Shown in pieces: positions 1 to 64,000 of a stretch of DNA of 64,000 nt. The DNA lies in the NCBI GenBank assembly GCA_031276035.1, contig JAISNV010000019.1, positions 62,001-126,000 of the forward strand, read 5' to 3'. A model generated the notes under the pieces. That model did no database searches and was not told the DNA's origin. It was given only the letters and a program-made list of their open reading frames with translations. Positions within the stretch are counted from its first letter, which is position 1. The number at the start of each line of letters is the position of its first letter. A program made the position numbers and the translations under genes. This stretch comes from Bacteroidales bacterium (lineage in GTDB: Bacteria > Bacteroidota > Bacteroidia > Bacteroidales > BM520).

Positions 1-873
1 GCTCTTAAACATAGAGCTCTCGCAGGTATTCACTTTACAGGATCTACATGGACCTTTAACAACTTCTGGAAAACCATCAGCGAAAATATTGAAAACTACG
101 GCACTTATCCGAAAATCGTTGGTGAAACAGGTGGTAAAGATTTCGTTTTCGTTCACAATTCGTCTAATCCTATCGAAGTGGCTACCGCACTCGTTCGCGG
201 CTCATTCGAGTATCAAGGACAAAAATGTTCGGCTTCTTCGCGTTCTTATATACCAAAATCTTTATGGAAAGAAATTAAGGAAGAGCTTGAAAAACAAGTT
301 TCCGAAATTAAAATGGGTGATGTTGCCGATTTCGGCGTAACATTGGGTGCCGTAATTGATGAAGCTGCTTTCGACAGTATAATGAAATATGTTAACAAAG
401 CTAAGGAAGATAAAGATTGTGAATTTATTACCGGCGGTAAAGCTGATAAGAGCAAGGGATATTTTATTGAACCTACGATTATCAAAACAACTAATCCTCA
501 TTCTGATACAATGGTTAACGAATTATTCGGACCGGTATTGACTATTTATGTTTATGATGATGAAAAGTTAGATGAAGCTATTGAACTTTGTAATACAACA
601 TCTCCGTATTCGCTAACAGGTTCTATATTCTCTAATGACAGAGCCGCAACATTGAAGATATTTGAAAAACTTCAGTATGCTTCTGGTAATTTATATATCA
701 ACGATAAATCAACAGGTGCTGTTGTAGGTATGCAACCATTCGGCGGCGGAAGAGCATCCGGAACTAATGATAAGGCGGGAAGTAAACTCAATTTATTCCG
801 TTGGACAAGTCCGAGAGCTATAAAGGAAGTTTTCGTTCCTCCTACACATTTCAGTTATCCTTATATGAAATAG
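1..873 (+). CDS. pruA: 1-pyrroline-5-carboxylate dehydrogenase, C-terminal part
   Basis: The reading frame is open from base 1, so the gene begins outside the window; 290 codons are visible. It is an NAD(P)-dependent aldehyde dehydrogenase that oxidises P5C/glutamate semialdehyde to glutamate, the last step of proline catabolism, in the cytoplasm. Seen: GETGGKDF with the general-base Glu (visible residue 42), and YQGQKCSA with the catalytic Cys (visible residue 76), in the spacing and wording typical of P5CDH rather than other ALDHs. The C-terminal PFGGGRASGTNDKAG motif is also typical. A hairpin terminator follows at 921-952, so it ends its transcription unit. An internal ATG at 178 is not a start because homology continues upstream of it. 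Confidence 0.93.
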   Translation, partial: ALKHRALAGIHFTGSTWTFNNFWKTISENIENYGTYPKIVGETGGKDFVFVHNSSNPIEVATALVRGSFEYQGQKCSASSRSYIPKSLWKEIKEELEKQVSEIKMGDVADFGVTLGAVIDEAAFDSIMKYVNKAKEDKDCEFITGGKADKSKGYFIEPTIIKTTNPHSDTMVNELFGPVLTIYVYDDEKLDEAIELCNTTSPYSLTGSIFSNDRAATLKIFEKLQYASGNLYINDKSTGAVVGMQPFGGGRASGTNDKAGSKLNLFRWTSPRAIKEVFVPPTHFSYPYMK

Positions 874-920
874 TTACTTTCGGATTTAATCTCGAATTCT
901 TAAAACTATAACATAATAAA

Positions 921-952
921 AAAGCAGACTCAAATATGGGTCTGCTTTTTTT
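921..952 (+). terminator. Rho-independent terminator after P5C dehydrogenase
   Basis: A 9-bp perfect stem (AAAGCAGAC at 921-929 with GTCTGCTTT at 940-948), a 10-nt loop and a T-run to 952. It lies 47 bases after the stop codon of the upstream gene. Confidence 0.85.
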
Positions 953-1090
953 ATAGTAATATACGTTGTTTGATTTATTTAACAGAATATAAGAGTTGTT
1001 TCGTTGCTACACAATTTTCAATAACAGAAATTCATGTAGTTTCTTCCATATTAACTGTGAAGAATCTGACTCGTAATCCAATACTTAAAA

Positions 1091-1852
1091 TTACAGTTCA
1101 ATTGCTATAGGACAATGATCCGAAAACATCACATCCGAATGAATTTCAGCGGATTTCAATCTGTCTTTTAAACCTTCGGTTACAATATGATAATCTATAC
1201 GCCAGCCAAGGTTTTTAGCTCTGGCATTAGATCTAAAACTCCACCAGGTATATTGTTCCGGATCTTTATTGAATTCTCTGAAAGCATCAACTAATCCAGA
1301 ATCTACATATTTATCAAACCATTCTCTTTCTTCAGGAAGAAATCCGGACATCTTTTCATGTTTTTCAGGTTTGTTAATATCAATTGGTTTGTGGCAAATA
1401 TTATGATCGCCGCAAATCAAGATATTCGGTCGAGTTTTCTTCAAATCATTAATATAATTATGAAATAAATCCAGAAATTGCATTTTTAATCCTTGACGTT
1501 CTTCGCCTGAAGTTCCGGATGGAATATAAACACAAATTATACTAACATCTCCGATATCTGCTCTGATAACACGACCTTCGGCATCAAAGAAATCATTGCC
1601 TATACCTTTACTGAAAAAATCGATTTTCAATTTGCTGAAAATTGCTACGCCACTATAACCTTTCTTCTGTGCGGAATTAATTATAATATGTTCATATCCT
1701 AATTCCCTAAATAAATTAAGATCGATATCGCTTTCCAAAGCTTTTATTTCTTGTAAACAAAGCACATCAGGATCAACTTTTTTAAGCCAATCTAATAAAC
1801 CTTTGTTTAATGAAGCTCTGATTCCATTTACATTATACGAAATTACCTTCAT
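1091..1852 (-). CDS. xth: Exodeoxyribonuclease III / AP endonuclease
   Basis: Mg-dependent AP endonuclease and 3'-5' exonuclease of base-excision repair (endonuclease/exonuclease/phosphatase superfamily), cytoplasmic. Its 253 aa match the family's usual length. Motifs in order: SYNVNGIRA with Asn7, LCLQEIK with metal-binding Glu35, VYIPSG with the active-site Tyr, CGDHN with the catalytic Asp/Asn pair, WRIDYH, and SDHCP with the catalytic His near residue 246. The start is 5 bases after the metK stop, so the two genes form an operon. Its expression is therefore probably under the SAM-II riboswitch ahead of metK. The pairing of metK with a repair gene looks positional rather than functional. 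Confidence 0.94.
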   Translation of the reverse strand: MKVISYNVNGIRASLNKGLLDWLKKVDPDVLCLQEIKALESDIDLNLFRELGYEHIIINSAQKKGYSGVAIFSKLKIDFFSKGIGNDFFDAEGRVIRADIGDVSIICVYIPSGTSGEERQGLKMQFLDLFHNYINDLKKTRPNILICGDHNICHKPIDINKPEKHEKMSGFLPEEREWFDKYVDSGLVDAFREFNKDPEQYTWWSFRSNARAKNLGWRIDYHIVTEGLKDRLKSAEIHSDVMFSDHCPIAIEL

Positions 1853-1857
1853 TTAGA

Positions 1858-3150
1858 CTAATTTTTAAAGAAAATATTTTTGATTTTATCTACATAATCA
1901 AGTTTTTCCCAAGTAAACAATTCAACTTCCAATTCTTTTTCTCCCGAATATTGAGATTTAAAAACTTTTTTAACAATTTGGGGAGTCCTTCCCAAATGTC
2001 CGTATGAAGCTGTTTCCGAATAAATAGGATTAAGAAGTTTCAATCTTTGAATGATCGAAACCGGACGTAAATCAAAGATTTCACCAACTTTCAGGGCAAT
2101 TTCTCCATCAGTAAGTTTAACCTTTGATGTTCCGTAAGTATCAATAAAAATATTTATAGGTTCGGCAACACCAATTGCATAAGAGACTTGAACGAGAATT
2201 TCATCTGCTACTCCTGCCGCAACCAAATTTTTAGCAATATGGCGTGCTGCATAAGCTGCAGAACGATCAACTTTCGACGGATCTTTTCCCGAAAAAGCGC
2301 CGCCGCCGTGGGGAGCCTTTCCTCCGTATGTATCCACAATAATCTTTCTGCCGGTAAGTCCTGTGTCTCCTGCCGGGCCACCGATTACAAACTTTCCGGT
2401 CGGATTAACATGAAGGGTATAATTATTATCAAAAAGTTTTTGCGTTCTCACATCTAATTTTTTCACTACACGCGGAAGCAGAATATCAATCACATCTTTA
2501 TTAATCTTAGAAAGCATCTCCGCATCGGCATTTGCAATATCTTCAGGAGAATTTGATTTTGGTCTGATAAAATCATCATGTTGTGTTGAAACCACTATTG
2601 TATGAATTCTTTTCGGTGATTTATCATCATTATACTCTATAGTTACTTGCGATTTCGCATCCGGGCGTAAATATTTCATTTCTCTGTTTTCGCGACGGAT
2701 ATCCGCTAATTCCTTAAGTATAACGTGAGAAATCTCCAAAGTCAAGGGCATGTAATTTTCCGTTTCGCGCGATGCGTATCCAAACATCATTCCTTGATCG
2801 CCGGCACCTTGATTAAGAGGATCTGTTCTCTCTACACCTCTGTTAATATCAGGAGATTGTTCATGAATTGAAGACAGAACTCCGCAGGAATCACCTTGGA
2901 ATCCATATTCACTTTTAGTATAACCTATTCTATTGATAACATCACGGGCAATTTTCTGTACGTCAACATAAGCATTCGACTTAACTTCTCCGGAGATGAT
3001 AACCTGTCCGGTAGTTACTAAAGTTTCGCAAGCAACTTTCGAATTGCAATCGAAAGCCAAAAGTTCGTCTAATATTGAATCTGAAATTTGGTCTGATACT
3101 TTATCCGGATGACCTTCGGATACAGACTCTGAAGTAAATAAATAACTCAT
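1858..3150 (-). CDS. metK: S-adenosylmethionine synthase
   Basis: Makes S-adenosylmethionine from methionine and ATP, releasing phosphate and diphosphate; a cytoplasmic tetramer. At 430 aa it is longer than the E. coli enzyme (384 aa) but looks normal for this phylum. Seen: [18 protein letters not shown] at residues 7-24 (ATP/methionine site), GAGDQG at 115-120, and the phosphate-loop motif GGGAFSGKD near residue 280. It is first in an operon with xth. The roughly 110-nt leader carries a SAM-II-type riboswitch (3208-3260) behind a TATCTTTG promoter, so the product probably represses its own synthesis. Confidence 0.97.
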
Positions 3151-3207
3151 ATATAATTTATTTTAATATAAAAACTATGAAAGATGTAAACGAAAGCGAG
3201 GAGAAAT

Positions 3208-3260
3208 ATTATTTTAGCATTTTTTCTCGTGGTTGCAATCAATTCAAATCTTTCCACTAA
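3208..3260 (-). promoter_or_regulatory. SAM-II (metA-type) riboswitch upstream of metK
   Basis: On the minus strand, GTGG (3257-3254) pairs with CCAC (3232-3229). The loop carries AAAGATTTGA and GATTGCAA directly before the closing CCAC, followed by an A-rich joint and ATGCTAAAA (3220-3212). This order (stem, GATTGCA at the end of the loop, A-rich linker, GCTAAA) is the conserved layout of the SAM-II pseudoknot, a class known from alphaproteobacteria and Bacteroidota. The position between a promoter (3277-3270) and metK fits the role. It was recognised by eye; no covariance model was run. Confidence 0.78.
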
Positions 3261-3269
3261 TTAATTTTG

Positions 3270-3277
3270 CAAAGATA
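3270..3277 (-). promoter_or_regulatory. Promoter -7 box for metK-xth
   Basis: TATCTTTG on the minus strand, matching the Bacteroidota TAnnTTTG box, about 120 bases before the metK ATG and immediately before the riboswitch. Confidence 0.75.
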
Positions 3278-3383
3278 ACATAATAATTAAAAATTTGGAA
3301 TTACTAATAAAGAAAATTATTTTTCAAATTCAATTTATAAATGTAATTCATTTGTCCAGAACGAAATAAGAAATATTTTTTTA

Positions 3384-3446
3384 GAACACTCAGGGTTTAA
3401 ATCACAAGTGGCCGAAAGAAATAATCTCCCGACCACTTGGGTGTTC
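3384..3446. repeat. Two-tier inverted repeat
   Basis: The outer arms GAACAC (3384-3389) and GTGTTC (3441-3446) enclose the inner arms CAAGTGG (3405-3411) and CCACTTG (3433-3439). The inner stem can be extended by CG/CG after one mismatch. No T-run follows on either strand, so this is not a standard terminator. It lies 41 bases past the stop of the minus-strand gene at 3487-3840. It could be a small mobile-element remnant or an RNA structure at that gene's 3' end. Confidence 0.5.
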
Positions 3447-3486
3447 AATAAAGGACTTTTTACAACGACAATATGACAATAGTCTA

Positions 3487-3840
3487 TTAAAATATAAATA
3501 TAGACTTTAGCACATACTGGTTATAATAATGTAATCCATAGTCACCTGATGATGTTGTTACAGTAATTGTTAAATTACTCAGACTTGTATCAACCATAAA
3601 AATAGCAATAGAATAATAATTTCCTCCCTGATAACAAGCAGCACCAATTACTACACTTTTTTGTTCCACCATAACATCATTATTGGAATTAACCCAAGTT
3701 ACTGTAATTGTAGCAGTAGTGAGAAACTCAGTAGTTTGAACCTCAACTTCAAGAGGCCCCATCTTCTTACTTTGTCCGAACATTGCCGTTGAAAACAAAA
3801 ATAATGGCAACAACACCAATAAGAACTTAAAATTTTTCAT
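3487..3840 (-). CDS. Small secreted protein of unknown function
   Basis: 117 aa with a clear Sec signal peptide: KNFKFLLVLLPLFLFSTAMFG with probable cleavage after residue 22. The mature part is Thr/Val-rich with alternating hydrophobic residues (TEFLTTATITVTWV, NLTITVTTSSG), which suggests a small beta-sandwich. One Cys (GAACYQG) lies mid-protein. I do not recognise a family. It stands alone, with metK downstream on the same strand beyond a structured inverted repeat. The signal peptide and normal codon use suggest it is a real gene. Confidence 0.65.
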   Translation of the reverse strand: MKNFKFLLVLLPLFLFSTAMFGQSKKMGPLEVEVQTTEFLTTATITVTWVNSNNDVMVEQKSVVIGAACYQGGNYYSIAIFMVDTSLSNLTITVTTSSGDYGLHYYNQYVLKSIFIF

Positions 3841-4039
3841 AATTTCATCCCTTTAATAAATTTATTATGCAAAGATAAAATTTTATTATAATAGTTAATA
3901 ATATGTAAATTATATTTACGCTTTTTATATTTACCGTTTTTGCATTATAACAATTTATATATTAACAAAATTATTTTTCAATAAATATTCTATAAACAGA
4001 ATCATAAAGTTGCAAGGTAAATATTTAAAGTTATTTGGC

Positions 4040-4047
4040 TAACTTTG
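4040..4047 (+). promoter_or_regulatory. Promoter -7 box for the methyltransferase gene
   Basis: TAACTTTG matches TAnnTTTG, 16 bases before the ATG at 4064. The mRNA leader would be about 10 nt. Confidence 0.6.
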
Positions 4048-4063
4048 CAGCAAACTACAAAAT

Positions 4064-4762
4064 ATGAGCAAAAATGATGTTTACGGTAAAGGTTTGTTAG
4101 ATTATTACCAAGGTAAAAAAGACGCTGAATTTATTGTGGAAAGCGATATTGCCGAAACTGAAATATGGCCTATCAAATTATTTTTCAGAGATTATTATGA
4201 TATGCCGAAAATTGAAAAAACCGCATTGAAAGAAGCAAAAGGAAAAACTCTTGATGTTGGCGCCGGCGCCGGTAGCCACTCGCTTATACTTCAAGAAAAA
4301 GGATTTGACGTTACAGCTATAGATATTTCTCCGGGAGCCATACAGGTAATGCAAAAAAGAGGATTAAAAAAAGTGTTGCATGAAGATTTCTTTGCTTTAA
4401 ATGAAAATGAGAAATACGATACTATATTGATGTTAATGAATGGCATTGGAATTACCGGCAACATCAATAATCTTGATAATTTTTTTATTAAAGCAAAAAA
4501 CCTATTGAACAAAAACGGAAAGATTATTTTAGATTCTTCGGATTTGATTTATTTATATAATGATGGAACTTTTCCGGAAAAATATTATGGAGAAATAAAC
4601 TACAGATTCATATATAACAATGAACATGGGGAAGAATTTTCCTGGATTTTTGTAGATTTTGAAACTTTGCGCAGATATGCGGAATCAAACGGTTTTACTT
4701 GCGAAAAAATATATGAAGATGCTCACTTTATGTATCTTGCTAAGCTGATGATTAACATTTAA
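4064..4762 (+). CDS. Class I SAM-dependent methyltransferase
   Basis: A 232-aa cytoplasmic methyltransferase with a Rossmann fold. Motif I is TLDVGAGAGSHS (about residues 62-73), the acidic residue at the end of strand 2 is in TAIDIS (Asp87), and a motif III-like NKNGKIILDSSD follows. It resembles the Methyltransf_11/25 type. The substrate cannot be told from sequence. A promoter box lies just upstream. Its 3' end overlaps by 4 bases the 3' end of the convergent acetyltransferase gene. Confidence 0.85.
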   Translation: MSKNDVYGKGLLDYYQGKKDAEFIVESDIAETEIWPIKLFFRDYYDMPKIEKTALKEAKGKTLDVGAGAGSHSLILQEKGFDVTAIDISPGAIQVMQKRGLKKVLHEDFFALNENEKYDTILMLMNGIGITGNINNLDNFFIKAKNLLNKNGKIILDSSDLIYLYNDGTFPEKYYGEINYRFIYNNEHGEEFSWIFVDFETLRRYAESNGFTCEKIYEDAHFMYLAKLMINI

Positions 4763-5301
4763 ATCCATTCTCTTTTAAGAATACTGTAAACTTCTATATC
4801 AAAAAATTTATCTTCACTATAAAACTCTCCGTCTCTTTCTATTCCTTCAAATTTAAAGCCCAAGCGTTTCGGAATATTTATGCTTTTTATATTTCCCACA
4901 GCACATTTAATCTGTATTCTATTTAAATTTAACGTTTCAAAAGCATAATCAATCATCTTTTCCACAGATTCTGTTATGATACCTTTACCCTGATAATCAG
5001 CAGAAAGCCAATACCCTATTTCAGTTCTTTTGTTCAGAAAATCAATCTCCTTAAATGCAATCAATCCAACAAATTGTTCATCATAAATTATAGAATAAAC
5101 AATATCCTTAAATCTGGAATTATTATTTAGAATAGAATTGACAAAATCTTCCGAATCGGAAACAGATTGCGTATAATCAACAAAAGGAAGCCACTCCTTA
5201 AAATACTCTCTATGTTTATCTATTGCGTTAAAGATAGCAACAGCATCAGTAAAACGAATTAATCTGAGATATAAATTATTATTTATTTTTAAAGTTTCCA
5301 T
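4759..5301 (-). CDS. GNAT N-acetyltransferase, RimJ/RimL type
   Basis: 180 aa, acetyl-CoA-dependent N-acetyltransferase (Acetyltransf_3 type, related to the RimJ/RimL enzymes that acetylate ribosomal protein N-termini). Seen: an early LRLIRFTDAVAIF segment, IGYWLSADYQGKGIITE (residues about 109-125) holding the Q-x-x-G-x-G/A acetyl-CoA loop, and the terminal NIKSINIPKRLGFKFEG typical of this subfamily. The substrate is unknown. It is transcribed divergently from the patatin gene, from its own promoter at 5331-5324. Confidence 0.85.
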   Translation of the reverse strand: METLKINNNLYLRLIRFTDAVAIFNAIDKHREYFKEWLPFVDYTQSVSDSEDFVNSILNNNSRFKDIVYSIIYDEQFVGLIAFKEIDFLNKRTEIGYWLSADYQGKGIITESVEKMIDYAFETLNLNRIQIKCAVGNIKSINIPKRLGFKFEGIERDGEFYSEDKFFDIEVYSILKREWI

Positions 5302-5323
5302 TTTAATATGATTATTTAAAATG

Positions 5324-5331
5324 CAAATTTA
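5324..5331 (-). promoter_or_regulatory. Promoter -7 box for the GNAT gene
   Basis: TAAATTTG on the minus strand (TAnnTTTG), 22 bases before the ATG at 5301. Confidence 0.6.
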
Positions 5332-5373
5332 CCATAATAATATTGAACTAAATATTTTTATTGAAATATCTAT

Positions 5374-5381
5374 TATCTTTG
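5374..5381 (+). promoter_or_regulatory. Promoter -7 box for the patatin gene
   Basis: TATCTTTG. It lies inside the longest possible ORF (from 5321), which argues that translation starts downstream at 5444. Confidence 0.65.
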
Positions 5382-5443
5382 AAGAAAATTTCGAATTACT
5401 AAATTTATTTTATAACTATTTGATAATAACCATTCCTATAGAA

Positions 5444-6235
5444 ATGAATAAAAAAAAGCACAAAATTGGATTTGCATTTAGCGGCGGCGGAGCAAGAGCA
5501 TTTGCAGAGCTAGGGGTTGTTGAAGCATTTTTAGAGTACGGCATTAAACCTGAAATTGTATCCGGAGTCAGCGCCGGTTCTCTTGTAGGCGCTTTTACCG
5601 CAGAAGGCCATAAACCAGCAGAAGTACTTGACCTCTTTAAAGATTTGACATTTAAAGAATTTACCGATATTAAGCTTCCTAATCAACAAGGAATTTCAAA
5701 AACCACAAGAATTCGCGCTTTCTTAAAAGAACACCTAAAGTCACGTACATTTGAAGATTTGAATATTCCGCTTCACGTGCTTGCTACAAATTTCGATGAA
5801 GGAACAACGGTAGAATTTTCAAAAGGATTGCTTATTGCACCGCTTGCGGCATCCTGCTCTTTTCCTGTTGTCTTTGCCCCTACTATAATCAATAAAGTCA
5901 AGTATGTCGACGGCGGTTTATTTAAGAATTTTCCGGTTACCACAATTAGAGATAAATGTGAATTTATTGTCGGAGTCAATATCAATCCTAAAAGTTTACA
6001 AAAAACGTCGGAAACTATTTTGGGTACCGTAGAAAGATGTGTTCATTTTGTTCTTGATGCAAATACTTACGAAGATGACCCAATTTGTAATATATTAATT
6101 AAGCCGGAAGCTCTCGGTGAATATTCTTTGTTTGATGTTAAATATAGAATGGAAATTTTTGAAATAGGTTATATTGAAGCGGTGAAAGCCATTAAGTTAC
6201 ACGACAGAATTCTGAAAAAGTATAAAAACTGTTGA
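5444..6235 (+). CDS. Patatin-like phospholipase (RssA-like)
   Basis: A predicted serine acyl hydrolase with the patatin Ser-Asp dyad. With the start at 5444 it is 263 aa. Seen: oxyanion loop FSGGGARAF (residues 12-20), nucleophile elbow GVSAGS with Ser43, and DGG with Asp156 (YVDGGLF). The frame is open upstream to 5321, but a promoter box at 5374-5381 falls within that extension and the extra 41 residues do not look like patatin. No signal peptide is present from 5444, so it is cytoplasmic or peripheral. Family members hydrolyse lipid acyl esters; the real substrate is unknown. Confidence 0.88.
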   Translation: MNKKKHKIGFAFSGGGARAFAELGVVEAFLEYGIKPEIVSGVSAGSLVGAFTAEGHKPAEVLDLFKDLTFKEFTDIKLPNQQGISKTTRIRAFLKEHLKSRTFEDLNIPLHVLATNFDEGTTVEFSKGLLIAPLAASCSFPVVFAPTIINKVKYVDGGLFKNFPVTTIRDKCEFIVGVNINPKSLQKTSETILGTVERCVHFVLDANTYEDDPICNILIKPEALGEYSLFDVKYRMEIFEIGYIEAVKAIKLHDRILKKYKNC

Positions 6236-6286
6236 AAGTGAATATAAAAGACAGAGAATCATAAGTAATAATAAAATGTTTTTAAA

Positions 6287-6302
6287 TCACTTTCTAAGTC
6301 TA
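6287..6302 (+). repeat. Dispersed repeat copy, TCACTTTCTAAGTCTA
   Basis: An exact copy of the 16-base consensus, between two convergent genes. See the finding on the REP-like family. Confidence 0.85.
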
Positions 6303-6328
6303 TTCATTTAATATTTTTAAATATAAAT

Positions 6329-7225
6329 TTATAAACAATATTTAATTACATAATTAAATAAAGTATCAAAAAACTGTTTGTCGGTTTCAGAATCATTATC
6401 CAAACCATGCCCGGAGTTCTCATATATAAACAATTGAGAATCTATTTCGTTTTCTATCAGCATTTCATATAATATTGTCGCATTTGTAATTGGAACAATA
6501 TCATCTAAAGAGCCGTAAGCTAATAATGTAGGTGGTATATTCTGTTTCACATAATATGCGGGCGAAATGCTTTTTATCTCATTCTCATAAGAATATATAT
6601 CATCAATAGTAATTTCAAAGCCTAACAGATATGAAAGACAAGATTGAATGTACGAAGACGAATGCATTGAAAGATAACTTTCATCCAGAAAATCCGTAGG
6701 TCCGCACTGGCTGACACAAAGCACTACAGGAATCGGAGATGATGAATAATATTTATAAGAATATAACAAAGATAAATGCCCTCCGGCCGAAGCTCCCATC
6801 AAAATAATTTTCTTAAGCTGAATATTTTCTTCCGATGCAAAATCCTTAATCTTAGAAATCGCCGCATAAATATCATCAAGCATATCCTGACAATCGGCAT
6901 TATCTCCAAACATGCGGTAATTCATTGTCGCGGATACAAGACTCGATATCTTGCTGGCATTTCTGATTGCACCGTCGTAAGAACTTTTATCACCACTCGA
7001 CCAGCCGCCTCCGTGAATAAATAAAATGCACGAACCATATCCTACAGTTGACTGCGGTTCCAAAGGGAAAGCTATGTCTAATTTTTGCGCATCACTTGTG
7101 CCGTAATTAATATCATTATAAATTCTAACTCCGTCTTCATCAATATAATTCGGTTTTAAATTATTATTGCAAGCGACAAACAGAAATTGGAGTGAAATTA
7201 TTACTGAAATAAAATGTTTCTTCAA
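6329..7225 (-). CDS. Alpha/beta-hydrolase esterase lipoprotein
   Basis: A 298-aa predicted carboxylesterase of the alpha/beta-hydrolase_3 (BD-FAE/lipase) type, exported and lipid-anchored: the signal sequence ends in the lipobox FVAC with Cys19. The oxyanion motif HGGGW (71-75), nucleophile elbow GASAG with Ser146, an acidic residue at DD241-242 and His273 (ENSGHG) give a complete triad. Relatives deacylate short esters, including decorations on plant polysaccharides; the substrate here is unknown. It is a single gene between the patatin gene and the GT4/DUF4954 operon. Confidence 0.85.
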   Translation of the reverse strand: MKKHFISVIISLQFLFVACNNNLKPNYIDEDGVRIYNDINYGTSDAQKLDIAFPLEPQSTVGYGSCILFIHGGGWSSGDKSSYDGAIRNASKISSLVSATMNYRMFGDNADCQDMLDDIYAAISKIKDFASEENIQLKKIILMGASAGGHLSLLYSYKYYSSSPIPVVLCVSQCGPTDFLDESYLSMHSSSYIQSCLSYLLGFEITIDDIYSYENEIKSISPAYYVKQNIPPTLLAYGSLDDIVPITNATILYEMLIENEIDSQLFIYENSGHGLDNDSETDKQFFDTLFNYVIKYCL

Positions 7226-7273
7226 GATTTTTATACTGGTTTTAATGTAGTAAAACGGATATAGATTATATTT

Positions 7274-8386
7274 TTATTTTAAACTTTTATAAATATCCAT
7301 TATTTGCGAAGCAATTATTTGTCTATCAAACTTTTTGATATGTTCCTTTCCAGCGTTAACAAGTTTGTCTCTCAAGTCTTTATTATTAAGCATCTGTATT
7401 ATCGCGTCCGCAAGTTCATCAACATTTCTAACATCTACATAAAACGCGCCGTCGCCGGCAGCTTCATTAAAGCAACCCTCTTTATTAGTAATGACAGGGG
7501 TTCCGCAGGTTAATGATTCAATAAGCGGAATACCAAATCCTTCGAAAATCGACGGATATATCATAAATTCGGCTAAATGATAAAAAACTTTCAACTCGGC
7601 CGTACTTACAGAATGGAGAAAATGGACATTATTAATATGATTTAATTTTATATACTCTTTTAGATAATTCACATATTCCGTTTTCCTTCCGATAATATAA
7701 AAAGGAATATCAATATTATGTTTATTCAAAGCTTCAATTACAGAAAGTACATTTTTTCTTTCCTCAATATTTCCGACAGAAATAATAAAATTATCGGGGA
7801 GATTATATTTGTTTCTGACAATTTGCACATATTTATTATCAAGTTCTGTTCCGAAATAAGGATTGCAAGGCTGATAGATAACAGAGATTTTATTGCCGGG
7901 AAAATGAAAAAACTCCATTATATCGTATTTGGTTTGATTACTAACAGCAATAATTCTGTCGGCGTGCATTATTGCATAATTAGCTTTCTTTTTGTAAATA
8001 AAGCTGTTAATAGGTCCGAACAATTCGGGATGTCTCAAGAAAATAACATCATGTATCGTAACAACCTTTTTACTTTTATAATTAACGATTTTGGGAGGAA
8101 GTTCGCCGCTAAGCCCGTGGAAGACATCAAGATTATAACTCTTTAGAAATGAACTTAAAAAAACCGACCGCCAAATAGACGGAAAATATTTCCAAAGAAA
8201 CTTCGGCGTAATTATCTCGGCATTAAGTTTCTCAGCAAAATCAATGTATTTTTTTAACTTCGGTGTAAACAAAAAATAATTATCTTGCGGATAAAATTCA
8301 TTCAAAGCGGAAATAATATTTCTACTATAATTTCCCAATCCGCTATCGTTATTAAATGCTCTTTTGGCATCAAAACCTATATTCAT
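7274..8386 (-). CDS. Glycosyltransferase family 4
   Basis: A 370-aa GT-B retaining glycosyltransferase, cytoplasmic. The N-terminal domain opens with MNIGFDAKRAFNNDSGLGNYS, the usual GT4 acceptor-side start. The linker PDNFIISVGNIEERKN begins the donor-binding domain, and the EGFGIPLIES motif (E-x7-E) with CGTPVIT follows around residues 285-305. The sugar donor is probably a nucleotide sugar such as GDP-mannose, from family knowledge only. Its ATG directly abuts the stop of the upstream DUF4954 gene (TAA then ATG), so the pair is translationally linked. Confidence 0.9.
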   Translation of the reverse strand: MNIGFDAKRAFNNDSGLGNYSRNIISALNEFYPQDNYFLFTPKLKKYIDFAEKLNAEIITPKFLWKYFPSIWRSVFLSSFLKSYNLDVFHGLSGELPPKIVNYKSKKVVTIHDVIFLRHPELFGPINSFIYKKKANYAIMHADRIIAVSNQTKYDIMEFFHFPGNKISVIYQPCNPYFGTELDNKYVQIVRNKYNLPDNFIISVGNIEERKNVLSVIEALNKHNIDIPFYIIGRKTEYVNYLKEYIKLNHINNVHFLHSVSTAELKVFYHLAEFMIYPSIFEGFGIPLIESLTCGTPVITNKEGCFNEAAGDGAFYVDVRNVDELADAIIQMLNNKDLRDKLVNAGKEHIKKFDRQIIASQIMDIYKSLK

Positions 8387-10378
8387 TTAATCTGCGATCT
8401 TTTTCAGTTTATTAATAATTTTATTTCCGAGAGCCGACTTTCTCTCAATATGATTAAGTACTTCTTTTACAAATTTATTATTTTCGAAATTTCCTCTTAC
8501 ACTTTCGAAATCCATTTCACAAGTATCATCTTCACCATCAGCACCAAATCCAGTTTTAGACAAACTACCGAATTCTTTTTTCGCATCTTCATAAAGTAAT
8601 TCATCTAACTCAACAACAGCATTTTTCCAATTATTAACCACATTCATCACATCAGAAACAGTAAACTCGGAATAAGACTTTTCGAAAGATTCTTCAATCT
8701 TGTTTAAAGCCCAAGTCCATTCGTAACTATAATAATTTTGATGTATTTCTCTAAATCTATTGTTTATATCATCAAGCGACAATTTATTAGTTTCAATATC
8801 AGTTAATAATTTTTGAATTTCACTTTTAGGTGCGATTAATCCTGCCAAATCAATCCAAACGCCATTACCTATTTCAGTATCAGGTTTCAAAGCATTGGTC
8901 AAATCTTTATATGATTCAATATTAACATTTTCGATACGACTAATTAAAGAATTACCTAAAAATTTTATAATAGCCATTTCATACAATTTCAGGCCTTTGT
9001 TTAAACTGGAATTTTTGATTTTAGTGCTTTTATATGTATACCAATTGGAGGTATTTCCGGAAATATTTTGAAGATTGTGCAAAATATCCAGAGCTTTATA
9101 CATTCTATGAATGGTAAACGGACTTAATAAGTTGAAATTAACGCAATCCGCCGAATTTGTTAATTTTCGTTTATCTCTCAAAGGCCATTTTTGCGCATCA
9201 CGGATTGTTCCTACGCTTTTCAAATTAATTCCGGGAACTAAAATACTTTCATTATCATTTTCAATCAAATACGAAAACGGAATATCCGAAGTATCCGAAT
9301 TACTCGTATGCCTACCCATAACAACTGTAAATGGTCCTATTTTCGCAGGCCACATTATATAAGAACCGGAAGCGGTTTTAGCTCCTCTTTCCAAAATCCC
9401 TTGATGAACTGGACCCAATTTATAAAGATGATTACTTTGATTGGAGCCGCTACCTGCATTCATAAAAGAAAACTGACCGGCAATTAATAATGTGCTTTTG
9501 TGATGCGTAACTGTAAACGGACCCGCAAAGATTGAGCACGCTTCTCCGTGATAACCAACACAGTTAGCAAAGAAAAGTGAATTTTCGGCAGAATACTGTT
9601 TCCCCAAAACACAAGATTCTCCGACAAAACAATTGATAAGCAATACACCATCGGTAATGTTACTTCCGTTGGAAACAATGAAATTTTCGGCAATAACGCC
9701 CAATCCGACGTAAGTTGATGCAACTTCGCAACTATTTATACTACCGTTTCGCAAGCGAAAAACATTATCAATACGGGCATGGGAACCTATTTTCACATCT
9801 TTGATAACCTTACAGCTGGTTATAGAAGAATTTTTTCCTACTATACCCATATTTGATTTCACAGAAAGCGAATAATCATCAATAAGTTTATTTAAAACAT
9901 CTATAGTATGGGTTTTATCTCTATACATTGCAAGCACATAAGCAATCTGTGCCGAAAGATTATCATAGATTTGAACATCTCTTCCGCCGGTTTCACACAT
10001 TACGGCAACCGAAGTGCCGTTGCCGAAAGTTGTTTCGCCTTCGACAGACATAATATCAACATTATCGATTAAAACATTGTCCTCGATAATATAATTTGCC
10101 AAATAACTTCTAACCTGATTTATACAAACATTATCTCCTATTCTGCAATTATGAATTGTAGCATTGGATATTCCGGTTTGTCTTATAACATTTCCGGGTA
10201 AAACGAATTCGTCTTCAAATCTTCCGAGAAATACTTCACCGGAAAAATTTGTATTTCTAATATTTTTTGTGGAAAAACCTTCGGCAACAACCGAAATTAA
10301 TGTCCAATCTTTGCACCGGCAACCTTTACTTTCTAAGTCCAAAATTTCTATGTCGGTTAATTTTCGATATTCTTTCAT
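8387..10378 (-). CDS. DUF4954 protein with left-handed beta-helix
   Basis: 663 aa. The N-terminal two-thirds has many hexapeptide-type turns (NATIHNCRIGDNVCI, NYIIEDNVLIDNV, GNSTSV-like segments), indicating a left-handed beta-helix as in nucleotidyl- or acyltransferases. The C-terminal third (about 480-663) is helical. I recognise it as DUF4954, a Bacteroidota family of unknown function that resembles the UDP-GlcNAc pyrophosphorylase/hexapeptide group. The link with GT4 suggests a role in sugar activation or modification; this is inference. It is first in the operon, with a promoter at 10409-10402. Confidence 0.8.
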   Translation of the reverse strand: MKEYRKLTDIEILDLESKGCRCKDWTLISVVAEGFSTKNIRNTNFSGEVFLGRFEDEFVLPGNVIRQTGISNATIHNCRIGDNVCINQVRSYLANYIIEDNVLIDNVDIMSVEGETTFGNGTSVAVMCETGGRDVQIYDNLSAQIAYVLAMYRDKTHTIDVLNKLIDDYSLSVKSNMGIVGKNSSITSCKVIKDVKIGSHARIDNVFRLRNGSINSCEVASTYVGLGVIAENFIVSNGSNITDGVLLINCFVGESCVLGKQYSAENSLFFANCVGYHGEACSIFAGPFTVTHHKSTLLIAGQFSFMNAGSGSNQSNHLYKLGPVHQGILERGAKTASGSYIMWPAKIGPFTVVMGRHTSNSDTSDIPFSYLIENDNESILVPGINLKSVGTIRDAQKWPLRDKRKLTNSADCVNFNLLSPFTIHRMYKALDILHNLQNISGNTSNWYTYKSTKIKNSSLNKGLKLYEMAIIKFLGNSLISRIENVNIESYKDLTNALKPDTEIGNGVWIDLAGLIAPKSEIQKLLTDIETNKLSLDDINNRFREIHQNYYSYEWTWALNKIEESFEKSYSEFTVSDVMNVVNNWKNAVVELDELLYEDAKKEFGSLSKTGFGADGEDDTCEMDFESVRGNFENNKFVKEVLNHIERKSALGNKIINKLKKIAD

Positions 10379-10401
10379 AAATACATTATCCGATTAACTT
10401 G

Positions 10402-10409
10402 CAAATATA
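10402..10409 (-). promoter_or_regulatory. Promoter -7 box for DUF4954-GT4
   Basis: TATATTTG on the minus strand (TAnnTTTG), 23 bases before the ATG at 10378. The remaining 10410-10630 stretch is AT-rich with no gene seen. Confidence 0.65.
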
Positions 10410-10632
10410 GTAAAAACAATTAACAATGATATTTATTGTGGCAATTAGTGAAAATAGAATAATTTTAATAAAATTGATAAAATAATTTTGAAATACCGGA
10501 TATAGTCGTTAAAAAAATAATTTCGAAAATTTTGTTTTTTTTCAATTAAAGAATATAAAACTCTGAACTCTAAACCTTAAACTTTATACCCTAAAAGTTA
10601 TCAACAACAATTAATTTTTTACTATTTTTTCT

Positions 10633-10640
10633 TACTTTTG
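10633..10640 (+). promoter_or_regulatory. Promoter -7 box for the Na/Pi transporter operon
   Basis: TACTTTTG (TAnnTTTG), 39 bases before the ATG at 10680. It probably drives both transporters and truA. Confidence 0.65.
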
Positions 10641-10679
10641 CGCATGAAAAAATAAATTCGCAACTCAAAAAATGAGAGT

Positions 10680-12395
10680 ATGAAAATTTTTGAAATTATT
10701 AGACTAATCCTCGAACTCGCCGGTTCTCTCTGCATGTTTCTTTTCGGCATAAAAATGATGAGTGATTCTCTTCAGAAAGTTGCCGGAAGCAAAATGCGTT
10801 CGATTTTATACAAGATGACATCAAACAGGTTTAAAGGAGTTTTCACAGGATTCCTTGTCACATCGGTTATACAATCATCGTCAGCATCTACGGTAATGGT
10901 CATTAGTTTTGTCAATGCAGGATTGATGTCGTTGACAGCTGCAATTAGTGTCATTATGGGTGCAAACATCGGAACAACAGTAACCGCGTGGCTCATCTCT
11001 TTGTTAGGATTTAAAGTTTCAATGGCAACTATATCTTTACCGCTAATGGGTTTAGGATTGCCTTTCTTATTTTCAAAAAAAGACAAACAACGTTCTATAG
11101 GAGAGTTAATTATAGGTTTTGGAATTTTATTTATAGGTTTAGAATTTCTTAAATCATCCATCCCGGACATACAATCAAATCCGGAATTTTTTAACTTCTT
11201 GGGCAATTTGACAGACAAAGGATTTTGGTCGATATTGATTTTCGTATTAATAGGCACTTTACTTACAATTATTTTGCAATCATCAAGTGCTACGATGGCT
11301 TTGACATTAGTACTTTGTTTTAACGGAGTTCTATCTTTCGAATGCGGTGCCGCAATGGTTCTTGGAGAAAATATCGGGACAACAATTACCGCGAATATTG
11401 CCGCCCTGGTCGGAAATATATCTGCCAGGCGTGCTGCCTTTGCACATACATTATTCAATTTAATAGGCGTTATCTGGATGCTTATAATATTCTTTCCTTT
11501 CTTACATGCAGTAGATTATTTCATAGTAAAATTAACAGGAGTATCCGCTTTCGGAGATCCTAATTCAGAAGCCGTCAGAGTTGCAATCCCAATAGCATTG
11601 TCTATCTTCCATACATCATTCAATCTTATTAACACTTTTATTCTGATCTGGTTTACTGATTCGATTGCTAAATTTGTTACTTGGGTTATTAAAGATAAAA
11701 ACACTGACGAAAGTTTCCGCCTGAAGTATATCACACAAGGAATCATGAATACCAGCGAGTTAGCAACAATTCAAGCTAAAAAAGAAATAGTATTCATGGC
11801 TCAGCAAACCAACAAGATGATAGAAATGTTACCGGAATTGCTTACAACCGATAATGAAAAAGATCTCAAGCCGTTAGGAATTAAAATGGATAAATATGAA
11901 GAAATATCAGACAGGATGTTACTCGAAATAAGTAAATATCTTGCAAGTATTACAAAAAATTCCGAAGTAAGTGCTGCTGTTGCCGATAGAATCATCGCCA
12001 TGCTTAAAATTATTGATGAAATTGAACGTATTGCAGACAGATGTTATCAATTCTACAGAGAAATTTCAGCCAAAGTCACAAACAAAATCAGTTTCACGGA
12101 AAATGTTACAAAAGAGTTATTGGTGATGGTTGAATATACTCAAGAAGCATATAATAATATGACCAAAAATTTATCGGAAGACTATCATAAAATTAATCTT
12201 GTACCGGGAAATAATATCGAAAAAAAGATTAATGAACAAAGAGATGAATTGAGAACTATGAACGCCGAAATGATCCGTAATAATCAAATAAGTTTTGAGG
12301 CAAGCAGTTCTTTAAACGAGATATTTTCAACATATGAAAGAATCGGTGATATCATCCAAAATGTAAATAAATCTATCGCAACCGTGAAAGAATAA
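10680..12395 (+). CDS. Na/Pi cotransporter family protein, copy 1
   Basis: A 571-aa inner-membrane protein: two inverted Na/Pi cotransporter (NptA) repeats followed by a cytosolic PhoU-like helical domain (about 350-571). Repeat 1 has QSSSAS at 65-70 and GANIGTT at 94-100. Repeat 2 has QSSSAT near 200 and GENIGTT near 230. These QSSS motifs bind substrate and sodium in the family. It probably imports phosphate or senses it through the PhoU part. The next gene, 17 bases on, is a close paralogue over its whole length. Confidence 0.9.
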   Translation: MKIFEIIRLILELAGSLCMFLFGIKMMSDSLQKVAGSKMRSILYKMTSNRFKGVFTGFLVTSVIQSSSASTVMVISFVNAGLMSLTAAISVIMGANIGTTVTAWLISLLGFKVSMATISLPLMGLGLPFLFSKKDKQRSIGELIIGFGILFIGLEFLKSSIPDIQSNPEFFNFLGNLTDKGFWSILIFVLIGTLLTIILQSSSATMALTLVLCFNGVLSFECGAAMVLGENIGTTITANIAALVGNISARRAAFAHTLFNLIGVIWMLIIFFPFLHAVDYFIVKLTGVSAFGDPNSEAVRVAIPIALSIFHTSFNLINTFILIWFTDSIAKFVTWVIKDKNTDESFRLKYITQGIMNTSELATIQAKKEIVFMAQQTNKMIEMLPELLTTDNEKDLKPLGIKMDKYEEISDRMLLEISKYLASITKNSEVSAAVADRIIAMLKIIDEIERIADRCYQFYREISAKVTNKISFTENVTKELLVMVEYTQEAYNNMTKNLSEDYHKINLVPGNNIEKKINEQRDELRTMNAEMIRNNQISFEASSSLNEIFSTYERIGDIIQNVNKSIATVKE

Positions 12396-12412
12396 TAATT
12401 TAAAAAGAGAGA

Positions 12413-14131
12413 ATGAATACTTTTGATATTATTACCTTAATCCTTCAACTTGCCGGTTCTCTTTGCCTGTTTCTTTTCGGTATTAAAATGATGAGCGATT
12501 CGCTTCAGAAAGTTGCCGGAAGTAAAATGCGCTCTATTTTATACAGAATGACTTCGAACAGATTCAAAGGAGTTTGTACCGGATTTCTTATTACAACAGT
12601 TATTCAATCATCGTCAGCATCAACAGTGATGGTTATTAGCTTTGTAAACGCCGGACTAATGTCATTGACCGCGGCAATAAGCGTTATCATGGGCGCAAAC
12701 ATAGGAACAACAGTTACTGCATGGCTCATTTCATTACTCGGATTTAAGGTTTCGATGGCAACAATATCATTGCCGTTAATGGGAGTTGCACTACCCTTCT
12801 TATTTTCAAAAAAAGACAAACAACGCTCAATAGGAGAATTAATAATCGGATTCGGCCTTTTATTTATCGGGCTGGAATTTCTAAAAAGCTCAATTCCAGA
12901 TATTCAATCAAATCCGGAAACATTTGGTTTTTTATCAAATTGGACTGGTAAAGGATATTTTTCAATAATTCTTTTTGTTTTTATAGGTTCGCTGCTTACA
13001 ATAATTCTACAATCGTCGAGTGCAACAATGGCACTTACTTTGGTATTATGTTTCAACGGAGTTTTACCTTTCGAGTGTGGTGCCGCTATGGTTCTCGGAG
13101 AAAATATCGGAACAACGATTACCGCAAACATTGCAGCACTTGTAGGAAATATATCCGCCAGACGAGCGGCATTTGCTCACTTTATTTTCAATTTTTTCGG
13201 AGTAGTATGGATGTTGCTCCTGTTCTATCCTTTCCTTCACGCAATAGACTTTTTTATTGAAAAATCATCCGGCGTTTCCGCTTTCGGCGATCCGAACAAT
13301 CCTGATGTCAGACTTGCGATACCAATAGCATTATCAATATTCCATACCACATTTAATATCATCAACACATCCATCCTCATCTGGTTCACAAAATCAATTG
13401 CAAAATTCGTAAGCTGGATTATCAGAGATAAAAATACCGATGAAACTTTCCGTTTGAAATATATTTCACAGGGATTAATGAATACCAGTGAATTGGCAAC
13501 AATTCAAGCCAAGAAGGAAATCGTTTTTATGGCTCAGCAAACTAAAAAAATGATTGTAATGTTACCCGATTTATTAATTGTTGATAATGAAAAGGAACTT
13601 AAACAATTGGGTGATAAAATGCAAAAATATGAAGAGATTTCCGACAGAATGTTGCTCGAAATAAGCAAATATCTTGCAAGTATCACTAAGCATTCTGAGG
13701 TAAGTTCTGCTGTTTCAGACAGTATTATTGCCATGCTTAAAATTATTGATGAAATTGAACGTATAGCCGATAGATGTTATCAATTTTATAGAGTAATAAC
13801 ATTTAAGTTTAAAAACAAAATTAAATTCGACGAAAATGTAACAAAAGAATTGTTAGTAATGTCGGAATATATTGAGGAAGCGTTTTTGAATATGCTTAAT
13901 AACTTATCCGAGGACTATCATAAAATTGATCTGTCGCCCGGTAATATTATTGAAAGAAAGATTAACGACAAACGGGATGAATTGAGAACAATAAATGCCG
14001 GAATGCTTCGTAATAATGAGATTGAATTTAATGCGAGTAATTCTCTGAATGAGATCTTCTCTACTTATGAAAGAATCGGTGATATTATTCAGAATGTAAA
14101 CAAATCAATAGCAACTGTTACCGATGAATAA
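12413..14131 (+). CDS. Na/Pi cotransporter family protein, copy 2
   Basis: 572 aa with the same architecture as the preceding gene: NptA repeats with QSSSAS/GANIGTT and QSSSAT/GENIGTT, then a PhoU-like domain. By eye about four-fifths of residues match copy 1 and no gaps are needed for most of the length. The membrane half is nearly identical, and differences concentrate at 160-190 and in the PhoU part (450-570). This is a tandem duplication with retained function on both sides. Its last 8 bases overlap the truA start. Confidence 0.9.
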   Translation: MNTFDIITLILQLAGSLCLFLFGIKMMSDSLQKVAGSKMRSILYRMTSNRFKGVCTGFLITTVIQSSSASTVMVISFVNAGLMSLTAAISVIMGANIGTTVTAWLISLLGFKVSMATISLPLMGVALPFLFSKKDKQRSIGELIIGFGLLFIGLEFLKSSIPDIQSNPETFGFLSNWTGKGYFSIILFVFIGSLLTIILQSSSATMALTLVLCFNGVLPFECGAAMVLGENIGTTITANIAALVGNISARRAAFAHFIFNFFGVVWMLLLFYPFLHAIDFFIEKSSGVSAFGDPNNPDVRLAIPIALSIFHTTFNIINTSILIWFTKSIAKFVSWIIRDKNTDETFRLKYISQGLMNTSELATIQAKKEIVFMAQQTKKMIVMLPDLLIVDNEKELKQLGDKMQKYEEISDRMLLEISKYLASITKHSEVSSAVSDSIIAMLKIIDEIERIADRCYQFYRVITFKFKNKIKFDENVTKELLVMSEYIEEAFLNMLNNLSEDYHKIDLSPGNIIERKINDKRDELRTINAGMLRNNEIEFNASNSLNEIFSTYERIGDIIQNVNKSIATVTDE

Positions 14132-14900
14132 TTTTTATAAGCGATATTTTCTAAACTTAGAATATAACGGACAAAAATATCACGGATGGCAATTACAACC
14201 AAATGCCAACACTGTTCAAGCTGAAATTGAGAAAGCCTTGAGATATATTATAAAAAAGGAAACTTCGGTTGTTGGCTGCGGCAGAACAGATACAGGCGTA
14301 CATGCTTCAGACTTTTATTTACATTTTGATCTTGAAAAAGAGCTAGATATTAATACTACCGATTTTTTATATAAACTTAATGGTATTTTACCGGAAGATA
14401 TCAAGATAAAGAAGTTGTTAATACCTGAGAATAATGAGACTCACGCTCGGTTCTCCGCAACTGAAAGAACCTACAATTACACAATCATTTCAGAGAAAGA
14501 CCCGTTTATGTTTGATTTTGCCTATCATTTTTCAGCAAAACTTGATCTCGGCATTATGAATGAAGCTTGTGAAGTTTTAAAAGAGTATCTTGATTTCAGT
14601 AGCTTCTCAAAAACTGGGACCGACGTTATGACCAACAATTGTATAATCAAAGACGCACACTGGCAGAAACAAGAGCATATAATTGTGTTTACAATCACTG
14701 CCGACAGATTCTTACGAAATATGGTTCGTGCAATCAGCGGCACAATGTTGGAAATTGGAATGAATAAAATTACTATTGATGATTTCAGAAATATCATTGA
14801 AAGTCAAGATCGTTCTAACGCTGGAGCATCCGTACCCGCAAAAGGATTATGCTTAACGGAAGTTAAATATGAAGGATGTAAATTTGTTGAGGCAAATTAA
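14124..14900 (+). CDS. truA: tRNA pseudouridine synthase A
   Basis: Isomerises uridines 38-40 in the tRNA anticodon stem. 258 aa, normal family length. Seen: LEYNGQKYHGWQ near the N-terminus, GCGRTDTGVHA with the catalytic Asp56, LPEDIKI, and FLRNMVRAISG in the C-terminal half. The start overlaps the transporter stop by 8 bases, so it is translated from the same message. No obvious functional link to phosphate transport. Confidence 0.95.
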   Translation: MNNFYKRYFLNLEYNGQKYHGWQLQPNANTVQAEIEKALRYIIKKETSVVGCGRTDTGVHASDFYLHFDLEKELDINTTDFLYKLNGILPEDIKIKKLLIPENNETHARFSATERTYNYTIISEKDPFMFDFAYHFSAKLDLGIMNEACEVLKEYLDFSSFSKTGTDVMTNNCIIKDAHWQKQEHIIVFTITADRFLRNMVRAISGTMLEIGMNKITIDDFRNIIESQDRSNAGASVPAKGLCLTEVKYEGCKFVEAN

Positions 14901-15004
14901 AAAAGACAAGAAAGCGGAAAAACAAGAGAAATAATACGAACATAAATCTACTTTGTTTCATACATTTCGCAAAACAAAAATTTTCAACTTTCAATTAATA
15001 AAAT

Positions 15005-15012
15005 TATCTTTG
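15005..15012 (+). promoter_or_regulatory. Promoter -7 box for the WYL-related gene
   Basis: TATCTTTG, 15 bases before the ATG at 15028. Confidence 0.65.
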
Positions 15013-15027
15013 CAATAAATCTCAAAA

Positions 15028-15765
15028 ATGTCGAAAAAAATAATTGATAGATATATTTGGCTGATAGAAACCGTGGTTAAAGCCGGTGAAGACGGTATTA
15101 CTTATAAAGATATTAATAAGCGTTGGATGAAAGCAGCAATATCTAATGGTGAAAAATACCCTTTAAGAACATTTCATAATCACAGAAGTGAAATCTCAAC
15201 CATTTTTAATATAGATATTGCTTGTAATTCTGTTACAAATACTTATTATATTGATCTAAAAAAATTACGAAAAAGACATAGTAAATCGAATAAGTTATTA
15301 CTAAGCTTCTTAGCGGGATTAAGCCAAGATACGATTGATTACGAAGAAACTGATGACATTAATGTTATTGAAGCAAAAAAAGAGAAAACCGTAAAAAAAG
15401 TTATTGATAAAGATACAAATATCAGTAATGAATTAACAAATGAATTAGACAGCAATCCTATTGAAATTCAATTACAAATTTATTCCCCATTAAAGGAGCA
15501 GATAAAATCGAATCCTATTCATCATTCTCAAAAAGAAATATCAAGCACTTCATCAAGCATAATAATTTCTCTGCTGCTTAATCCGTCCGATTCATTTAAC
15601 CAATTAATATTATCCTACGGTGATCAGGCTGAAATACTTTCACCTAACAGTTTAAGAAAAGATATCACCGATATAATCGGCAAGGCGATGAAGCGTTATA
15701 CCGCCGCAAAGCCTGCCAAGAAGAAAAAGGAAGAAAAAGACGACGGTATTATTGAGCTTTGGTAA
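15028..15765 (+). CDS. WYL-family-like regulator lacking the WYL core
   Basis: 245 aa. The N-terminal 90 residues match the winged-helix start common in Bacteroidota WYL proteins (RYIWLIETVVKAG, YPLRTFHNHRSEISTIFNIDI). Residues about 145-225 match their C-terminal extension (NPIHHSQKEI, SDSFNQLILSYGDQAEILSP, LRKDI). The WYL domain normally between these parts, with its ligand-binding WYL-type tripeptide, is absent and replaced by a short charged linker (110-145). A Lys-rich tail (AKPAKKKKEEK) follows. It is probably DNA-binding; target and ligand are unknown. The 3' end overlaps the convergent DHS-like gene by 17 bases. Confidence 0.7.
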   Translation: MSKKIIDRYIWLIETVVKAGEDGITYKDINKRWMKAAISNGEKYPLRTFHNHRSEISTIFNIDIACNSVTNTYYIDLKKLRKRHSKSNKLLLSFLAGLSQDTIDYEETDDINVIEAKKEKTVKKVIDKDTNISNELTNELDSNPIEIQLQIYSPLKEQIKSNPIHHSQKEISSTSSSIIISLLLNPSDSFNQLILSYGDQAEILSPNSLRKDITDIIGKAMKRYTAAKPAKKKKEEKDDGIIELW

Positions 15766-16774
15766 ATAATTCAGCCCAATTTTTATATTCGCGCTTTTCC
15801 CATATTTTGCTGTGATAAGCGTAACTTGCAATAAGCGGTATTACCGTAGTGGCTTCGGCATAAACCATTTGTTCATGAATAATACTAACTTTACCCCAAG
15901 AGGAAGCTTCTTTCAAAGTTGATGAAGAACAAGCACCGTCACGAACATCAGCAACAGTAATTTGAACTGCATATTTATGCATAGGAACATCGTGACCGAG
16001 AATCTCAGCACAAACTACAGTATCTTGGGCGAAATTCTTAGGAACGCCGCCGCCAACCATAAGCAAGCCTGTTGTATTAGCTGCTATTTTTATTTGAGTT
16101 AATTCCAGAAAATCCTTAACAGAATCTATAGAAAGATGTTTATCTGGATTTTCCCATTGATGTTTAACCAGACCAAAGCCGGCACTACAATCCGAAAAAG
16201 CCGGACAGAATATCGGAACGCCACATTCGTATGCTGTTTGGATTAAGGAATCCTTTTTAACCGAATTTTTTGTCAACCACTTTCCTACTTCATGTAGAAA
16301 TTCCCTTGATGAATAAGGTCTCTTTTCCAAAGAATCGGCTATTAATTTGATAGTATCATCACAATTCTGCAATTCTTCTTCATCAATAAATGTATCATAA
16401 ATTCTATCAATATACAAATCACGTAAAGTAGTATCCGGGATATCAAGACTACCTTTATAATGTTTAAAACCAATGGCTTCAAAGAAATCCATATCTATTA
16501 TTGAAGCACCTGTAGAAACAACAACATCAACCATTTTGTTTTTGATCATATCAACATAAACCTGCATACAACCGCCAGCACTGGTACTTCCTGCAAGAGT
16601 AAGAATATTGGTACATTCTTTTTCTTCCAGCATCAACATATAAATATCAGCAGCAGCAGCGGTATCGCGTGATGTAAATGACATTTTCCGCATGGCATTA
16701 ATCAAATCAGTTGAATCGATTTTCTTAATATCGATATGCTCAATGGTTTCTTTTAATAAATCCGATTTTTTCAT
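15749..16774 (-). CDS. Deoxyhypusine synthase-like protein
   Basis: 341 aa of the DHS superfamily, NAD-dependent enzymes that transfer an aminobutyl group from spermidine. Seen: LTLAGSTSAGG and VVVSTGASIIDMDF of the NAD-binding region, and SSWGKVS, which contains the Lys (residue 295) equivalent to the catalytic Lys of eukaryotic DHS. Bacteria lack eIF5A, so the true acceptor is probably a polyamine (a homospermidine synthase-like role). It sits 29 bases behind an agmatinase gene, which supports a polyamine role. Confidence 0.85.
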   Translation of the reverse strand: MKKSDLLKETIEHIDIKKIDSTDLINAMRKMSFTSRDTAAAADIYMLMLEEKECTNILTLAGSTSAGGCMQVYVDMIKNKMVDVVVSTGASIIDMDFFEAIGFKHYKGSLDIPDTTLRDLYIDRIYDTFIDEEELQNCDDTIKLIADSLEKRPYSSREFLHEVGKWLTKNSVKKDSLIQTAYECGVPIFCPAFSDCSAGFGLVKHQWENPDKHLSIDSVKDFLELTQIKIAANTTGLLMVGGGVPKNFAQDTVVCAEILGHDVPMHKYAVQITVADVRDGACSSSTLKEASSWGKVSIIHEQMVYAEATTVIPLIASYAYHSKIWEKREYKNWAELFTKAQ

Positions 16775-16803
16775 TTTTAAAAACTTTAAATTTATTTAAA
16801 TAA

Positions 16804-17655
16804 TTATTTTTCCAAAAATTTATATGATAAAATTTGATAAATAAGTTTTGAAGCAAGGAAGTCGGATGCTTTCATTTCTTCATTAGGAGCAAGTTCAACT
16901 ACATCCATTCCTACAAGATTCTTTTTGTCAATAACTTTTTTAATCAAATTGATTATATCTCTGTATGATAATCCGTCCGGCTCAGGTGTTCCCGTACAAG
17001 GAAGGAACGCAGGATCAAGAACATCCAAATCTATAGTCAAATACACATTATCCGAAAGTTGATTAACAACTTTATCAATCCAATTTTCTTTAGTGTACTT
17101 AATATCATGAGAATAAAAAATTCTCTCAGGATCAATATTTTCTTTTTCTTCAATGCAAGAACTTCTGATACCGACTTGTGTAACCGGACAAATTTCTTTG
17201 CCGCGAGCCATAACGCAAGCATGATTGAATTTTGACCCTTCGTATTCATCTCTCATATCCGAGTGAGCATCTAACTGAAGTATAGAGATATTTTCGAAAG
17301 ACTCTCCTATTGCTTGAAAAGCACCGATACTAACAGAATGTTCACCGCCAAGAATTACGGGAAACTTCTTGTCATCAAATATTTTTTTGATAATAGGCTT
17401 AAGCTTCACGGCCAGTTCTTCCGGAGTTTCAACATCTACTATATTGTCATTAGTATGAATACCTTTCAAATACACTTCAGAATCTGTCTCAATATCATAT
17501 AATTCCATATTTTCCGAAGCTTCAAGAATAGCTTGCGGACCTTTATCGGCACCTTTAATCCAAGTACTGGTACCATCATAAGGTACCGGAACAACAACTA
17601 TTTCCGCAGTTGAATAATTTGTTAAATCTTCGGTTAATCCTCCGTAATTTGTCAT
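16804..17655 (-). CDS. speB: Agmatinase / ureohydrolase
   Basis: 283-aa Mn-dependent ureohydrolase. Metal ligands are all present: GGEHS with His106, LDAHSDMR with Asp129, His131 and Asp133, and TIDLDVLDP with Asp209 and Asp211. The CTGTPEPDG loop favours agmatinase over arginase, so the likely reaction is agmatine to putrescine plus urea. It lies between the DUF3127 gene (12-base gap) and the DHS-like gene (29-base gap) in one operon. Substrate choice between agmatine and related guanidines is inferred. Confidence 0.88.
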   Translation of the reverse strand: MTNYGGLTEDLTNYSTAEIVVVPVPYDGTSTWIKGADKGPQAILEASENMELYDIETDSEVYLKGIHTNDNIVDVETPEELAVKLKPIIKKIFDDKKFPVILGGEHSVSIGAFQAIGESFENISILQLDAHSDMRDEYEGSKFNHACVMARGKEICPVTQVGIRSSCIEEKENIDPERIFYSHDIKYTKENWIDKVVNQLSDNVYLTIDLDVLDPAFLPCTGTPEPDGLSYRDIINLIKKVIDKKNLVGMDVVELAPNEEMKASDFLASKLIYQILSYKFLEK

Positions 17656-17667
17656 ATCAATTAAAAA

Positions 17668-18042
17668 TTAAAAGGGCAAATCATCTGCCTCATTATTATC
17701 CAAATAAGACGGTGGCGGCACATCCGGCAAAGACTCATAATTAGGAGGGTAATTGTTTGAAGCAGGGGTAGTTTCATTACTCGCCTCAACTTTCCATGCC
17801 TTAACATCGGTGTACCATTTTCCATTGAATTCTCTGCTTTCAACATCAAAATTAATATCCAAAATAGCACCTATGTTTAATATACTTTCATTTATTTTAT
17901 CACCCCATATATTAACACATATTTTTTTAGGATAATTTTCCAAAGTTTCAACAATAATAGATAATTTTTTCCATTCTTGTCCGGTTTTTCCGACACCTGT
18001 TTGCAATGGCAAAACTTCTACCAATTTAGTTTTCAGCTGCAT
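17668..18042 (-). CDS. DUF3127 protein with SSB-like tail
   Basis: 124 aa. Residues 1-95 look like a small OB-fold-type domain (LKTKLVEVLPLQTGVGKTGQEWKKL, FNGKWYTDVKAWKVE), which I recognise as DUF3127. A Pro/Asn-rich linker leads to the C-terminal tail NEADDLPF, matching the acidic, Phe-ended tip by which single-stranded DNA-binding proteins recruit repair and replication partners. It is probably a nucleic-acid-binding accessory protein; function is not established. It is first gene of the operon with speB and the DHS-like gene. Confidence 0.82.
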   Translation of the reverse strand: MQLKTKLVEVLPLQTGVGKTGQEWKKLSIIVETLENYPKKICVNIWGDKINESILNIGAILDINFDVESREFNGKWYTDVKAWKVEASNETTPASNNYPPNYESLPDVPPPSYLDNNEADDLPF

Positions 18043-18072
18043 ATACTTTTATTTTAAGATTAAAATTTAATG

Positions 18073-18080
18073 CAAAAATA
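18073..18080 (-). promoter_or_regulatory. Promoter -7 box for DUF3127-speB-DHS
   Basis: TATTTTTG on the minus strand (TAnnTTTG), 30 bases before the ATG at 18042. Confidence 0.6.
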
Positions 18081-18300
18081 CCATTATTTTTCTAACAATA
18101 AATTAATTTCTAATTATTTATAAAATTTTAGAAATCTTTATTTTACATTTGTAAGTAAGAACAAATATACACTAAAATTAATTGCTGATAATCAAAGGAA
18201 TACCAAAAATAAGGATGTAACATAATATAAATTCGAATTAAAATAAAAAAAATTTCAAAAATGAATACAATCAAAATGCAAGTTTATTAGAATAATTAAA

Positions 18301-18308
18301 TATCTTTG
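18301..18308 (+). promoter_or_regulatory. Promoter -7 box for the lipoprotein-OmpA operon
   Basis: TATCTTTG, 56 bases before the first ATG at 18365. The 18081-18300 stretch between the divergent promoters is AT-rich; no gene seen. Confidence 0.65.
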
Positions 18309-18364
18309 CATTACGTTTATTCGTTAATATTTACTAAAATAACAATTAATAACCAATAAAATTA

Positions 18365-20041
18365 ATGATTATGAGAAAAACCACAAAGAGATTACTCTTT
18401 ACACTTGTTGTTTTCTCGGCATTAGTAACTTCTTGTTACAATGATGTTGAATTAAACAATATAGAGAAAGAGATTTTAATTGACCACGCGTTAGTAACGC
18501 CAGTAGGTACAATCAACGTTTCTTCAGAAAAATTCTTAACCAGAATGGATTCCGCTGAGTTTATTTACACCAACGGTGATGGTGAAATGGGCATGGAAAT
18601 CAATGACAGTTTTGAAATTGAATTCAGAAATGTTAATTTACTTTCATATGCTACTCCTGCAAATTTTGCGAATAGCTTTACTTCTTCGGATATTACAATA
18701 CCTGCGGGAGGAAATCATGAATTTGCTATTAGTCAGGAATTCATGTGGAATTTCGGCGTTAACTCGAATGTAGCAAATGAACGTATTGATGTTGCCGAAC
18801 TCGGACTTTTAACTATTAATTCGGTTTTATCTTTAAATAATATTAACATTAATCCCTCAGATGTTACAGTAAAATTATCATTTGGGAATCGCATTGTTAA
18901 TACAAGCACCGGACAAGCATACGTGCCAACTTACAATGGAAGTGCCGAATCGGTTAATTTTGTACCTGTAACAATAGATTTTTCATCAAATAATCCTACC
19001 CCAAGTAGTTCAATTCCTGTACAAGTAACGCTTGTTGTTAACAACAGTAGTTCAAGCAATTTAGTTGTTACAAATTCTGCCAATTTTAATTTAGCCGTTG
19101 ATATACAAGCTATTGAATATGAAATTTTATACGGATATTTTAAACCTTCGAATAATGCTACTAAAACAAAAGAATATGATATCACTTTCATTGATGACCT
19201 TGTAGAAGGAACTATTCGAATTGTTAATCCTAACATTTTATTAAATGTAGGAAATTCTGTCGGAGAATCATTAACTTTTGATGTTAGTAATATTAATTTT
19301 TCAAATACGAGTGATCCAAGTATTAAGGCTAAATTATTTTTTAATGGCGGCTCTGATTCTTATAATTTTAACTTAGCTAAACCTGCGACAATAGGCGAAA
19401 CTGTTTATACCGAAGAATCTTTTACCACCGAAAATACAAATTTCAACAATGTTCTTGAAAACAAGATATTTCCGGGAAAATTTGAGATTACGACAAAGGT
19501 TTCAGCTGCGGAAAGTAATCCTATTGATTATTTACACAAGAACTCAAAGATTACGGTGAATATCAAAACTATTTTACCTTTCGAATTTAATGAAAATACA
19601 AGTTATATTGTTCTTGACACATTAGACAATATAAATATTGAAATAGGAGAAAACTTACAACTCAATGATGATTCACCATTATATATTGATACAGCGTTAA
19701 TCGTAATAAATGTTAGTAACGGATTGCCTTTAAACATAAAACTAACGCCGGTATTTTATGATTCTTTATCAAATCAATTAAATTTCAATACCGATGAATA
19801 TTATAATGTTAATCCGCCAACCATTAATTCTCAAGGATTTGCTGTTCCTCCTATTGAAGAACAACAAATTATTATAAAGATCAAACATGAGCATATAAAT
19901 TTATTAGAGACATTGGATCATATAGTTTATTACATGTATGTTGATACCAAAGAAGCGAATTCGGCAAATATTCAGGAGTCGGATATGATCGAAATACGTG
20001 CAGGTGTGTATATAAGATTTGATTCCATTTTAAATTACTAA
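18365..20041 (+). CDS. Large lipoprotein of unknown function
   Basis: 558 aa with a lipoprotein signal (LLFTLVVFSALVTSC, lipid Cys24). An alternative ATG at 18371 gives two residues less. The mature part is Ser/Thr/Asn-rich beta-type sequence with repeated immunoglobulin-like stretches (SVNFVPVTIDFSSNNPTPSSSIPVQVTLVVNN). No catalytic motif was seen. It is followed after 18 bases by the DUF5723/OmpA gene, so the two are probably co-expressed envelope proteins, perhaps partners at the outer membrane. Confidence 0.8.
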   Translation: MIMRKTTKRLLFTLVVFSALVTSCYNDVELNNIEKEILIDHALVTPVGTINVSSEKFLTRMDSAEFIYTNGDGEMGMEINDSFEIEFRNVNLLSYATPANFANSFTSSDITIPAGGNHEFAISQEFMWNFGVNSNVANERIDVAELGLLTINSVLSLNNININPSDVTVKLSFGNRIVNTSTGQAYVPTYNGSAESVNFVPVTIDFSSNNPTPSSSIPVQVTLVVNNSSSSNLVVTNSANFNLAVDIQAIEYEILYGYFKPSNNATKTKEYDITFIDDLVEGTIRIVNPNILLNVGNSVGESLTFDVSNINFSNTSDPSIKAKLFFNGGSDSYNFNLAKPATIGETVYTEESFTTENTNFNNVLENKIFPGKFEITTKVSAAESNPIDYLHKNSKITVNIKTILPFEFNENTSYIVLDTLDNINIEIGENLQLNDDSPLYIDTALIVINVSNGLPLNIKLTPVFYDSLSNQLNFNTDEYYNVNPPTINSQGFAVPPIEEQQIIIKIKHEHINLLETLDHIVYYMYVDTKEANSANIQESDMIEIRAGVYIRFDSILNY

Positions 20042-20059
20042 TCACAAAAATTTAGAATT

Positions 20060-22438
20060 ATGAAAAAGTTTAAAAATATATTCACTTTGATTGTAATTGC
20101 CGTTATTGCTCTGCAATCTACTATTTTACGTGCACAAGATAATATCTCCACTTTATATTTCATGGAAAACTCGCCTTTGCGTCACACAATGAATCCTGCT
20201 TTCCAACCTGACTATAAATTTTACATTAGTATTCCGGGGCTTGGTTATGATAATTTCAGTTTAGTTAATACTAACTTAAGCGTTAAAGACTTCGTATATA
20301 ATAATGAAGACGGTAAAACTATATCATTTTTACATCCAGAAGGTAATAAAGATAATTTTTATAATATTTTGAAAAACTCCGGCCCAATGCTAACAGCAGA
20401 TGTTAGTGTAAGTATATTAGGTTTCGGTTGGAAAGGAAAGAATGATAAATCATATTATACTTTCGGACTTGATGCCAAAGTTGACGGAGCTTTTACTTTA
20501 GCAAAAGATTTTTTTAAGTTAGCTTTATACGGAACTCCTGATTTAACAAACAATGTTTATGACTTGAGTAACACATATGTTAATGTAAATGCTTATTTAG
20601 ATTTCGCTTTCGGATATTCCCATAAGATAAATGAAAAATGGAATGTCGGAGGTAAAGTTAAGTTTTTATATGGTATTGCTAATGCTAATGCAGACTTTGG
20701 TCAATTTGATTTAACAGCTGGTATTGATAAATGGACTGCATTGGGAAGTGGTATGATAAATATTGCCGGCCCAATAGACGTAACGCTTGGTGAGCAAATT
20801 AAAGATACTGAATTTGAATTCTCCTCTAAAGTCGGTGACTATATTAAGCCTTCCGGTTTAGGTTTTGGAATTGATTTGGGTGCTACATACAACCCTATTG
20901 AACAACTGACTTTATCAGTTGCATTGACAGATCTTGGTATGATAAGATGGAATAAAAACATTACCAATATCAGTTATTCTATCGATTATATGTTTGATGG
21001 TTTGAATATCGGTGATATTAATCTCAAACAATTTAGTTTAAATGATTTAACAGATTCATTGCTCAACTCCATTACTGAAGCTTTCGTAACAAATCAAACT
21101 ACAGTAAAATACAATACTGCAACTCAAGCAAAATTATTAGTTGGAGCTGAAGCCAATTTCTTTCAAAACAGATTAGGTGTCGGAATTCTTTCCAAAACAA
21201 CAAAATACGGTTCAAAATTTATGGAAGAAGTCACACTTGCAGTTAATGGCCGTCCGATTCAATGGGCAAATATTTCTTTATCATACTCGTTGATACATGG
21301 TAAATTTAGCACATTCGGTTTCGGTATTGGTTTAAGATCAGGGCCTATTCATTGGATGTTTGTTGCTGATTATGTTCCTATTGTTTATGCTTCATACACA
21401 GCTGACGGTTCTAATTCGAAAATCCCTGTACCTTACAATACTAAAGGATTTAACTTTGGTTTAGGTATCAACGTTGTTATTCCGGATAAAAAAGATTCCG
21501 ATAAGGATGGTGTTATCGACAAATACGATTTATGCCCTGATACTCCTCGAGGTGTCAAAGTTGACGCAAGCGGTTGTCCGCTTGATACAGATAAAGACGG
21601 AGTTCCTGATTACTTAGACGAATGTCCGGATACTCCTATTCAAGCCTATGGCTATGTTGACGCTAAAGGTTGTCCGATTGATACTGATGGCGATGGTGTG
21701 CCGGATTATATTGACAGATGTCCGGATACACCAAAAGAAGCTTACGGTTACATTGACGAATATGGTTGTCCGTTAGATACCGATGGTGACGGTGTACCTG
21801 ATTATTTAGACGAATGTCCCGATACTCCGCAAGGTGTTCGTGTTGATGCTAAAGGTTGTCCGATTGACACTGATGGTGACGGGGTGCCAGATTATTTAGA
21901 CGAATGTCCTGATACTCCTAAAGAAGCATATAACTTCATTGATGAAAAAGGATGTCCTAAAGATACTGATGGTGATACAGTACCTGATTATTTAGATGAT
22001 TGTCCGAATACTCCTGGTGTACCTGAAAATAACGGTTGTCCGGAAATCAAGAAAGAAGTTCGCACCTTAATTGAAAAAGCTTTACAAGGTATTCAATTCG
22101 AAACTAATAAAGCTACTATTAAATCTTCTTCTTATAAACTACTCAATGATATGGCTGCAGAATTTATAGCCAATCCTGAATATAAGATAGAGATTCAAGG
22201 TCATACTGATAATACAGGTAGAGCGGAATACAACCAAGAACTTTCTGAACGTAGAGCTCAAGCCGTTAAAGATTATTTAGTAGGTAAAGGTGTTCCCGAA
22301 TCACGAATGAAAGCAGTTGGCTACGGGATAACGAAACCAATTGCAGATAATAACACAGCTGCAGGCAGAGCTAAAAACAGACGTGTTGAGTTTTTGATTA
22401 CTTATGAAGAAGTTCATTTTGAAACTGTAAAACCTTAA
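20060..22438 (+). CDS. DUF5723 - TSP3 - OmpA family outer-membrane protein
   Basis: 792 aa with a signal peptide (cleavage near ILRAQ, residue 25). Residues about 30-475 form a beta-barrel-like region of the DUF5723 type. Residues about 479-665 hold six Ca-binding thrombospondin type 3 repeats (consensus DTDGDGVPDYLDECPDTP). Residues about 670-785 are an OmpA peptidoglycan-binding domain (GHTDNTGRAEYNQELSERR, AGRAKNRRVEF). The protein probably bridges outer membrane and cell wall. It is last in its operon, ended by a strong bidirectional terminator at 22461-22498. Confidence 0.88.
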   Translation: MKKFKNIFTLIVIAVIALQSTILRAQDNISTLYFMENSPLRHTMNPAFQPDYKFYISIPGLGYDNFSLVNTNLSVKDFVYNNEDGKTISFLHPEGNKDNFYNILKNSGPMLTADVSVSILGFGWKGKNDKSYYTFGLDAKVDGAFTLAKDFFKLALYGTPDLTNNVYDLSNTYVNVNAYLDFAFGYSHKINEKWNVGGKVKFLYGIANANADFGQFDLTAGIDKWTALGSGMINIAGPIDVTLGEQIKDTEFEFSSKVGDYIKPSGLGFGIDLGATYNPIEQLTLSVALTDLGMIRWNKNITNISYSIDYMFDGLNIGDINLKQFSLNDLTDSLLNSITEAFVTNQTTVKYNTATQAKLLVGAEANFFQNRLGVGILSKTTKYGSKFMEEVTLAVNGRPIQWANISLSYSLIHGKFSTFGFGIGLRSGPIHWMFVADYVPIVYASYTADGSNSKIPVPYNTKGFNFGLGINVVIPDKKDSDKDGVIDKYDLCPDTPRGVKVDASGCPLDTDKDGVPDYLDECPDTPIQAYGYVDAKGCPIDTDGDGVPDYIDRCPDTPKEAYGYIDEYGCPLDTDGDGVPDYLDECPDTPQGVRVDAKGCPIDTDGDGVPDYLDECPDTPKEAYNFIDEKGCPKDTDGDTVPDYLDDCPNTPGVPENNGCPEIKKEVRTLIEKALQGIQFETNKATIKSSSYKLLNDMAAEFIANPEYKIEIQGHTDNTGRAEYNQELSERRAQAVKDYLVGKGVPESRMKAVGYGITKPIADNNTAAGRAKNRRVEFLITYEEVHFETVKP
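21494..22040 (+). repeat. Coding tandem repeats (TSP3 units)
   Basis: Six imperfect units of about 93 bases (31 aa), each encoding a Ca-binding DxDxDG loop followed by YLDECPDTP and a GCP turn. Units 4 and 5 are nearly identical in protein, suggesting recent unit duplication. Confidence 0.8.
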
Positions 22439-22460
22439 TTAATCAAAATATTAATTTAAT

Positions 22461-22498
22461 AAAAAAAGCCGATAGAAATAAATCTATCGGCTTTTTTT
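22461..22498. terminator. Bidirectional terminator
   Basis: A 16-bp perfect stem: AAAAAAAGCCGATAGA (22461-22476) with TCTATCGGCTTTTTTT (22483-22498) and a 6-nt loop. It has T-runs on both strands and separates the convergent OmpA-family and YggS genes. Confidence 0.9.
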
Positions 22499-22510
22499 AT
22501 AGAATACTTT

Positions 22511-22608
22511 TCACTTTCTAAGTTTAATAATTTTTACAATTAATGTCACTTTCTAAGTCTAGACAAAGCCCCCTTATACCTTATCCAAAGTTTCACTTTC
22601 TAAGTCTA
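22511..22608 (+). repeat. Cluster of three dispersed repeat copies
   Basis: TCACTTTCTAAGTTTA at 22511-22526 and TCACTTTCTAAGTCTA at 22546-22561 and 22593-22608, all in one orientation, spaced 35 and 47 bases start to start. Sequences between them are unrelated. The cluster lies between two convergent genes, just past the terminator. Confidence 0.88.
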
Positions 22609-22681
22609 TCAAAAATTTAAATAAAATAATTGTAGTTGTATTCCTTAACTGAATATAAAACAATTGAGAAAAAATATTAAA

Positions 22682-23338
22682 TCAATCCGCAAATAAAGCG
22701 GTGCCGATGCGTATTAACGTAGCACCTTCTTCAATAGCAATCTGGTAATCATTAGACATACCCATTGATAATTCTTTGAAAGAATCTTTCTCTTTAAAGA
22801 ATCTTTCTTTAATAATATCAAAATAAGATTTCAAAAGTTTAAATTCATTTCTGATTTTATTTTCATCACCTGTAAAGGTTGCCATTCCCATTACACCAAT
22901 AATATTAATATTATTCAACTCTTTATATTTCGGAGATTCTAAATATTCAATTATTTCGTCAATATTAAAACCTTGTTTTGAAATCTCATCTGCAATATGA
23001 AATTCTAAAAGCACATCAATTACTCTGTTAACTTTAAATGCTTCATTATTTATTTGTTCAAATAACCGAAAAGAATCAATACTGTGAATAATAGAAACAA
23101 ATTCAATAATATTTTTGATTTTATTAGTTTGAAGATGTCCAATAAAATGCCATTGGATATCTTTAGGAAGTTCATTATATTTTTCTTGTAATTCTAATGG
23201 GCGATTTTCACCGAACACACGTTGTCCGGCATTATAGATTTGCAGAATATTATTAATAGTTTGATGTTTCGAGACAGCGACCAATTTAACATTGCTCGGA
23301 AGGCTCTTGATTATTTTTTGATAATTGTTTAGATTCAT
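22682..23338 (-). CDS. YggS-family PLP homeostasis protein
   Basis: A PLP-binding protein of the YggS/PROSC family, a cytoplasmic single-domain alanine-racemase-like barrel that controls PLP and amino-acid balance and has no known catalysis. 218 aa from the ATG at 23338. An in-frame ATG at 23365 would add 9 poor residues. Seen: VKLVAVSKHQ with the PLP Lys, VFGENRPLELQEK, WHFIGHLQTNK, MGMATF, and SMGMSNDYQIAIEEGATLIRIGT. Its start overlaps the end of the O-antigen ligase gene by 53 bases, so it is the tail of the polysaccharide operon. Confidence 0.9.
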   Translation of the reverse strand: MNLNNYQKIIKSLPSNVKLVAVSKHQTINNILQIYNAGQRVFGENRPLELQEKYNELPKDIQWHFIGHLQTNKIKNIIEFVSIIHSIDSFRLFEQINNEAFKVNRVIDVLLEFHIADEISKQGFNIDEIIEYLESPKYKELNNINIIGVMGMATFTGDENKIRNEFKLLKSYFDIIKERFFKEKDSFKELSMGMSNDYQIAIEEGATLIRIGTALFAD

Positions 23339-24752
23339 TTCTGTATTTAATATCCAACGACACAACTATTGCGGCATTAAGCCAGAATATAACTGCGGCT
23401 TTATCAATATCAAGGTAATTATTCATTATTCCATGAATCATATATGTTAACAAAGCTAACATACAACATAATGCCATATTTTTATCGAATTTATGCGACG
23501 ACTTCCAATAGACTCGGTTAGCAGTAGCAATAATTGCAATAAATAAAATAATTGTAGTTATCATACCAAGCAATCCCCTCTCCGCCAAAGGCCCCAGATA
23601 CTCGCTATGAGCATTACCTTTGTCGCCGGCATTTGTACTTGAAATAGTCTTATCTTTTGCGAGTTGAAAAGGTGCATAAACAAATTGATATGTTCCCGGT
23701 CCCCAACCGAAAACAGGTCTTTCTTCAAACATTCTAATAGCTGATTGCCATCTGTTTATTCTTTCAAGATTAGATGCATCGGTTGAAATATTAGTTGCGG
23801 ATTTAAGATGTTCCACAAGATCTTGACTTGAATTTTGATTATTCCTGGAAAGCTGCAACAGTATCTGGTCTTGAAAAGCAAAAAATAATGCTAAAACAGC
23901 AGAACCTGTAATAACAATATATCGCATTTTCACTCTTAATTTAAAAAGAATAAAAACCATTAATGCAGCAATTCCGCTAACCCAAGCAGCTCTCGTATAT
24001 GAAAATATTGTACCTAATAAAATTATTACCGTAATACCTAAAGAAATTAATCTCTTATTTTTGGGATAAGTTTTATCAAAAGTATAGAACAATAAAAAAG
24101 GCAAGATAAAAACTACAATAGCACCATAACTCGTGTGTTCCGGAAAAAATGGTTTCATGGCCCAAAAACTTGCACGTTTGGAAAATCCGTATTGAGAATG
24201 ATGTATTATAGTATAAATAACAACAAAGGTCATTGCTATTATATAAGCCCATTGATATTTATTGATATTTTCCTGTGATTTAAAAATTTTAGTTGCAATA
24301 AAGAAACATGGAATAATAAACCAGATTTGTGCTAAAAGATGCTTAAATGACACAATCGGCATTTCACTCGTTATACAGGTTATAAAGTACCAAACAAGAC
24401 TAATAATAACACAAATAGAAACCGGATGTTTAAGTATATCTTTATCGAATTTATGATCATACAATATCTTTAGCAGAATAATAAAAGTATATATTAAAAG
24501 CATTGGTTCATCTGGGACACTTGCGGTAATCCCAAATTCTTCAATATTCATACTAATAGATAAGGGAGTTAAAAAAGTTATTATTAATAAAACTTTCTCA
24601 AGAGCAAAAAAATACAAACATGCTACACCTATCAAAACAGGAATAGCTATTGGCATCCAATGTATTTCCTTAACAACACAAAAAATAACAAATATTAAAA
24701 ATGCTGCACTAAAACAATAAATGCCAAGTATCTTTTGCTTATCTGTAAACAC
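23286..24752 (-). CDS. O-antigen ligase / polymerase family membrane protein
   Basis: 488 aa with about 11-12 transmembrane segments and the Wzy_C core: FSYTRAAWVSGI, then the large periplasmic loop with RINRWQSAIRMFEERPVFGWGPG and AHSEYLGPLAERGLLG. These features mark the WaaL/Wzy family, which polymerises or ligates lipid-linked glycans on the periplasmic face. It follows two Wzz-type genes and a flippase, so a Wzy polymerase role is most likely. Its start overlaps the upstream Wzz gene by 14 bases and its end overlaps YggS. Confidence 0.86.
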   Translation of the reverse strand: MFTDKQKILGIYCFSAAFLIFVIFCVVKEIHWMPIAIPVLIGVACLYFFALEKVLLIITFLTPLSISMNIEEFGITASVPDEPMLLIYTFIILLKILYDHKFDKDILKHPVSICVIISLVWYFITCITSEMPIVSFKHLLAQIWFIIPCFFIATKIFKSQENINKYQWAYIIAMTFVVIYTIIHHSQYGFSKRASFWAMKPFFPEHTSYGAIVVFILPFLLFYTFDKTYPKNKRLISLGITVIILLGTIFSYTRAAWVSGIAALMVFILFKLRVKMRYIVITGSAVLALFFAFQDQILLQLSRNNQNSSQDLVEHLKSATNISTDASNLERINRWQSAIRMFEERPVFGWGPGTYQFVYAPFQLAKDKTISSTNAGDKGNAHSEYLGPLAERGLLGMITTIILFIAIIATANRVYWKSSHKFDKNMALCCMLALLTYMIHGIMNNYLDIDKAAVIFWLNAAIVVSLDIKYRNESKQLSKNNQEPSEQC

Positions 24753-25734
24753 GCTTCTTAACTATTTTTTTGGTAGGAATATTTTCTGCAATAACAAATC
24801 CAACATAAGATATTAAGAATGCCGCCGCCGCTGCAAATAAAACAATTACCCAACGAACTGGGGTTGATTTTTTATCCGCAGGATAAGGATGAGTCAAAAT
24901 ACTCGTATATGTAAATTCTTTTTGTAAGTTAGAATAAGCATAAAAATATCTGTCCCAAAATTCCTCCATAGATTTATTCAGGGTAATTAACTGCAGTAAA
25001 TTATTAATATAATCCGGACCATAATTATCAATTGAAATCGAACTAGACGATGAAGATTGATCATTATTAGCTTTTTTAGCATCCATCCCTAATGCTCTTG
25101 ACAATGCATATAAAATATTATTATCTGTTCCTAAATCCTCTAATTGAGAAGAAATATTATTTAAGTTATCTAAAGACCATTCATGTGTTTTCTCATAAAC
25201 AGATATTACTTCTTGAAACTTTTCTTTATGAACATTTCTAATTTTTATATCAATAAAGTTTATAATCGCATTAACCATATCACATGCAATTTGAGGATCT
25301 TTATCATAAACAATAATATTGATTGCCTCATATGAATTTTGTTCAATTCTAACATTACGATTATACTCATTTAAAATATAAGTTAAAGATTTGGGAGCAT
25401 TTTTATCAATTTTATAATGTTCATACAAATTAAACTCCTCAATTACTTTCCATTTTATATCTGTTGATAAAAACCATTGATATAATTGTTCAGACGGACT
25501 TTCTTCTGAATATTCCGAAATATTTGACGGATAAACCACAGCAACTGATTTGTATCGTGGAGTAATAAACTTTGGCGAGGAAAAGATTACTCCTATTACT
25601 ATACCAACAATTGTTATTATTATAATATGAAATTTACGTTTCCATAAAACATCCCAAAGTTTTTTTGCTGAGAAAAAATTATTCATATCTTCTTCTATTT
25701 TTTTATTATCGACTGTTATTTTGTTATTAATCAC
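24739..25734 (-). CDS. Wzz-type chain-length determinant, gene 2
   Basis: 331-aa inner-membrane protein with one N-terminal membrane helix (FHIIIITIVGIVIGVIFSSP), a periplasmic helical domain, and a second helix near the C-terminus preceded by the Pro-rich TPVRWVIVLF. This is the polysaccharide co-polymerase layout without a BY-kinase domain. It is related in layout to the neighbouring 371-aa protein (shared SSPKFITPRYKS versus SSPIFITPKYKS). It probably sets polymer length with the Wzy protein encoded next. Confidence 0.84.
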   Translation of the reverse strand: MINNKITVDNKKIEEDMNNFFSAKKLWDVLWKRKFHIIIITIVGIVIGVIFSSPKFITPRYKSVAVVYPSNISEYSEESPSEQLYQWFLSTDIKWKVIEEFNLYEHYKIDKNAPKSLTYILNEYNRNVRIEQNSYEAINIIVYDKDPQIACDMVNAIINFIDIKIRNVHKEKFQEVISVYEKTHEWSLDNLNNISSQLEDLGTDNNILYALSRALGMDAKKANNDQSSSSSSISIDNYGPDYINNLLQLITLNKSMEEFWDRYFYAYSNLQKEFTYTSILTHPYPADKKSTPVRWVIVLFAAAAAFLISYVGFVIAENIPTKKIVKKRVYR

Positions 25735-25762
25735 CTCTAGTTTATTTTCTGCAACAGTAATT

Positions 25763-26878
25763 TTATGTGTTTTTATTTTTAAACTTTTTTTTTACAGCAT
25801 TTGACTCATCATCAATATTACTTACCCCATGATTCTTATCCTTCTTTTTACTAGTTTTTAATGTTGAAATCATCGGATATAATACTTCAAAAAGTACAAT
25901 AATTATTATTGTCATAAGAAATACTGAGATGGTTGATATAACTACAATTAACCATCTAATCGGATACGATTTCTTTTCAGCAGGATATGCATCCGATATT
26001 ATAAATTTCTGAGTTAATTCTTGCTCTGCATCAGCTTTTGCTTCTTCATACTTTACTTTAATTAAACTCAATTGCCTCTTATCATAATCCAACTGATCTC
26101 TAATTGATACATAAGGAGTTCCGTATCTAGCTAAAATATCAATTTGTTTTTGCAGCTCTTCAATTCCTTTTTTGTTTCCATTAGCAATCTGGATGGCCAT
26201 TTGTTGATTAATCATCTCGGATTGAGTTTCATAATCATTAATACCCAAAGAACGAAGTATTGCAAGCGAATCCTCCATTTTCTGTATATCATTAACCAAA
26301 TTAGTATATGTTTGCTCAACAATTTTATATGCTTGCAACGCTCTTTCCTTTTGCATAATTACGCTAACCGAATCATATAATGCTGCAATTTCATTTGCAA
26401 TATCTGCTGCCATCTGCGCATCTTTATCTAAAACAGTTACAGATACCGCCATAAATTCAGTACGCCTAAATTTTATATTATCATTATATGCTTTATTTAG
26501 TTTTGTATATTTATATGTTGAGTTCGAAAAGCCATAATGTTCCAATAAATTAAACTTTTCCACAACTCTATCTCTAATTTTATTAGAACCCAAAACCTGT
26601 AGCATTTGATCTATTTGTTCATCTTCTCCGTATTGAAGTATATCTTGCTTTATACTTACCTGATCGGTCAATAAAGCTTTAGAAATAGAATTACTTGAAG
26701 AGGGAAACATTACCACTTGCGATTTATACTTAGGAGTAATAAATATCGGGGAAGAAAAGAAAGATGAAAGTATAACTGTAATTACAGTTAGCCATAACAA
26801 CAACTTATAATTCTTTAAAAGGATATTTATAAAGAAACCCGATTCTAATTGATTGTCTATGTTAGATTTCATTAGCAA
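25763..26878 (-). CDS. Wzz-type chain-length determinant, gene 1
   Basis: 371 aa, the same co-polymerase layout: N-terminal membrane helix, periplasmic domain with long coiled coil (about 160-290, ALQAYKIVEQTYTNLVNDIQ and following), then SYPIRWLIVVIST leading into the second helix, and a Lys-rich cytosolic tail. It has no kinase domain and no Tyr-rich tail. It comes before a second Wzz-like gene (28-base gap), so two co-polymerases serve one Wzy, or they act as a hetero-oligomer. Confidence 0.84.
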   Translation of the reverse strand: MLMKSNIDNQLESGFFINILLKNYKLLLWLTVITVILSSFFSSPIFITPKYKSQVVMFPSSSNSISKALLTDQVSIKQDILQYGEDEQIDQMLQVLGSNKIRDRVVEKFNLLEHYGFSNSTYKYTKLNKAYNDNIKFRRTEFMAVSVTVLDKDAQMAADIANEIAALYDSVSVIMQKERALQAYKIVEQTYTNLVNDIQKMEDSLAILRSLGINDYETQSEMINQQMAIQIANGNKKGIEELQKQIDILARYGTPYVSIRDQLDYDKRQLSLIKVKYEEAKADAEQELTQKFIISDAYPAEKKSYPIRWLIVVISTISVFLMTIIIIVLFEVLYPMISTLKTSKKKDKNHGVSNIDDESNAVKKKFKNKNT

Positions 26879-26947
26879 TATTTAACATTCAAAAAAGTTT
26901 GTAAAGATATATATTTTTTTTTATTTGATTGGATTTTATAATAAATT

Positions 26948-28405
26948 TTACTCATTAGTCTTAATAATCTTAATTAGTTCTTTGACATTTACCATATTAA
27001 GCATTAAAGCTCCTATTACAACTAAAGCAACAATTATTATTGATTTATAATACCAAGCAAAATCTAAATTTATAGTTAGATAACCGAATGCAACAACTAT
27101 AGCAATCAGAGCCAATATTCGTAACAATGTTTTAATAACATTTTTTGTAATTTTAAATTTAAATGTTCTCTTTATTGCAATCAGTTGAAATATAACCACT
27201 AAAGATTGTGTTGCGGCACCGGTTATTGCAGCACCAATAACTTGACCTTTCGGAATTAAAATTAGGTTTAATACGAAATTAAACAACATGCATATTCCTG
27301 CAATAATATTCAATTGCTTTAAACTACCGTTTGCCGTTAACAAAGTACCAAAAATATAACCATAAGACATTCCCGGCAGGCAAAACATTAATATCCTACA
27401 CACTTGCGCTGAAATAAGAATATCATCTTTATACAATAAATCCATTAATTCATAAGAATAAAACCAGGATATAGCAATAATACTAAGAACAAATATAGTA
27501 AGAATATTAAACGCAATACCAACTAAACTCTTAACATCTTCCTTTTCAGCTATCATCTTAGAAAACATAGGTAAAAGCAAAACTGCAAATAAATATGAAA
27601 AGTTTGACAATGCTTCTAATAATCTGAAAGAATGTGCATAGATACCAACTTGAATTTGACCTTCAGCGCCGGGAATCATTTGTGTAAGCATCACAGAATC
27701 AACTCTATTGTAAAAAGACATCAATAATGTTAAAGTTGCATAAGGCAAACTTTGTTTCAATATCTTAAAGAAAAAGGTGCTATTCCACTGCAACCGTTTA
27801 AATTTTGCTTTTTTTATTACGATGATTAATGCTACTAAAGCTGTTAGTAAATATGCAACCGTCTGAGAATAAATAAACCATTCTATCTTAAATACTCCCG
27901 TAAACATCTTAGAATACAAAAGTATAGAACAGAATATAATCAATAAAAATTTATCTAAAATCGACAGAAAACTATCCGTAACAAACATCAATAATCCTGA
28001 AATGTTCGATCGTAAATATAAAATAAACGACAGCAGAAATTGATTGACTGCAAGTATTCCCAAAAGATAAAATTGTCGTGAATCATATCCTAGGAAATAA
28101 GCAATTACAAAAGCTATTAGTATATAAACCAGGCCTAAAAGTAATCGCAGAGTAAGAATTGAAGAAAAGTTTTCTTTAAGAAATGAAGAATCTTGTGCGA
28201 TATTTCGATTGTTAAAATTCACAATTCCCATATCCAAGAGGATATTGATTATAAAAGTGAAGTTAAAAATCGAAAGGTATAATCCGTATTCTTGAGGTCC
28301 TACTACAACTTGTACTGTTCTGTCTATAAAAAAAAAGTAAAACGGCTTAATAAGCACGTTCAACAAAACAAGAAGAATAAGGTTAAGAATAAATTTTCGC
28401 TTCAT
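26948..28405 (-). CDS. Wzx-type polysaccharide flippase
   Basis: 485-aa integral membrane protein with about 12-14 segments of the MOP/polysaccharide biosynthesis superfamily. It flips lipid-linked oligosaccharide units across the inner membrane. Seen: the N-terminal FYFFFIDRTVQVVVGPQEYG with the family's first-helix pattern, SFYNRVDSVMLTQMIPG, and a C-terminal half with GAAITGAATQS. It is first gene of the operon; no glycosyltransferase gene lies nearby, so the repeat-unit genes must be elsewhere. Confidence 0.86.
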   Translation of the reverse strand: MKRKFILNLILLVLLNVLIKPFYFFFIDRTVQVVVGPQEYGLYLSIFNFTFIINILLDMGIVNFNNRNIAQDSSFLKENFSSILTLRLLLGLVYILIAFVIAYFLGYDSRQFYLLGILAVNQFLLSFILYLRSNISGLLMFVTDSFLSILDKFLLIIFCSILLYSKMFTGVFKIEWFIYSQTVAYLLTALVALIIVIKKAKFKRLQWNSTFFFKILKQSLPYATLTLLMSFYNRVDSVMLTQMIPGAEGQIQVGIYAHSFRLLEALSNFSYLFAVLLLPMFSKMIAEKEDVKSLVGIAFNILTIFVLSIIAISWFYSYELMDLLYKDDILISAQVCRILMFCLPGMSYGYIFGTLLTANGSLKQLNIIAGICMLFNFVLNLILIPKGQVIGAAITGAATQSLVVIFQLIAIKRTFKFKITKNVIKTLLRILALIAIVVAFGYLTINLDFAWYYKSIIIVALVVIGALMLNMVNVKELIKIIKTNE

Positions 28406-28422
28406 TAATAAAATTTAAACTG

Positions 28423-28430
28423 CAAAAATA
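28423..28430 (-). promoter_or_regulatory. Promoter -7 box for the Wzx-Wzz-Wzy operon
   Basis: TATTTTTG on the minus strand (TAnnTTTG), 17 bases before the ATG at 28405; divergent from the purD promoter. Confidence 0.62.
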
Positions 28431-28471
28431 ACATTATTATATTTAGTCAAACGAGACATTTGTAAAAATGT

Positions 28472-28479
28472 TATCTTTG
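28472..28479 (+). promoter_or_regulatory. Promoter -7 box for purD operon
   Basis: TATCTTTG, 12 bases before the ATG at 28492. It decides against the ATG at 28468, which lies before the box. Confidence 0.7.
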
Positions 28480-28491
28480 CAGGAAAAAATT

Positions 28492-29766
28492 ATGAATGTA
28501 CTTTTATTAGGTTCAGGCGGCAGAGAACATGCTATTGCATATAAAATCTCAGAAAGCAAACTTCTTGATAAACTATATATTGCTCCGGGCAACGGCGGAA
28601 CTCTTAAACTCGGCACAAATCTTAAAATAGACATTTCCGATTTCCCACTTATAAGTAAATACATTACTGAATATAATATTGATATGCTTATCGTTGGTCC
28701 GGAAATTCCGTTATCGGAAGGTATCTGCGATTTTATTGCTCCTCTCCACAAAGATTTGATGATTATTGGCCCTACAAAACAAGGAGCAATGCTGGAAAGT
28801 AGTAAAGAATTTTCCAAAAGATTTATGTTAAAATACAATATTCCTACAGCCAAATACAAAGCATTCACAAAACATACTATAAATGATGGGTATGATTTTC
28901 TTGAGAATTTAAAATCACCGCCATACGTGTTAAAAGCCGACGGATTAGCAGCGGGAAAAGGAGTAATAATAGTAGATAATTTGGATGACGCAGAAACAAA
29001 TTTGAAGGAAATGTTAGAAGGTGAAAAATTTGGAAAATCCGGCTCTACTGTTGTTATTGAAGAATATCTTAGGGGAATTGAATTATCCGTATTTATTATT
29101 ACCGACGGTAAAAATTACCTTTTATTACCTGAAGCTAAGGATTATAAAAGAATCGGAGAAAATGATACCGGACCAAATACCGGTGGAATGGGCTCCGTAT
29201 CTCCCGTACCTTTTGCAGATAAATCTTTTATGTCTAAAGTAGAAGAAAAAATAATTAAACCTACAATTATTGGTCTACAAGAAGAATTTATAGATTATAC
29301 GGGTTTTATTTTTTTCGGATTGATGAATTGCGACGGTGAACCTTATGTAATTGAATATAACTGTAGAATGGGTGATCCTGAAACTGAATCCGTATTTCCA
29401 CGTATTAAAAGCGATATTCTTGAAATCTTTGCCGCTGCTGCAAATAAACAATTAGACAAAATAGAATTAAATATTGATACGAGAACTGCTGCCGCAATTA
29501 TGCTTGTTTCAGAAGGATATCCAAACGATTATAACAAAGGAATGAAAATAACAATTGATGCACCCGATGCATTAATATTTCATGCGGGGACAAAAGTTGA
29601 TGAAAACAATGAATTGATTGCTAACGGCGGAAGAGTAATAGCTGCCTGTGCATTCGGAGATTCTGTCAGCGAAGCATTTACAAACGCTTATAAAGTTGCT
29701 GATAAAATTAATTTCGAGAATAAATATTTACGCTACGACTTAGGCAAAGACCTTATTAAAAAATGA
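28492..29766 (+). CDS. purD: Phosphoribosylamine-glycine ligase (GARS)
   Basis: Second step of purine synthesis: phosphoribosylamine plus glycine plus ATP to GAR. 424 aa from the ATG at 28492 (an ATG at 28468 precedes the promoter box). Seen: NVLLLGSGGREHAI at the N-terminus, the ATP-grasp segment LKADGLAAGKGVII, EEYLRGIELSVF, NTGGMGSVSP, and FFGLMNCDGEPYVIEYNCRMGDPETE with the metal-binding Glu/Asn. The last 4 bases overlap the next gene (ATGA), so it leads an operon with the membrane protein and rnhB. Confidence 0.96.
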   Translation: MNVLLLGSGGREHAIAYKISESKLLDKLYIAPGNGGTLKLGTNLKIDISDFPLISKYITEYNIDMLIVGPEIPLSEGICDFIAPLHKDLMIIGPTKQGAMLESSKEFSKRFMLKYNIPTAKYKAFTKHTINDGYDFLENLKSPPYVLKADGLAAGKGVIIVDNLDDAETNLKEMLEGEKFGKSGSTVVIEEYLRGIELSVFIITDGKNYLLLPEAKDYKRIGENDTGPNTGGMGSVSPVPFADKSFMSKVEEKIIKPTIIGLQEEFIDYTGFIFFGLMNCDGEPYVIEYNCRMGDPETESVFPRIKSDILEIFAAAANKQLDKIELNIDTRTAAAIMLVSEGYPNDYNKGMKITIDAPDALIFHAGTKVDENNELIANGGRVIAACAFGDSVSEAFTNAYKVADKINFENKYLRYDLGKDLIKK

Positions 29767-30740
29767 TAGTAAAATTTTTTGGAAAGACATATCCGATTAC
29801 AATAGTTGTTCTGGTAATCATTGCTTTGGCAACTCAATTGCCTTGTGTAATATTTCCGGGAAAATTTTTTGTAACCGATCATTACTCTCCTATCATTAAC
29901 CTAATTAGATATTTATATAAAATTTCTCCTTTTTTATCATCATCTGTTTTATTAGTATGCTTCTTTGCATGTTTATTTACTATTGATAAAATTAATACAA
30001 ACAACCTGCTGATTTCAAAGACATCATTACTACCTCCTATTGTTTTTGCATTATTATTTCAGTTTCAATTATATAATCCGGCGTTGATTGCAAATATGCT
30101 TGTTTTAATAAGTATAAACAGATTACTCAATATTAACTCACAAGAAGAAAATGCATATAATGAAGTTGATTTTTTTGCAGCAGGTTTTATGGTCGGCATT
30201 GCCACATTAACAGATTTACCGGCTGTATTATTTCTACTTTTTATTATTATTGCGGTTTTTGTAATAGGAGCAGCATATAAATTCAGAGATATACTTATAA
30301 TTATAACCGGATTTACACTTCCTCTGATTATTTGGTTATTCATTGAATTTGTATCGGGTGATATAAACAGTACTGCTGGTTTTTTCAATCCGCTGAAAGT
30401 TAATTTTGAAATTTTTAGAAATATTTTTTCAATAACCGATTATATTTTTATCGGATATATTGTTTTGCTTATAATAATAAGCATTATCTTCGTTTACAGT
30501 AAACTCTATAAAATGAATATTGCTCTTAGAAATAAATATTTATTTTTTATAATAATAATGGTTATCTCCTTGATTCTTGTTGTAATATTCAATTATCCCA
30601 TAACCTATTTATTGATGTCTTTACCGATACTATCAATACTTCTTTCCTATTTAATGATAAATATTAAAAGCTTTTGGGCTGATATACTCTTTTGTCTTTT
30701 GGCAATAATTCCCGCAATATATACCTTCATTAATGCTTGA
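29763..30740 (+). CDS. Multi-pass membrane protein (DUF6427-like)
   Basis: 325 aa, very hydrophobic, about 9-10 transmembrane segments (for example TIVVLVIIALATQLP, VLFLLFIIIAVFVIGAAY, LFFIIIMVISLILVVIF). It starts MIVKFFGKTYP. I believe it belongs to the Bacteroidota family DUF6427; this is from memory and function is unknown. It overlaps purD by 4 bases and rnhB by 8 bases, so translation is coupled on both sides. No catalytic motif was seen. Confidence 0.75.
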   Translation: MIVKFFGKTYPITIVVLVIIALATQLPCVIFPGKFFVTDHYSPIINLIRYLYKISPFLSSSVLLVCFFACLFTIDKINTNNLLISKTSLLPPIVFALLFQFQLYNPALIANMLVLISINRLLNINSQEENAYNEVDFFAAGFMVGIATLTDLPAVLFLLFIIIAVFVIGAAYKFRDILIIITGFTLPLIIWLFIEFVSGDINSTAGFFNPLKVNFEIFRNIFSITDYIFIGYIVLLIIISIIFVYSKLYKMNIALRNKYLFFIIIMVISLILVVIFNYPITYLLMSLPILSILLSYLMINIKSFWADILFCLLAIIPAIYTFINA

Positions 30741-31326
30741 AAATACATATAAAAATTATAAAATAGTTGCCGGTTGTGATGAGGCTGGAAGAGGCTGTTT
30801 GGCCGGACCTGTATTTGCTTCTGCTGTAATATTACCTATTGGATGTAAAATAGACACCTTAAATGATTCGAAGAAACTAACTGAAAAACAAAGATATAAA
30901 CTCAGAGATATTATCCAAGAGGTTGCGATTGATTTTTCTGTGGCAATGGTTGATAATGATGAAATTGACAAAATCAATATTCTAAATGCTTCTTTCTTAG
31001 CAATGCACCGCGCTTTGGATGGTTTAAAATCAAACCCGGAATTCATTTTGATCGACGGAAACCGTTTTAATAAATATAAAGATATTAATCATGAATGCAT
31101 TATTAAAGGAGATGGTAAGTTTTCCTGTATTGCTGCGGCATCAATACTTGCAAAAACGTATCGCGATGATTTTATGAATTACATCGATAAAGAACACCCT
31201 AACTATTTTTGGAAAAAGAACAAGGGCTACCCTACCAAAAAACATGCCGATGCTATTTTGCAGTATGGTTTTACCGAATATCATAGAAAGTCATTTAACG
31301 TACCGGGTCAAACGAAATTATTTTAA
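30733..31326 (+). CDS. rnhB: Ribonuclease HII
   Basis: Cleaves RNA in RNA:DNA hybrids and removes single ribonucleotides from DNA. 197 aa, usual length. Seen: AGCDEAGRGCLAGPV with Asp16 and Glu17 of the active site, ILIDGNRF with the third acidic residue, and FSCIAAASILAKTYRD with the fourth. The C-terminal YPTKKHADAI and RKSFNVP close the domain. It overlaps the membrane-protein gene by 8 bases and ends the purD operon; the next promoter begins right after its stop. Confidence 0.95.
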   Translation: MLENTYKNYKIVAGCDEAGRGCLAGPVFASAVILPIGCKIDTLNDSKKLTEKQRYKLRDIIQEVAIDFSVAMVDNDEIDKINILNASFLAMHRALDGLKSNPEFILIDGNRFNKYKDINHECIIKGDGKFSCIAAASILAKTYRDDFMNYIDKEHPNYFWKKNKGYPTKKHADAILQYGFTEYHRKSFNVPGQTKLF

Positions 31327-31334
31327 TATATTTG
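31327..31334 (+). promoter_or_regulatory. Promoter -7 box for the 640-aa protein gene
   Basis: TATATTTG (TAnnTTTG) starting on the base after the rnhB stop codon, 43 bases before the ATG at 31378. Confidence 0.6.
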
Positions 31335-31377
31335 CAATCAAATTATTCTTTTCTTGAGTTGATATAATTAATTTATA

Positions 31378-33300
31378 ATGAGAACAAATAAAACAGCTGT
31401 AATACTAATTGTACTATTATTGATTTTCGCTTTTGCCAGTGTTTTTATAGTACTTTACGATATAAATAATAAGAATAAAGAAGATATTATCTTATCACTT
31501 ACTAAAACCAACTCGCAATACATAATTGATGCATCAAATTTTGAATTGCTCAGCAATACTTTCAATTCAACATCTTTCGACGAATTTATTTCGAAAAATA
31601 TAAAAAATTACGAAATAATAAGGAGTAATATAAGCAAGATACAATCAGACAGTGTTTTTTATAGTAGGATAATGAGCAGTCGTTCCTTACTTGCAACATA
31701 CAACGACGGAGACTGGATTCTTCTTATCAAAACTAATTCTAATATTAAGCCTAATATTGAAGGCCATAAAGGTCATTTCGGCAGTTATCACTACATTTCT
31801 TCAAGTAAATTCGAAAGAAATTTCATAAATACAGTAAATAACAGCTCAATAACGCATGTAATTAATTCACGTGCAAACACATCCGATTTACATATAATTG
31901 AAGCAATAAAATCCGATGAGGAAATCGCATGGATTGGCCATGATCTTTATTTTAACAACCAAAATATTGATATTTTATCATTCTATTCTCCCGCAAAGAA
32001 ACTAAATAATGATATTTCAAAAAATAATTCAACATTAATCCAAGCTTTTGCAAAGAATAAAAAATCATATAATTATACTTTTCAAAACAATAATGCTGTC
32101 AGTGTTTTAAAAGCAAGTTATTCAAGTAATCTGATAGTTGATAATAGTATTGAAATTGTGAATGGGGCTCCCGCCCAAGAAGAGGAAATATCCGAGAACA
32201 CAAATAATAATGAAACTTTTGTAAGTCCATTACCTGAAACCAATCCTAATATAGATCCTTTAGCTTTATACTCATCTAATAACAAAATAATTTCAGGTCC
32301 ATTTTATGTTAACAATCATACTAATCAACAAGGAAATATCATAATTCAAGATTCTGATAATATTGTATATTTCCTTACAACAACAGGAACCGTAAAATGG
32401 AGGTTTAATCTTGATTCAAAAATTATCGGGGATATAACCGAAATGGATTCTTATAATAATAACAAAATACAGTATTTGTTTAATACAACAAGTCGTATGT
32501 ATTTACTCACAATTTTAGGTGACAATGTAAAAGGATTTCCATTAAAACTTCCTGTTCATGCACAAAACCAAATCTTACTTGATTTTACAAACATTGATAA
32601 TTTTAATTTATTGTACGCAGGTATTGATAATAATGCCTATATTCTTAAATACAATAAGGGAGATTTGAGATTGCATACTAAAATTGAAAATATTTATCCT
32701 ACAGAAAAAATGTTTGATGTTGTATTTACCGGTAAAAATAAACATTTTGTAATTAATCGAAATGACAATTCACATATATTCTACACATTCACTGGTTCGT
32801 TATATTTTACAGTAGATAAATCATACTCATCAGGAAAAAATCCTTCATTCTTTGAAAACAAAACCAATTCCAAAGGCTCCTATGTTGTAAATGATAATCA
32901 AGGAAGGCTATCTTATATTTCAAGAAATAAAGAAACAGAATACACTGAATTCGGTAAATTCGACAAAGAAAACTATTTCGAATATTTAGACATTACGGGA
33001 AATGGGGATAGTGATTTTATTTTTATTGATAAAAATAAAATCAGTGCATACGATAAATTTAAAAGTTTAATTTTTAATTCTGAAATAAAATTCACTAGTA
33101 TTGATTATGTAAAATTTAAGACTTACAAAAATATTGTGAAAATAATTGTTTATTCCGAAAAAGACAGTAAAGCAATGATTTTTAACTATAACAGGCAAAC
33201 TAAAAAGTTAAGTAAAGACACATATAAAGCGACAACTCGTCCTGATGTTACTTTCAGTAATAGTTTAATTATTGAAACTAATCATCTATATTTAAAATAA
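31378..33300 (+). CDS. Membrane-anchored protein with PQQ-like propeller segment
   Basis: 640 aa. One N-terminal membrane helix (AVILIVLLLIFAFASVFIVLY), then a large extracytoplasmic part. Residues about 30-270 resemble the DUF3352 style of substrate-coat protein (DWILLIKTN, HYISSSKFE). Residues about 300-640 show repeated blades (NIVYFLTTTGTVKWRFNLDSKIIGDI, NNAYILKYNKGDLRLHTKIEN, YFEYLDITGNGDSDFIFIDKN), resembling a PQQ/FG-GAP beta-propeller. Function is unknown. It is a single gene, convergent with the LytTR gene, with 4 bases between the two. Confidence 0.72.
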   Translation: MRTNKTAVILIVLLLIFAFASVFIVLYDINNKNKEDIILSLTKTNSQYIIDASNFELLSNTFNSTSFDEFISKNIKNYEIIRSNISKIQSDSVFYSRIMSSRSLLATYNDGDWILLIKTNSNIKPNIEGHKGHFGSYHYISSSKFERNFINTVNNSSITHVINSRANTSDLHIIEAIKSDEEIAWIGHDLYFNNQNIDILSFYSPAKKLNNDISKNNSTLIQAFAKNKKSYNYTFQNNNAVSVLKASYSSNLIVDNSIEIVNGAPAQEEEISENTNNNETFVSPLPETNPNIDPLALYSSNNKIISGPFYVNNHTNQQGNIIIQDSDNIVYFLTTTGTVKWRFNLDSKIIGDITEMDSYNNNKIQYLFNTTSRMYLLTILGDNVKGFPLKLPVHAQNQILLDFTNIDNFNLLYAGIDNNAYILKYNKGDLRLHTKIENIYPTEKMFDVVFTGKNKHFVINRNDNSHIFYTFTGSLYFTVDKSYSSGKNPSFFENKTNSKGSYVVNDNQGRLSYISRNKETEYTEFGKFDKENYFEYLDITGNGDSDFIFIDKNKISAYDKFKSLIFNSEIKFTSIDYVKFKTYKNIVKIIVYSEKDSKAMIFNYNRQTKKLSKDTYKATTRPDVTFSNSLIIETNHLYLK

Positions 33301-33304
33301 TTGA

Positions 33305-34189
33305 TTAGTTATTGGAAGAATGTTTCAGAAAATGTTCTGTAACGTTTTTGTTATAAGTTTTCGAAACAGGTATATCGTCAATTCCTTCAAGATCAAGTTC
33401 TATATATACTCCTAATTTATCTCTACGGATAACCTTTACATGCTCAAAGTTAACCATATATGATCTGTGACATCTGATAATATTTGTACCTTCCAATTGT
33501 TTATCTAAAGTTCTTAATGTGTTTCTTAAAAGAAAATCTGATAATTTACCTTTATTCAGATACTTAATAGCAACATAATTATCTGCCGATTCTAAATAAA
33601 TTATATTCTCGATTGTTATTGAGATTCTAAAAACACCATTATTGTCGCGAAAAACAATTACGGAACTATCTAATGGATGTGTAATTTCTTCTCTTTCTTT
33701 TTCACTTTCAATTTGTTTCAATCTTCTGCTTTTATCTTGCAATGCAAAATAAAGTGTTGAAATAATATAGGGTAAACTTATTATTAAAGCTACATAACTC
33801 ACAGCCGATTTAAAATTATCAATAATATTATATAAACCCGGAAATTTATCAAAATTAATAATTAATGAAAAAATTGTGTAAAGTATTGCTAATAAAACTA
33901 TCTCACACAAAAGCCAAATTATATATTGAATATAATAAAATGAGTGTTTGTTAGCATATAAACGCATTATAAACCTACTAATTGTTAGTGCAATTATACC
34001 AGTCAAAACTAATATCAGTGATCGAAAGAAAAAATTTAAACTATAGATATCATATTTATCTAACCAAGAGAAAGGATTGTATATATATACAAAAAGTAAA
34101 CCGAAAACCGCCGTAAATAAAACAAAGCTAAGAATACTCTTAACTTCAGTAAAATATTTAGGGACTAATTTTCGTGTTTCTTTCATCAT
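33305..34189 (-). CDS. Membrane-bound LytTR-family regulator
   Basis: 294 aa. The N-terminal half has four hydrophobic helices (about 17-155). The C-terminal half (about 195-290) is a LytTR DNA-binding domain: ENIIYLESADNYVAIKYL, LRTLDKQL, IIRCHRSYMVNFEHVKVIRRDK. There is no receiver domain, so it is a one-component membrane regulator, not a two-component response regulator. Target genes are unknown; the nearby C25 protease is a candidate only by position. The start is ATG 34189 or 34186 (ATGATG), 10-13 bases past the promoter box. Confidence 0.85.
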   Translation of the reverse strand: MMKETRKLVPKYFTEVKSILSFVLFTAVFGLLFVYIYNPFSWLDKYDIYSLNFFFRSLILVLTGIIALTISRFIMRLYANKHSFYYIQYIIWLLCEIVLLAILYTIFSLIINFDKFPGLYNIIDNFKSAVSYVALIISLPYIISTLYFALQDKSRRLKQIESEKEREEITHPLDSSVIVFRDNNGVFRISITIENIIYLESADNYVAIKYLNKGKLSDFLLRNTLRTLDKQLEGTNIIRCHRSYMVNFEHVKVIRRDKLGVYIELDLEGIDDIPVSKTYNKNVTEHFLKHSSNN

Positions 34190-34199
34190 AAAATTTTTG

Positions 34200-34207
34200 C
34201 AAAGATA
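34200..34207 (-). promoter_or_regulatory. Promoter -7 box for the LytTR gene
   Basis: TATCTTTG on the minus strand, 10 bases before the ATG at 34189, implying a very short leader. Confidence 0.65.
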
Positions 34208-34284
34208 ACAAATTGTTTAATGTTTAGTGTTTAAGGATTGGAGATTTTTTGGGAAAGAAATTTTCTGAAAGTGTTTTGAAGTAA

Positions 34285-34420
34285 TAGACTTAGAAAGTGA
34301 AATTCTGATAAAAACTTGAGTGATTTTTCCTTTAAACTTAGAAAGTGGAAGTTTTATATAAAAAAGCAAAAAAGAATTTTAAATTTTGCATATTAATCTT
34401 TATATAAACTTAGAAAGTAT
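34285..34420 (-). repeat. Cluster of three dispersed repeat copies
   Basis: On the + strand these read TAGACTTAGAAAGTGA (34285-34300), TAAACTTAGAAAGTGG (34333-34348) and TAAACTTAGAAAGTAT (34405-34420), all the reverse complement of the 16-base family, spaced 48 and 72 bases. The third copy runs into the left arm of the terminator palindrome at 34415. Confidence 0.87.
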
Positions 34421-34470
34421 AATACATAAAAAAAAGCCCGAATCCGGGCTTTTTTTTATGTATTATACTT
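34415..34470. terminator. Terminator palindrome after the C25 protease
   Basis: Perfect 26-bp arms (34415-34440 and 34445-34470) with a 4-nt loop AATC; the GC core is AAGCCCG/CGGGCTT with T-runs on both strands. It includes the end of a dispersed repeat copy. Confidence 0.88.
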
Positions 34471-34481
34471 ATTCAGAAGAA

Positions 34482-37400
34482 CTATTCCTTAATAATTTTC
34501 TTAGTAATAACATTTTTGGGAGTAATAACTTTAAACATATAAACTCCTTTATTAAATCTTGATATATCAACAGAAGTCATATTATTTATGTTTTGCTTAT
34601 GGACTAAACTTCCATTTAAATTATATACTTGAAGTTCAATTTTATAATTTTCATTATCACTATTGAAACTTATAAATACTTGATTAGTTGCAGGATTTGG
34701 ATAAATAGAGATATCAAATTGATTATAATCAAATATTCCTGCGCAATTATCAATATTAATTTTAATAGATTTTTTTACGATATAGCCTTTTTCATCAATA
34801 GCTTCTAATTCAATAACAACATAATTACCTTCAAACAAAGACATATCAAGAGAAAGATATCTATCCGTATTACCAGTAGACCATTTATATTGAATAAATC
34901 CATCTCCTCCATCCAAATTAAATTCAGACTGTCTACAAACTGTTGTGTCATTTCCGAAAGGTATTGCAGTTGGTATGATAAGAGGAGTATCAAAGAACTC
35001 TAAATATTTTTCAAGTAAAGAATTAACATCTCCTTCTAAACCACCATATTCAAAAGATGAACCGATAACTTTATATGTTCCTGCATCATATGCTGTTGCA
35101 CCGCCAAACTCCACTGGTGAATTATTAAATATTTGAAATGCGGGAGCAGTAGCTGTTTGATAGTCTATTCTTAAATTATCTCCATTATACGAAAAAATCA
35201 AATCTTCTGTAAAACTGCCCTCAACTCCAACAATATTAGTAAAACCCTTTAACCACGACTCTTCATTTTTATCGCCTATAACATTAAAGTATTCAAAAAG
35301 TCCGTAATTTTTATCAAAATCCCAAAAAGAACCACTTTCTAAATAGAGTCTTCCGCCATTTTCAAGATACTCAATTAATATTTTTTGATATGCTTGTGTC
35401 AAAACAAAGTTTTCCGGATAAATACCTAAGGACAAAAAGATAAGAGAGTAATTTGATAATTCGTTAATAGTTGGCATTGTTGTTACATAGGGACATTGAG
35501 CTCCCGAGAGTTTAAAAATATCCTCTTTTAATTTAGGCATCGAATTATTATTACCATCAAGATCAATAATAAGAATTGATGTTGAACCAATATAAGTTAT
35601 ACATTTCTCTACAAGAACTTTGTCCATCTCATCCGTAAATTTTGTTTCAAAGTAAGATACGAAACTTTCAGGACATTCACTATCTACAGTAAAATCAAAT
35701 TCGACAGTGAATGATTCACCTACGGATAATTCGCTTATAACAACAGATTGTTCTGAAACCGTAACATAAATATCGCATGGTTCAACAGTAACAACCACAT
35801 TCTTAGCAGGATAATTTCCATAATTTATATAAACGAGTTTAAGCCTTCCTTCTTCTCCAGGTTCTAATTTTCCATTATTATTTCCAGTTTTTTCACTAAC
35901 TTCATAAGAATTTAAGCTTATAAGAGGAGCAACTATTGTTGAATAAAAAGAGTTATTAATATCATTTTCAAACTTAAGATAAAAAAGACATTCAGAGGTC
36001 ATTGCATCTACATCAACAATATATTTAATATTCTCAATCAAAGTTGTTTCTCCAGGCTGTAAGGCCGGGATTGTTATTTCATTAGTAATCAATAATATGT
36101 ATTGATTATTACATAAAATTGTAGCATTCAGTTCCGGAGCCGCAATTAATCCGATATTTTCAATCGTCAGATTTATCAATATTTCTTCTCCATGATTAAT
36201 GATTCCATCGTTATTTCCAAGTATATCACTAAAGCTATTTTCAATACTAAACTTAAAACTATTATTAACTACCTTTAAATTTTGAAAATAATGGAACCTA
36301 TTATGTGCGGTAATATGAAGTTCCAGCACATCATTAACATCAAGATTTAATGAGGAAAGATTTATATTTACTAATCCATTTTCATCAGAAGTCGTTCGAT
36401 AAATGAGAGTATTATCTTTCATTAATGCAATTCGTGCGAAAGCCGTATTACAAACAAACTGCAAATTTTCATCAGGGAAAATTATATTTGAAATATTAAC
36501 TGTAATCTCAGTTGGTTTTTGAGTCCAGACTTCCATAGAAGGGTCGCCAAAAAGGTTAACTTCATAGGCTGTCCACCTAAAATAGCCGCTTTCATTCAAC
36601 CAACTTGTGTATTTCTCTTTGGAATATCTATTCGCGTCGCCAACTTTCGGATAATTTGCATTATAAATACCATCATAAAACAACCTGTCATAGAATTGTG
36701 AGGAACTGTTTGTGCCACCTGGCATATACCAACCATAACGTGAATTTGCAATACAAGCTACATTTGCAGTAGGCAGAGTTGATATAATTTCCGCAAAACA
36801 ATCGGTTGTACCATAAGAGTTCTCACCAGTATTTCTATTATCCATTGAACCATTATAACATCCTTGAGAATAGTGAATTACAAAAGATCTACTAATACCA
36901 TCATTTGTAAAATTATTTGTTGTTAATGATGCGTTACCAATTTTCATATTGTAATCAACATTCGAATGACCTAAATGATTCAACATATTAACGCCTTTTT
37001 CATTATATGCTTTTTTGATATCGGCCAGGCCCCAGTTTTTATCACGTTCATATAAGCGTGAAATTTCTATATTCTCAGGTATTCCTGCAGAATAAAACCC
37101 ATGATTATATGTGCCGGCAACTATTTCATCTTTATAATTTCCTCCCCATGTATATGAATCTAAAGATTCACCAACCATCAATGCTTTTTCAATATCATCA
37201 ACTACAGGGCGGTCTTGATACAACATTAATTTATTAATAAAGTTATTTAGCTCATCGTGACTATCAATACATAGTCTTCCAACACTTACTTCTGCATAAT
37301 AATCAATCTCGTCCGGTTCTCCCCACAAATCATTATTATTTTCATTCCATGTTCCGTTGAGATTCGAATAATACATATCAGCCGGAATACACGGATCATC

Positions 37401-38303
37401 TAATGCTGCAAAACCTCTGCACGGAATAATATTTTCAGACTCATTTTTAGTATCAGCATCGCCAACAAGAATTAAATATTGCAAACTTTTATTATCATAA
37501 TAATCTTTTACACAATTTCTTATCTTATCCTGATTATCTACACCCGAATATTTCTGATATATATTTTCGGTAGTTTCTATTGCTGTATAATATCCGAATT
37601 TATTTTTAAAAACACTATACTCATCTAATTGTGATGCATATTCCGAAGAAGTAATAAATAAAACATCAACCTCATCGTTACTTTTTACATTATTATAAGA
37701 GTACGATTTTAATGCAGAGTTATTATTTACAAGATTATTAATTCTAGTAATTGTTTGAATTTTATTATTTGCCTGAAATTCTGATTTTTTATCCTTAGAA
37801 TTATTCTTGAAAGTAATACTTTTTATCAACTTTATTACACCATCCGCAGGATAATATTCTGCTGCATATATACTTAAAGACGTAATACCGTATCCTCCCA
37901 AATAATGAGTTTTTGTAGCATTAATATTTATTGAAGGATATTTTGAATTTGATAAATATATTTCGTCATTTTCAACTATGTTGATAGTTTTATTTTCACT
38001 TGAAATAGGGACAGGAGTCGCTGCCGGTAATAACTTCCCCTCTACAACATTATCATAATACTCGATATCCGTAATTGTTATTCCTACTGATGCTCTATCT
38101 TGTTCTTCGAGTATAGAATAATGCATAAATGGAATAATCGGATTCCCTGGCATTGTAATTTCATGCAGGTCTTCATAAATCAGCTCAATATATTCGCCAT
38201 TATTGATTATATCAGGATAATCGAATTCTAATCTTATTTCTTGAGAAAACAAATTCAAAGCCAACGAAGCTAAAAAAATTGATAGTAATATTATTTTTTT
38301 CAT
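34482..38303 (-). CDS. Gingipain-like C25 family protease with T9SS domain
   Basis: 1273 aa, exported by a signal peptide (KIILLSIFLASLALNLFSQ). Order: an N-terminal propeptide-like region to about residue 200; a C25 protease domain (about 205-600) with catalytic candidates His446 (LNHLGHSN) and Cys482 (YSQGCYNG); several immunoglobulin/CARDB-like segments (about 620-960); a further domain; a segment resembling a Pro-rich/PKD end (VCRQSEFNLDGG); and a type IX sorting domain (about 1195-1273, FDISIYPNPATNQVFISF to the C-terminal KKIIKE). Probably a cell-surface or secreted cysteine protease. Confidence 0.85.
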   Translation of the reverse strand: MKKIILLSIFLASLALNLFSQEIRLEFDYPDIINNGEYIELIYEDLHEITMPGNPIIPFMHYSILEEQDRASVGITITDIEYYDNVVEGKLLPAATPVPISSENKTINIVENDEIYLSNSKYPSININATKTHYLGGYGITSLSIYAAEYYPADGVIKLIKSITFKNNSKDKKSEFQANNKIQTITRINNLVNNNSALKSYSYNNVKSNDEVDVLFITSSEYASQLDEYSVFKNKFGYYTAIETTENIYQKYSGVDNQDKIRNCVKDYYDNKSLQYLILVGDADTKNESENIIPCRGFAALDDPCIPADMYYSNLNGTWNENNNDLWGEPDEIDYYAEVSVGRLCIDSHDELNNFINKLMLYQDRPVVDDIEKALMVGESLDSYTWGGNYKDEIVAGTYNHGFYSAGIPENIEISRLYERDKNWGLADIKKAYNEKGVNMLNHLGHSNVDYNMKIGNASLTTNNFTNDGISRSFVIHYSQGCYNGSMDNRNTGENSYGTTDCFAEIISTLPTANVACIANSRYGWYMPGGTNSSSQFYDRLFYDGIYNANYPKVGDANRYSKEKYTSWLNESGYFRWTAYEVNLFGDPSMEVWTQKPTEITVNISNIIFPDENLQFVCNTAFARIALMKDNTLIYRTTSDENGLVNINLSSLNLDVNDVLELHITAHNRFHYFQNLKVVNNSFKFSIENSFSDILGNNDGIINHGEEILINLTIENIGLIAAPELNATILCNNQYILLITNEITIPALQPGETTLIENIKYIVDVDAMTSECLFYLKFENDINNSFYSTIVAPLISLNSYEVSEKTGNNNGKLEPGEEGRLKLVYINYGNYPAKNVVVTVEPCDIYVTVSEQSVVISELSVGESFTVEFDFTVDSECPESFVSYFETKFTDEMDKVLVEKCITYIGSTSILIIDLDGNNNSMPKLKEDIFKLSGAQCPYVTTMPTINELSNYSLIFLSLGIYPENFVLTQAYQKILIEYLENGGRLYLESGSFWDFDKNYGLFEYFNVIGDKNEESWLKGFTNIVGVEGSFTEDLIFSYNGDNLRIDYQTATAPAFQIFNNSPVEFGGATAYDAGTYKVIGSSFEYGGLEGDVNSLLEKYLEFFDTPLIIPTAIPFGNDTTVCRQSEFNLDGGDGFIQYKWSTGNTDRYLSLDMSLFEGNYVVIELEAIDEKGYIVKKSIKINIDNCAGIFDYNQFDISIYPNPATNQVFISFNSDNENYKIELQVYNLNGSLVHKQNINNMTSVDISRFNKGVYMFKVITPKNVITKKIIKE

Positions 38304-38373
38304 ATAAACATAATTTTAATTTCTTATTAATAATTTAAATATACTATTAACTCATCGTAAAATATATAACATG

Positions 38374-38381
38374 CAAAGATA
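38374..38381 (-). promoter_or_regulatory. Promoter -7 box for the C25 protease gene
   Basis: TATCTTTG on the minus strand, 70 bases before the ATG at 38303. Confidence 0.65.
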
Positions 38382-38469
38382 AACTTTTTAACAATACTTT
38401 AATTCTATAATAGCAGAAATTTAGGGTTAGTATATAACTTAATAAATATGATTATTAAAAATTTTATTA

Positions 38470-39141
38470 TCATTCAATGATATAGAATTTATCCTCATTT
38501 TTATAATCATAATATTGATGAGCATCTACATAATTTTTAATGTCACCAAATATCTTATCAAAAATTAAATTAACAAAATCGTTTTTTATTTCATTTTTTA
38601 AATAAAAAGTATAACTGCTCCATTTATATTTTACATAATTCTTTATTTTCCTATGGATTTGAGGATTTTTGTGAATATATATCCATACGTTTCGTAAATA
38701 CTTTTCGGAAGTAATTAACTTTCTTCTAAAATTCTTTCTAAAAAGGCTTCCGGATCGATTAAACACTTTATTGAAAGCTTTTGCATATGACATAAAACAT
38801 CTACGCAACATTTCACTTATAATAATACTAACAACATTTCGCTTGCCAATAATCCGATGACGTTTAATAACTTTATCCAAACCTTTTACCATAGGTATTT
38901 GTTTTACAATTTCATTATATGATTTAACTCTAAATAGAAGATGATAGTGGTTATCCATTAAACAAGTGCCAATAATATCTACAAACTGTCCTAAATATTT
39001 ATCTAATTTGGACAGAAAATATATTCTATTTTCATTTGTCTTAAAAATATTTCCCCCATTATTACCTTGATTAAAAACATGATAAATCTGATCTTCTAAC
39101 ATTGGTTGATGCAAATTAGACCAACTATTCGGGTTTTTCAT
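38470..39141 (-). CDS. REP-associated tyrosine transposase (RAYT)
   Basis: 223 aa from the ATG at 39141; the longer frame to 39186 adds only hydrophobic residues. It is a Y1 HUH endonuclease of the IS200/TnpA_REP group. The HUH motif is HYH at 65-67 (DNHYHLLF), and the nucleophile candidate is Tyr155 in YIHKNP. SLFRKNFRRKL and KYKWSSYTFYL are typical of RAYTs rather than true IS200 transposases. It is a single gene with no terminal IS features seen. One copy of the dispersed 16-base repeat lies 72 bases upstream of its start (39213-39228), which fits the known link between RAYTs and REP repeats. Confidence 0.85.
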   Translation of the reverse strand: MKNPNSWSNLHQPMLEDQIYHVFNQGNNGGNIFKTNENRIYFLSKLDKYLGQFVDIIGTCLMDNHYHLLFRVKSYNEIVKQIPMVKGLDKVIKRHRIIGKRNVVSIIISEMLRRCFMSYAKAFNKVFNRSGSLFRKNFRRKLITSEKYLRNVWIYIHKNPQIHRKIKNYVKYKWSSYTFYLKNEIKNDFVNLIFDKIFGDIKNYVDAHQYYDYKNEDKFYIIE

Positions 39142-39212
39142 AATAAAAAATTTTAGTATTATAAATATAATTGCAGAAATTGTCAATTTGCACCCATAAA
39201 CAAAGTTTCATT

Positions 39213-39228
39213 AAACTTTCTAAGTCTA
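39213..39228 (+). repeat. Dispersed repeat copy beside the RAYT gene
   Basis: AAACTTTCTAAGTCTA: a full core ACTTTCTAAGT and right end, with two differences at the left end from the consensus. It is upstream of the RAYT on the opposite strand. Confidence 0.82.
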
Positions 39229-39311
39229 TCAGAATTTTAAATGCATTTATATTAAAACCTGTTATTACGGTTGAATATATTTTTTACTAAACATAAAATG
39301 TATTTTTTTTC

Positions 39312-39319
39312 TATCTTTG
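39312..39319 (+). promoter_or_regulatory. Promoter -7 box for LutA-like gene and tex
   Basis: TATCTTTG. It overlaps the first codon of the longest ORF (39317), so the real start is the ATG at 39344. Confidence 0.68.
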
Positions 39320-39343
39320 CGCATTATTACATTACTTCATCTC

Positions 39344-40066
39344 ATGACTGTTGACTTATTCGTTCCATGCTATATTGACCAATTTCATCCAGAAACTGCT
39401 TTTAATGCCATTAAAATTTTAGAAAAATGTGGTATTGAAGTAAATTACAATCCAGAACAAACCTGTTGTGGAAAAGAAGTTTATGATGCTGGATTTTTTG
39501 ATAAAGCTAAAATTCTTAGTGAAAAATTTCTGGATGATTTTAACAACAAAAATATTATTGTAGGACTGTCACCTGCTTGTGTTAGTCATATACAAACTAA
39601 TTATCAAAATATATTCCACAATTCAGGAAGTCATTATGACTATTTAGAAATCAGAAATAATATTTTTGAATTAACAGATTTTCTCGTAAATAAAATAAGA
39701 ATGATAGATTTTGGTGCAAATTTCGAAGCGAATGCATATTATCATGATTCATGTCATGCTCTTAGAAAGTATTCGCATTGTCTCAAAGAAGAGCCGCGTA
39801 TATTGTTAAATAATATTATTGGATTAAATCTTATTGAAGTAGAAGATTATGAGTGTTGTGGGTTTGGTGGACTTTTTTCTGTAAAATACAATTCAATTTC
39901 ATCCGCAATGACAGCTCAAAAAGTTCAAAAAGCCATGCAATTAGGTGTTTCTCATATTATTTCAGCCGATTGCTCATGTTTGATGAATCTTAATGCATAC
40001 ATCAAAAAACATAATTTACCTATTTCAACAATTCATATTGCTGATGTAATTGCAAATTCTTTATAA
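39344..40066 (+). CDS. LutA/YkgE-family Fe-S protein (CCG domains)
   Basis: 240 aa with two cysteine-rich CCG domains: CCGKEVYDAGF (Cys 41-42) and ECCGFGGLF. These bind an Fe-S cluster or act in electron transfer, as in LutA of lactate oxidation, YkgE and heterodisulfide reductase B. The partner genes lutB and lutC are absent here, so the pathway is unclear. The start is set by the promoter box, which overlaps the upstream ATG at 39317. tex begins 8 bases after its stop. Confidence 0.85.
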   Translation: MTVDLFVPCYIDQFHPETAFNAIKILEKCGIEVNYNPEQTCCGKEVYDAGFFDKAKILSEKFLDDFNNKNIIVGLSPACVSHIQTNYQNIFHNSGSHYDYLEIRNNIFELTDFLVNKIRMIDFGANFEANAYYHDSCHALRKYSHCLKEEPRILLNNIIGLNLIEVEDYECCGFGGLFSVKYNSISSAMTAQKVQKAMQLGVSHIISADCSCLMNLNAYIKKHNLPISTIHIADVIANSL

Positions 40067-40074
40067 AAATTAAT

Positions 40075-42210
40075 ATGACTGAAGAAGTTTTTTATCAAAA
40101 AATAGCATCTCAACTCAATTTAAATTTCATACAAGTAAAAAATACCATAGAATTACTCGAAAGTGGTAATACTATACCATTTATTGCCCGATATAGAAAA
40201 GAAGCTACCGGAAGTTTAAGCGAAGTTATAATTGCCTCGATAAATAATTTACTTTCTAAGTTTAAGGAAATAGAAAAACGTCGCGAATATATCTTGCAAA
40301 CAATTCTTGAATTAGATCAATTAACTGATGAATTAAAGCAACAAATTGAGAATGTAGAAACACTTGAGGAGTTGGAAGATTTATACCTTCCGTATAAACC
40401 CAAAAGAAGAACTAGAGCTACAATTGCAAGAGAAAAAGGTTTGGAAGGTTTAGCCAAAATCATTATGGCTCAAAATTACAATGATATTGAAGCTATTGCA
40501 GAGAAATTTCTTAATGAGGAAAAAGAGGTTTTTTTAGTTGAAGAAGCTATTGTCGGAGCATCAGACATAATTGCTGAATGGGTTAATGAAAATGCTTATG
40601 TTCGATCCCGTATACGCAAATTATTTGAAAATGAGGCTTATATTCTTTCAAAAATTATAAATTCAAAAGAGGAGGAAGGTTCATTATATAAGCAGTATTT
40701 TGATTATAAAGAACTGGCTAAAAAGGCCCCATCTCACAGAATTCTTGCTGTCTTTAGAGGAGAGAATGAAAAATTCTTGCGTGTAAACATAACTCCGGAT
40801 AAAGATAAGGCTATTATGATTCTTGAAAAGTTTTTTGTTAAAAATGATTCTCAAGCAGCTGAAATCGTTACATCTGCTATAAAAGATTCATATAGCAGAT
40901 TAATGGAACCTTCTATCGAAACTGAAATCCGTGCGACACTAAAAGAAAAAGCCGATAAAGCCGCGATTGAAGTTTTTTCTGACAATCTTAGGCAGCTTCT
41001 AATGACTCCACCATTATATAATAAAAATGTTTTAGCCATTGACCCTGGATTTAGAACCGGATGTAAAGTTACCATTCTTGATAAAACAGGAAAATTGCTT
41101 AATAATGTTACTATTTATCCGCATCCTCCTGAAAACAAAGTTAAGGATGCAATAAACAAGTTAACATATCTTGTCGAAGCATACAAAATTGATGCAATAG
41201 CTATAGGCAACGGTACCGCCGGTAGAGAAACCGAAAATTTTATTAAGCGAATTCATTTTAATAGAGATATTATAGCTGTAATGGTTAACGAAAGTGGGGC
41301 TTCAATCTACAGTGCTTCTGCAATAGCACGCGAAGAATTTCCAGATTACGATTTAACTGTTCGCGGCTCCGTTTCAATAGGTCGTAGGTTGATTGATCCG
41401 CTTGCAGAATTAGTAAAAATTGATCCGAAATCTATTGGTGTCGGCCAATATCAACATGACGTAAACCAAACAAAATTGCAAGAAAGTTTAAATCAAGTTG
41501 TTGAAAGCTGTGTAAATTCAGTTGGTGTTGATGTTAATACCGCTTCGAAGCAATTACTAACTTATGTTTCAGGTTTAGGTCCGGTTTTAGCTCAAAATAT
41601 CATTGATTACAGAAATCAAAATTCCAATTTCTCTTCAAGAGAAGAATTAAAAAAAGTTGCTCGCTATGGAAATAAAGCATTTGAACAATCAGCAGGTTTC
41701 CTCAGAATTAGAAATGGTAAAAATTCCTTAGACAACAGTGCGGTTCATCCGGAATCTTATCCTATAGTGGAAAAAATGGCCTTAGACTTAGAAAGTGATA
41801 TTAAGGAGCTCATTGGCAACAAAAAACTCCTCGAAAAAATCAATCTCAATAAATACATCACTAAAGATGTCGGATTACCTACTTTAAACGACATCATAAA
41901 TGAATTAGCAAAACCAGGTCGCGATCCGCGTAACGAATTTGAAATATTTGAATTTGACAAAAATATCAATTCTATTCAAGATGTCAGAGAAGGAATGGTA
42001 TTACCTGGAATCATAACTAATATAACCTCTTTCGGAGCTTTCGTAGATATTGGGGTTCACCAAGACGGTTTGGTACATATTTCTCAAATAGCAGATAAAT
42101 ATATTTCCGATCCTTCTGAGTATGTAAAGTTGAATCAAAAAGTTATGGTAAAAGTTTTGGAAGTTGATGTCGACAGAAAAAGGATTTCATTATCAATGAA
42201 AAATATATAA
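40075..42210 (+). CDS. tex: Tex-family transcription accessory protein
   Basis: 711 aa nucleic-acid-binding protein of the Tex/Spt6 family. Domains: Tex N-terminal helices (1-190), a YqgF-like RNase H fold (about 325-450, NVLAIDPGFRTGCKVTILD), helix-hairpin-helix (about 490-560, YVSGLGPVLAQNIIDYRN), and an S1 domain (about 640-711, GMVLPGIITNITSFGAFVDIGVHQDGLVHIS). Length is slightly short of the usual 720-780 aa but all domains are present. Its coding sequence contains two copies of the dispersed repeat (40249 and 41783). Follows the LutA-like gene closely. Confidence 0.94.
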   Translation: MTEEVFYQKIASQLNLNFIQVKNTIELLESGNTIPFIARYRKEATGSLSEVIIASINNLLSKFKEIEKRREYILQTILELDQLTDELKQQIENVETLEELEDLYLPYKPKRRTRATIAREKGLEGLAKIIMAQNYNDIEAIAEKFLNEEKEVFLVEEAIVGASDIIAEWVNENAYVRSRIRKLFENEAYILSKIINSKEEEGSLYKQYFDYKELAKKAPSHRILAVFRGENEKFLRVNITPDKDKAIMILEKFFVKNDSQAAEIVTSAIKDSYSRLMEPSIETEIRATLKEKADKAAIEVFSDNLRQLLMTPPLYNKNVLAIDPGFRTGCKVTILDKTGKLLNNVTIYPHPPENKVKDAINKLTYLVEAYKIDAIAIGNGTAGRETENFIKRIHFNRDIIAVMVNESGASIYSASAIAREEFPDYDLTVRGSVSIGRRLIDPLAELVKIDPKSIGVGQYQHDVNQTKLQESLNQVVESCVNSVGVDVNTASKQLLTYVSGLGPVLAQNIIDYRNQNSNFSSREELKKVARYGNKAFEQSAGFLRIRNGKNSLDNSAVHPESYPIVEKMALDLESDIKELIGNKKLLEKINLNKYITKDVGLPTLNDIINELAKPGRDPRNEFEIFEFDKNINSIQDVREGMVLPGIITNITSFGAFVDIGVHQDGLVHISQIADKYISDPSEYVKLNQKVMVKVLEVDVDRKRISLSMKNI
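40249..40264 (+). repeat. Repeat-like match inside tex (forward)
   Basis: TTACTTTCTAAGTTTA, in frame as Leu-Leu-Ser-Lys-Phe. It has a full core; only one end base differs from the consensus. Confidence 0.5.
41783..41798 (-). repeat. Exact repeat match inside tex (reverse)
   Basis: TAGACTTAGAAAGTGA, an exact reverse complement of the most common 16-base form, coding Leu-Asp-Leu-Glu-Ser-Asp. The protein length here fits other Tex proteins, so no insertion is visible. Confidence 0.55.
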
Positions 42211-42407
42211 CCCGTTTTTTCGTTATGATTTAGGTTAGTAATATTAAAAAATTATTAATATGAAATCATCATAGCAAATAATTTATCTAAGCGAATAAAA
42301 AAAATAATCTATATTCGTTTCATGATTAAAAATTAAGTTTTATTGAAATCAAGTATTTGTCAATATATACAATTTAATTAAAAAAAAATAAACAAAAATA
42401 TTTACGC

Positions 42408-43262
42408 ATGAAAAAACATCTTTTAAAGCATACATTATTAATTATTACGTTTATATTGTTTTGCTTTACTTCTGATGCACAAATAATAAAAGCATATGTT
42501 GCCGGTGGATGCAATCTATCACAAATTGATGGAGATCAGGCATACGGTTACAAAAAATTCGGGGCAAACGTCGGAATAGGAGTAAATTTTAACATTCTTC
42601 CTTTTATGTCGGCATCAATTGAAGCAAATTTTAATCAAAAGGGCGCTAAACAGAAAGCCACTATTTACAACATTGAAACCGATCGTACTGGAGCATACAA
42701 AATAAATATCAACTATGCCGAGATACCTATTTTGTTATATTTTACAGACAAAGATCAATTATTTAAATTTGGTGTTGGTTTTTCATACGCAAGAATGGTT
42801 AATAATGCACGCGAAGAATGTTACAGAACAGATCATTCAAATTATATCATATATAACAAAACTGATGCAATGATTTCTTATGCAGATTTTGTTCCAGTCA
42901 ATGAATCATTAAAAAACTTCGAATATTATGAAGTAGTTAAAGAATGGAATGAAAAAAACGGGAAACTAAATTCTAATGATTTCAGTGTGATTGCCAGTAT
43001 CGAAGCAAGAATTTGGCAAAGATTGAAATTTGAGGTAAGATTTGCTTATTCATTAAAGCATTTAAGAACTTCTGATTATTACAGACAATATGTTAATGAA
43101 ATTCCGGATGGTGTAGAAACTTACCAGGACGGAGAATTTTTGGCTTTCAAAAGAAAAGAATATAACAATACTTTAAGTTTCAGATTAATTTATGTTTTCA
43201 ACGAAAGACAAGCCGAAAGAAATAAGGCATTAATTTCAACACGACAAGGAGATTTGAGATAA
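42408..43262 (+). CDS. PorT-like outer-membrane beta-barrel protein
   Basis: 284 aa with a signal peptide (LLIITFILFCFTSDAQ). The mature part has the outer_membrane_beta-barrel (PorT/OMP_b-brl_2) pattern: AYVAGGCNLSQIDGD near the start, YAEIPILLYF in the middle, and KFEVRFAYSLKHL then FRLIYVFNERQAERN at the C-terminus. Likely an integral outer-membrane protein of about 8-10 strands; function unknown. The stop TAA shares one base with the next start (TAATG), so the pair is co-translated. The 42211-42407 gap holds no feature I can support. Confidence 0.8.
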   Translation: MKKHLLKHTLLIITFILFCFTSDAQIIKAYVAGGCNLSQIDGDQAYGYKKFGANVGIGVNFNILPFMSASIEANFNQKGAKQKATIYNIETDRTGAYKININYAEIPILLYFTDKDQLFKFGVGFSYARMVNNAREECYRTDHSNYIIYNKTDAMISYADFVPVNESLKNFEYYEVVKEWNEKNGKLNSNDFSVIASIEARIWQRLKFEVRFAYSLKHLRTSDYYRQYVNEIPDGVETYQDGEFLAFKRKEYNNTLSFRLIYVFNERQAERNKALISTRQGDLR

Positions 43263-43753
43263 TGAAAGAAGAAACGAAGGAATTAGCAGAATTAGCATAT
43301 AAACTTGCTTACGACTATGATTTGGAATACGGATTTTGTCCGCAATGTGTATTAGCTGCAATTCAAGATATTAAAGACGATATTCCTGATGACTTGATTA
43401 AATCGTCACAAACATTAAGCGGCGGCGGCGGATTAATGGGTATAGGTTCATGCGGTGCTTTGCAAGGCGGATTATTAGCTATTGGCTTTTATCACGGTCG
43501 ACAACGAAAAGACTTTGGGCGAAAAAGAAATATTCTTGCTTTAGAATTGTCAAGTCAATTAATAAAAAAGTTCAAAGAAGTTTATGGCGATAATATTTCA
43601 TGTTTTGGAATTCAAAAGATGATGAGCGGGAGGAGTTTTAATAATTGGGATCCCGAAGATGCTAAGGCGTTCCGTGAAAGTGTTTGTAAAAAAGGTTGTG
43701 CTGAACTTTCAGGTAATGTTGCAAAATGGACGATTGAATTATTGGAAAAATAA
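43262..43753 (+). CDS. C_GCAxxG_C_C family redox protein
   Basis: 163 aa. The family motif is complete: an N-terminal Cys pair (FCPQC, 26 and 29), the core GSCGALQGG (Cys64), Cys114 (NISCFG), and the terminal pair Cys142/Cys146 (VCKKGC). Such proteins are found in anaerobes and are thought to bind a metal or Fe-S centre; the reaction is unknown. Cytoplasmic, no signal peptide. The ATG overlaps the beta-barrel stop by one base, an unexpected pairing. Confidence 0.87.
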   Translation: MKEETKELAELAYKLAYDYDLEYGFCPQCVLAAIQDIKDDIPDDLIKSSQTLSGGGGLMGIGSCGALQGGLLAIGFYHGRQRKDFGRKRNILALELSSQLIKKFKEVYGDNISCFGIQKMMSGRSFNNWDPEDAKAFRESVCKKGCAELSGNVAKWTIELLEK

Positions 43754-43866
43754 GTATAAAGGAAAAAATACAAAAAATAAATAATCAAATAAGAAACAAA
43801 GTCCGGAAACTGAAAACTTCTAATTTATTTTTTGTCGGAAAAAACATTTAATTAAAAAAATTATTG

Positions 43867-43874
43867 TACTTTTG
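43867..43874 (+). promoter_or_regulatory. Promoter -7 box for rpsO-pnp
   Basis: TACTTTTG (TAnnTTTG), 41 bases before the rpsO ATG at 43916. Confidence 0.7.
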
Positions 43875-43915
43875 CAGTTCGAATTTAGTATCGTAAAATT
43901 ATAAAGAAAAAAAAT

Positions 43916-44185
43916 ATGTATTTAAGTCCGGAAATTAAGGAGAATTTTTTCAAAGAACACGGTAGTTCAATAAGTGATACCGGTTCAACAGAAGGTCAAA
44001 TAGCTTTGTTCTCATACAGAATCAAACATTTAACCGAACATTTGAAAAAAAATAAAAAAGATTTGGTAACCGAACGCTCACTTGTACGTTTGGTAGGTAA
44101 AAGAAGGAAACTTCTTGATTACCTAAAAAAGAATGATATCGAAAGATATAGGGCTATCGTTAAAAAGCTCGGATTAAGAAAGTAA
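43916..44185 (+). CDS. rpsO: 30S ribosomal protein S15
   Basis: 89 aa, exact family length. Seen: STEGQIALFSYRIKHLTEHL, KKDLVTERSLVRLVGKRRKLLDYLKKND and the terminal YRAIVKKLGLRK. Binds 16S rRNA early in assembly and the platform protein S6-S18 region. Followed by a terminator (44200-44231) and then pnp, the common rpsO-pnp gene order. Confidence 0.97.
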   Translation: MYLSPEIKENFFKEHGSSISDTGSTEGQIALFSYRIKHLTEHLKKNKKDLVTERSLVRLVGKRRKLLDYLKKNDIERYRAIVKKLGLRK

Positions 44186-44199
44186 TTTCTAAAAAAAAT

Positions 44200-44231
44200 A
44201 AAAGGCAATTAAAAGTTGATTGCCTTTTTTT
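44200..44231 (+). terminator. Terminator between rpsO and pnp
   Basis: AAAGGCAAT (44201-44209) pairs with ATTGCCTTT (44219-44227), 9-nt loop, then a T-run to 44231. It may let through part of the transcription into pnp, whose ATG is 41 bases on. Confidence 0.85.
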
Positions 44232-44271
44232 ATATTTATATAGTTTTAAATAAGTCATAATAAAAAATAAA

Positions 44272-46479
44272 ATGTCAATACAAGGAATAACTTCATCTTT
44301 TAAGTTACCTAACGGAGAAGAAGTAATCATAGAAACCGGAAAATTAGCTAAACAAGCCAACGGTTCAGCGGTTGTTAAGATTGGTGACACAATGCTACTT
44401 GCAACGGTTGTAGCAAAAGAGGAAGCTGCAGAAAATACTGATTTTATGCCTCTTTCTGTTGAATATAAAGAAAAATATTACTCTGTCGGAAGATTTCCGG
44501 GTGGATTCTTCAAACGTGAGGCCAAACCTTCGGATTATGAAATATTAATTTCAAGATTAGTTGATAGAGCTTTACGCCCCTTATTTCCTGATGATTTTCA
44601 CGCTGAAGTACAAGTGCAAGTTACTCTTATATCGGGAAATAAAAACGTTCTTCCCGATGCATACGCTGCTCTTGCGGCTTCATCTGCAATTGCAGTTTCC
44701 GACATCCCGTTTCATGGTGCAATATCTGAGGTCAGAGTAGCTCAAATCAACGGAGAGTTCGTCATCAATCCTAAAGTTGATGAACTTGAAAATTCGACTC
44801 TCGAATTAATCGTTGCCGCTGATAAAGATAACATTATGATGGTTGAAGGCGAATGTAAAGAGGTTTCGGAAGAAACAATGATAGATGCGCTTAAATTTGC
44901 TCACGATGCAATCAAAATACAATGTAAAGCTCAAGAAGAACTCGCAGCTAAAATTGAGAAAGCCCAAAATAAATACGAATACAGTCACGAAACAAATGAT
45001 GAAGAACTTCGCAATAAGATTTATGATTTTTGTTATGATAGATGCTACGGGGTTGCCGGCTCTCACATCAGTAATAAAAAATTAAGATCACAAAAATTCA
45101 ATGAAATAAAAGATGATTTTATAGCTGAATTAAGCGAAGAAGAAGCCGAAGAAAAGGCTTTTATGATTGATAGATATTTCCACGATACGGAAAAAGAAGC
45201 AATAAGAAATTATATTCTAGATAACAAAAAACGTATTGATGGAAGAAATCTTGATGAAATAAGACCTATTTGGTGCGAAGTTGATTATTTGCCTTCAGCA
45301 CACGGATCGGCAATATTTACAAGAGGTGAAACACAATCATTAACCGCCGTAACTCTCGGAACAAAATTAGACGAACAGATTATTGACGGTGCCATTGTTG
45401 AAGGGAAAGAGAAATTAATCTTACATTATAACTTTCCTTCATTCTCAACAGGTGAGGTAAGACCTTCAAGAGGCGTAAGTCGTCGCGAAGTCGGTCACGG
45501 GAACTTAGCATTAAGAGCTTTAAAAGGTATGATCCCTGATGATCCTGAAGTTAATCCGTATACAATTCGTATAGTTTCTGATATTTTAGAATCGAACGGT
45601 TCATCTTCAATGGCTACTGTTTGTGCAGGAACTCTTGCACTTATGGATGCCGGCGTAAAAATGAAAAAACCTGTTACCGGAATTGCTATGGGTTTAATCA
45701 CAGATAACAACCGTTACGTTGTTTTATCCGATATATTAGGTGATGAAGATCATCTTGGCGATATGGACTTCAAAGTTACCGGAACTAGAGACGGAATTAC
45801 AGCTTGTCAAATGGATATCAAAGTTGACGGATTACCTTACGAAATATTAGCTAAAGCTTTGGATCAAGCAAAGCAAGGCAGATTACATATCCTTAATAAA
45901 ATCTCGGAAACTTTAGCAGAACCAAGAACCGACTACAAACCACATGTTCCACGAATTGAATCTATGATTATTGATAAAGAATTTATCGGGGCTGTAATTG
46001 GTCCGGGTGGAAAAATAATTCAAGATATTCAGGCTACAACTAATTCTACAATTGTTATTGAAGAAGTTGATAATAAGGGCATTATTCAGATTTTTGCTCC
46101 TGATTACGAATCTATTACTGCAGCTAAAGATAGGATTAAGACTATTATTGCAAAACCTGAGGTTGGTGAAATTTATACAGGAAAAGTAAAATCTATTTTA
46201 GATTTCGGGGCTTTTGTCGAGTTTTTACCTGGTAAAGAAGGTTTATTACATGTTTCTGAAATTGCCTGGGAAAAGGTTGATGATGTCAATAAATATATGA
46301 AAATAGGTGATAGTATTGAAGTCAAATTAATTGAAATTGATCCTAAAACAGGAAAATTCAGACTTTCAAGAAAAGCTTTATTACCAAAACCGGAAGGTTA
46401 TCAACCGCCACAAAGAGATAATCGAAATAATAATAGACCAGATAACAGAAACAATAATAACAGACCGAAGAAAGATTAA
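44272..46479 (+). CDS. pnp: Polynucleotide phosphorylase
   Basis: 735 aa, 3'-5' phosphorolytic exoribonuclease; works as a trimer in RNA decay. Two RNase PH domains ([19 protein letters not shown] in the first; [25 protein letters not shown]-type residues with TRGETQSL in the second), KH domain (about 560-620, [12 protein letters not shown]), and S1 domain (about 625-700, [26 protein letters not shown]). The last 25 residues are Asn/Arg-rich, a Bacteroidota-type tail. No separate promoter was seen; read-through from rpsO is likely. Confidence 0.97.
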
Positions 46480-46511
46480 AAAAATAACAGTCAACAATTA
46501 ATAAAATAATT

Positions 46512-46544
46512 AGAGTATTTCTGTAAAGAGATACTCTTTTTTTA
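46512..46544 (+). terminator. Terminator after pnp
   Basis: AGAGTAT (46512-46518) pairs with ATACTCT (46531-46537), then a T-run. Confidence 0.82.
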
Positions 46545-46591
46545 TTTATGTAATTAAATAAGGGAAAAACCTAAAGTCAATTTTAATGATA

Positions 46592-47407
46592 TCACGATAA
46601 TGCAACGTCCAATATCATCATAATAGCAAAACCTACCATTGTTGCTATTGTTGCAATGTCTCCGTATTTTGATCTTTGTGATTCGGGAATAATTTCTTCA
46701 ACCACAACATAAATCATAGCTCCTGCCGCAAATGACAAAGCATAAGGAAGAAACCGTGTCATTGATGCTGCTATTACCGCACCTAAAACAGCTCCAACAA
46801 TTTCTACCGTTCCGGATAGTTGTCCGTAGAAGAAACTCTTTTTTCGTGAGAAACCTTCACTAAGCAATGGTGCCGATACTGCAAATCCTTCGGGAATATT
46901 TTGTAAACCAATACCTAAAGTCAATGTAATTGCTCCCATAAGCCCTATACTTTCTGCACCTCCTGTTGCTAAAGCTCCAAAAGCAACACCACAAGCCAAA
47001 CCTTCAGGGAAATTATGTAAAGTTACGGCAAAGATCATTAAAGAAGATCTTTTCATTTTGGTTCTTGGACCTTCACGTTCACTCGTTGGTGCACCGATAT
47101 GCAAATGTGGAACAACATAATCCATAAGTCGTAAAAATAATCCACCCAACAAAAAACCGACTACAGCGGGCACCCAAGCTATCATTCCGGCAGATGCTGC
47201 CATATCTATAGACGGCATTAATAACGACCAAAAGCTGGCAGCAAGCATAATTCCTGCAGCACAGCCAAGCATTATTGCCGATACTTTCGGCGAAATCTTT
47301 TTAAATAAAAACACAAATGCAGCTCCCAAAGCGGTCATAGCCCATGTAAAAACACCGGCTATAAATGCTTGGGAAACTACATTTAATGAGATAAATTTTT
47401 CTAACAA
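46592..47407 (-). CDS. ZIP-family metal transporter
   Basis: 271 aa, eight predicted membrane segments, ZIP family (ZupT/GufA type). Metal-site helices: TLHNFPEGLACGVAFGA and LQNIPEGFAVSAP. An extramembrane loop with RTKMKRSS lies mid-protein. Imports divalent metal, probably zinc, iron or manganese; selectivity cannot be told. Lies 6 bases after the ferritin-like gene, which suggests co-expression and metal delivery. Confidence 0.9.
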   Translation of the reverse strand: MLEKFISLNVVSQAFIAGVFTWAMTALGAAFVFLFKKISPKVSAIMLGCAAGIMLAASFWSLLMPSIDMAASAGMIAWVPAVVGFLLGGLFLRLMDYVVPHLHIGAPTSEREGPRTKMKRSSLMIFAVTLHNFPEGLACGVAFGALATGGAESIGLMGAITLTLGIGLQNIPEGFAVSAPLLSEGFSRKKSFFYGQLSGTVEIVGAVLGAVIAASMTRFLPYALSFAAGAMIYVVVEEIIPESQRSKYGDIATIATMVGFAIMMILDVALS

Positions 47408-47413
47408 AATAAC

Positions 47414-47926
47414 TTATTTCTTCATTTTCATGAAATTATCTTTCATAACTTTAATATCTGCCAACCAATCTTCGATATCATGCTCATGTTCAAGCTCATC
47501 GTTTAAGATACTAACAGCCATTTCATAAGTAGCATAATCTTTTCCGAAAGTAAAATCGGCGATTTCTTGATAACGAAGTATAGCGCAACGTTCGCCTCTC
47601 AAGTTTTGTTCAAGAATTACTTCAACATAAGGATCTACAGGAGCTTCATAAGCACATCTTGCTTTTTCAAACCAATCTTTAGGATTTAATAATGGAGTTC
47701 CTTCAAGTTGGATAATTCTATCTACAACTAATTCGGCGTGTGATAATTCTTCATTAGCATGTGTTAGTAATTCCGGCTCAATTTCGCTACGCATAGGACC
47801 TTCCATCATACGAGCACCTATCCAATATTGATAATAAGCCAACCATTCTTCAGCCAAAGCTGCATTTAACATTTCAATTAATTTTTCGACATCTAATTTA
47901 GATATCAAAACTGCTTCTTTTCCCAT
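47414..47926 (-). CDS. DPS-like ferritin-superfamily protein (thioferritin type)
   Basis: 170 aa, four-helix bundle. Carboxylate-bridged di-metal ligands: ALAEEWLAYYQY (Glu), THANEELSHAELV (Glu and His), ILEQNLRGERC, and LNDELEHEHDIEDWL (Glu, His). The two Cys near the centre (KARCAYEAP and GERCAI) match the Cys pair that defines the DPS-like (DPSL, thioferritin) group described in Bacteroides fragilis and Sulfolobus. Likely oxidises iron or consumes peroxide and stores iron. Between nfo (26-base gap) and the ZIP gene, probably one operon. Confidence 0.88.
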   Translation of the reverse strand: MGKEAVLISKLDVEKLIEMLNAALAEEWLAYYQYWIGARMMEGPMRSEIEPELLTHANEELSHAELVVDRIIQLEGTPLLNPKDWFEKARCAYEAPVDPYVEVILEQNLRGERCAILRYQEIADFTFGKDYATYEMAVSILNDELEHEHDIEDWLADIKVMKDNFMKMKK

Positions 47927-47952
47927 GATAATTTGTTTTTAAAGTTAATAAT

Positions 47953-48783
47953 TTAAAGATATAATTTTTTTAATAAAGTAATCTCGCTTTTGAAACCATC
48001 CAATTCATTAGGAGTTTCCAAATAAAACGGCAAATGTTTTAAAGCAGGATGATTAATCACATTCCCGAATGTCTCCAATCCCAGCATTCCATCCCCTATT
48101 TTCTGATGGCGATCTTTATGACTCCCCGGTTCATTCATACTATCATTTAAATGGATTGCTTTCAATTTATCTAATCCGATTATGTCATCAAACTCATCCA
48201 AAACTCTATCAAGATTATTAACGATGTCATAACCGGCATCACTGACATGGCAAGTATCAAAACAAACTCCGATATGTTCGGAAAATTTTATCTCATTCAA
48301 TATTTGCTTAATTTCTTCAAATTTTCCTCCAATTTCCGTACCTTTTCCCGACATAGTTTCAAGCAAAACAGTTGTTGTTTGATTTTGCTTTAGAACTGAA
48401 TTTAATGTGTCAGTAATTAACTCAATTCCTTTCTCAACACCTTGTCCGACATGGTTTCCCGGATGCAGATTATACATGTTACCAGGTACTTCTTCCATTC
48501 TCTCAAGATCGTCTTTTAATGTATTTACAGCAAATTCTCTAATATGACTTTCTGCAGCACACGGATTCATAGTGTAAGGTGCATGTGCTAAAATTTTACC
48601 GAACTTATGCGCTTTGGCAAAATTAGTGAAAGCCATCACATCACTTTTATCAATATCTTTAGCCTGACCTCCACGCGGATTTCTTGTGAAAAATTGGAAA
48701 GTATTAGCACCAATGCTTAGGGCTTCTTCACCCATATTTAGAAATCCTTTCGAAGACGATAGATGACATCCTATATAAAACAT
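47953..48783 (-). CDS. nfo: Deoxyribonuclease IV (AP endonuclease family 2)
   Basis: Zn-dependent AP endonuclease that also removes 3' blocking groups after oxidative damage. 276 aa, normal length. Zn-ligand motifs: LAHAPYTMN (His), [10 protein letters not shown] (His), [11 protein letters not shown] (Glu), [14 protein letters not shown] (Asp, His), [23 protein letters not shown] (Asp, His), and YLETP. First gene of a probable operon with the DPS-like and ZIP genes, a combination that fits oxidative stress and iron control. Confidence 0.95.
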
Positions 48784-48840
48784 AATTTATCTACAATTAC
48801 ATTAAAAATTCTGAAATTATATTGTACCTGTTTTATTCTG

Positions 48841-48848
48841 CAAAAGTA
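48841..48848 (-). promoter_or_regulatory. Promoter -7 box for nfo operon
   Basis: TACTTTTG on the minus strand (TAnnTTTG), 57 bases before the ATG at 48783. Confidence 0.65.
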
Positions 48849-48911
48849 TAAAATAAATACCGTTTTTTTATTCTTATTATTATATTTGTTTAAATAAATA
48901 TCAATTAAAAT

Positions 48912-50420
48912 TTAAACCGAATATCCTTTAACTCCAAGTTCTTGATAAGTTTTTTTAAGAGCTTCCTCATCATCAGTAATTATCAACATAACATCATTTT
49001 TTTCCAAAATAGAATTCCCTCGAGGAATAAAATAATGGTTCCCGCGCTTTATCATAACAACCAAAGATTTTTCAGGTATCGGAATATTCATAAGTTTATT
49101 TCCGTTACGCAAACTATCTTCATTAACAACAACTTCCGACATTGCCGATTTTACTTCGTCAGAAAAATCAAATTCGACACCAAATTCACTTTTCTTTTTA
49201 ATCTCTACATCTTTATTTGCCAATCCAAGTAATTTTGCTGCTGAGGCAACAGTTGTACCTTGTACAAGCATTGATAGTAAAGTGATAAAAAATACGATAT
49301 TAAAAATATCTTGAGCATAAGGAATTTCTGCAACAACAGGATATGTTGCAAAAATTATAGGTACTGCACCTCTTAATCCAACCCAAGAGACATATAAACG
49401 TGCCTTCATCGTTAATTTTCTAAAAGGAGCTAAAGATATTAATACGGATAAAGGTCTTCCGAGAATTATCATAAATATTCCGATGAGAAGGCCTAACAAT
49501 GCGATTGATCCTAATTCTTTAACATTAACTAAAAGGCCGAGTACCAAGAACATAATGATTTGAAATAACCAAGTCAATCCATCATAAAATTTAACAATTG
49601 ATTTTTTATGAACAAATTTAGAATTACCTATAACTAATCCTCCTATATAAACTGCAAGATATCCGTTAGCCCTCAATACTTCGGAAAGAGAAAAAATAAA
49701 GAAGGTAGTAACAAGCATGAGTACCATATATAACCCGTCATTATTCAAATTGATTTTATTGATTACCCACACCATAAGTTTACCTAATAAGAATCCGAAA
49801 ACGGCACCCGCAATAAATTTATAGAAAAAGCTACCAACAATCATCCAAGCACCGGGGGCTTCTACACCCGGTTGTAAAATTTGTATAAGAACAATAGTTA
49901 ACAAATATGCCATAGGGTCGTTACTACCGCTTTCGAGCTCAAGTAAAGGGCGAAGGTTTTGTTTTAATCTGGCACTTTTAGATCTTAAGATTGCAAAAAC
50001 CGTCGCCGAATCGGTTGAAGACATTACAGCAGCAAGCAAGAGCGATTCAGCAAAATTTAATGATAATCTGTTACTTATCGGAGTGAAATTAGTTATCCAC
50101 CAAATAAAAGTTCCTGTTAATAAAGCGGTCAATAAAACTCCTAAAGTTGCCAATACTATCCCTTCTTTTGCAACCGGCTTAATATCAGAGTATTTTGTAT
50201 CCATACCGCCGGAAAATAAGATAATACACAAAGCGGCCATACCGATATTCTGAGCAACCTTCGGATTGTCAAATGGAATAAAATTTCCGGCAAACATTCC
50301 AAGCAATAAAAATAATAACAATACAGGAACACCGAATTTGTAACCTGTTTTGGAAATTAAAATGCTTATAAAGATTAATACAGAACCACCTAAAAGAAAA
50401 TATATCGGGGAAATAACCAT
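48912..50420 (-). CDS. Potassium/proton antiporter with TrkA-C domain
   Basis: 502 aa, CPA1/NhaP2 (CvrA) type. Thirteen or so membrane segments; core ESGSNDPMAYLLT (antiporter motif with adjacent acidic residues) and MSSTDSATVFAIL. The C-terminal cytosolic part (about 415-502) is a TrkA-C/RCK-C domain (LMNIPIPEKSLVVMIKRG, ILEKNDVMLIIT), which gates transport in response to a ligand. Exchanges K+ or Na+ for protons. Single gene, divergent from ispD. Confidence 0.9.
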   Translation of the reverse strand: MVISPIYFLLGGSVLIFISILISKTGYKFGVPVLLLFLLLGMFAGNFIPFDNPKVAQNIGMAALCIILFSGGMDTKYSDIKPVAKEGIVLATLGVLLTALLTGTFIWWITNFTPISNRLSLNFAESLLLAAVMSSTDSATVFAILRSKSARLKQNLRPLLELESGSNDPMAYLLTIVLIQILQPGVEAPGAWMIVGSFFYKFIAGAVFGFLLGKLMVWVINKINLNNDGLYMVLMLVTTFFIFSLSEVLRANGYLAVYIGGLVIGNSKFVHKKSIVKFYDGLTWLFQIIMFLVLGLLVNVKELGSIALLGLLIGIFMIILGRPLSVLISLAPFRKLTMKARLYVSWVGLRGAVPIIFATYPVVAEIPYAQDIFNIVFFITLLSMLVQGTTVASAAKLLGLANKDVEIKKKSEFGVEFDFSDEVKSAMSEVVVNEDSLRNGNKLMNIPIPEKSLVVMIKRGNHYFIPRGNSILEKNDVMLIITDDEEALKKTYQELGVKGYSV

Positions 50421-50448
50421 AGTCTTTATCTTTTTTAATTTTAAAATG

Positions 50449-50456
50449 CGAATTTA
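50449..50456 (-). promoter_or_regulatory. Possible promoter -7 box for the antiporter gene
   Basis: TAAATTCG on the minus strand, a TAnnTTCG variant, 28 bases before the ATG at 50420. The xseA gene has the same type of variant. Confidence 0.4.
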
Positions 50457-50488
50457 CGTGATTTTTATCAAAAATAATATTTAATTCT

Positions 50489-50496
50489 TACTTTTG
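50489..50496 (+). promoter_or_regulatory. Promoter -7 box for ispD
   Basis: TACTTTTG (TAnnTTTG), 60 bases before the ATG at 50557. Confidence 0.62.
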
Positions 50497-50556
50497 CTAA
50501 AATTTTTAATTTCTTTTAAGAAAAATATTTATGACTTCTAATAATATATCTAATTC

Positions 50557-51273
50557 ATGAACATTGCAATAATATTAGCCGGCGGTACCGGAACAAGGCT
50601 CGGTGGGGAATTACCTAAGCAATTTATTAAAATTGCGGGGAAGAGTATCATTGAACATTCAATTGATGCCTTTGAGAAAAATAATAATATTGATAAAATA
50701 TCTATTGTGATTAATGAAAATTATTTTCAACCACTAAATGGTATTATTAATACGAATAAATACAGGAAAATAGATAAGATAATTAAAGGCGGAAACGAGC
50801 GTTATAAATCGAGTTTAAATGCAATAAAAGCATATTCTGAAGCTGTCAATGACAATTTAATTTTTCACGATGCGGCTAGGCCATTAGTTTCTCAAAGAAT
50901 CATTAATGAAACAATTATGGCTTTGAAAAATTTTAATGCCGCAACTGTAGCTATTCCATCATCAAATACTATATATAAAATTAATACAGAAATCAAAACA
51001 ATTGAATCAGTTCCAGATAGAAGAAATTTATATTGCGCTCAAACACCACAAGCATTTAAGTTATTTACAATAAAAAAAGCATACGAATTATTTTTAGAAG
51101 ACGGCAATTTTTTCGCTACTGATGATTGTGGGATACTTTCTAAGTTTATTCCTGATGAAGAAATTTATATCATAAATGGCGATGTTAATAATATTAAGAT
51201 TACTTATAGTGAGGAAGTCCGTGTAGCTGAAGAACTTATTAAATTCAAAATGAATGGATATGATAAAGAATAG
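50557..51273 (+). CDS. ispD: 2-C-methyl-D-erythritol 4-phosphate cytidylyltransferase
   Basis: 238 aa, third step of the MEP isoprenoid pathway: MEP plus CTP to CDP-ME. Seen: IILAGGTGTRLGGELPKQFI (nucleotide loop), IVINENYF, FHDAARPLVS (metal-binding Asp), and YCAQTPQAFKL. It has the D-ribitol-5-P cytidylyltransferase family fold too, but the wider motifs favour IspD. The gap of 116 bases to menG carries two repeat copies. Confidence 0.9.
   Translation: MNIAIILAGGTGTRLGGELPKQFIKIAGKSIIEHSIDAFEKNNNIDKISIVINENYFQPLNGIINTNKYRKIDKIIKGGNERYKSSLNAIKAYSEAVNDNLIFHDAARPLVSQRIINETIMALKNFNAATVAIPSSNTIYKINTEIKTIESVPDRRNLYCAQTPQAFKLFTIKKAYELFLEDGNFFATDDCGILSKFIPDEEIYIINGDVNNIKITYSEEVRVAEELIKFKMNGYDKE
51133..51148 (+). 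repeat. Repeat-like match inside ispD
   Basis: ATACTTTCTAAGTTTA, coding Ile-Leu-Ser-Lys-Phe. Full core; left end differs from consensus. Confidence 0.4.
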
Positions 51274-51291
51274 TATAATTTAAACCACTAT

Positions 51292-51380
51292 TAAACTTAG
51301 AAAGTGCATATTTAAAATTTAAATACCCTTTACATAATGTTTAAAGAAAGAATTACATGTTTTCTAAACTTAGAAAGTGA
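51292..51380 (-). repeat. Pair of dispersed repeat copies
   Basis: TAAACTTAGAAAGTGC (51292-51307) and TAAACTTAGAAAGTGA (51365-51380) on the + strand, i.e. both in reverse orientation, 73 bases apart, in the ispD-menG gap. The second ends 9 bases before the menG ATG. Confidence 0.86.
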
Positions 51381-51389
51381 AATATAAAG

Positions 51390-52121
51390 ATGTTAACCAA
51401 CAAAAAGAATATCGATATTTTCAATGATATAGCAAAAACTTATGATAGAATAAACCATTATCTCTCATTGAATATTGATAAATATTGGAGAAATAAAGCT
51501 TTAGCAAAACACATTGATAAATCTACAGCAAAAGTTTTGGATATTGCATGTGGGACGGGTGATTTTGCAATAAATGCAGCTCAACTTGGTGCTAATAATA
51601 TTATCGGAATTGACTTATCTACTAAAATGCTTGATATAGCAAAAGAGAAAATTAAAAAGAAAAATCTTGATAATATAATTCATGTTCAAGAAGGCGATTG
51701 CAATTCTTTAGATTTTGACGATAACACTTTCGACATAGCAACAATTGCTTTCGGCGTCAGAAATTTTGAAAATTTAGATAAAAGTTTAAATGAGGTTTTA
51801 CGTGTTTTAAAAGATGGGGGCAAAATAATTATTCTCGAATTTACAAGTCCCAGAAATAAGGTTTTCAAAAGAATGTACAATTTTTACATTAAAAATATTT
51901 TACCTTCAATAGGAAGACTGATCTCAGGAAATAAAGGAGCATATATATATTTGCCTACAAGTATAGGAGAATTTCTGCAATATGAAGAATTTACAAGATA
52001 TTTAAAAAGAATTGGATTTAAAAATGTTTATTATAAATCCCTGACAGCAGGGATTGCAAGTGTATATTATGGGGAAGTTTTGAAGATGAAATTATTAAAA
52101 ATTAGTAATTTCAATTTCTAG
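51390..52121 (+). CDS. menG: Demethylmenaquinone methyltransferase
   Basis: 243 aa SAM-dependent methyltransferase of the UbiE/MenG family; last step of menaquinone synthesis. Seen: FNDIAKTYDRINHYLSL (family start), VLDIACGTGDFAINA (motif I), IGIDLSTKML, IATIAFGVRNFENLDKSL (family signature), and ILEFTSPRNKVFKRMYNFY. Menaquinone is the expected quinone in this phylum, so menG is preferred to ubiE. A dispersed repeat ends 9 bases before the start, where the ribosome binding site would lie. Confidence 0.93.
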   Translation: MLTNKKNIDIFNDIAKTYDRINHYLSLNIDKYWRNKALAKHIDKSTAKVLDIACGTGDFAINAAQLGANNIIGIDLSTKMLDIAKEKIKKKNLDNIIHVQEGDCNSLDFDDNTFDIATIAFGVRNFENLDKSLNEVLRVLKDGGKIIILEFTSPRNKVFKRMYNFYIKNILPSIGRLISGNKGAYIYLPTSIGEFLQYEEFTRYLKRIGFKNVYYKSLTAGIASVYYGEVLKMKLLKISNFNF

Positions 52122-52184
52122 TATAAAAAAACAATTGATAATTTTTATTTATGCTTATATCGAGTTCGAGAAAAGGTATGCTAT

Positions 52185-52200
52185 AAGACTTAGAAAGTGA
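52185..52200 (-). repeat. Dispersed repeat copy
   Basis: AAGACTTAGAAAGTGA on the + strand, the reverse complement of the family, in the gap after menG and 28 bases before the long palindrome. Confidence 0.82.
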
Positions 52201-52228
52201 TTATAAAAATGCTATAAATCTGTATTAG

Positions 52229-52286
52229 TCTCACTCTGAAATAGCTTGCAATATTAATATTGTAAGCTATTTCAGAGTGAGACAAT
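52229..52286. repeat. 58-base near-perfect palindrome
   Basis: Two 29-base arms (52229-52257 and 52258-52286) that differ at one position, which would be a G:U pair in RNA. Arms begin GTCTCACTCTGAAATAGCTT. No spacer and no T-run on either side. It lies between the convergent ends of menG and the 64-aa gene, so it may be a terminator without a U-tract, a cruciform, or a mobile-element remnant. Confidence 0.85.
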
Positions 52287-52302
52287 CCAAAACCAATAAA
52301 TC

Positions 52303-52497
52303 CTACCCACGACTATCCATGCTCGCTTCATCGGGATTAATTCTATCAGTTGCAACTTTTACTTCGTCATCGGTCAAACCTGTTTCACCCAAAGGTTTTT
52401 CATTGGCCACAATTTCATCCATTGTCATATCAATTTCTTGTTTTTTCTCACAAGCAGATTGGATTTTTGATTCGTTGTTTTTTTTGTTTTCCTTCAT
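52303..52497 (-). CDS. Small acidic protein of unknown function
   Basis: 64 aa: Lys/Asn-rich start, one Cys (SACEKKQ), then an acidic end (MTMDEIVANEKPLGETGL, DDEVKVATDRINPDEASM). No signal peptide or membrane helix. Not recognised. Reasons to think it is real: a TAnnTTTG promoter 45 bases upstream (52550-52543), a defined end followed by the 58-base palindrome, and no competing ORF. A purely chance ORF is not ruled out. Confidence 0.5.
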   Translation of the reverse strand: MKENKKNNESKIQSACEKKQEIDMTMDEIVANEKPLGETGLTDDEVKVATDRINPDEASMDSRG

Positions 52498-52542
52498 ATT
52501 ATTAGAACTTTAAATTATTTTTTCGGTTGAATTTTTGAATTA

Positions 52543-52550
52543 CAAAAGTA
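52543..52550 (-). promoter_or_regulatory. Promoter -7 box for the 64-aa gene
   Basis: TACTTTTG on the minus strand (TAnnTTTG), 45 bases before the ATG at 52497. Confidence 0.55.
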
Positions 52551-52730
52551 ATTAATTTAATGAAAATAGATAATAGAAAGTGTATATAATTATTAATCTT
52601 AACTTAAATCTGTTTTTACACCATAATTCGAAAGTGTTTTTATTAATATTGATAACTATTTCAATAAAAATTAATTTTTCTCAATCATGTTATTAATCAT
52701 AAAATATATTTAATATTCTACATAAATTTA

Positions 52731-52738
52731 TAGTTTTG
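52731..52738 (+). promoter_or_regulatory. Promoter -7 box before a truncated ORF
   Basis: TAGTTTTG (TAnnTTTG), 37 bases before an ATG at 52776 that opens a signal-peptide-like ORF. Confidence 0.45.
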
Positions 52739-52775
52739 AAAAACGTAGTATAAATCTACAAACAAAAGGTGAACA

Positions 52776-52871
52776 ATGATTCCTTCTCTATTTGTATTAA
52801 TAATCATTGTCGATACAATGAACCTTATTGCTCAAACCCAACCTACTTCTATGCATTTAAAGCCAAACTGA
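52776..52871 (+). pseudogene. Truncated signal-peptide ORF, likely gene remnant
   Basis: 31 codons then TGA. The peptide starts MIPSLFVLIIIVDTMNLIAQ and continues TQPTSMHLKPN, which looks like a Sec signal with an AQ cleavage site and the first residues of an exported protein. A promoter box (52731-52738) and an AAAGGTGAAC ribosome-site-like stretch precede it. The same frame continues past the TGA with residues such as YNIKATYIYTLPNRF, broken by further stops, so I read it as a decayed envelope-protein gene. Confidence 0.4.
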
Positions 52872-52893
52872 GTTATTAGTTACAATATTAAGG

Positions 52894-53052
52894 CTACATA
52901 TATTTATACCCTTCCGAATAGATTTCTGCATAATCAGCGCCGTTATCAGTAATATTACGGTTATAGCTACTTAATTAAGTTTCCTTAAGTCTCATTCCTA
53001 TACCTTCTATTTAGCAACTGATTAATACAATACCAACAATTATGATCGCCAT
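52894..53052 (-). pseudogene. Possible decayed lipoprotein gene (opposite strand)
   Basis: One minus-strand frame reads MAIIIVGIVLISC, a lipoprotein-like signal, then has a TAA, a second TAA 12 codons on, and ends NITDNGADYAEIYSEGYKYM before a TAG. All pieces are in the same frame over 53 codons. It competes with the plus-strand reading of the same region; at most one is likely to be right. Stretches 52560-52730 and 53053-53110 hold no feature I can support. Confidence 0.25.
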
Positions 53053-53110
53053 AAAAACATTTTATTTTTTTAATTTGAGTTTAAATTATTAATAATATTT
53101 TAGCATAAAA

Positions 53111-53779
53111 TTATTTTAATATGCAAGTAATTGATTTAGAATATATACACCCACAATACTCCTGTCTATAAATACCATATATTTTTGAAAGTTCAATCGA
53201 ACGTTTATATCCTTCTTTCTTTTTAAAATCTGATAATAAGTATTTTAATCCGTACTTTTCGGCAAGTTCACCGCCGATCTTATTTAACTTATCAGCATTC
53301 TTCATCGGACTAACGGAAAGTGTAGTTGTGAAATAATCGAAATTCAGTTTTTTAGCGATAATTGCCGCTTCTTGCAATCTTAATTCATAACATTTTGTAC
53401 ATCTGTCTCCTCCCTCCGGCATATCTTCCATCCCTTTCACTAATTCATCAAAAACATCAGGGTAATAGTCACCTTCAATAATTTTGATTAAATCTGTGTG
53501 TGTCAATAAACTTTCTTTCTTATTGACTTTATTTATTTTATCCTCATTCAATAAATCAATCAACCTCCTTTGTTCGTTCAGTCTTTTCCGATATTCTTCT
53601 TTCGGAAATATATTGGGATTATAATAGAATATAGTTATACAAAAATATTTCGATAAATACTCAAGAACATAACTACTACACGGTCCACAACAACTATGTA
53701 ATAATAAAGAAGGTTTACTTCGCAATTCTGCAATTTCTTCCAGAGTCTCGTCTAATATTTTTTGATAATTAGTATTCAT
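53111..53779 (-). CDS. queH: Epoxyqueuosine reductase QueH
   Basis: 222 aa from the ATG at 53779 (an in-frame GTG at 53782 precedes it). Reduces epoxyqueuosine to queuosine in tRNA, the non-cobalamin enzyme that replaces QueG. Cys motifs for the Fe-S cluster and second metal site: HSCCGPCSSY, DRCTKCYELRL, and EYCGCIYS. FYYNPNIFPKEEYRKR and TTTLSVSPMKN are also typical. The -7 box ends 8 bases before the ATG, so the message is probably leaderless or nearly so. Confidence 0.93.
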   Translation of the reverse strand: MNTNYQKILDETLEEIAELRSKPSLLLHSCCGPCSSYVLEYLSKYFCITIFYYNPNIFPKEEYRKRLNEQRRLIDLLNEDKINKVNKKESLLTHTDLIKIIEGDYYPDVFDELVKGMEDMPEGGDRCTKCYELRLQEAAIIAKKLNFDYFTTTLSVSPMKNADKLNKIGGELAEKYGLKYLLSDFKKKEGYKRSIELSKIYGIYRQEYCGCIYSKSITCILK

Positions 53780-53787
53780 CACTTTTG

Positions 53788-53795
53788 CAAAGGTA
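53788..53795 (-). promoter_or_regulatory. Promoter -7 box for queH
   Basis: TACCTTTG on the minus strand (TAnnTTTG), 8 bases before the ATG at 53779. Confidence 0.65.
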
Positions 53796-53813
53796 AGAAA
53801 AACAGTACAAATT

Positions 53814-53928
53814 TCACTTTCTAAGTCTAAGGAGAAAATTCAAAATTAAATTTACTTTCCAAGTTTAAGAAAACCTACAAGATTTTTTTAACTTATATTT
53901 TTGGTTTACTTTCTAAGTCTTAGAAAGA
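53814..53928 (+). repeat. Cluster of three dispersed repeat copies
   Basis: TCACTTTCTAAGTCTA (53814-53829), TTACTTTCCAAGTTTA (53852-53867, one core mismatch) and TTACTTTCTAAGTCTT (53906-53921), same orientation, spaced 38 and 54 bases. The third copy extends into a perfect palindrome CTTTCTAAGTCTTAGAAAG (53910-53928). Located between queH and the rplT terminator. Confidence 0.86.
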
Positions 53929-53942
53929 AACTTAAGAAACCA

Positions 53943-53980
53943 AAATAAAAAAAATCGGACAACTAAACGTTATCCGATTT
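53943..53980 (-). terminator. Terminator after rplT
   Basis: On the minus strand AAATCGGA (53980-53973) pairs with TCCGATTT (53959-53952), 13-nt loop, followed by a T-rich tract to 53943. Ends the thrS-infC-rpmI-rplT operon. Confidence 0.83.
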
Positions 53981-54002
53981 CTTATAAAAACGAACAGAAT
54001 TT

Positions 54003-54347
54003 TTATTTAACTGTATTAACAATTTCTTTAAATGCTTCCGGATGGTTCATCGCTAAGTCTGCAAGAACTTTACGACTTAGTTGAATATCTTTTTTATGGA
54101 GTTTACCCATAAATTCCGAATAAGACATTCCGTATTGACGTACGGCAGCGTTGATACGCGTAATCCATAACGCCCTGAAAGTACCTTTTTTATCGCGTCT
54201 GTCGCGGTAGGCATAAGTTTGACCTTTTTCCCAAGAATTCTTGGCGACCGTCCAGACATTTCTCCTACCTTGGTAGGCACCCTTAGTTCTATTAAGGATC
54301 TTTTTTCTTCTTGCCCTTGATGCAACTGCATTTACTGATCTTGGCAT
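54003..54347 (-). CDS. rplT: 50S ribosomal protein L20
   Basis: 114 aa, usual length. Seen: [30 protein letters not shown] at the start, with [24 protein letters not shown] in the body. Binds 23S rRNA in assembly and, in other bacteria, represses its own operon. Follows rpmI with an 89-base gap. Confidence 0.97.
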
Positions 54348-54436
54348 AATATTTCCTTTCTGTGATTAATTTTACTTCAGTGATGAAATATTTTCATTCT
54401 TTTTAGACTGACAGCAAAATGGTTAAAAAATAATTT

Positions 54437-54631
54437 TTACTTATTCAACATATCTTTAATAGCAGCAACATCCGCTTTATTAACAACAACAACCTTCACA
54501 AGATTACGTTTTCTTTTGTTGGATTTTTTTGTTAGGATATGGCTGTGATAAGCATGTTTCCTTTTCAATTTACCGGTGCCTGTAAAACCGAAACGTTTCT
54601 TAGCAGCGGATTTAGTTTTTAATTTTGGCAT
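54437..54631 (-). CDS. rpmI: 50S ribosomal protein L35
   Basis: 64 aa, exact length class. Starts [20 protein letters not shown], with [21 protein letters not shown] following. In the thrS-infC-rpmI-rplT operon. Confidence 0.96.
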
Positions 54632-54672
54632 TTTTTGAAATTTTTAATAGTTAATAAAATATTTTAATTCGT

Positions 54673-55224
54673 TTATTTTTTCTTAGCTAAAGGTGCAAGC
54701 ATCATAATCATTCTTTTACCTTCCAGTTTCGGCATCGATTCTACTTTGCCGTATTCTTCAAGCTGTTGTGCAAATTTCAAAAGAATTATCTCGCCTTGAT
54801 CCTTGTAAACAATAGATCTACCTCTAAAAAATACATCTACTTTTACTTTACACCCAGATGCCAAAAACTTCATTGCATGTTTCAATTTAAACTCAAAGTC
54901 ATGATCATCCGTATTAGGACCCAAACGAATTTCCTTTACTTCAACTTTTGTTGATTTTGCTTTTCTCTCTTTTTCTTTTTTCTTTAAATCATAAAGAAAT
55001 TTTTGATAATCAGCGATTTTACATACAGGCGGATTTGCCGTCGGTGATATCTCAATTAAATCTAAACCTAATTCATCGGATAGTCTAATTGCATCTCTTA
55101 AATTATAAATATCCGGTGTTACATTATCACCTACTAAACGAACAACAGGAGCAGTAATTGCTCCGTTGATCTTGTGAAGATCTTCATTTTGTCTTCTGTT
55201 GTTTCTTTGATGTGGTCTTTGCAC
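54673..55224 (-). CDS. infC: Translation initiation factor IF-3
   Basis: 183 aa. Keeps the 30S subunit free and checks start-codon pairing. N-domain: VRLVGDNVTPDIYNLRDAIRLSDELGLDLIEI, then NPPVCKIADYQKFLYDLKKKEKE linker; C-domain: VKEIRLGPNTDDHDFEFKLKHAMKFL and VFFRGRSIVYKDQG. The start codon is GTG at 55224 with no earlier in-frame ATG; infC of many bacteria also uses a non-ATG start, by which IF-3 limits its own translation. Confidence 0.95.
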   Translation of the reverse strand: MQRPHQRNNRRQNEDLHKINGAITAPVVRLVGDNVTPDIYNLRDAIRLSDELGLDLIEISPTANPPVCKIADYQKFLYDLKKKEKERKAKSTKVEVKEIRLGPNTDDHDFEFKLKHAMKFLASGCKVKVDVFFRGRSIVYKDQGEIILLKFAQQLEEYGKVESMPKLEGKRMIMMLAPLAKKK

Positions 55225-55246
55225 TAAATAAAAAATTGGTTAATAC

Positions 55247-57190
55247 TTATTTGCTTAATTCTTTTTCGATTTCTAAATTAATATGATTAATAAATTCTTT
55301 AATAGAAAGAACTCCCATTTCACCTTCTCCATGCCTTCTTACAGACACAGTACCATCTTGGCTCTCTTTCTCCCCAACGAGTAAGATATAAGGGATTTTT
55401 TTCATTTCTGCATCTCTGATCTTTCTGCCTGTTTTTTCAGCACGACCGTCAACACTGCCGCGAACATCATTTGCTCTCAAATTCTTTCTTACTTCCTCAG
55501 CGTAATCATTATACTTTTCACTAATAGGAAGAATTATCATTTGATCCGGTGTTAACCAAAGCGGAAAATTACCGGCACAATGTTCTATTAACACGGCAAC
55601 AAACCTTTCCATTGAACCGAACGGCGCTCTGTGGATCATTACAGGACGATGTTTCTGATTGTCATTACCTGTATATTCAAGCTCAAAACGTTCAGGAAGA
55701 TTATAGTCAACTTGAATTGTCCCGAGTTGCCATTTTCTACCGATAGCATCCTTAACCATAAAATCCATTTTCGGTCCGTAAAAAGCTGCTTCTCCGTATT
55801 CAATAATAGCATTAATCCCGGTCTCTTCAGCAACATCCAAAATTGCTTGTTCGGCTTTTTGCCAATTTTCCTCACTACCGATATATTTTTCACGATTAAA
55901 CTTATCTCGTAAAGAAATCTGAGCTGTAAAATCTTTAAAATCCAGAATACTGAATATCTTCATAACAATTTCCATAACTCCCTTAAATTCGTCTTTTAAC
56001 TGATCGGGCGTACAGAAAATGTGGGCATCGTCTTGCGTAAATCCCCTTACACGGGTAAGTCCGTGCAACTCACCGCTTTGTTCATAACGATAAACCGTAC
56101 CGAATTCTGCAATTCTATATGGCAAATCTTTATATGATCTTGGTTTTGAAGCATATATTTCACAATGATGAGGACAATTCATCGGTTTTAAAAAATATTC
56201 TTCACCTTCTTCCGGAGTAGTAATAGGTCGAAAAGAATCTTTTCCGTATTTTTGAAAATGGCCAGATGTTTTATATAAATTAACGTTTCCTATATGAGGA
56301 GTTATAACTTGTTCGTAACCTGCTTCTTTTTGAACTTTTTTAAGGAAGTCTTCGAGGCGACCTCTTAGTTCCGTGCCTTTCGGAAGCCAAATCGGTAAAC
56401 CCAGCCCGACACGTTGAGAAAAAGTAAACAATTCGAGTTCTTTACCAATCTTCCTGTGGTCACGCTTTTTAGCCTCTTCGAGCATTTCAAGATATTCGGC
56501 AAGTTCTTTAGCCTTAGGGAAAGAAATACCGTAAACTCTTGTAAGTTGCTTTCGATTCTCATCGCCACGCCAATAAGCTCCCGCGATACTTAAAACCTTG
56601 AAAGCTTTTATCATTGATGAATCAATAAGGTGCGGACCACGACACAAATCTACGAATGTATTTGATTCATAAAACGTTATAGTTCCGTCTTCCAATTCAT
56701 TAATTAATTCAACTTTATACTCATCGCCTTTTTTAGTGAAATAATCCAAAGCTTCCGCTTTAGAAACCTTTTTACAAACGAAAGGAGTTTTAGAACGGGC
56801 TAATTCCATGAATTTATCTTCAATGGATTTGAAATCGGCATCGGAGATTTTATAATCCATAAAATCAATATCATAATAAAAACCGTTTTCTATAGCCGGA
56901 CCAATACCGAATTTAACTCCGGGATATAATTGTTCGATTGCCGCTGCCATGATATGAGCTGAAGAATGCCACATTACGGCTTTACCTTCGGGGTCATTCC
57001 AGGTTAAAAGCGACACGTTAGCATCATTTTCGATTTGAAAATCAAGACTGCAAACCACTTCATTTACCTTAGCAGCGAGCACATTTCTCGCAAGTCCTTC
57101 GCTTATCGAAAGAGCTACATCATAAGGAGTTACGCCTGATTCAAATTGTTTGATACTACCATCCGGTAACGTTATATTTATCATTCTCAT
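55247..57190 (-). CDS. thrS: Threonyl-tRNA synthetase
   Basis: 647 aa, class II synthetase with TGS domain (1-60), editing domain (about 65-225, [24 protein letters not shown] and DLCRGPHL with zinc/editing residues), catalytic domain (about 245-535, motif 2 [34 protein letters not shown] zinc site, motif 3 [11 protein letters not shown]) and anticodon-binding domain (about 540-647). First gene of its operon; ATG at 57190 is 21 bases past the promoter box. Confidence 0.97.
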
Positions 57191-57211
57191 AAGTATCTAA
57201 TAATTAGCTTG

Positions 57212-57219
57212 CAAAGATA
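57212..57219 (-). promoter_or_regulatory. Promoter -7 box for thrS operon
   Basis: TATCTTTG on the minus strand, 21 bases before the thrS ATG. The leader is too short for a T-box, and none was seen. Confidence 0.7.
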
Positions 57220-57460
57220 CAAAAATTAATTAATAATTAGGATTTAACATATAATAATTTTTTCTTTATATTTACTTAAGATTGTAATTTCACAAATACC
57301 GAATCCGAACAATATGATTAACAGCACATTGAATGCATTAAAAAATTTTAAAAAGAACACAGCATACTTAGTTACGAAACATTAAATTATAATCAACATA
57401 ATATTATTAAAATATACAAAAAAATTTTATCATATTTTTATTTAATTACAACTATTAGTA

Positions 57461-57468
57461 TATTTTTG
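57461..57468 (+). promoter_or_regulatory. Promoter -7 box for the envelope-protein module
   Basis: TATTTTTG (TAnnTTTG), 83 bases before the ATG at 57552. The 57220-57460 stretch has only a 23-codon ORF (57314-57385) that I do not support as a gene. Confidence 0.55.
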
Positions 57469-57551
57469 CAGAAAATATTTGATCAATATTAATTAATAAA
57501 GATTAACAAACTAAGTCTGTTTAAATAAAAAACAATAAAACAAGAGCGTTT

Positions 57552-58193
57552 ATGCAAAAAATACTATTTATTATTTTTATAATCTTTTGTTCGATGAGAA
57601 TGTCGGCTCAAAATGAATTAACTCCGGGATATCATACGGAAGGTGGAGAAGTGTTAACATACACAAGAAAGGGAGATAGATTTATTGCCGCAGGAATAGG
57701 TGCGGGAACATCATACGGAAATCTCGGAATAAAGATAACGAGCAAGCTTACAAAGGGCTTTGGACTCAGTGCGGCAATAGGCACACGAACTTTTCCTTTG
57801 TCGATACCTATAAACGTATCAATATCCGACGAACTGTTAGAACTTGGATTACCGTTCATAAACAAAACTCTCAAAGGAATGTCTATGAACATAGGTTTTG
57901 ATGCATGGATTAATAATTTCTGTATCGGATTTCACTATGCTCAATATGGAAAATGGACATCTTTATATGACAATCAGAGAAAAACCCTACATGGTTTTTT
58001 ATTTATCTATGAAGGTCATATTCCTTTAGGAAAATTACCACTTGCAATTACAGTTGGCGGCAATTTCGGGTTTGCATTCGGGAAAGATAAATTTCTGGAA
58101 TTGGTTGAACCTACTATAAATGGTGATGGCGATTTTTTTACCACTTTATTTGTGGGGCTAGATGTTGGTATATGTTATAAATTCAAGTATTAA
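57552..58193 (+). CDS. Exported protein, probable small beta-barrel
   Basis: 213 aa with a signal peptide (KILFIIFIIFCSMRMSAQ, cleavage near residue 19-20). The mature part is Gly-rich with alternating pattern (FIAAGIGAGTSYGNLGIKITSKL, GFGLSAAIGTRTF, GFHYAQYGKW, AITVGGNFGFAFG) and ends with an aromatic residue series (VGLDVGICYKFKY), as outer-membrane barrels do. Family not recognised. First of three closely spaced envelope genes (17 and 4 base gaps). Confidence 0.72.
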   Translation: MQKILFIIFIIFCSMRMSAQNELTPGYHTEGGEVLTYTRKGDRFIAAGIGAGTSYGNLGIKITSKLTKGFGLSAAIGTRTFPLSIPINVSISDELLELGLPFINKTLKGMSMNIGFDAWINNFCIGFHYAQYGKWTSLYDNQRKTLHGFLFIYEGHIPLGKLPLAITVGGNFGFAFGKDKFLELVEPTINGDGDFFTTLFVGLDVGICYKFKY

Positions 58194-58210
58194 TTAAAAA
58201 AATAAAAATC

Positions 58211-58963
58211 ATGAATAACCTTATTAATAACTTCACAAAAGTAATTATCGGCATAGTATGCCTTCTAATATTAATTTCATGTGCTCCGAAGCCGCAATTA
58301 GCAGTAATAAAAGCACCTGTAATGGAAGATGTTTTAATATCTTCCGATGACCTAAAAGCTTATCTTGCAAGCCATCCAAAACTTTCAGTAGTATTACGCA
58401 TTCCACAAAACACAGAGAATATTACCTCCGCACAAAAAGAGAACAACACTACCTTTTACAATGAATTGGAAAAAGCATTGATAATGAACGGATTTGATGT
58501 AAAAGATCGCGCATCTGTAGAAAATATATTAAAAAACACTACCGATATATTTGATTATGAGCAAATAGGTAAAAAACTCAAAGTAGATTTATTTATTGAA
58601 ATTACCGAATTATCATTTTATGAACCTTACTATCCAAGTGAATATAAAATAAAATCTACCGGCCAGAAATATACCATTACAAACAAAATACTCAACACAT
58701 CATATGCAAGATTAAGCTACAAAATTGTAATTGCTGAAACCGGCTCGGTGGGTGGTATGTTTACTGTGTATAAACAACGTTGCACTGAAGGTTGCGAATT
58801 CGACGTAATTTACCGTGACGGAATGCTGCCAAAATATAGATTACCGGAGCAACGTAATAATGATATGTGGTATGACAAGATTAACTGGACATTCTATAAC
58901 ACATATGCGGAAATCTCAGCTTACTTTTCAAATCAACTTATTAACACACTAAGAAACAAGTAA
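58211..58963 (+). CDS. Lipoprotein of unknown function
   Basis: 250 aa. Signal peptide with lipobox (VCLLILISC, lipid Cys24). Mature part begins APKPQLAVIKAPVMEDVLISSDDLKAYL; residues 90-150 (NEFYNELEKALIMNGFDVKDRASVEN-like, KLKVDLFIEITELSF) look like the alpha/beta fold of CsgG-like or LpoB/TolB-N type envelope lipoproteins. I cannot name the family with confidence. Co-transcribed with the flanking exported proteins. Confidence 0.75.
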   Translation: MNNLINNFTKVIIGIVCLLILISCAPKPQLAVIKAPVMEDVLISSDDLKAYLASHPKLSVVLRIPQNTENITSAQKENNTTFYNELEKALIMNGFDVKDRASVENILKNTTDIFDYEQIGKKLKVDLFIEITELSFYEPYYPSEYKIKSTGQKYTITNKILNTSYARLSYKIVIAETGSVGGMFTVYKQRCTEGCEFDVIYRDGMLPKYRLPEQRNNDMWYDKINWTFYNTYAEISAYFSNQLINTLRNK

Positions 58964-58967
58964 AATC

Positions 58968-59915
58968 ATGAAAAGATTAAATAAATATCTTTTAATCCTG
59001 CTCAGTAGCTTTTGTATATTATCTTTATCGAGTTGCGATCCTGAAGTAACAATTGATGATGAATTGCAAGGTACATGGCGACTACAGCAAATTAGCTATA
59101 CTTATAGAAATGAAAACGGAGTTCTTATTAACGCTTTCGAAGAAGGGAGCATTATAGAAAAATTTGAACTTCTGGAATTAACAAAAAGCATCAAACCTTT
59201 TATTACATCTTATACATGCAACGCTGTTTATTTGAACGGCAGTTGGTACAACGTTGAAGATGGTGGGGACATCGACTACACCATTAATGGTAACATATTG
59301 ACAATAAAAGCCTACGAAGGCGGAACGTTCTACCAACTCGTTAACGCCGCTTCGCTTTTAAGACCAATGGAACAATTGATTCTTACTTTCAAAAAAGGCG
59401 GATACGAAGATGAAGATGATCCGGATCCTGTAATAGAAAACCCTGAGGAAGATGGTTATATATTATCGACAATGGAATACGAACCATACAGGCATCCATT
59501 ATATGAAAATTATCCGGATAATCTATATAGTGAACAAAAAAATCATTTGATTACTTTGTATCAAGATGATGAGAGAACGATTTGCATAGGATACAAATAC
59601 GACAAACTTTGGTTATTGGTTTATGAAATCTATCAAGACCATTGGCATATTCTTCAAGATATTGTGGATTATGATTATTATTGGAATAATGAGTATATTT
59701 TCTTCTCTGTAGGACAGGTAATAACATTAAATACAATAACCGAAAAACGAGAATTTAATAGTGGAAACGGAAAAACTCCTACATCCTTCGCACTTGAAAA
59801 TATAAACGACGGATTTGTTATTGGGTTTAAAGTTAATAATGTCGAAAAATTTATACGTATTCGTGCCAAAGATAAAAATAATGGAATTTTTATTATGGAA
59901 TACTCATATTTTTAA
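58968..59915 (+). CDS. Lipoprotein with lipocalin-like N-terminal domain
   Basis: 315 aa. Lipobox LSLSSC with lipid Cys23. Residues about 30-140 (DDELQGTWRLQQISYTY, LNGSWYNVEDGGDIDYTINGNILTIKAYEGGTF) fit the lipocalin-like beta-barrel common in Bacteroidota lipoproteins. The second half (about 150-315), after an acidic linker (EDEDDPDPVIENPEEDG), is a separate beta-rich domain of unknown kind. Starts 4 bases after the preceding lipoprotein gene. Confidence 0.75.
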   Translation: MKRLNKYLLILLSSFCILSLSSCDPEVTIDDELQGTWRLQQISYTYRNENGVLINAFEEGSIIEKFELLELTKSIKPFITSYTCNAVYLNGSWYNVEDGGDIDYTINGNILTIKAYEGGTFYQLVNAASLLRPMEQLILTFKKGGYEDEDDPDPVIENPEEDGYILSTMEYEPYRHPLYENYPDNLYSEQKNHLITLYQDDERTICIGYKYDKLWLLVYEIYQDHWHILQDIVDYDYYWNNEYIFFSVGQVITLNTITEKREFNSGNGKTPTSFALENINDGFVIGFKVNNVEKFIRIRAKDKNNGIFIMEYSYF

Positions 59916-60012
59916 ATTAACTTGATTACTTTAAGAAAATATAATAAAAAACAAATTCAACAAAAATAATTAATGTTGAATATAATTAATATTAACCTTA
60001 TAAAATTAGTTT

Positions 60013-60348
60013 ATGGATTTAAATTTCACAAGTTTAGAAAAAAAAGCGATTGCTAAAGTTCTTATTGACATAGCTATTGCCGACAACAAAGCAGATTCAT
60101 ACGAAAGCGCTTATTTTGTCCAAATACAGGAAGTTCTCAATATTTCAGTTGCTGAAATTGAAGAAACCGAATACATGAGCGTAGCAGGTTGCCTGAAGAT
60201 AATAAAAAACTTCACTCCTGATAAAAAAGCTGCAATGGTATTTATGATGAGGGAAATGATCAAAGTTGACGGCGATATCAGTGATGAGGAATTTAGTATT
60301 TTTCAAACGGTTTGCGAGTTTGCAGAAATCGGACCCGATGTAGAATAA
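60013..60348 (+). CDS. TerB-like small helical protein
   Basis: 111 aa, all-helical, no signal peptide. The pattern of an early VLIDIAIADNKADSYES and a late MIKVDGDISDEEFSIFQTVC, two related acidic D-x-x half-sites, matches the TerB-like fold (acidic metal-binding helices) known from tellurite-resistance and envelope-stress proteins. Probably cytoplasmic. Lies 97 bases after the lipoprotein gene and ends before a bidirectional terminator. Confidence 0.65.
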   Translation: MDLNFTSLEKKAIAKVLIDIAIADNKADSYESAYFVQIQEVLNISVAEIEETEYMSVAGCLKIIKNFTPDKKAAMVFMMREMIKVDGDISDEEFSIFQTVCEFAEIGPDVE

Positions 60349-60375
60349 TAGCCTTACTAAACAAGTTATTTAATT

Positions 60376-60412
60376 AAAAACGGGTGAGTATAATATATAT
60401 TCATCCGTTTTT
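60376..60412. terminator. Bidirectional terminator
   Basis: AAAAACGGGTGA (60376-60387) pairs with TCATCCGTTTTT (60401-60412) with one G:U pair, A- and T-runs on each side. Separates the TerB-like and Omp85 genes, which converge. Confidence 0.85.
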
Positions 60413-60416
60413 AATT

Positions 60417-61688
60417 TCAAAACAAAAAATCCACTCCAAAAAACACTCCAAATTCTCTATCTCGTTTATCTACAGGAAATCCTATTTCCCCAGACAACAC
60501 AGTTGTTTTGTTAAGAATTATCTTCCCTCCTATTCCATACGAAGAATGAATGGCATCATTATTAGTATTATAAATAATATCGGATCTTCCGTTCTCCAAA
60601 GCATTAAACATTTGTTCTTTATGATACGGACTAACCGCAAGTCCCATATCAAAGAAAAGATTTACGCACAAATCAACATCCCAAATCCAAAGCCTGAAAC
60701 TGAAAGGTGTATATCTGAACTCAAAATTCGAATAGAAAACGCTATTTCCGACAATCCTCACCAAATCGATTCCTCTGACAGTATAAGCCCCTCCGACACC
60801 TTCCACATTTGATCGTGATTGGTTGAAAGAATGCATTCGCGGTAAAAGATAAAACGGACAATCTCCTGCAATAACGCCCTGATAAACCAACCGATATGCA
60901 AATTGCAATTTTCTTTTCCAAAGATTAATAAAATGAGAATGCTGAGCCGTAAAAATCAGATGTGATAAATTTCTTTTATCGAAAAAATCCGGCGAATACA
61001 TTATTGATGCAAACGAATACATACCTTTCGACGGTACCTTCTTTACATCACGCGAATCGTAAATAAGTCCGAGCTTGAAATACATATTATTACCGCCATT
61101 AATCTGGTTTTCATCAATAATGCCTTCGGAAACATAATCGGCAAAAAGAGATTCACCTTCTTTAGGTTTAATATCGAAGGAAAACATTTCAATCCCCGCC
61201 GCTATTTTTAAATCTTTATATACCGGTTTATACAATTCCAAAAATCCGGCAAAATGATTTCGTGAAAAAGTATAATATGACGATTCATTTCCAAGAACCG
61301 ACATAAACCCGTTGAATCCTCTGAATTGATAATTTTTCTCAACAAAATACCCTGCATCGGCAACAAACTCAAAATATTTCAAAAATTTTCCCGAATAAAA
61401 AAATACTCTGCCGCTTCCTGCATTTGAAGTCACATATTCTCCTTGCACCAGAATCAGATTATACAAATTCGGGTAAATCTTCCCATCACCATAGTTATAC
61501 ATCTGCATATTTAGTCCGAACGTCAGTCCTACACCGGAGGTATAAGAAAACATCGGAATCGGTAAAAACGACCATCCTGTTTTGATATTTTCATTAACAG
61601 AATCATTCTTTTGAACATTGTTCGGAAAAATGTTATTGCTTAATAAACATGAGAAAAGTAATATCAATAAGTAAATTTTATTCTTCAT
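60417..61688 (-). CDS. BamA/TamA-type outer-membrane barrel protein
   Basis: 423 aa with a signal peptide (KIYLLILLFSCLLSNNIFP). It carries the Omp85 barrel: LGLIYDSRDVKKVPSKGMY, the loop-6 motif in AYTVRGIDLVRIVGN (VRG), FEFRYTPFSF, and NLFFDMGLAVSP. The N-terminal POTRA domains are missing, so it is a barrel-only member of the surface-antigen family, common in Bacteroidota and of unclear role. Single gene; a stop-proximal terminator at 60376-60412. Confidence 0.85.
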   Translation of the reverse strand: MKNKIYLLILLFSCLLSNNIFPNNVQKNDSVNENIKTGWSFLPIPMFSYTSGVGLTFGLNMQMYNYGDGKIYPNLYNLILVQGEYVTSNAGSGRVFFYSGKFLKYFEFVADAGYFVEKNYQFRGFNGFMSVLGNESSYYTFSRNHFAGFLELYKPVYKDLKIAAGIEMFSFDIKPKEGESLFADYVSEGIIDENQINGGNNMYFKLGLIYDSRDVKKVPSKGMYSFASIMYSPDFFDKRNLSHLIFTAQHSHFINLWKRKLQFAYRLVYQGVIAGDCPFYLLPRMHSFNQSRSNVEGVGGAYTVRGIDLVRIVGNSVFYSNFEFRYTPFSFRLWIWDVDLCVNLFFDMGLAVSPYHKEQMFNALENGRSDIIYNTNNDAIHSSYGIGGKIILNKTTVLSGEIGFPVDKRDREFGVFFGVDFLF

Positions 61689-61855
61689 TAAGGGTAAGTT
61701 AATTCGCCGACAAAAATAGCTTTTTTAGTTGAAATCTGAGTGTTGTAAGTTGAAAGTTATTTTTTATTACTAAAATTTAACATACAACTTAAAGAAATAA
61801 AGATTAATTTTTATTATTTGACGATTCTGTTTTTAAAACTTTCAACTAATTTCTC

Positions 61856-61863
61856 TACCTTCG
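61856..61863 (+). promoter_or_regulatory. Promoter -7 box variant for xseA
   Basis: TACCTTCG (TAnnTTCG variant), only 4 bases before the xseA ATG, so transcription would begin at or beside the start codon. Confidence 0.5.
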
Positions 61864-61867
61864 CAAC

Positions 61868-63199
61868 ATGAATTCCATAGGAAAAATATTATCTCTATAC
61901 GAACTTACAAGTTTTATTCAGGCTGAAATAAATAATGCCTTTTATGTTCCGATTTGGGTTAAGGCGGAACTCGTTAAATTAAATTATTACCAGCAATCTG
62001 GACATTGTTTTCCCGATCTTGTTGAAAAAGACGAAGGAAAAATTAAGGCACAAATCAGAGCTACAATATGGAATCACGCTTATGTAATGATTGCTTCTAA
62101 GTTTAAGAAAATTACAGGCTCAACAATCACTCCCGGAATGCAGCTACTTTTTCAAGTACAAGTTTCCTTTTCTCCATTATACGGAATGTCTTTAAATATT
62201 CTTGATATTGATCCGACTTTCACTTTGGGCGCTTTGGCTTATGAGAAACAACTGAGTATTGACAAGCTCACAAAGGCAAGTGTAATCAATCTAAACAAAG
62301 AAAAGCCGATACCGCTTTTGTTGCAAAATTTGGCAATCATTTCTGTAGAAAGCAGCAAAGGTTATAATGATTTTATTCAAACTATTAATGAATATAAAGA
62401 TTTCTACACAATAAAACACAAGATATTTCCTGCGGTTTTACAAGGAGATGCGGCAATTACTTCTCAAATTTCAGCTTTAAATGAAATTAAGAAATCTTAT
62501 AAAAGATTTGATGCCGTGCTGATTCTCAGAGGTGGTGGCGCTGATGTGGGAATGAACTGTTATGATAATTTTGAACTCGCATATAATGTAGCTACTTTTC
62601 CAATTCCTGTTATCACGGGAATCGGGCATTCTACCGACAATACAATTGTTGATATGGTTGCCGCCGCCAATATGAAAACCCCGACGGAAGCGGCAAATTT
62701 TATTATTTCTAAATTTGTAACTTTCGAACAAAATTTAAACAAAGTTAAAAATAGAATCATTGAAAGATGTAAGGATTTAATAGCAGAAGAAATGTATTAT
62801 CTCGACAAACTATCAACCAATATTGTAAATCAAAGCGAAGATTTGTTAGAAGACTGCTTTGGCGAATTAAATATTATGTATAAAAATATTGCTAATAATA
62901 TTACGACAATATTGATAAAAGAGGATAATAGTATCTTAACCAATATTAATTCAATAAAACTCAACTCAAAAATATTGATTAATAGTCAAAACCACAATCT
63001 TAAACTTTTTGAATCAAAACAAAATTTATTAAATCCCGAAAACGTTTTAAAAAGAGGTTTCAGTATTACTTATTACGATGGAAAAACGGTTAAAAATGCA
63101 AATGAAGTTCCTGAAAATGCGGAGATTGAAACAATTCTATTTAATGGAAAAATAAATAGTGTAACTAAACATATTAGTAAGAATGAGCAAAACAACTAA
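61868..63199 (+). CDS. xseA: Exodeoxyribonuclease VII large subunit
   Basis: 443 aa. Degrades single-stranded DNA in both directions with XseB. N-terminal OB-fold (1-105, WVKAELVKLNYYQQSGHCFPDLVEKDEGKI), catalytic domain (about 120-310, with LQGDAAITSQI, DAVLILRGGGADVGMNCYDN, VITGIGHSTDNTIVDMVA and KTPTEAANF), then coiled coil and the end motif LKRGFSITYYDGK. Slightly short against the usual 400-460 aa. The next gene overlaps it by 17 bases. Confidence 0.94.
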   Translation: MNSIGKILSLYELTSFIQAEINNAFYVPIWVKAELVKLNYYQQSGHCFPDLVEKDEGKIKAQIRATIWNHAYVMIASKFKKITGSTITPGMQLLFQVQVSFSPLYGMSLNILDIDPTFTLGALAYEKQLSIDKLTKASVINLNKEKPIPLLLQNLAIISVESSKGYNDFIQTINEYKDFYTIKHKIFPAVLQGDAAITSQISALNEIKKSYKRFDAVLILRGGGADVGMNCYDNFELAYNVATFPIPVITGIGHSTDNTIVDMVAAANMKTPTEAANFIISKFVTFEQNLNKVKNRIIERCKDLIAEEMYYLDKLSTNIVNQSEDLLEDCFGELNIMYKNIANNITTILIKEDNSILTNINSIKLNSKILINSQNHNLKLFESKQNLLNPENVLKRGFSITYYDGKTVKNANEVPENAEIETILFNGKINSVTKHISKNEQNN

Positions 63200-63386
63200 A
63201 AAAATATCTTATAAAGAAGCATACGACGAATTGCTATCAATAAATGAAGATTTGGAAAATAATGAGATAGGTATAGACGATTTGACTAAAAAATTGAAAC
63301 GTGCCGGAGAATTAATAAAAATTTGTCGAAATCAAATTAAACTTACTGAGGAAGAAACCAAAAATATATTGGAACAATTTGACTAA
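63183..63386 (+). CDS. xseB: Exodeoxyribonuclease VII small subunit
   Basis: 67 aa, usual length of about 70-80. Helical: ISYKEAYDELLSINEDLENNEIGIDDLTKKLKRAGELI then CRNQIKLTEEETKNIL, the conserved XseB pattern. Overlaps xseA by 17 bases, so the two subunits are made from one message. Confidence 0.93.
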   Translation: MSKTTKKISYKEAYDELLSINEDLENNEIGIDDLTKKLKRAGELIKICRNQIKLTEEETKNILEQFD

Positions 63387-63435
63387 TAGTAATTAAAAAT
63401 ATTTCTTACCAAATTAGGTTAATAAAAATTTAATT

Positions 63436-64000
63436 ATGGAAAAAATAATCACACTAAATAATGTTTACAAAAGTTACGGTGAACTTAAAGTTCTTAGAGG
63501 AATTGATTTGGATATTCATAAATCCGAAATCATTTCTTTAACCGGTCCTTCGGGCGCAGGAAAATCAACCTTAATGCATATCATCGGTACTCTTGATAAA
63601 CCTGATTCCGGAAATGTAAAATTTCATAATATTGATGTTCTTAAACTTAGCGATAAAAAATTATCTGAGTTTAGAAATAAAAATATCGGATTTATTTTTC
63701 AATTCCATCATTTGCTGCAGGAATTTACTGCTCTGGAAAACATTTGCATTCCGGCATATATCGCTGGAAAGCAAAAGAAAGAAACGGAACTGAAAGCTTT
63801 AGAACTTCTTGAAATACTTTCACTTAAAGATCGTGCAGAACACAAGCCTTCAGAATTGTCGGGTGGTGAGCAACAAAGAGTTGCCGTTGCTCGTTCATTA
63901 ATTAATAATCCGGAAATTATCCTTGCCGACGAACCATCGGGAAACCTTGATTCGGAAAATGCTTTCGAGTTACACAAATTGTTCTTTGAACTTAGAAAAT
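63436..64000 (+). CDS. ABC transporter ATPase, LolD-like (partial)
   Basis: 188 codons visible, cut by the window end. Walker [11 protein letters not shown]-loop in [16 protein letters not shown], signature [14 protein letters not shown], Walker [12 protein letters not shown]. The combination matches LolD/MacB-type exporters; LolD (lipoprotein release to the outer membrane) is the best guess. Lies 49 bases after xseB, and the adjacent RBS-like run is weak. Confidence 0.88.

Follow-up and report, generated by a model that had tools for sequence, protein, structure and literature searches.

How a leader predicted to bind SAM acts on a metK gene that has no Shine-Dalgarno sequence, and whether its action extends to the xth gene directly behind, are the questions raised by a locus in a Bacteroidales genome (GenBank assembly GCA_031276035.1, contig JAISNV010000019.1, forward-strand positions 62,001 to 126,000). 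This 64,000-nt stretch is referred to below as the window, and all coordinates count from its first letter. A preliminary description, made from the sequence alone, had placed SAM-II elements and a promoter on the minus strand at 3208-3277, ahead of metK and xth, and had proposed that SAM also tunes xth. Here we ask which riboswitch family is present, what lies between the aptamer and metK, and how SAM binding might be read out.

Identification of the aptamer and its probable operon

Scanning the 64 kb window with cmscan returned one Rfam match at gathering level, RF01726 at 3263-3204 (-), with 66 bits against a gathering score of 44 and an E-value of 1.7e-10, covering positions 1-60 of the 60 in the model; a scan restricted to 3000-3500 at E ≤ 1 recovered it again. 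RF00521, the model with which the preliminary description had proposed to check the element, had no match in 3000-3500 at a cut-off as loose as E 1, which rules it out as the family of this RNA; the matching model is RF01726. By sequence, 3263-3204 (-) is confirmed as a riboswitch of the SAM-II (long loop) family preceding metK, with SAM binding predicted, and in this respect it is an ordinary further member of an already known family. The genome of the window carries one copy of the aptamer.

P1 was the single helix returned by RNAalifold on an unguided alignment of 42 leaders, two of which have a GC to AU change in it. P2 is left unmodelled in the 60-position covariance model of Rfam, and we followed it in the sequences. 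In the window, A3243, U3242, U3241 and G3240 can pair with U3211, A3210, A3209 and U3208, with one G.U (3240.3211), and the sister locus L005 can form five pairs, with G-C at the place of this G.U. Across all loci the P2 run was found in 77 of 161, weakly above the 60.7 obtained for mismatched pairs. Position 3208, the end given in the preliminary description, is the last base of P2, and the SAM-II elements it had recognized on the minus strand are borne out by the full-length match and by a P1 and P2 that can form.

The promoter proposed ahead of the aptamer also held up, as a TATCTTTG box at 3277-3270 (-) that ends 12 nt before P1. TAnnTTTG is the -7 box of the Bacteroidota promoter type, and the box was assigned by this motif. 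In 140 of 160 loci, TAnnTTTG occurs in the 45 nt upstream of P1, whereas a control stretch lying 200-245 nt upstream has it in 4 of 158. Farther upstream, an ORF of 117 aa at 3487-3840 (-) has a signal-peptide-like start, a TATCTTTG box of its own at 3877-3870 and no NCBIfam match.

The metK AUG (3150-3148) lies 57 nt past the end of P2, leaving 53 nt of leader past the Rfam match, and the sequence preceding it has no Shine-Dalgarno-like element. As described previously, xth begins five bases past metK (1852 vs 1858), and both families are supported by NCBIfam models (Table 1). A terminator scan of 850-4100 found no terminator-like site, and no further minus-strand TAnnTTTG box occurs between 404 and 3269. 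Taken together with the 5-nt gap, these results make a single transcript likely, and metK and xth are likely to be carried on one mRNA. By eye, the sequence GCAGACUC-AAAUAU-GGGUCUGC at 924-952, 139 nt past the end of xth and set between A and U runs, looks like a two-way terminator; it is absent from the list of the terminator scan.

Table 1. Features of the metK leader and probable operon in the window, with the basis of each assignment.
Feature	Coordinates	Strand	Basis
TATCTTTG box, -7 box type (TAnnTTTG)	3270..3277	-	position from sequence scan
SAM-II (long loop) aptamer, RF01726	3204..3263	-	cmscan, full-length
P1 hairpin, 3257-3254 (GUGG) with 3232-3229 (CCAC)	3229..3257	-	Rfam alignment; RNAalifold
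P2 pseudoknot, 3243-3240 with 3211-3208	3208..3243	-	sequence; 4-pair run
Anti-aptamer element	3179..3206	-	minimum-energy fold; conserved and covarying in relatives
Weak candidate partner of metK start region (-4..+8)	3166..3178	-	best local complement; without thermodynamic support at this locus
metK, methionine adenosyltransferase, 430 aa	1858..3150	-	TIGR01034, 506 bits
xth, exodeoxyribonuclease III, 253 aa	1091..1852	-	TIGR00633, 292 bits; ORF coordinates

Distribution of the aptamer and its linkage to metK

A family search detected the aptamer in 37 of 60 relatives, and searches of the order and the phylum detected it in 278 of 393 and 64 of 394 genomes, respectively; these samples overlap. 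In the part of the 2010 survey (Weinberg et al., 2010; PMC2864571) drawn on here, Bacteroidetes and marine samples are given as sources of "SAM-II long loops". Among the matches listed, 203 loci were assembled from the three overlapping genome searches and one pattern scan of named contigs; the pattern scan favours aptamers of the typed pattern, and some contigs enter the set twice. Again among the matches listed, metK lies behind the aptamer in 200 of the 203 loci, and in the remaining three (L116, L123 and L157), where no metK match was found, the aptamer sits no more than about 65 nt from where the available sequence ends, on the strand running off it. The linkage to metX/metA genes given in the preliminary description does not apply in this phylum, where the linked gene is metK. 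Two SAM-II matches per genome were seen in G009, G480 and G599, the second one in G009 scoring 32.7 bits, under the cut-off.

A conserved leader element antisense to the aptamer

While the earlier interpretation of a SAM-II aptamer preceding metK stands, as RF01726 and with metK behind most loci, it had missed a switching element in the leader. The distance from the aptamer to metK is about 50-150 nt in most loci. Thinning by k-mers left 165 non-redundant leaders of 200, and in these the duplex between the aptamer 5′ half and the leader had a mean energy of -17.0 kcal/mol, compared with -12.9 kcal/mol for dinucleotide-shuffled leaders (p 5e-27) and -14.4 kcal/mol when the leader came from another species (p 1e-15). 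Neither a control stretch on the upstream side of the aptamer (p 0.46) nor, in the initial run of the test, the aptamer 3′ half differed from shuffles. When each family of the order was represented by a single locus, 26 of 27 loci did better than their shuffle mean and 22 of 27 did better than the mismatched mean, and the corresponding counts for loci from the phylum search were 29 of 29 and 23 of 29.

The complementarity was resolved to single positions by a masked covariation analysis, in which one aptamer base was masked per round, the remainder aligned and the partner of the masked base then read, a procedure that guards against circular alignment. The 161 of the 165 leaders with the GG....TTTG register entered this analysis and those of the start codon, and four were dropped. 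Mean z over nine positions was 4.45, vs 0.53 for the reversed leader, and mean z values ranged from -0.5 to 0.7 over the whole set of controls, which comprised reversed leaders, stretches upstream and codons of metK. The six variable loop positions were each complementary at levels well above permutation (p ≤ 0.0014). The element scored above threshold in 160 of 161 leaders, at a median 19-44 nt past GCUAAA, with a median of 30 nt between its end and the AUG. In a MAFFT alignment of 42 of the 99 candidate leaders, the helix, picked after inspecting the alignment, had 71.1% of its cells paired, vs 36-51% when slid by 1-3 columns, and its covariation score was reached by none of 500 shuffles; RNAalifold did not recover this helix from the 42 leaders when their alignment was unguided, and found P1 alone.

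Comparison of the leaders shows, at the level of sequence, a conserved element antisense to the aptamer 5′ half, that is, to the 5′ strand of P1 and the P2-forming loop. Because the anti-aptamer pairing and the aptamer use the same strand, they are mutually exclusive. Many leaders from the phylum search (among L031-L053, e.g., L033, L036, L042 and L050) carry by eye UUUAGC or UUUAGU, antisense to the aptamer GCUAAA, which suggests that in another part of the class the aptamer can be undone in a second way.

The leader in the window, taken up to the AUG, has the anti-aptamer hairpin as its minimum-energy fold (-15.7 kcal/mol). Its core pairs 3185-3179 (AUCUUUC) with 3254-3248 (GAAAGAU), and further pairs join 3193-3187 to 3246-3242 and 3240-3239, 3197-3196 to 3236-3235, and 3206-3201 to 3228-3223. 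Taken alone this pairing is not significant, since 8.4% of 1000 shuffles pair equally well and the fold z-score is -1.3. The hairpin is kept when 60 nt of metK are appended, and the fold prediction for the window is not firm because an alternative wins with 40 nt.

The start-codon region and the proposed readout of the switch

In Bacteroidetes, which are without Shine-Dalgarno sequences, initiation is tuned by the structure around the start codon (PMC6847099), and the consulted part of a further report (PMC3155529) likewise describes dependence on start-region structure in Bacteroidota. We looked at the metK start in the same leaders. Covariation with the leader was also found, more weakly than for the anti-aptamer, in the start region (-6..+5), where ten positions had z values of 1.6-3.4 (mean 2.70) against control values of -0.5 to 0.7 in the masked analysis, and a permutation over -6..+6 in 156 leaders gave z 4.5, with z 1.9 also in the reversed-leader control. 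Several measures left start masking weak: energies of start and leader were barely different from those of shuffles (p 0.038, 0.11 and 0.26 for three choices), exact complements of AUGNN were not enriched (15 of 156 vs 13.0 expected), and the best partner of the start overlapped the anti-aptamer no more than a random one (0.289 vs 0.320).

The predicted cost of opening the start was 4.0 kcal/mol with the leader's own aptamer free, 5.7 kcal/mol with the aptamer blocked as if SAM-bound, and 4.7 kcal/mol with aptamers of other species. Blocking the aptamer raised this predicted cost in 116 of 152 leaders (p 8e-16), and exchanging the own aptamer for those of other species raised it in 111 of 152 (p 4e-10); blocking partly raises pairing elsewhere by removing a competitor, so that the other species' aptamers are the cleaner control. 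Predicted pairing of the AUG changed little upon blocking, from 0.57 to 0.65. Of the 161 leaders, 152 entered the opening-cost comparison, 150 that of AUG pairing and 156, with an ATG start required, the start permutation. Start masking was not seen in the window, where blocking the aptamer left the opening cost unchanged (3.06 vs 3.02 kcal/mol); in sister L005 it rose from 3.3 to 5.7. Two leaders from the other genus of the family (L021 and L026, in G006 and G005) have AAG at the aligned metK start; their likely start is at least 21 nt upstream, and their leader is then shorter than computed.

Since the element does not have the look of a terminator and the start region covaries with the leader, SAM-induced masking of a metK start without Shine-Dalgarno sequence appears the likeliest, if unproven, readout, and one in keeping with how initiation is described for this phylum. 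Three other readings were weighed against it. SAM could free the C-rich, G-poor anti-aptamer as a loading site for Rho, hidden in the hairpin without SAM, so that transcription would stop before or early in metK. Riboswitches that use Rho exist (Hollands 2012, as named in the consulted part of PMC12121620), C makes up 30% and G 8% of the element, vs 12% and 10% of the tail behind it, and the genome has a rho gene (a strong match of 612 bits, which is not decisive for attenuation). However, the C-richness of the element follows from its being antisense to a GA-rich strand, and Rho loading does not predict covariation between the start-codon region and the leader; we regard Rho-dependent attenuation as unlikely. 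An intrinsic terminator/antiterminator switch would resemble the many alphaproteobacterial SAM-II RNAs that have terminators behind them, according to the parts of PMC1273637 and PMC2258182 drawn on here. Yet a run of five U within 10 nt past the element occurs in 15 of 160 leaders (9.4%), vs 6.3% of random 10-mers, and a terminator made from the SAM-free hairpin would give metK feedback the wrong sign. With no U-run enrichment and no terminator-like site in 850-4100, we reject this switch as very unlikely.

The AUG within the aptamer (AUGCUAAA) could also be a ribosome loading site or open a small upstream reading frame that SAM hides, similar to the distant start of Sinorhizobium metA. This AUG persists in 156 of 161 leaders, at a distance from metK resembling that in S. 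meliloti, where the Shine-Dalgarno sequence of the riboswitch is required for a start 74 nt downstream, as stated in the consulted part of PMC9373788. The AUG sits, however, in the conserved core, with AUUG instead in 5 of 161 leaders. Of the 156 frames that start from it, 125 terminate ahead of metK, 27 run to the metK start or past it and 4 are fused, with neither length nor phase conserved. The upstream frame was rejected for want of a conserved phase or stop, and the whole reading, which leaves the anti-aptamer unexplained, seems very improbable.

xth and its possible control by SAM

The arrangement aptamer-metK-xth recurs in the same order in G002 of the same genus, whose xth is 84% identical, and this is the only genome of the genus sharing it with the window. 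In G001 and G003, of the same genus (loci L205 and L206), the leader of metK is short and lacks a SAM-II aptamer, and xth is not adjacent. At E ≤ 0.001, no relative of xth was found in G001 and G003 or in G005 and G006 of the family, and G004 has one that is 42% identical. In the four genus genomes where metK was found, the aptamer and an adjacent xth are present or absent together.

More widely, 79 aptamer-metK loci extend 900 nt or more past metK, and xth follows metK in none of them, which rules it out as a conserved partner. Among 88 loci with 100-899 nt past metK, where flanks can be too short to tell, it was seen in L001 and L005 alone. The proposed tuning of xth by SAM is a plausible inference from gene order for this genus only; SAM might well lower xth here too, as a passenger of the local operon, and there is no sign that SAM and DNA repair are linked in a conserved way.

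Proposed mechanism and significance

We put at about 0.6 the probability that the metK leader contains a SAM-II OFF switch in which the anti-aptamer forms without SAM and the start codon is paired with SAM, xth being probably on the same mRNA. Without SAM, the anti-aptamer hairpin would form. With SAM, the aptamer would close and set the pyrimidine-rich element free, and pairing of the freed element and its 3′ flank with the start region of metK (-6..+6, the AUG and second codon) might follow, a step with moderate support. Such pairing would lower initiation at a metK start without Shine-Dalgarno sequence. The leader of the window shows the first part alone, the anti-aptamer, and not the pairing of the start.

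More tentatively, the SAM-II/metK leaders of Bacteroidales could as a group be three-part switches without Shine-Dalgarno sequence, in which one element picks either the aptamer 5′ half (no SAM) or the start and second codon (SAM), and structure-tuned initiation is the regulated step. The conserved anti-aptamer is a concrete, mutable handle on riboswitch action in Bacteroidota, a group without Shine-Dalgarno sequences. Should start-codon masking hold true, it would account for how a translational riboswitch can operate without its usual target, and would turn metK leaders from hundreds of species into a testable set. The anti-aptamer and the possible masking of the start codon are the parts that deserve experiment, and the idea about xth is restricted to the genus.

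Comparison with known systems

By their general description in the part of Corbino et al. (2005; PMC1273637) drawn on here, the alphaproteobacterial SAM-II RNAs of RF00521 have a similar pseudoknot fold and conserved core, and SAM or methionine genes downstream. They differ in being associated with metA/metX-type genes and with terminators or masking of the Shine-Dalgarno sequence, whereas here the gene is metK, with no terminator, no Shine-Dalgarno sequence and no RF00521 match. In the window, no Shine-Dalgarno-like sequence stands ahead of the metK AUG for the aptamer or the switch to mask. The SAM-II riboswitch of S. meliloti metA, as presented in the consulted part of Scheuer et al. (2022; PMC9373788), shares an aptamer that acts on a start tens of nucleotides downstream; there, a Shine-Dalgarno sequence within the riboswitch is masked, while the leader described here has none and has a separate conserved anti-aptamer instead. 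RF01726 itself, going by the used part of Weinberg et al. (2010; PMC2864571), has the aptamer sequence, P1, P2 and Bacteroidetes origin in common with the present locus; that part is silent on its expression platform. A literature search covering mainly open-access articles, with the supplement of PMC2864571 outside it, found no published description of an anti-aptamer or of start-codon masking. The RF01726 model ends before the anti-aptamer leader element found here, and it is this element, between the aptamer and metK, that is new.
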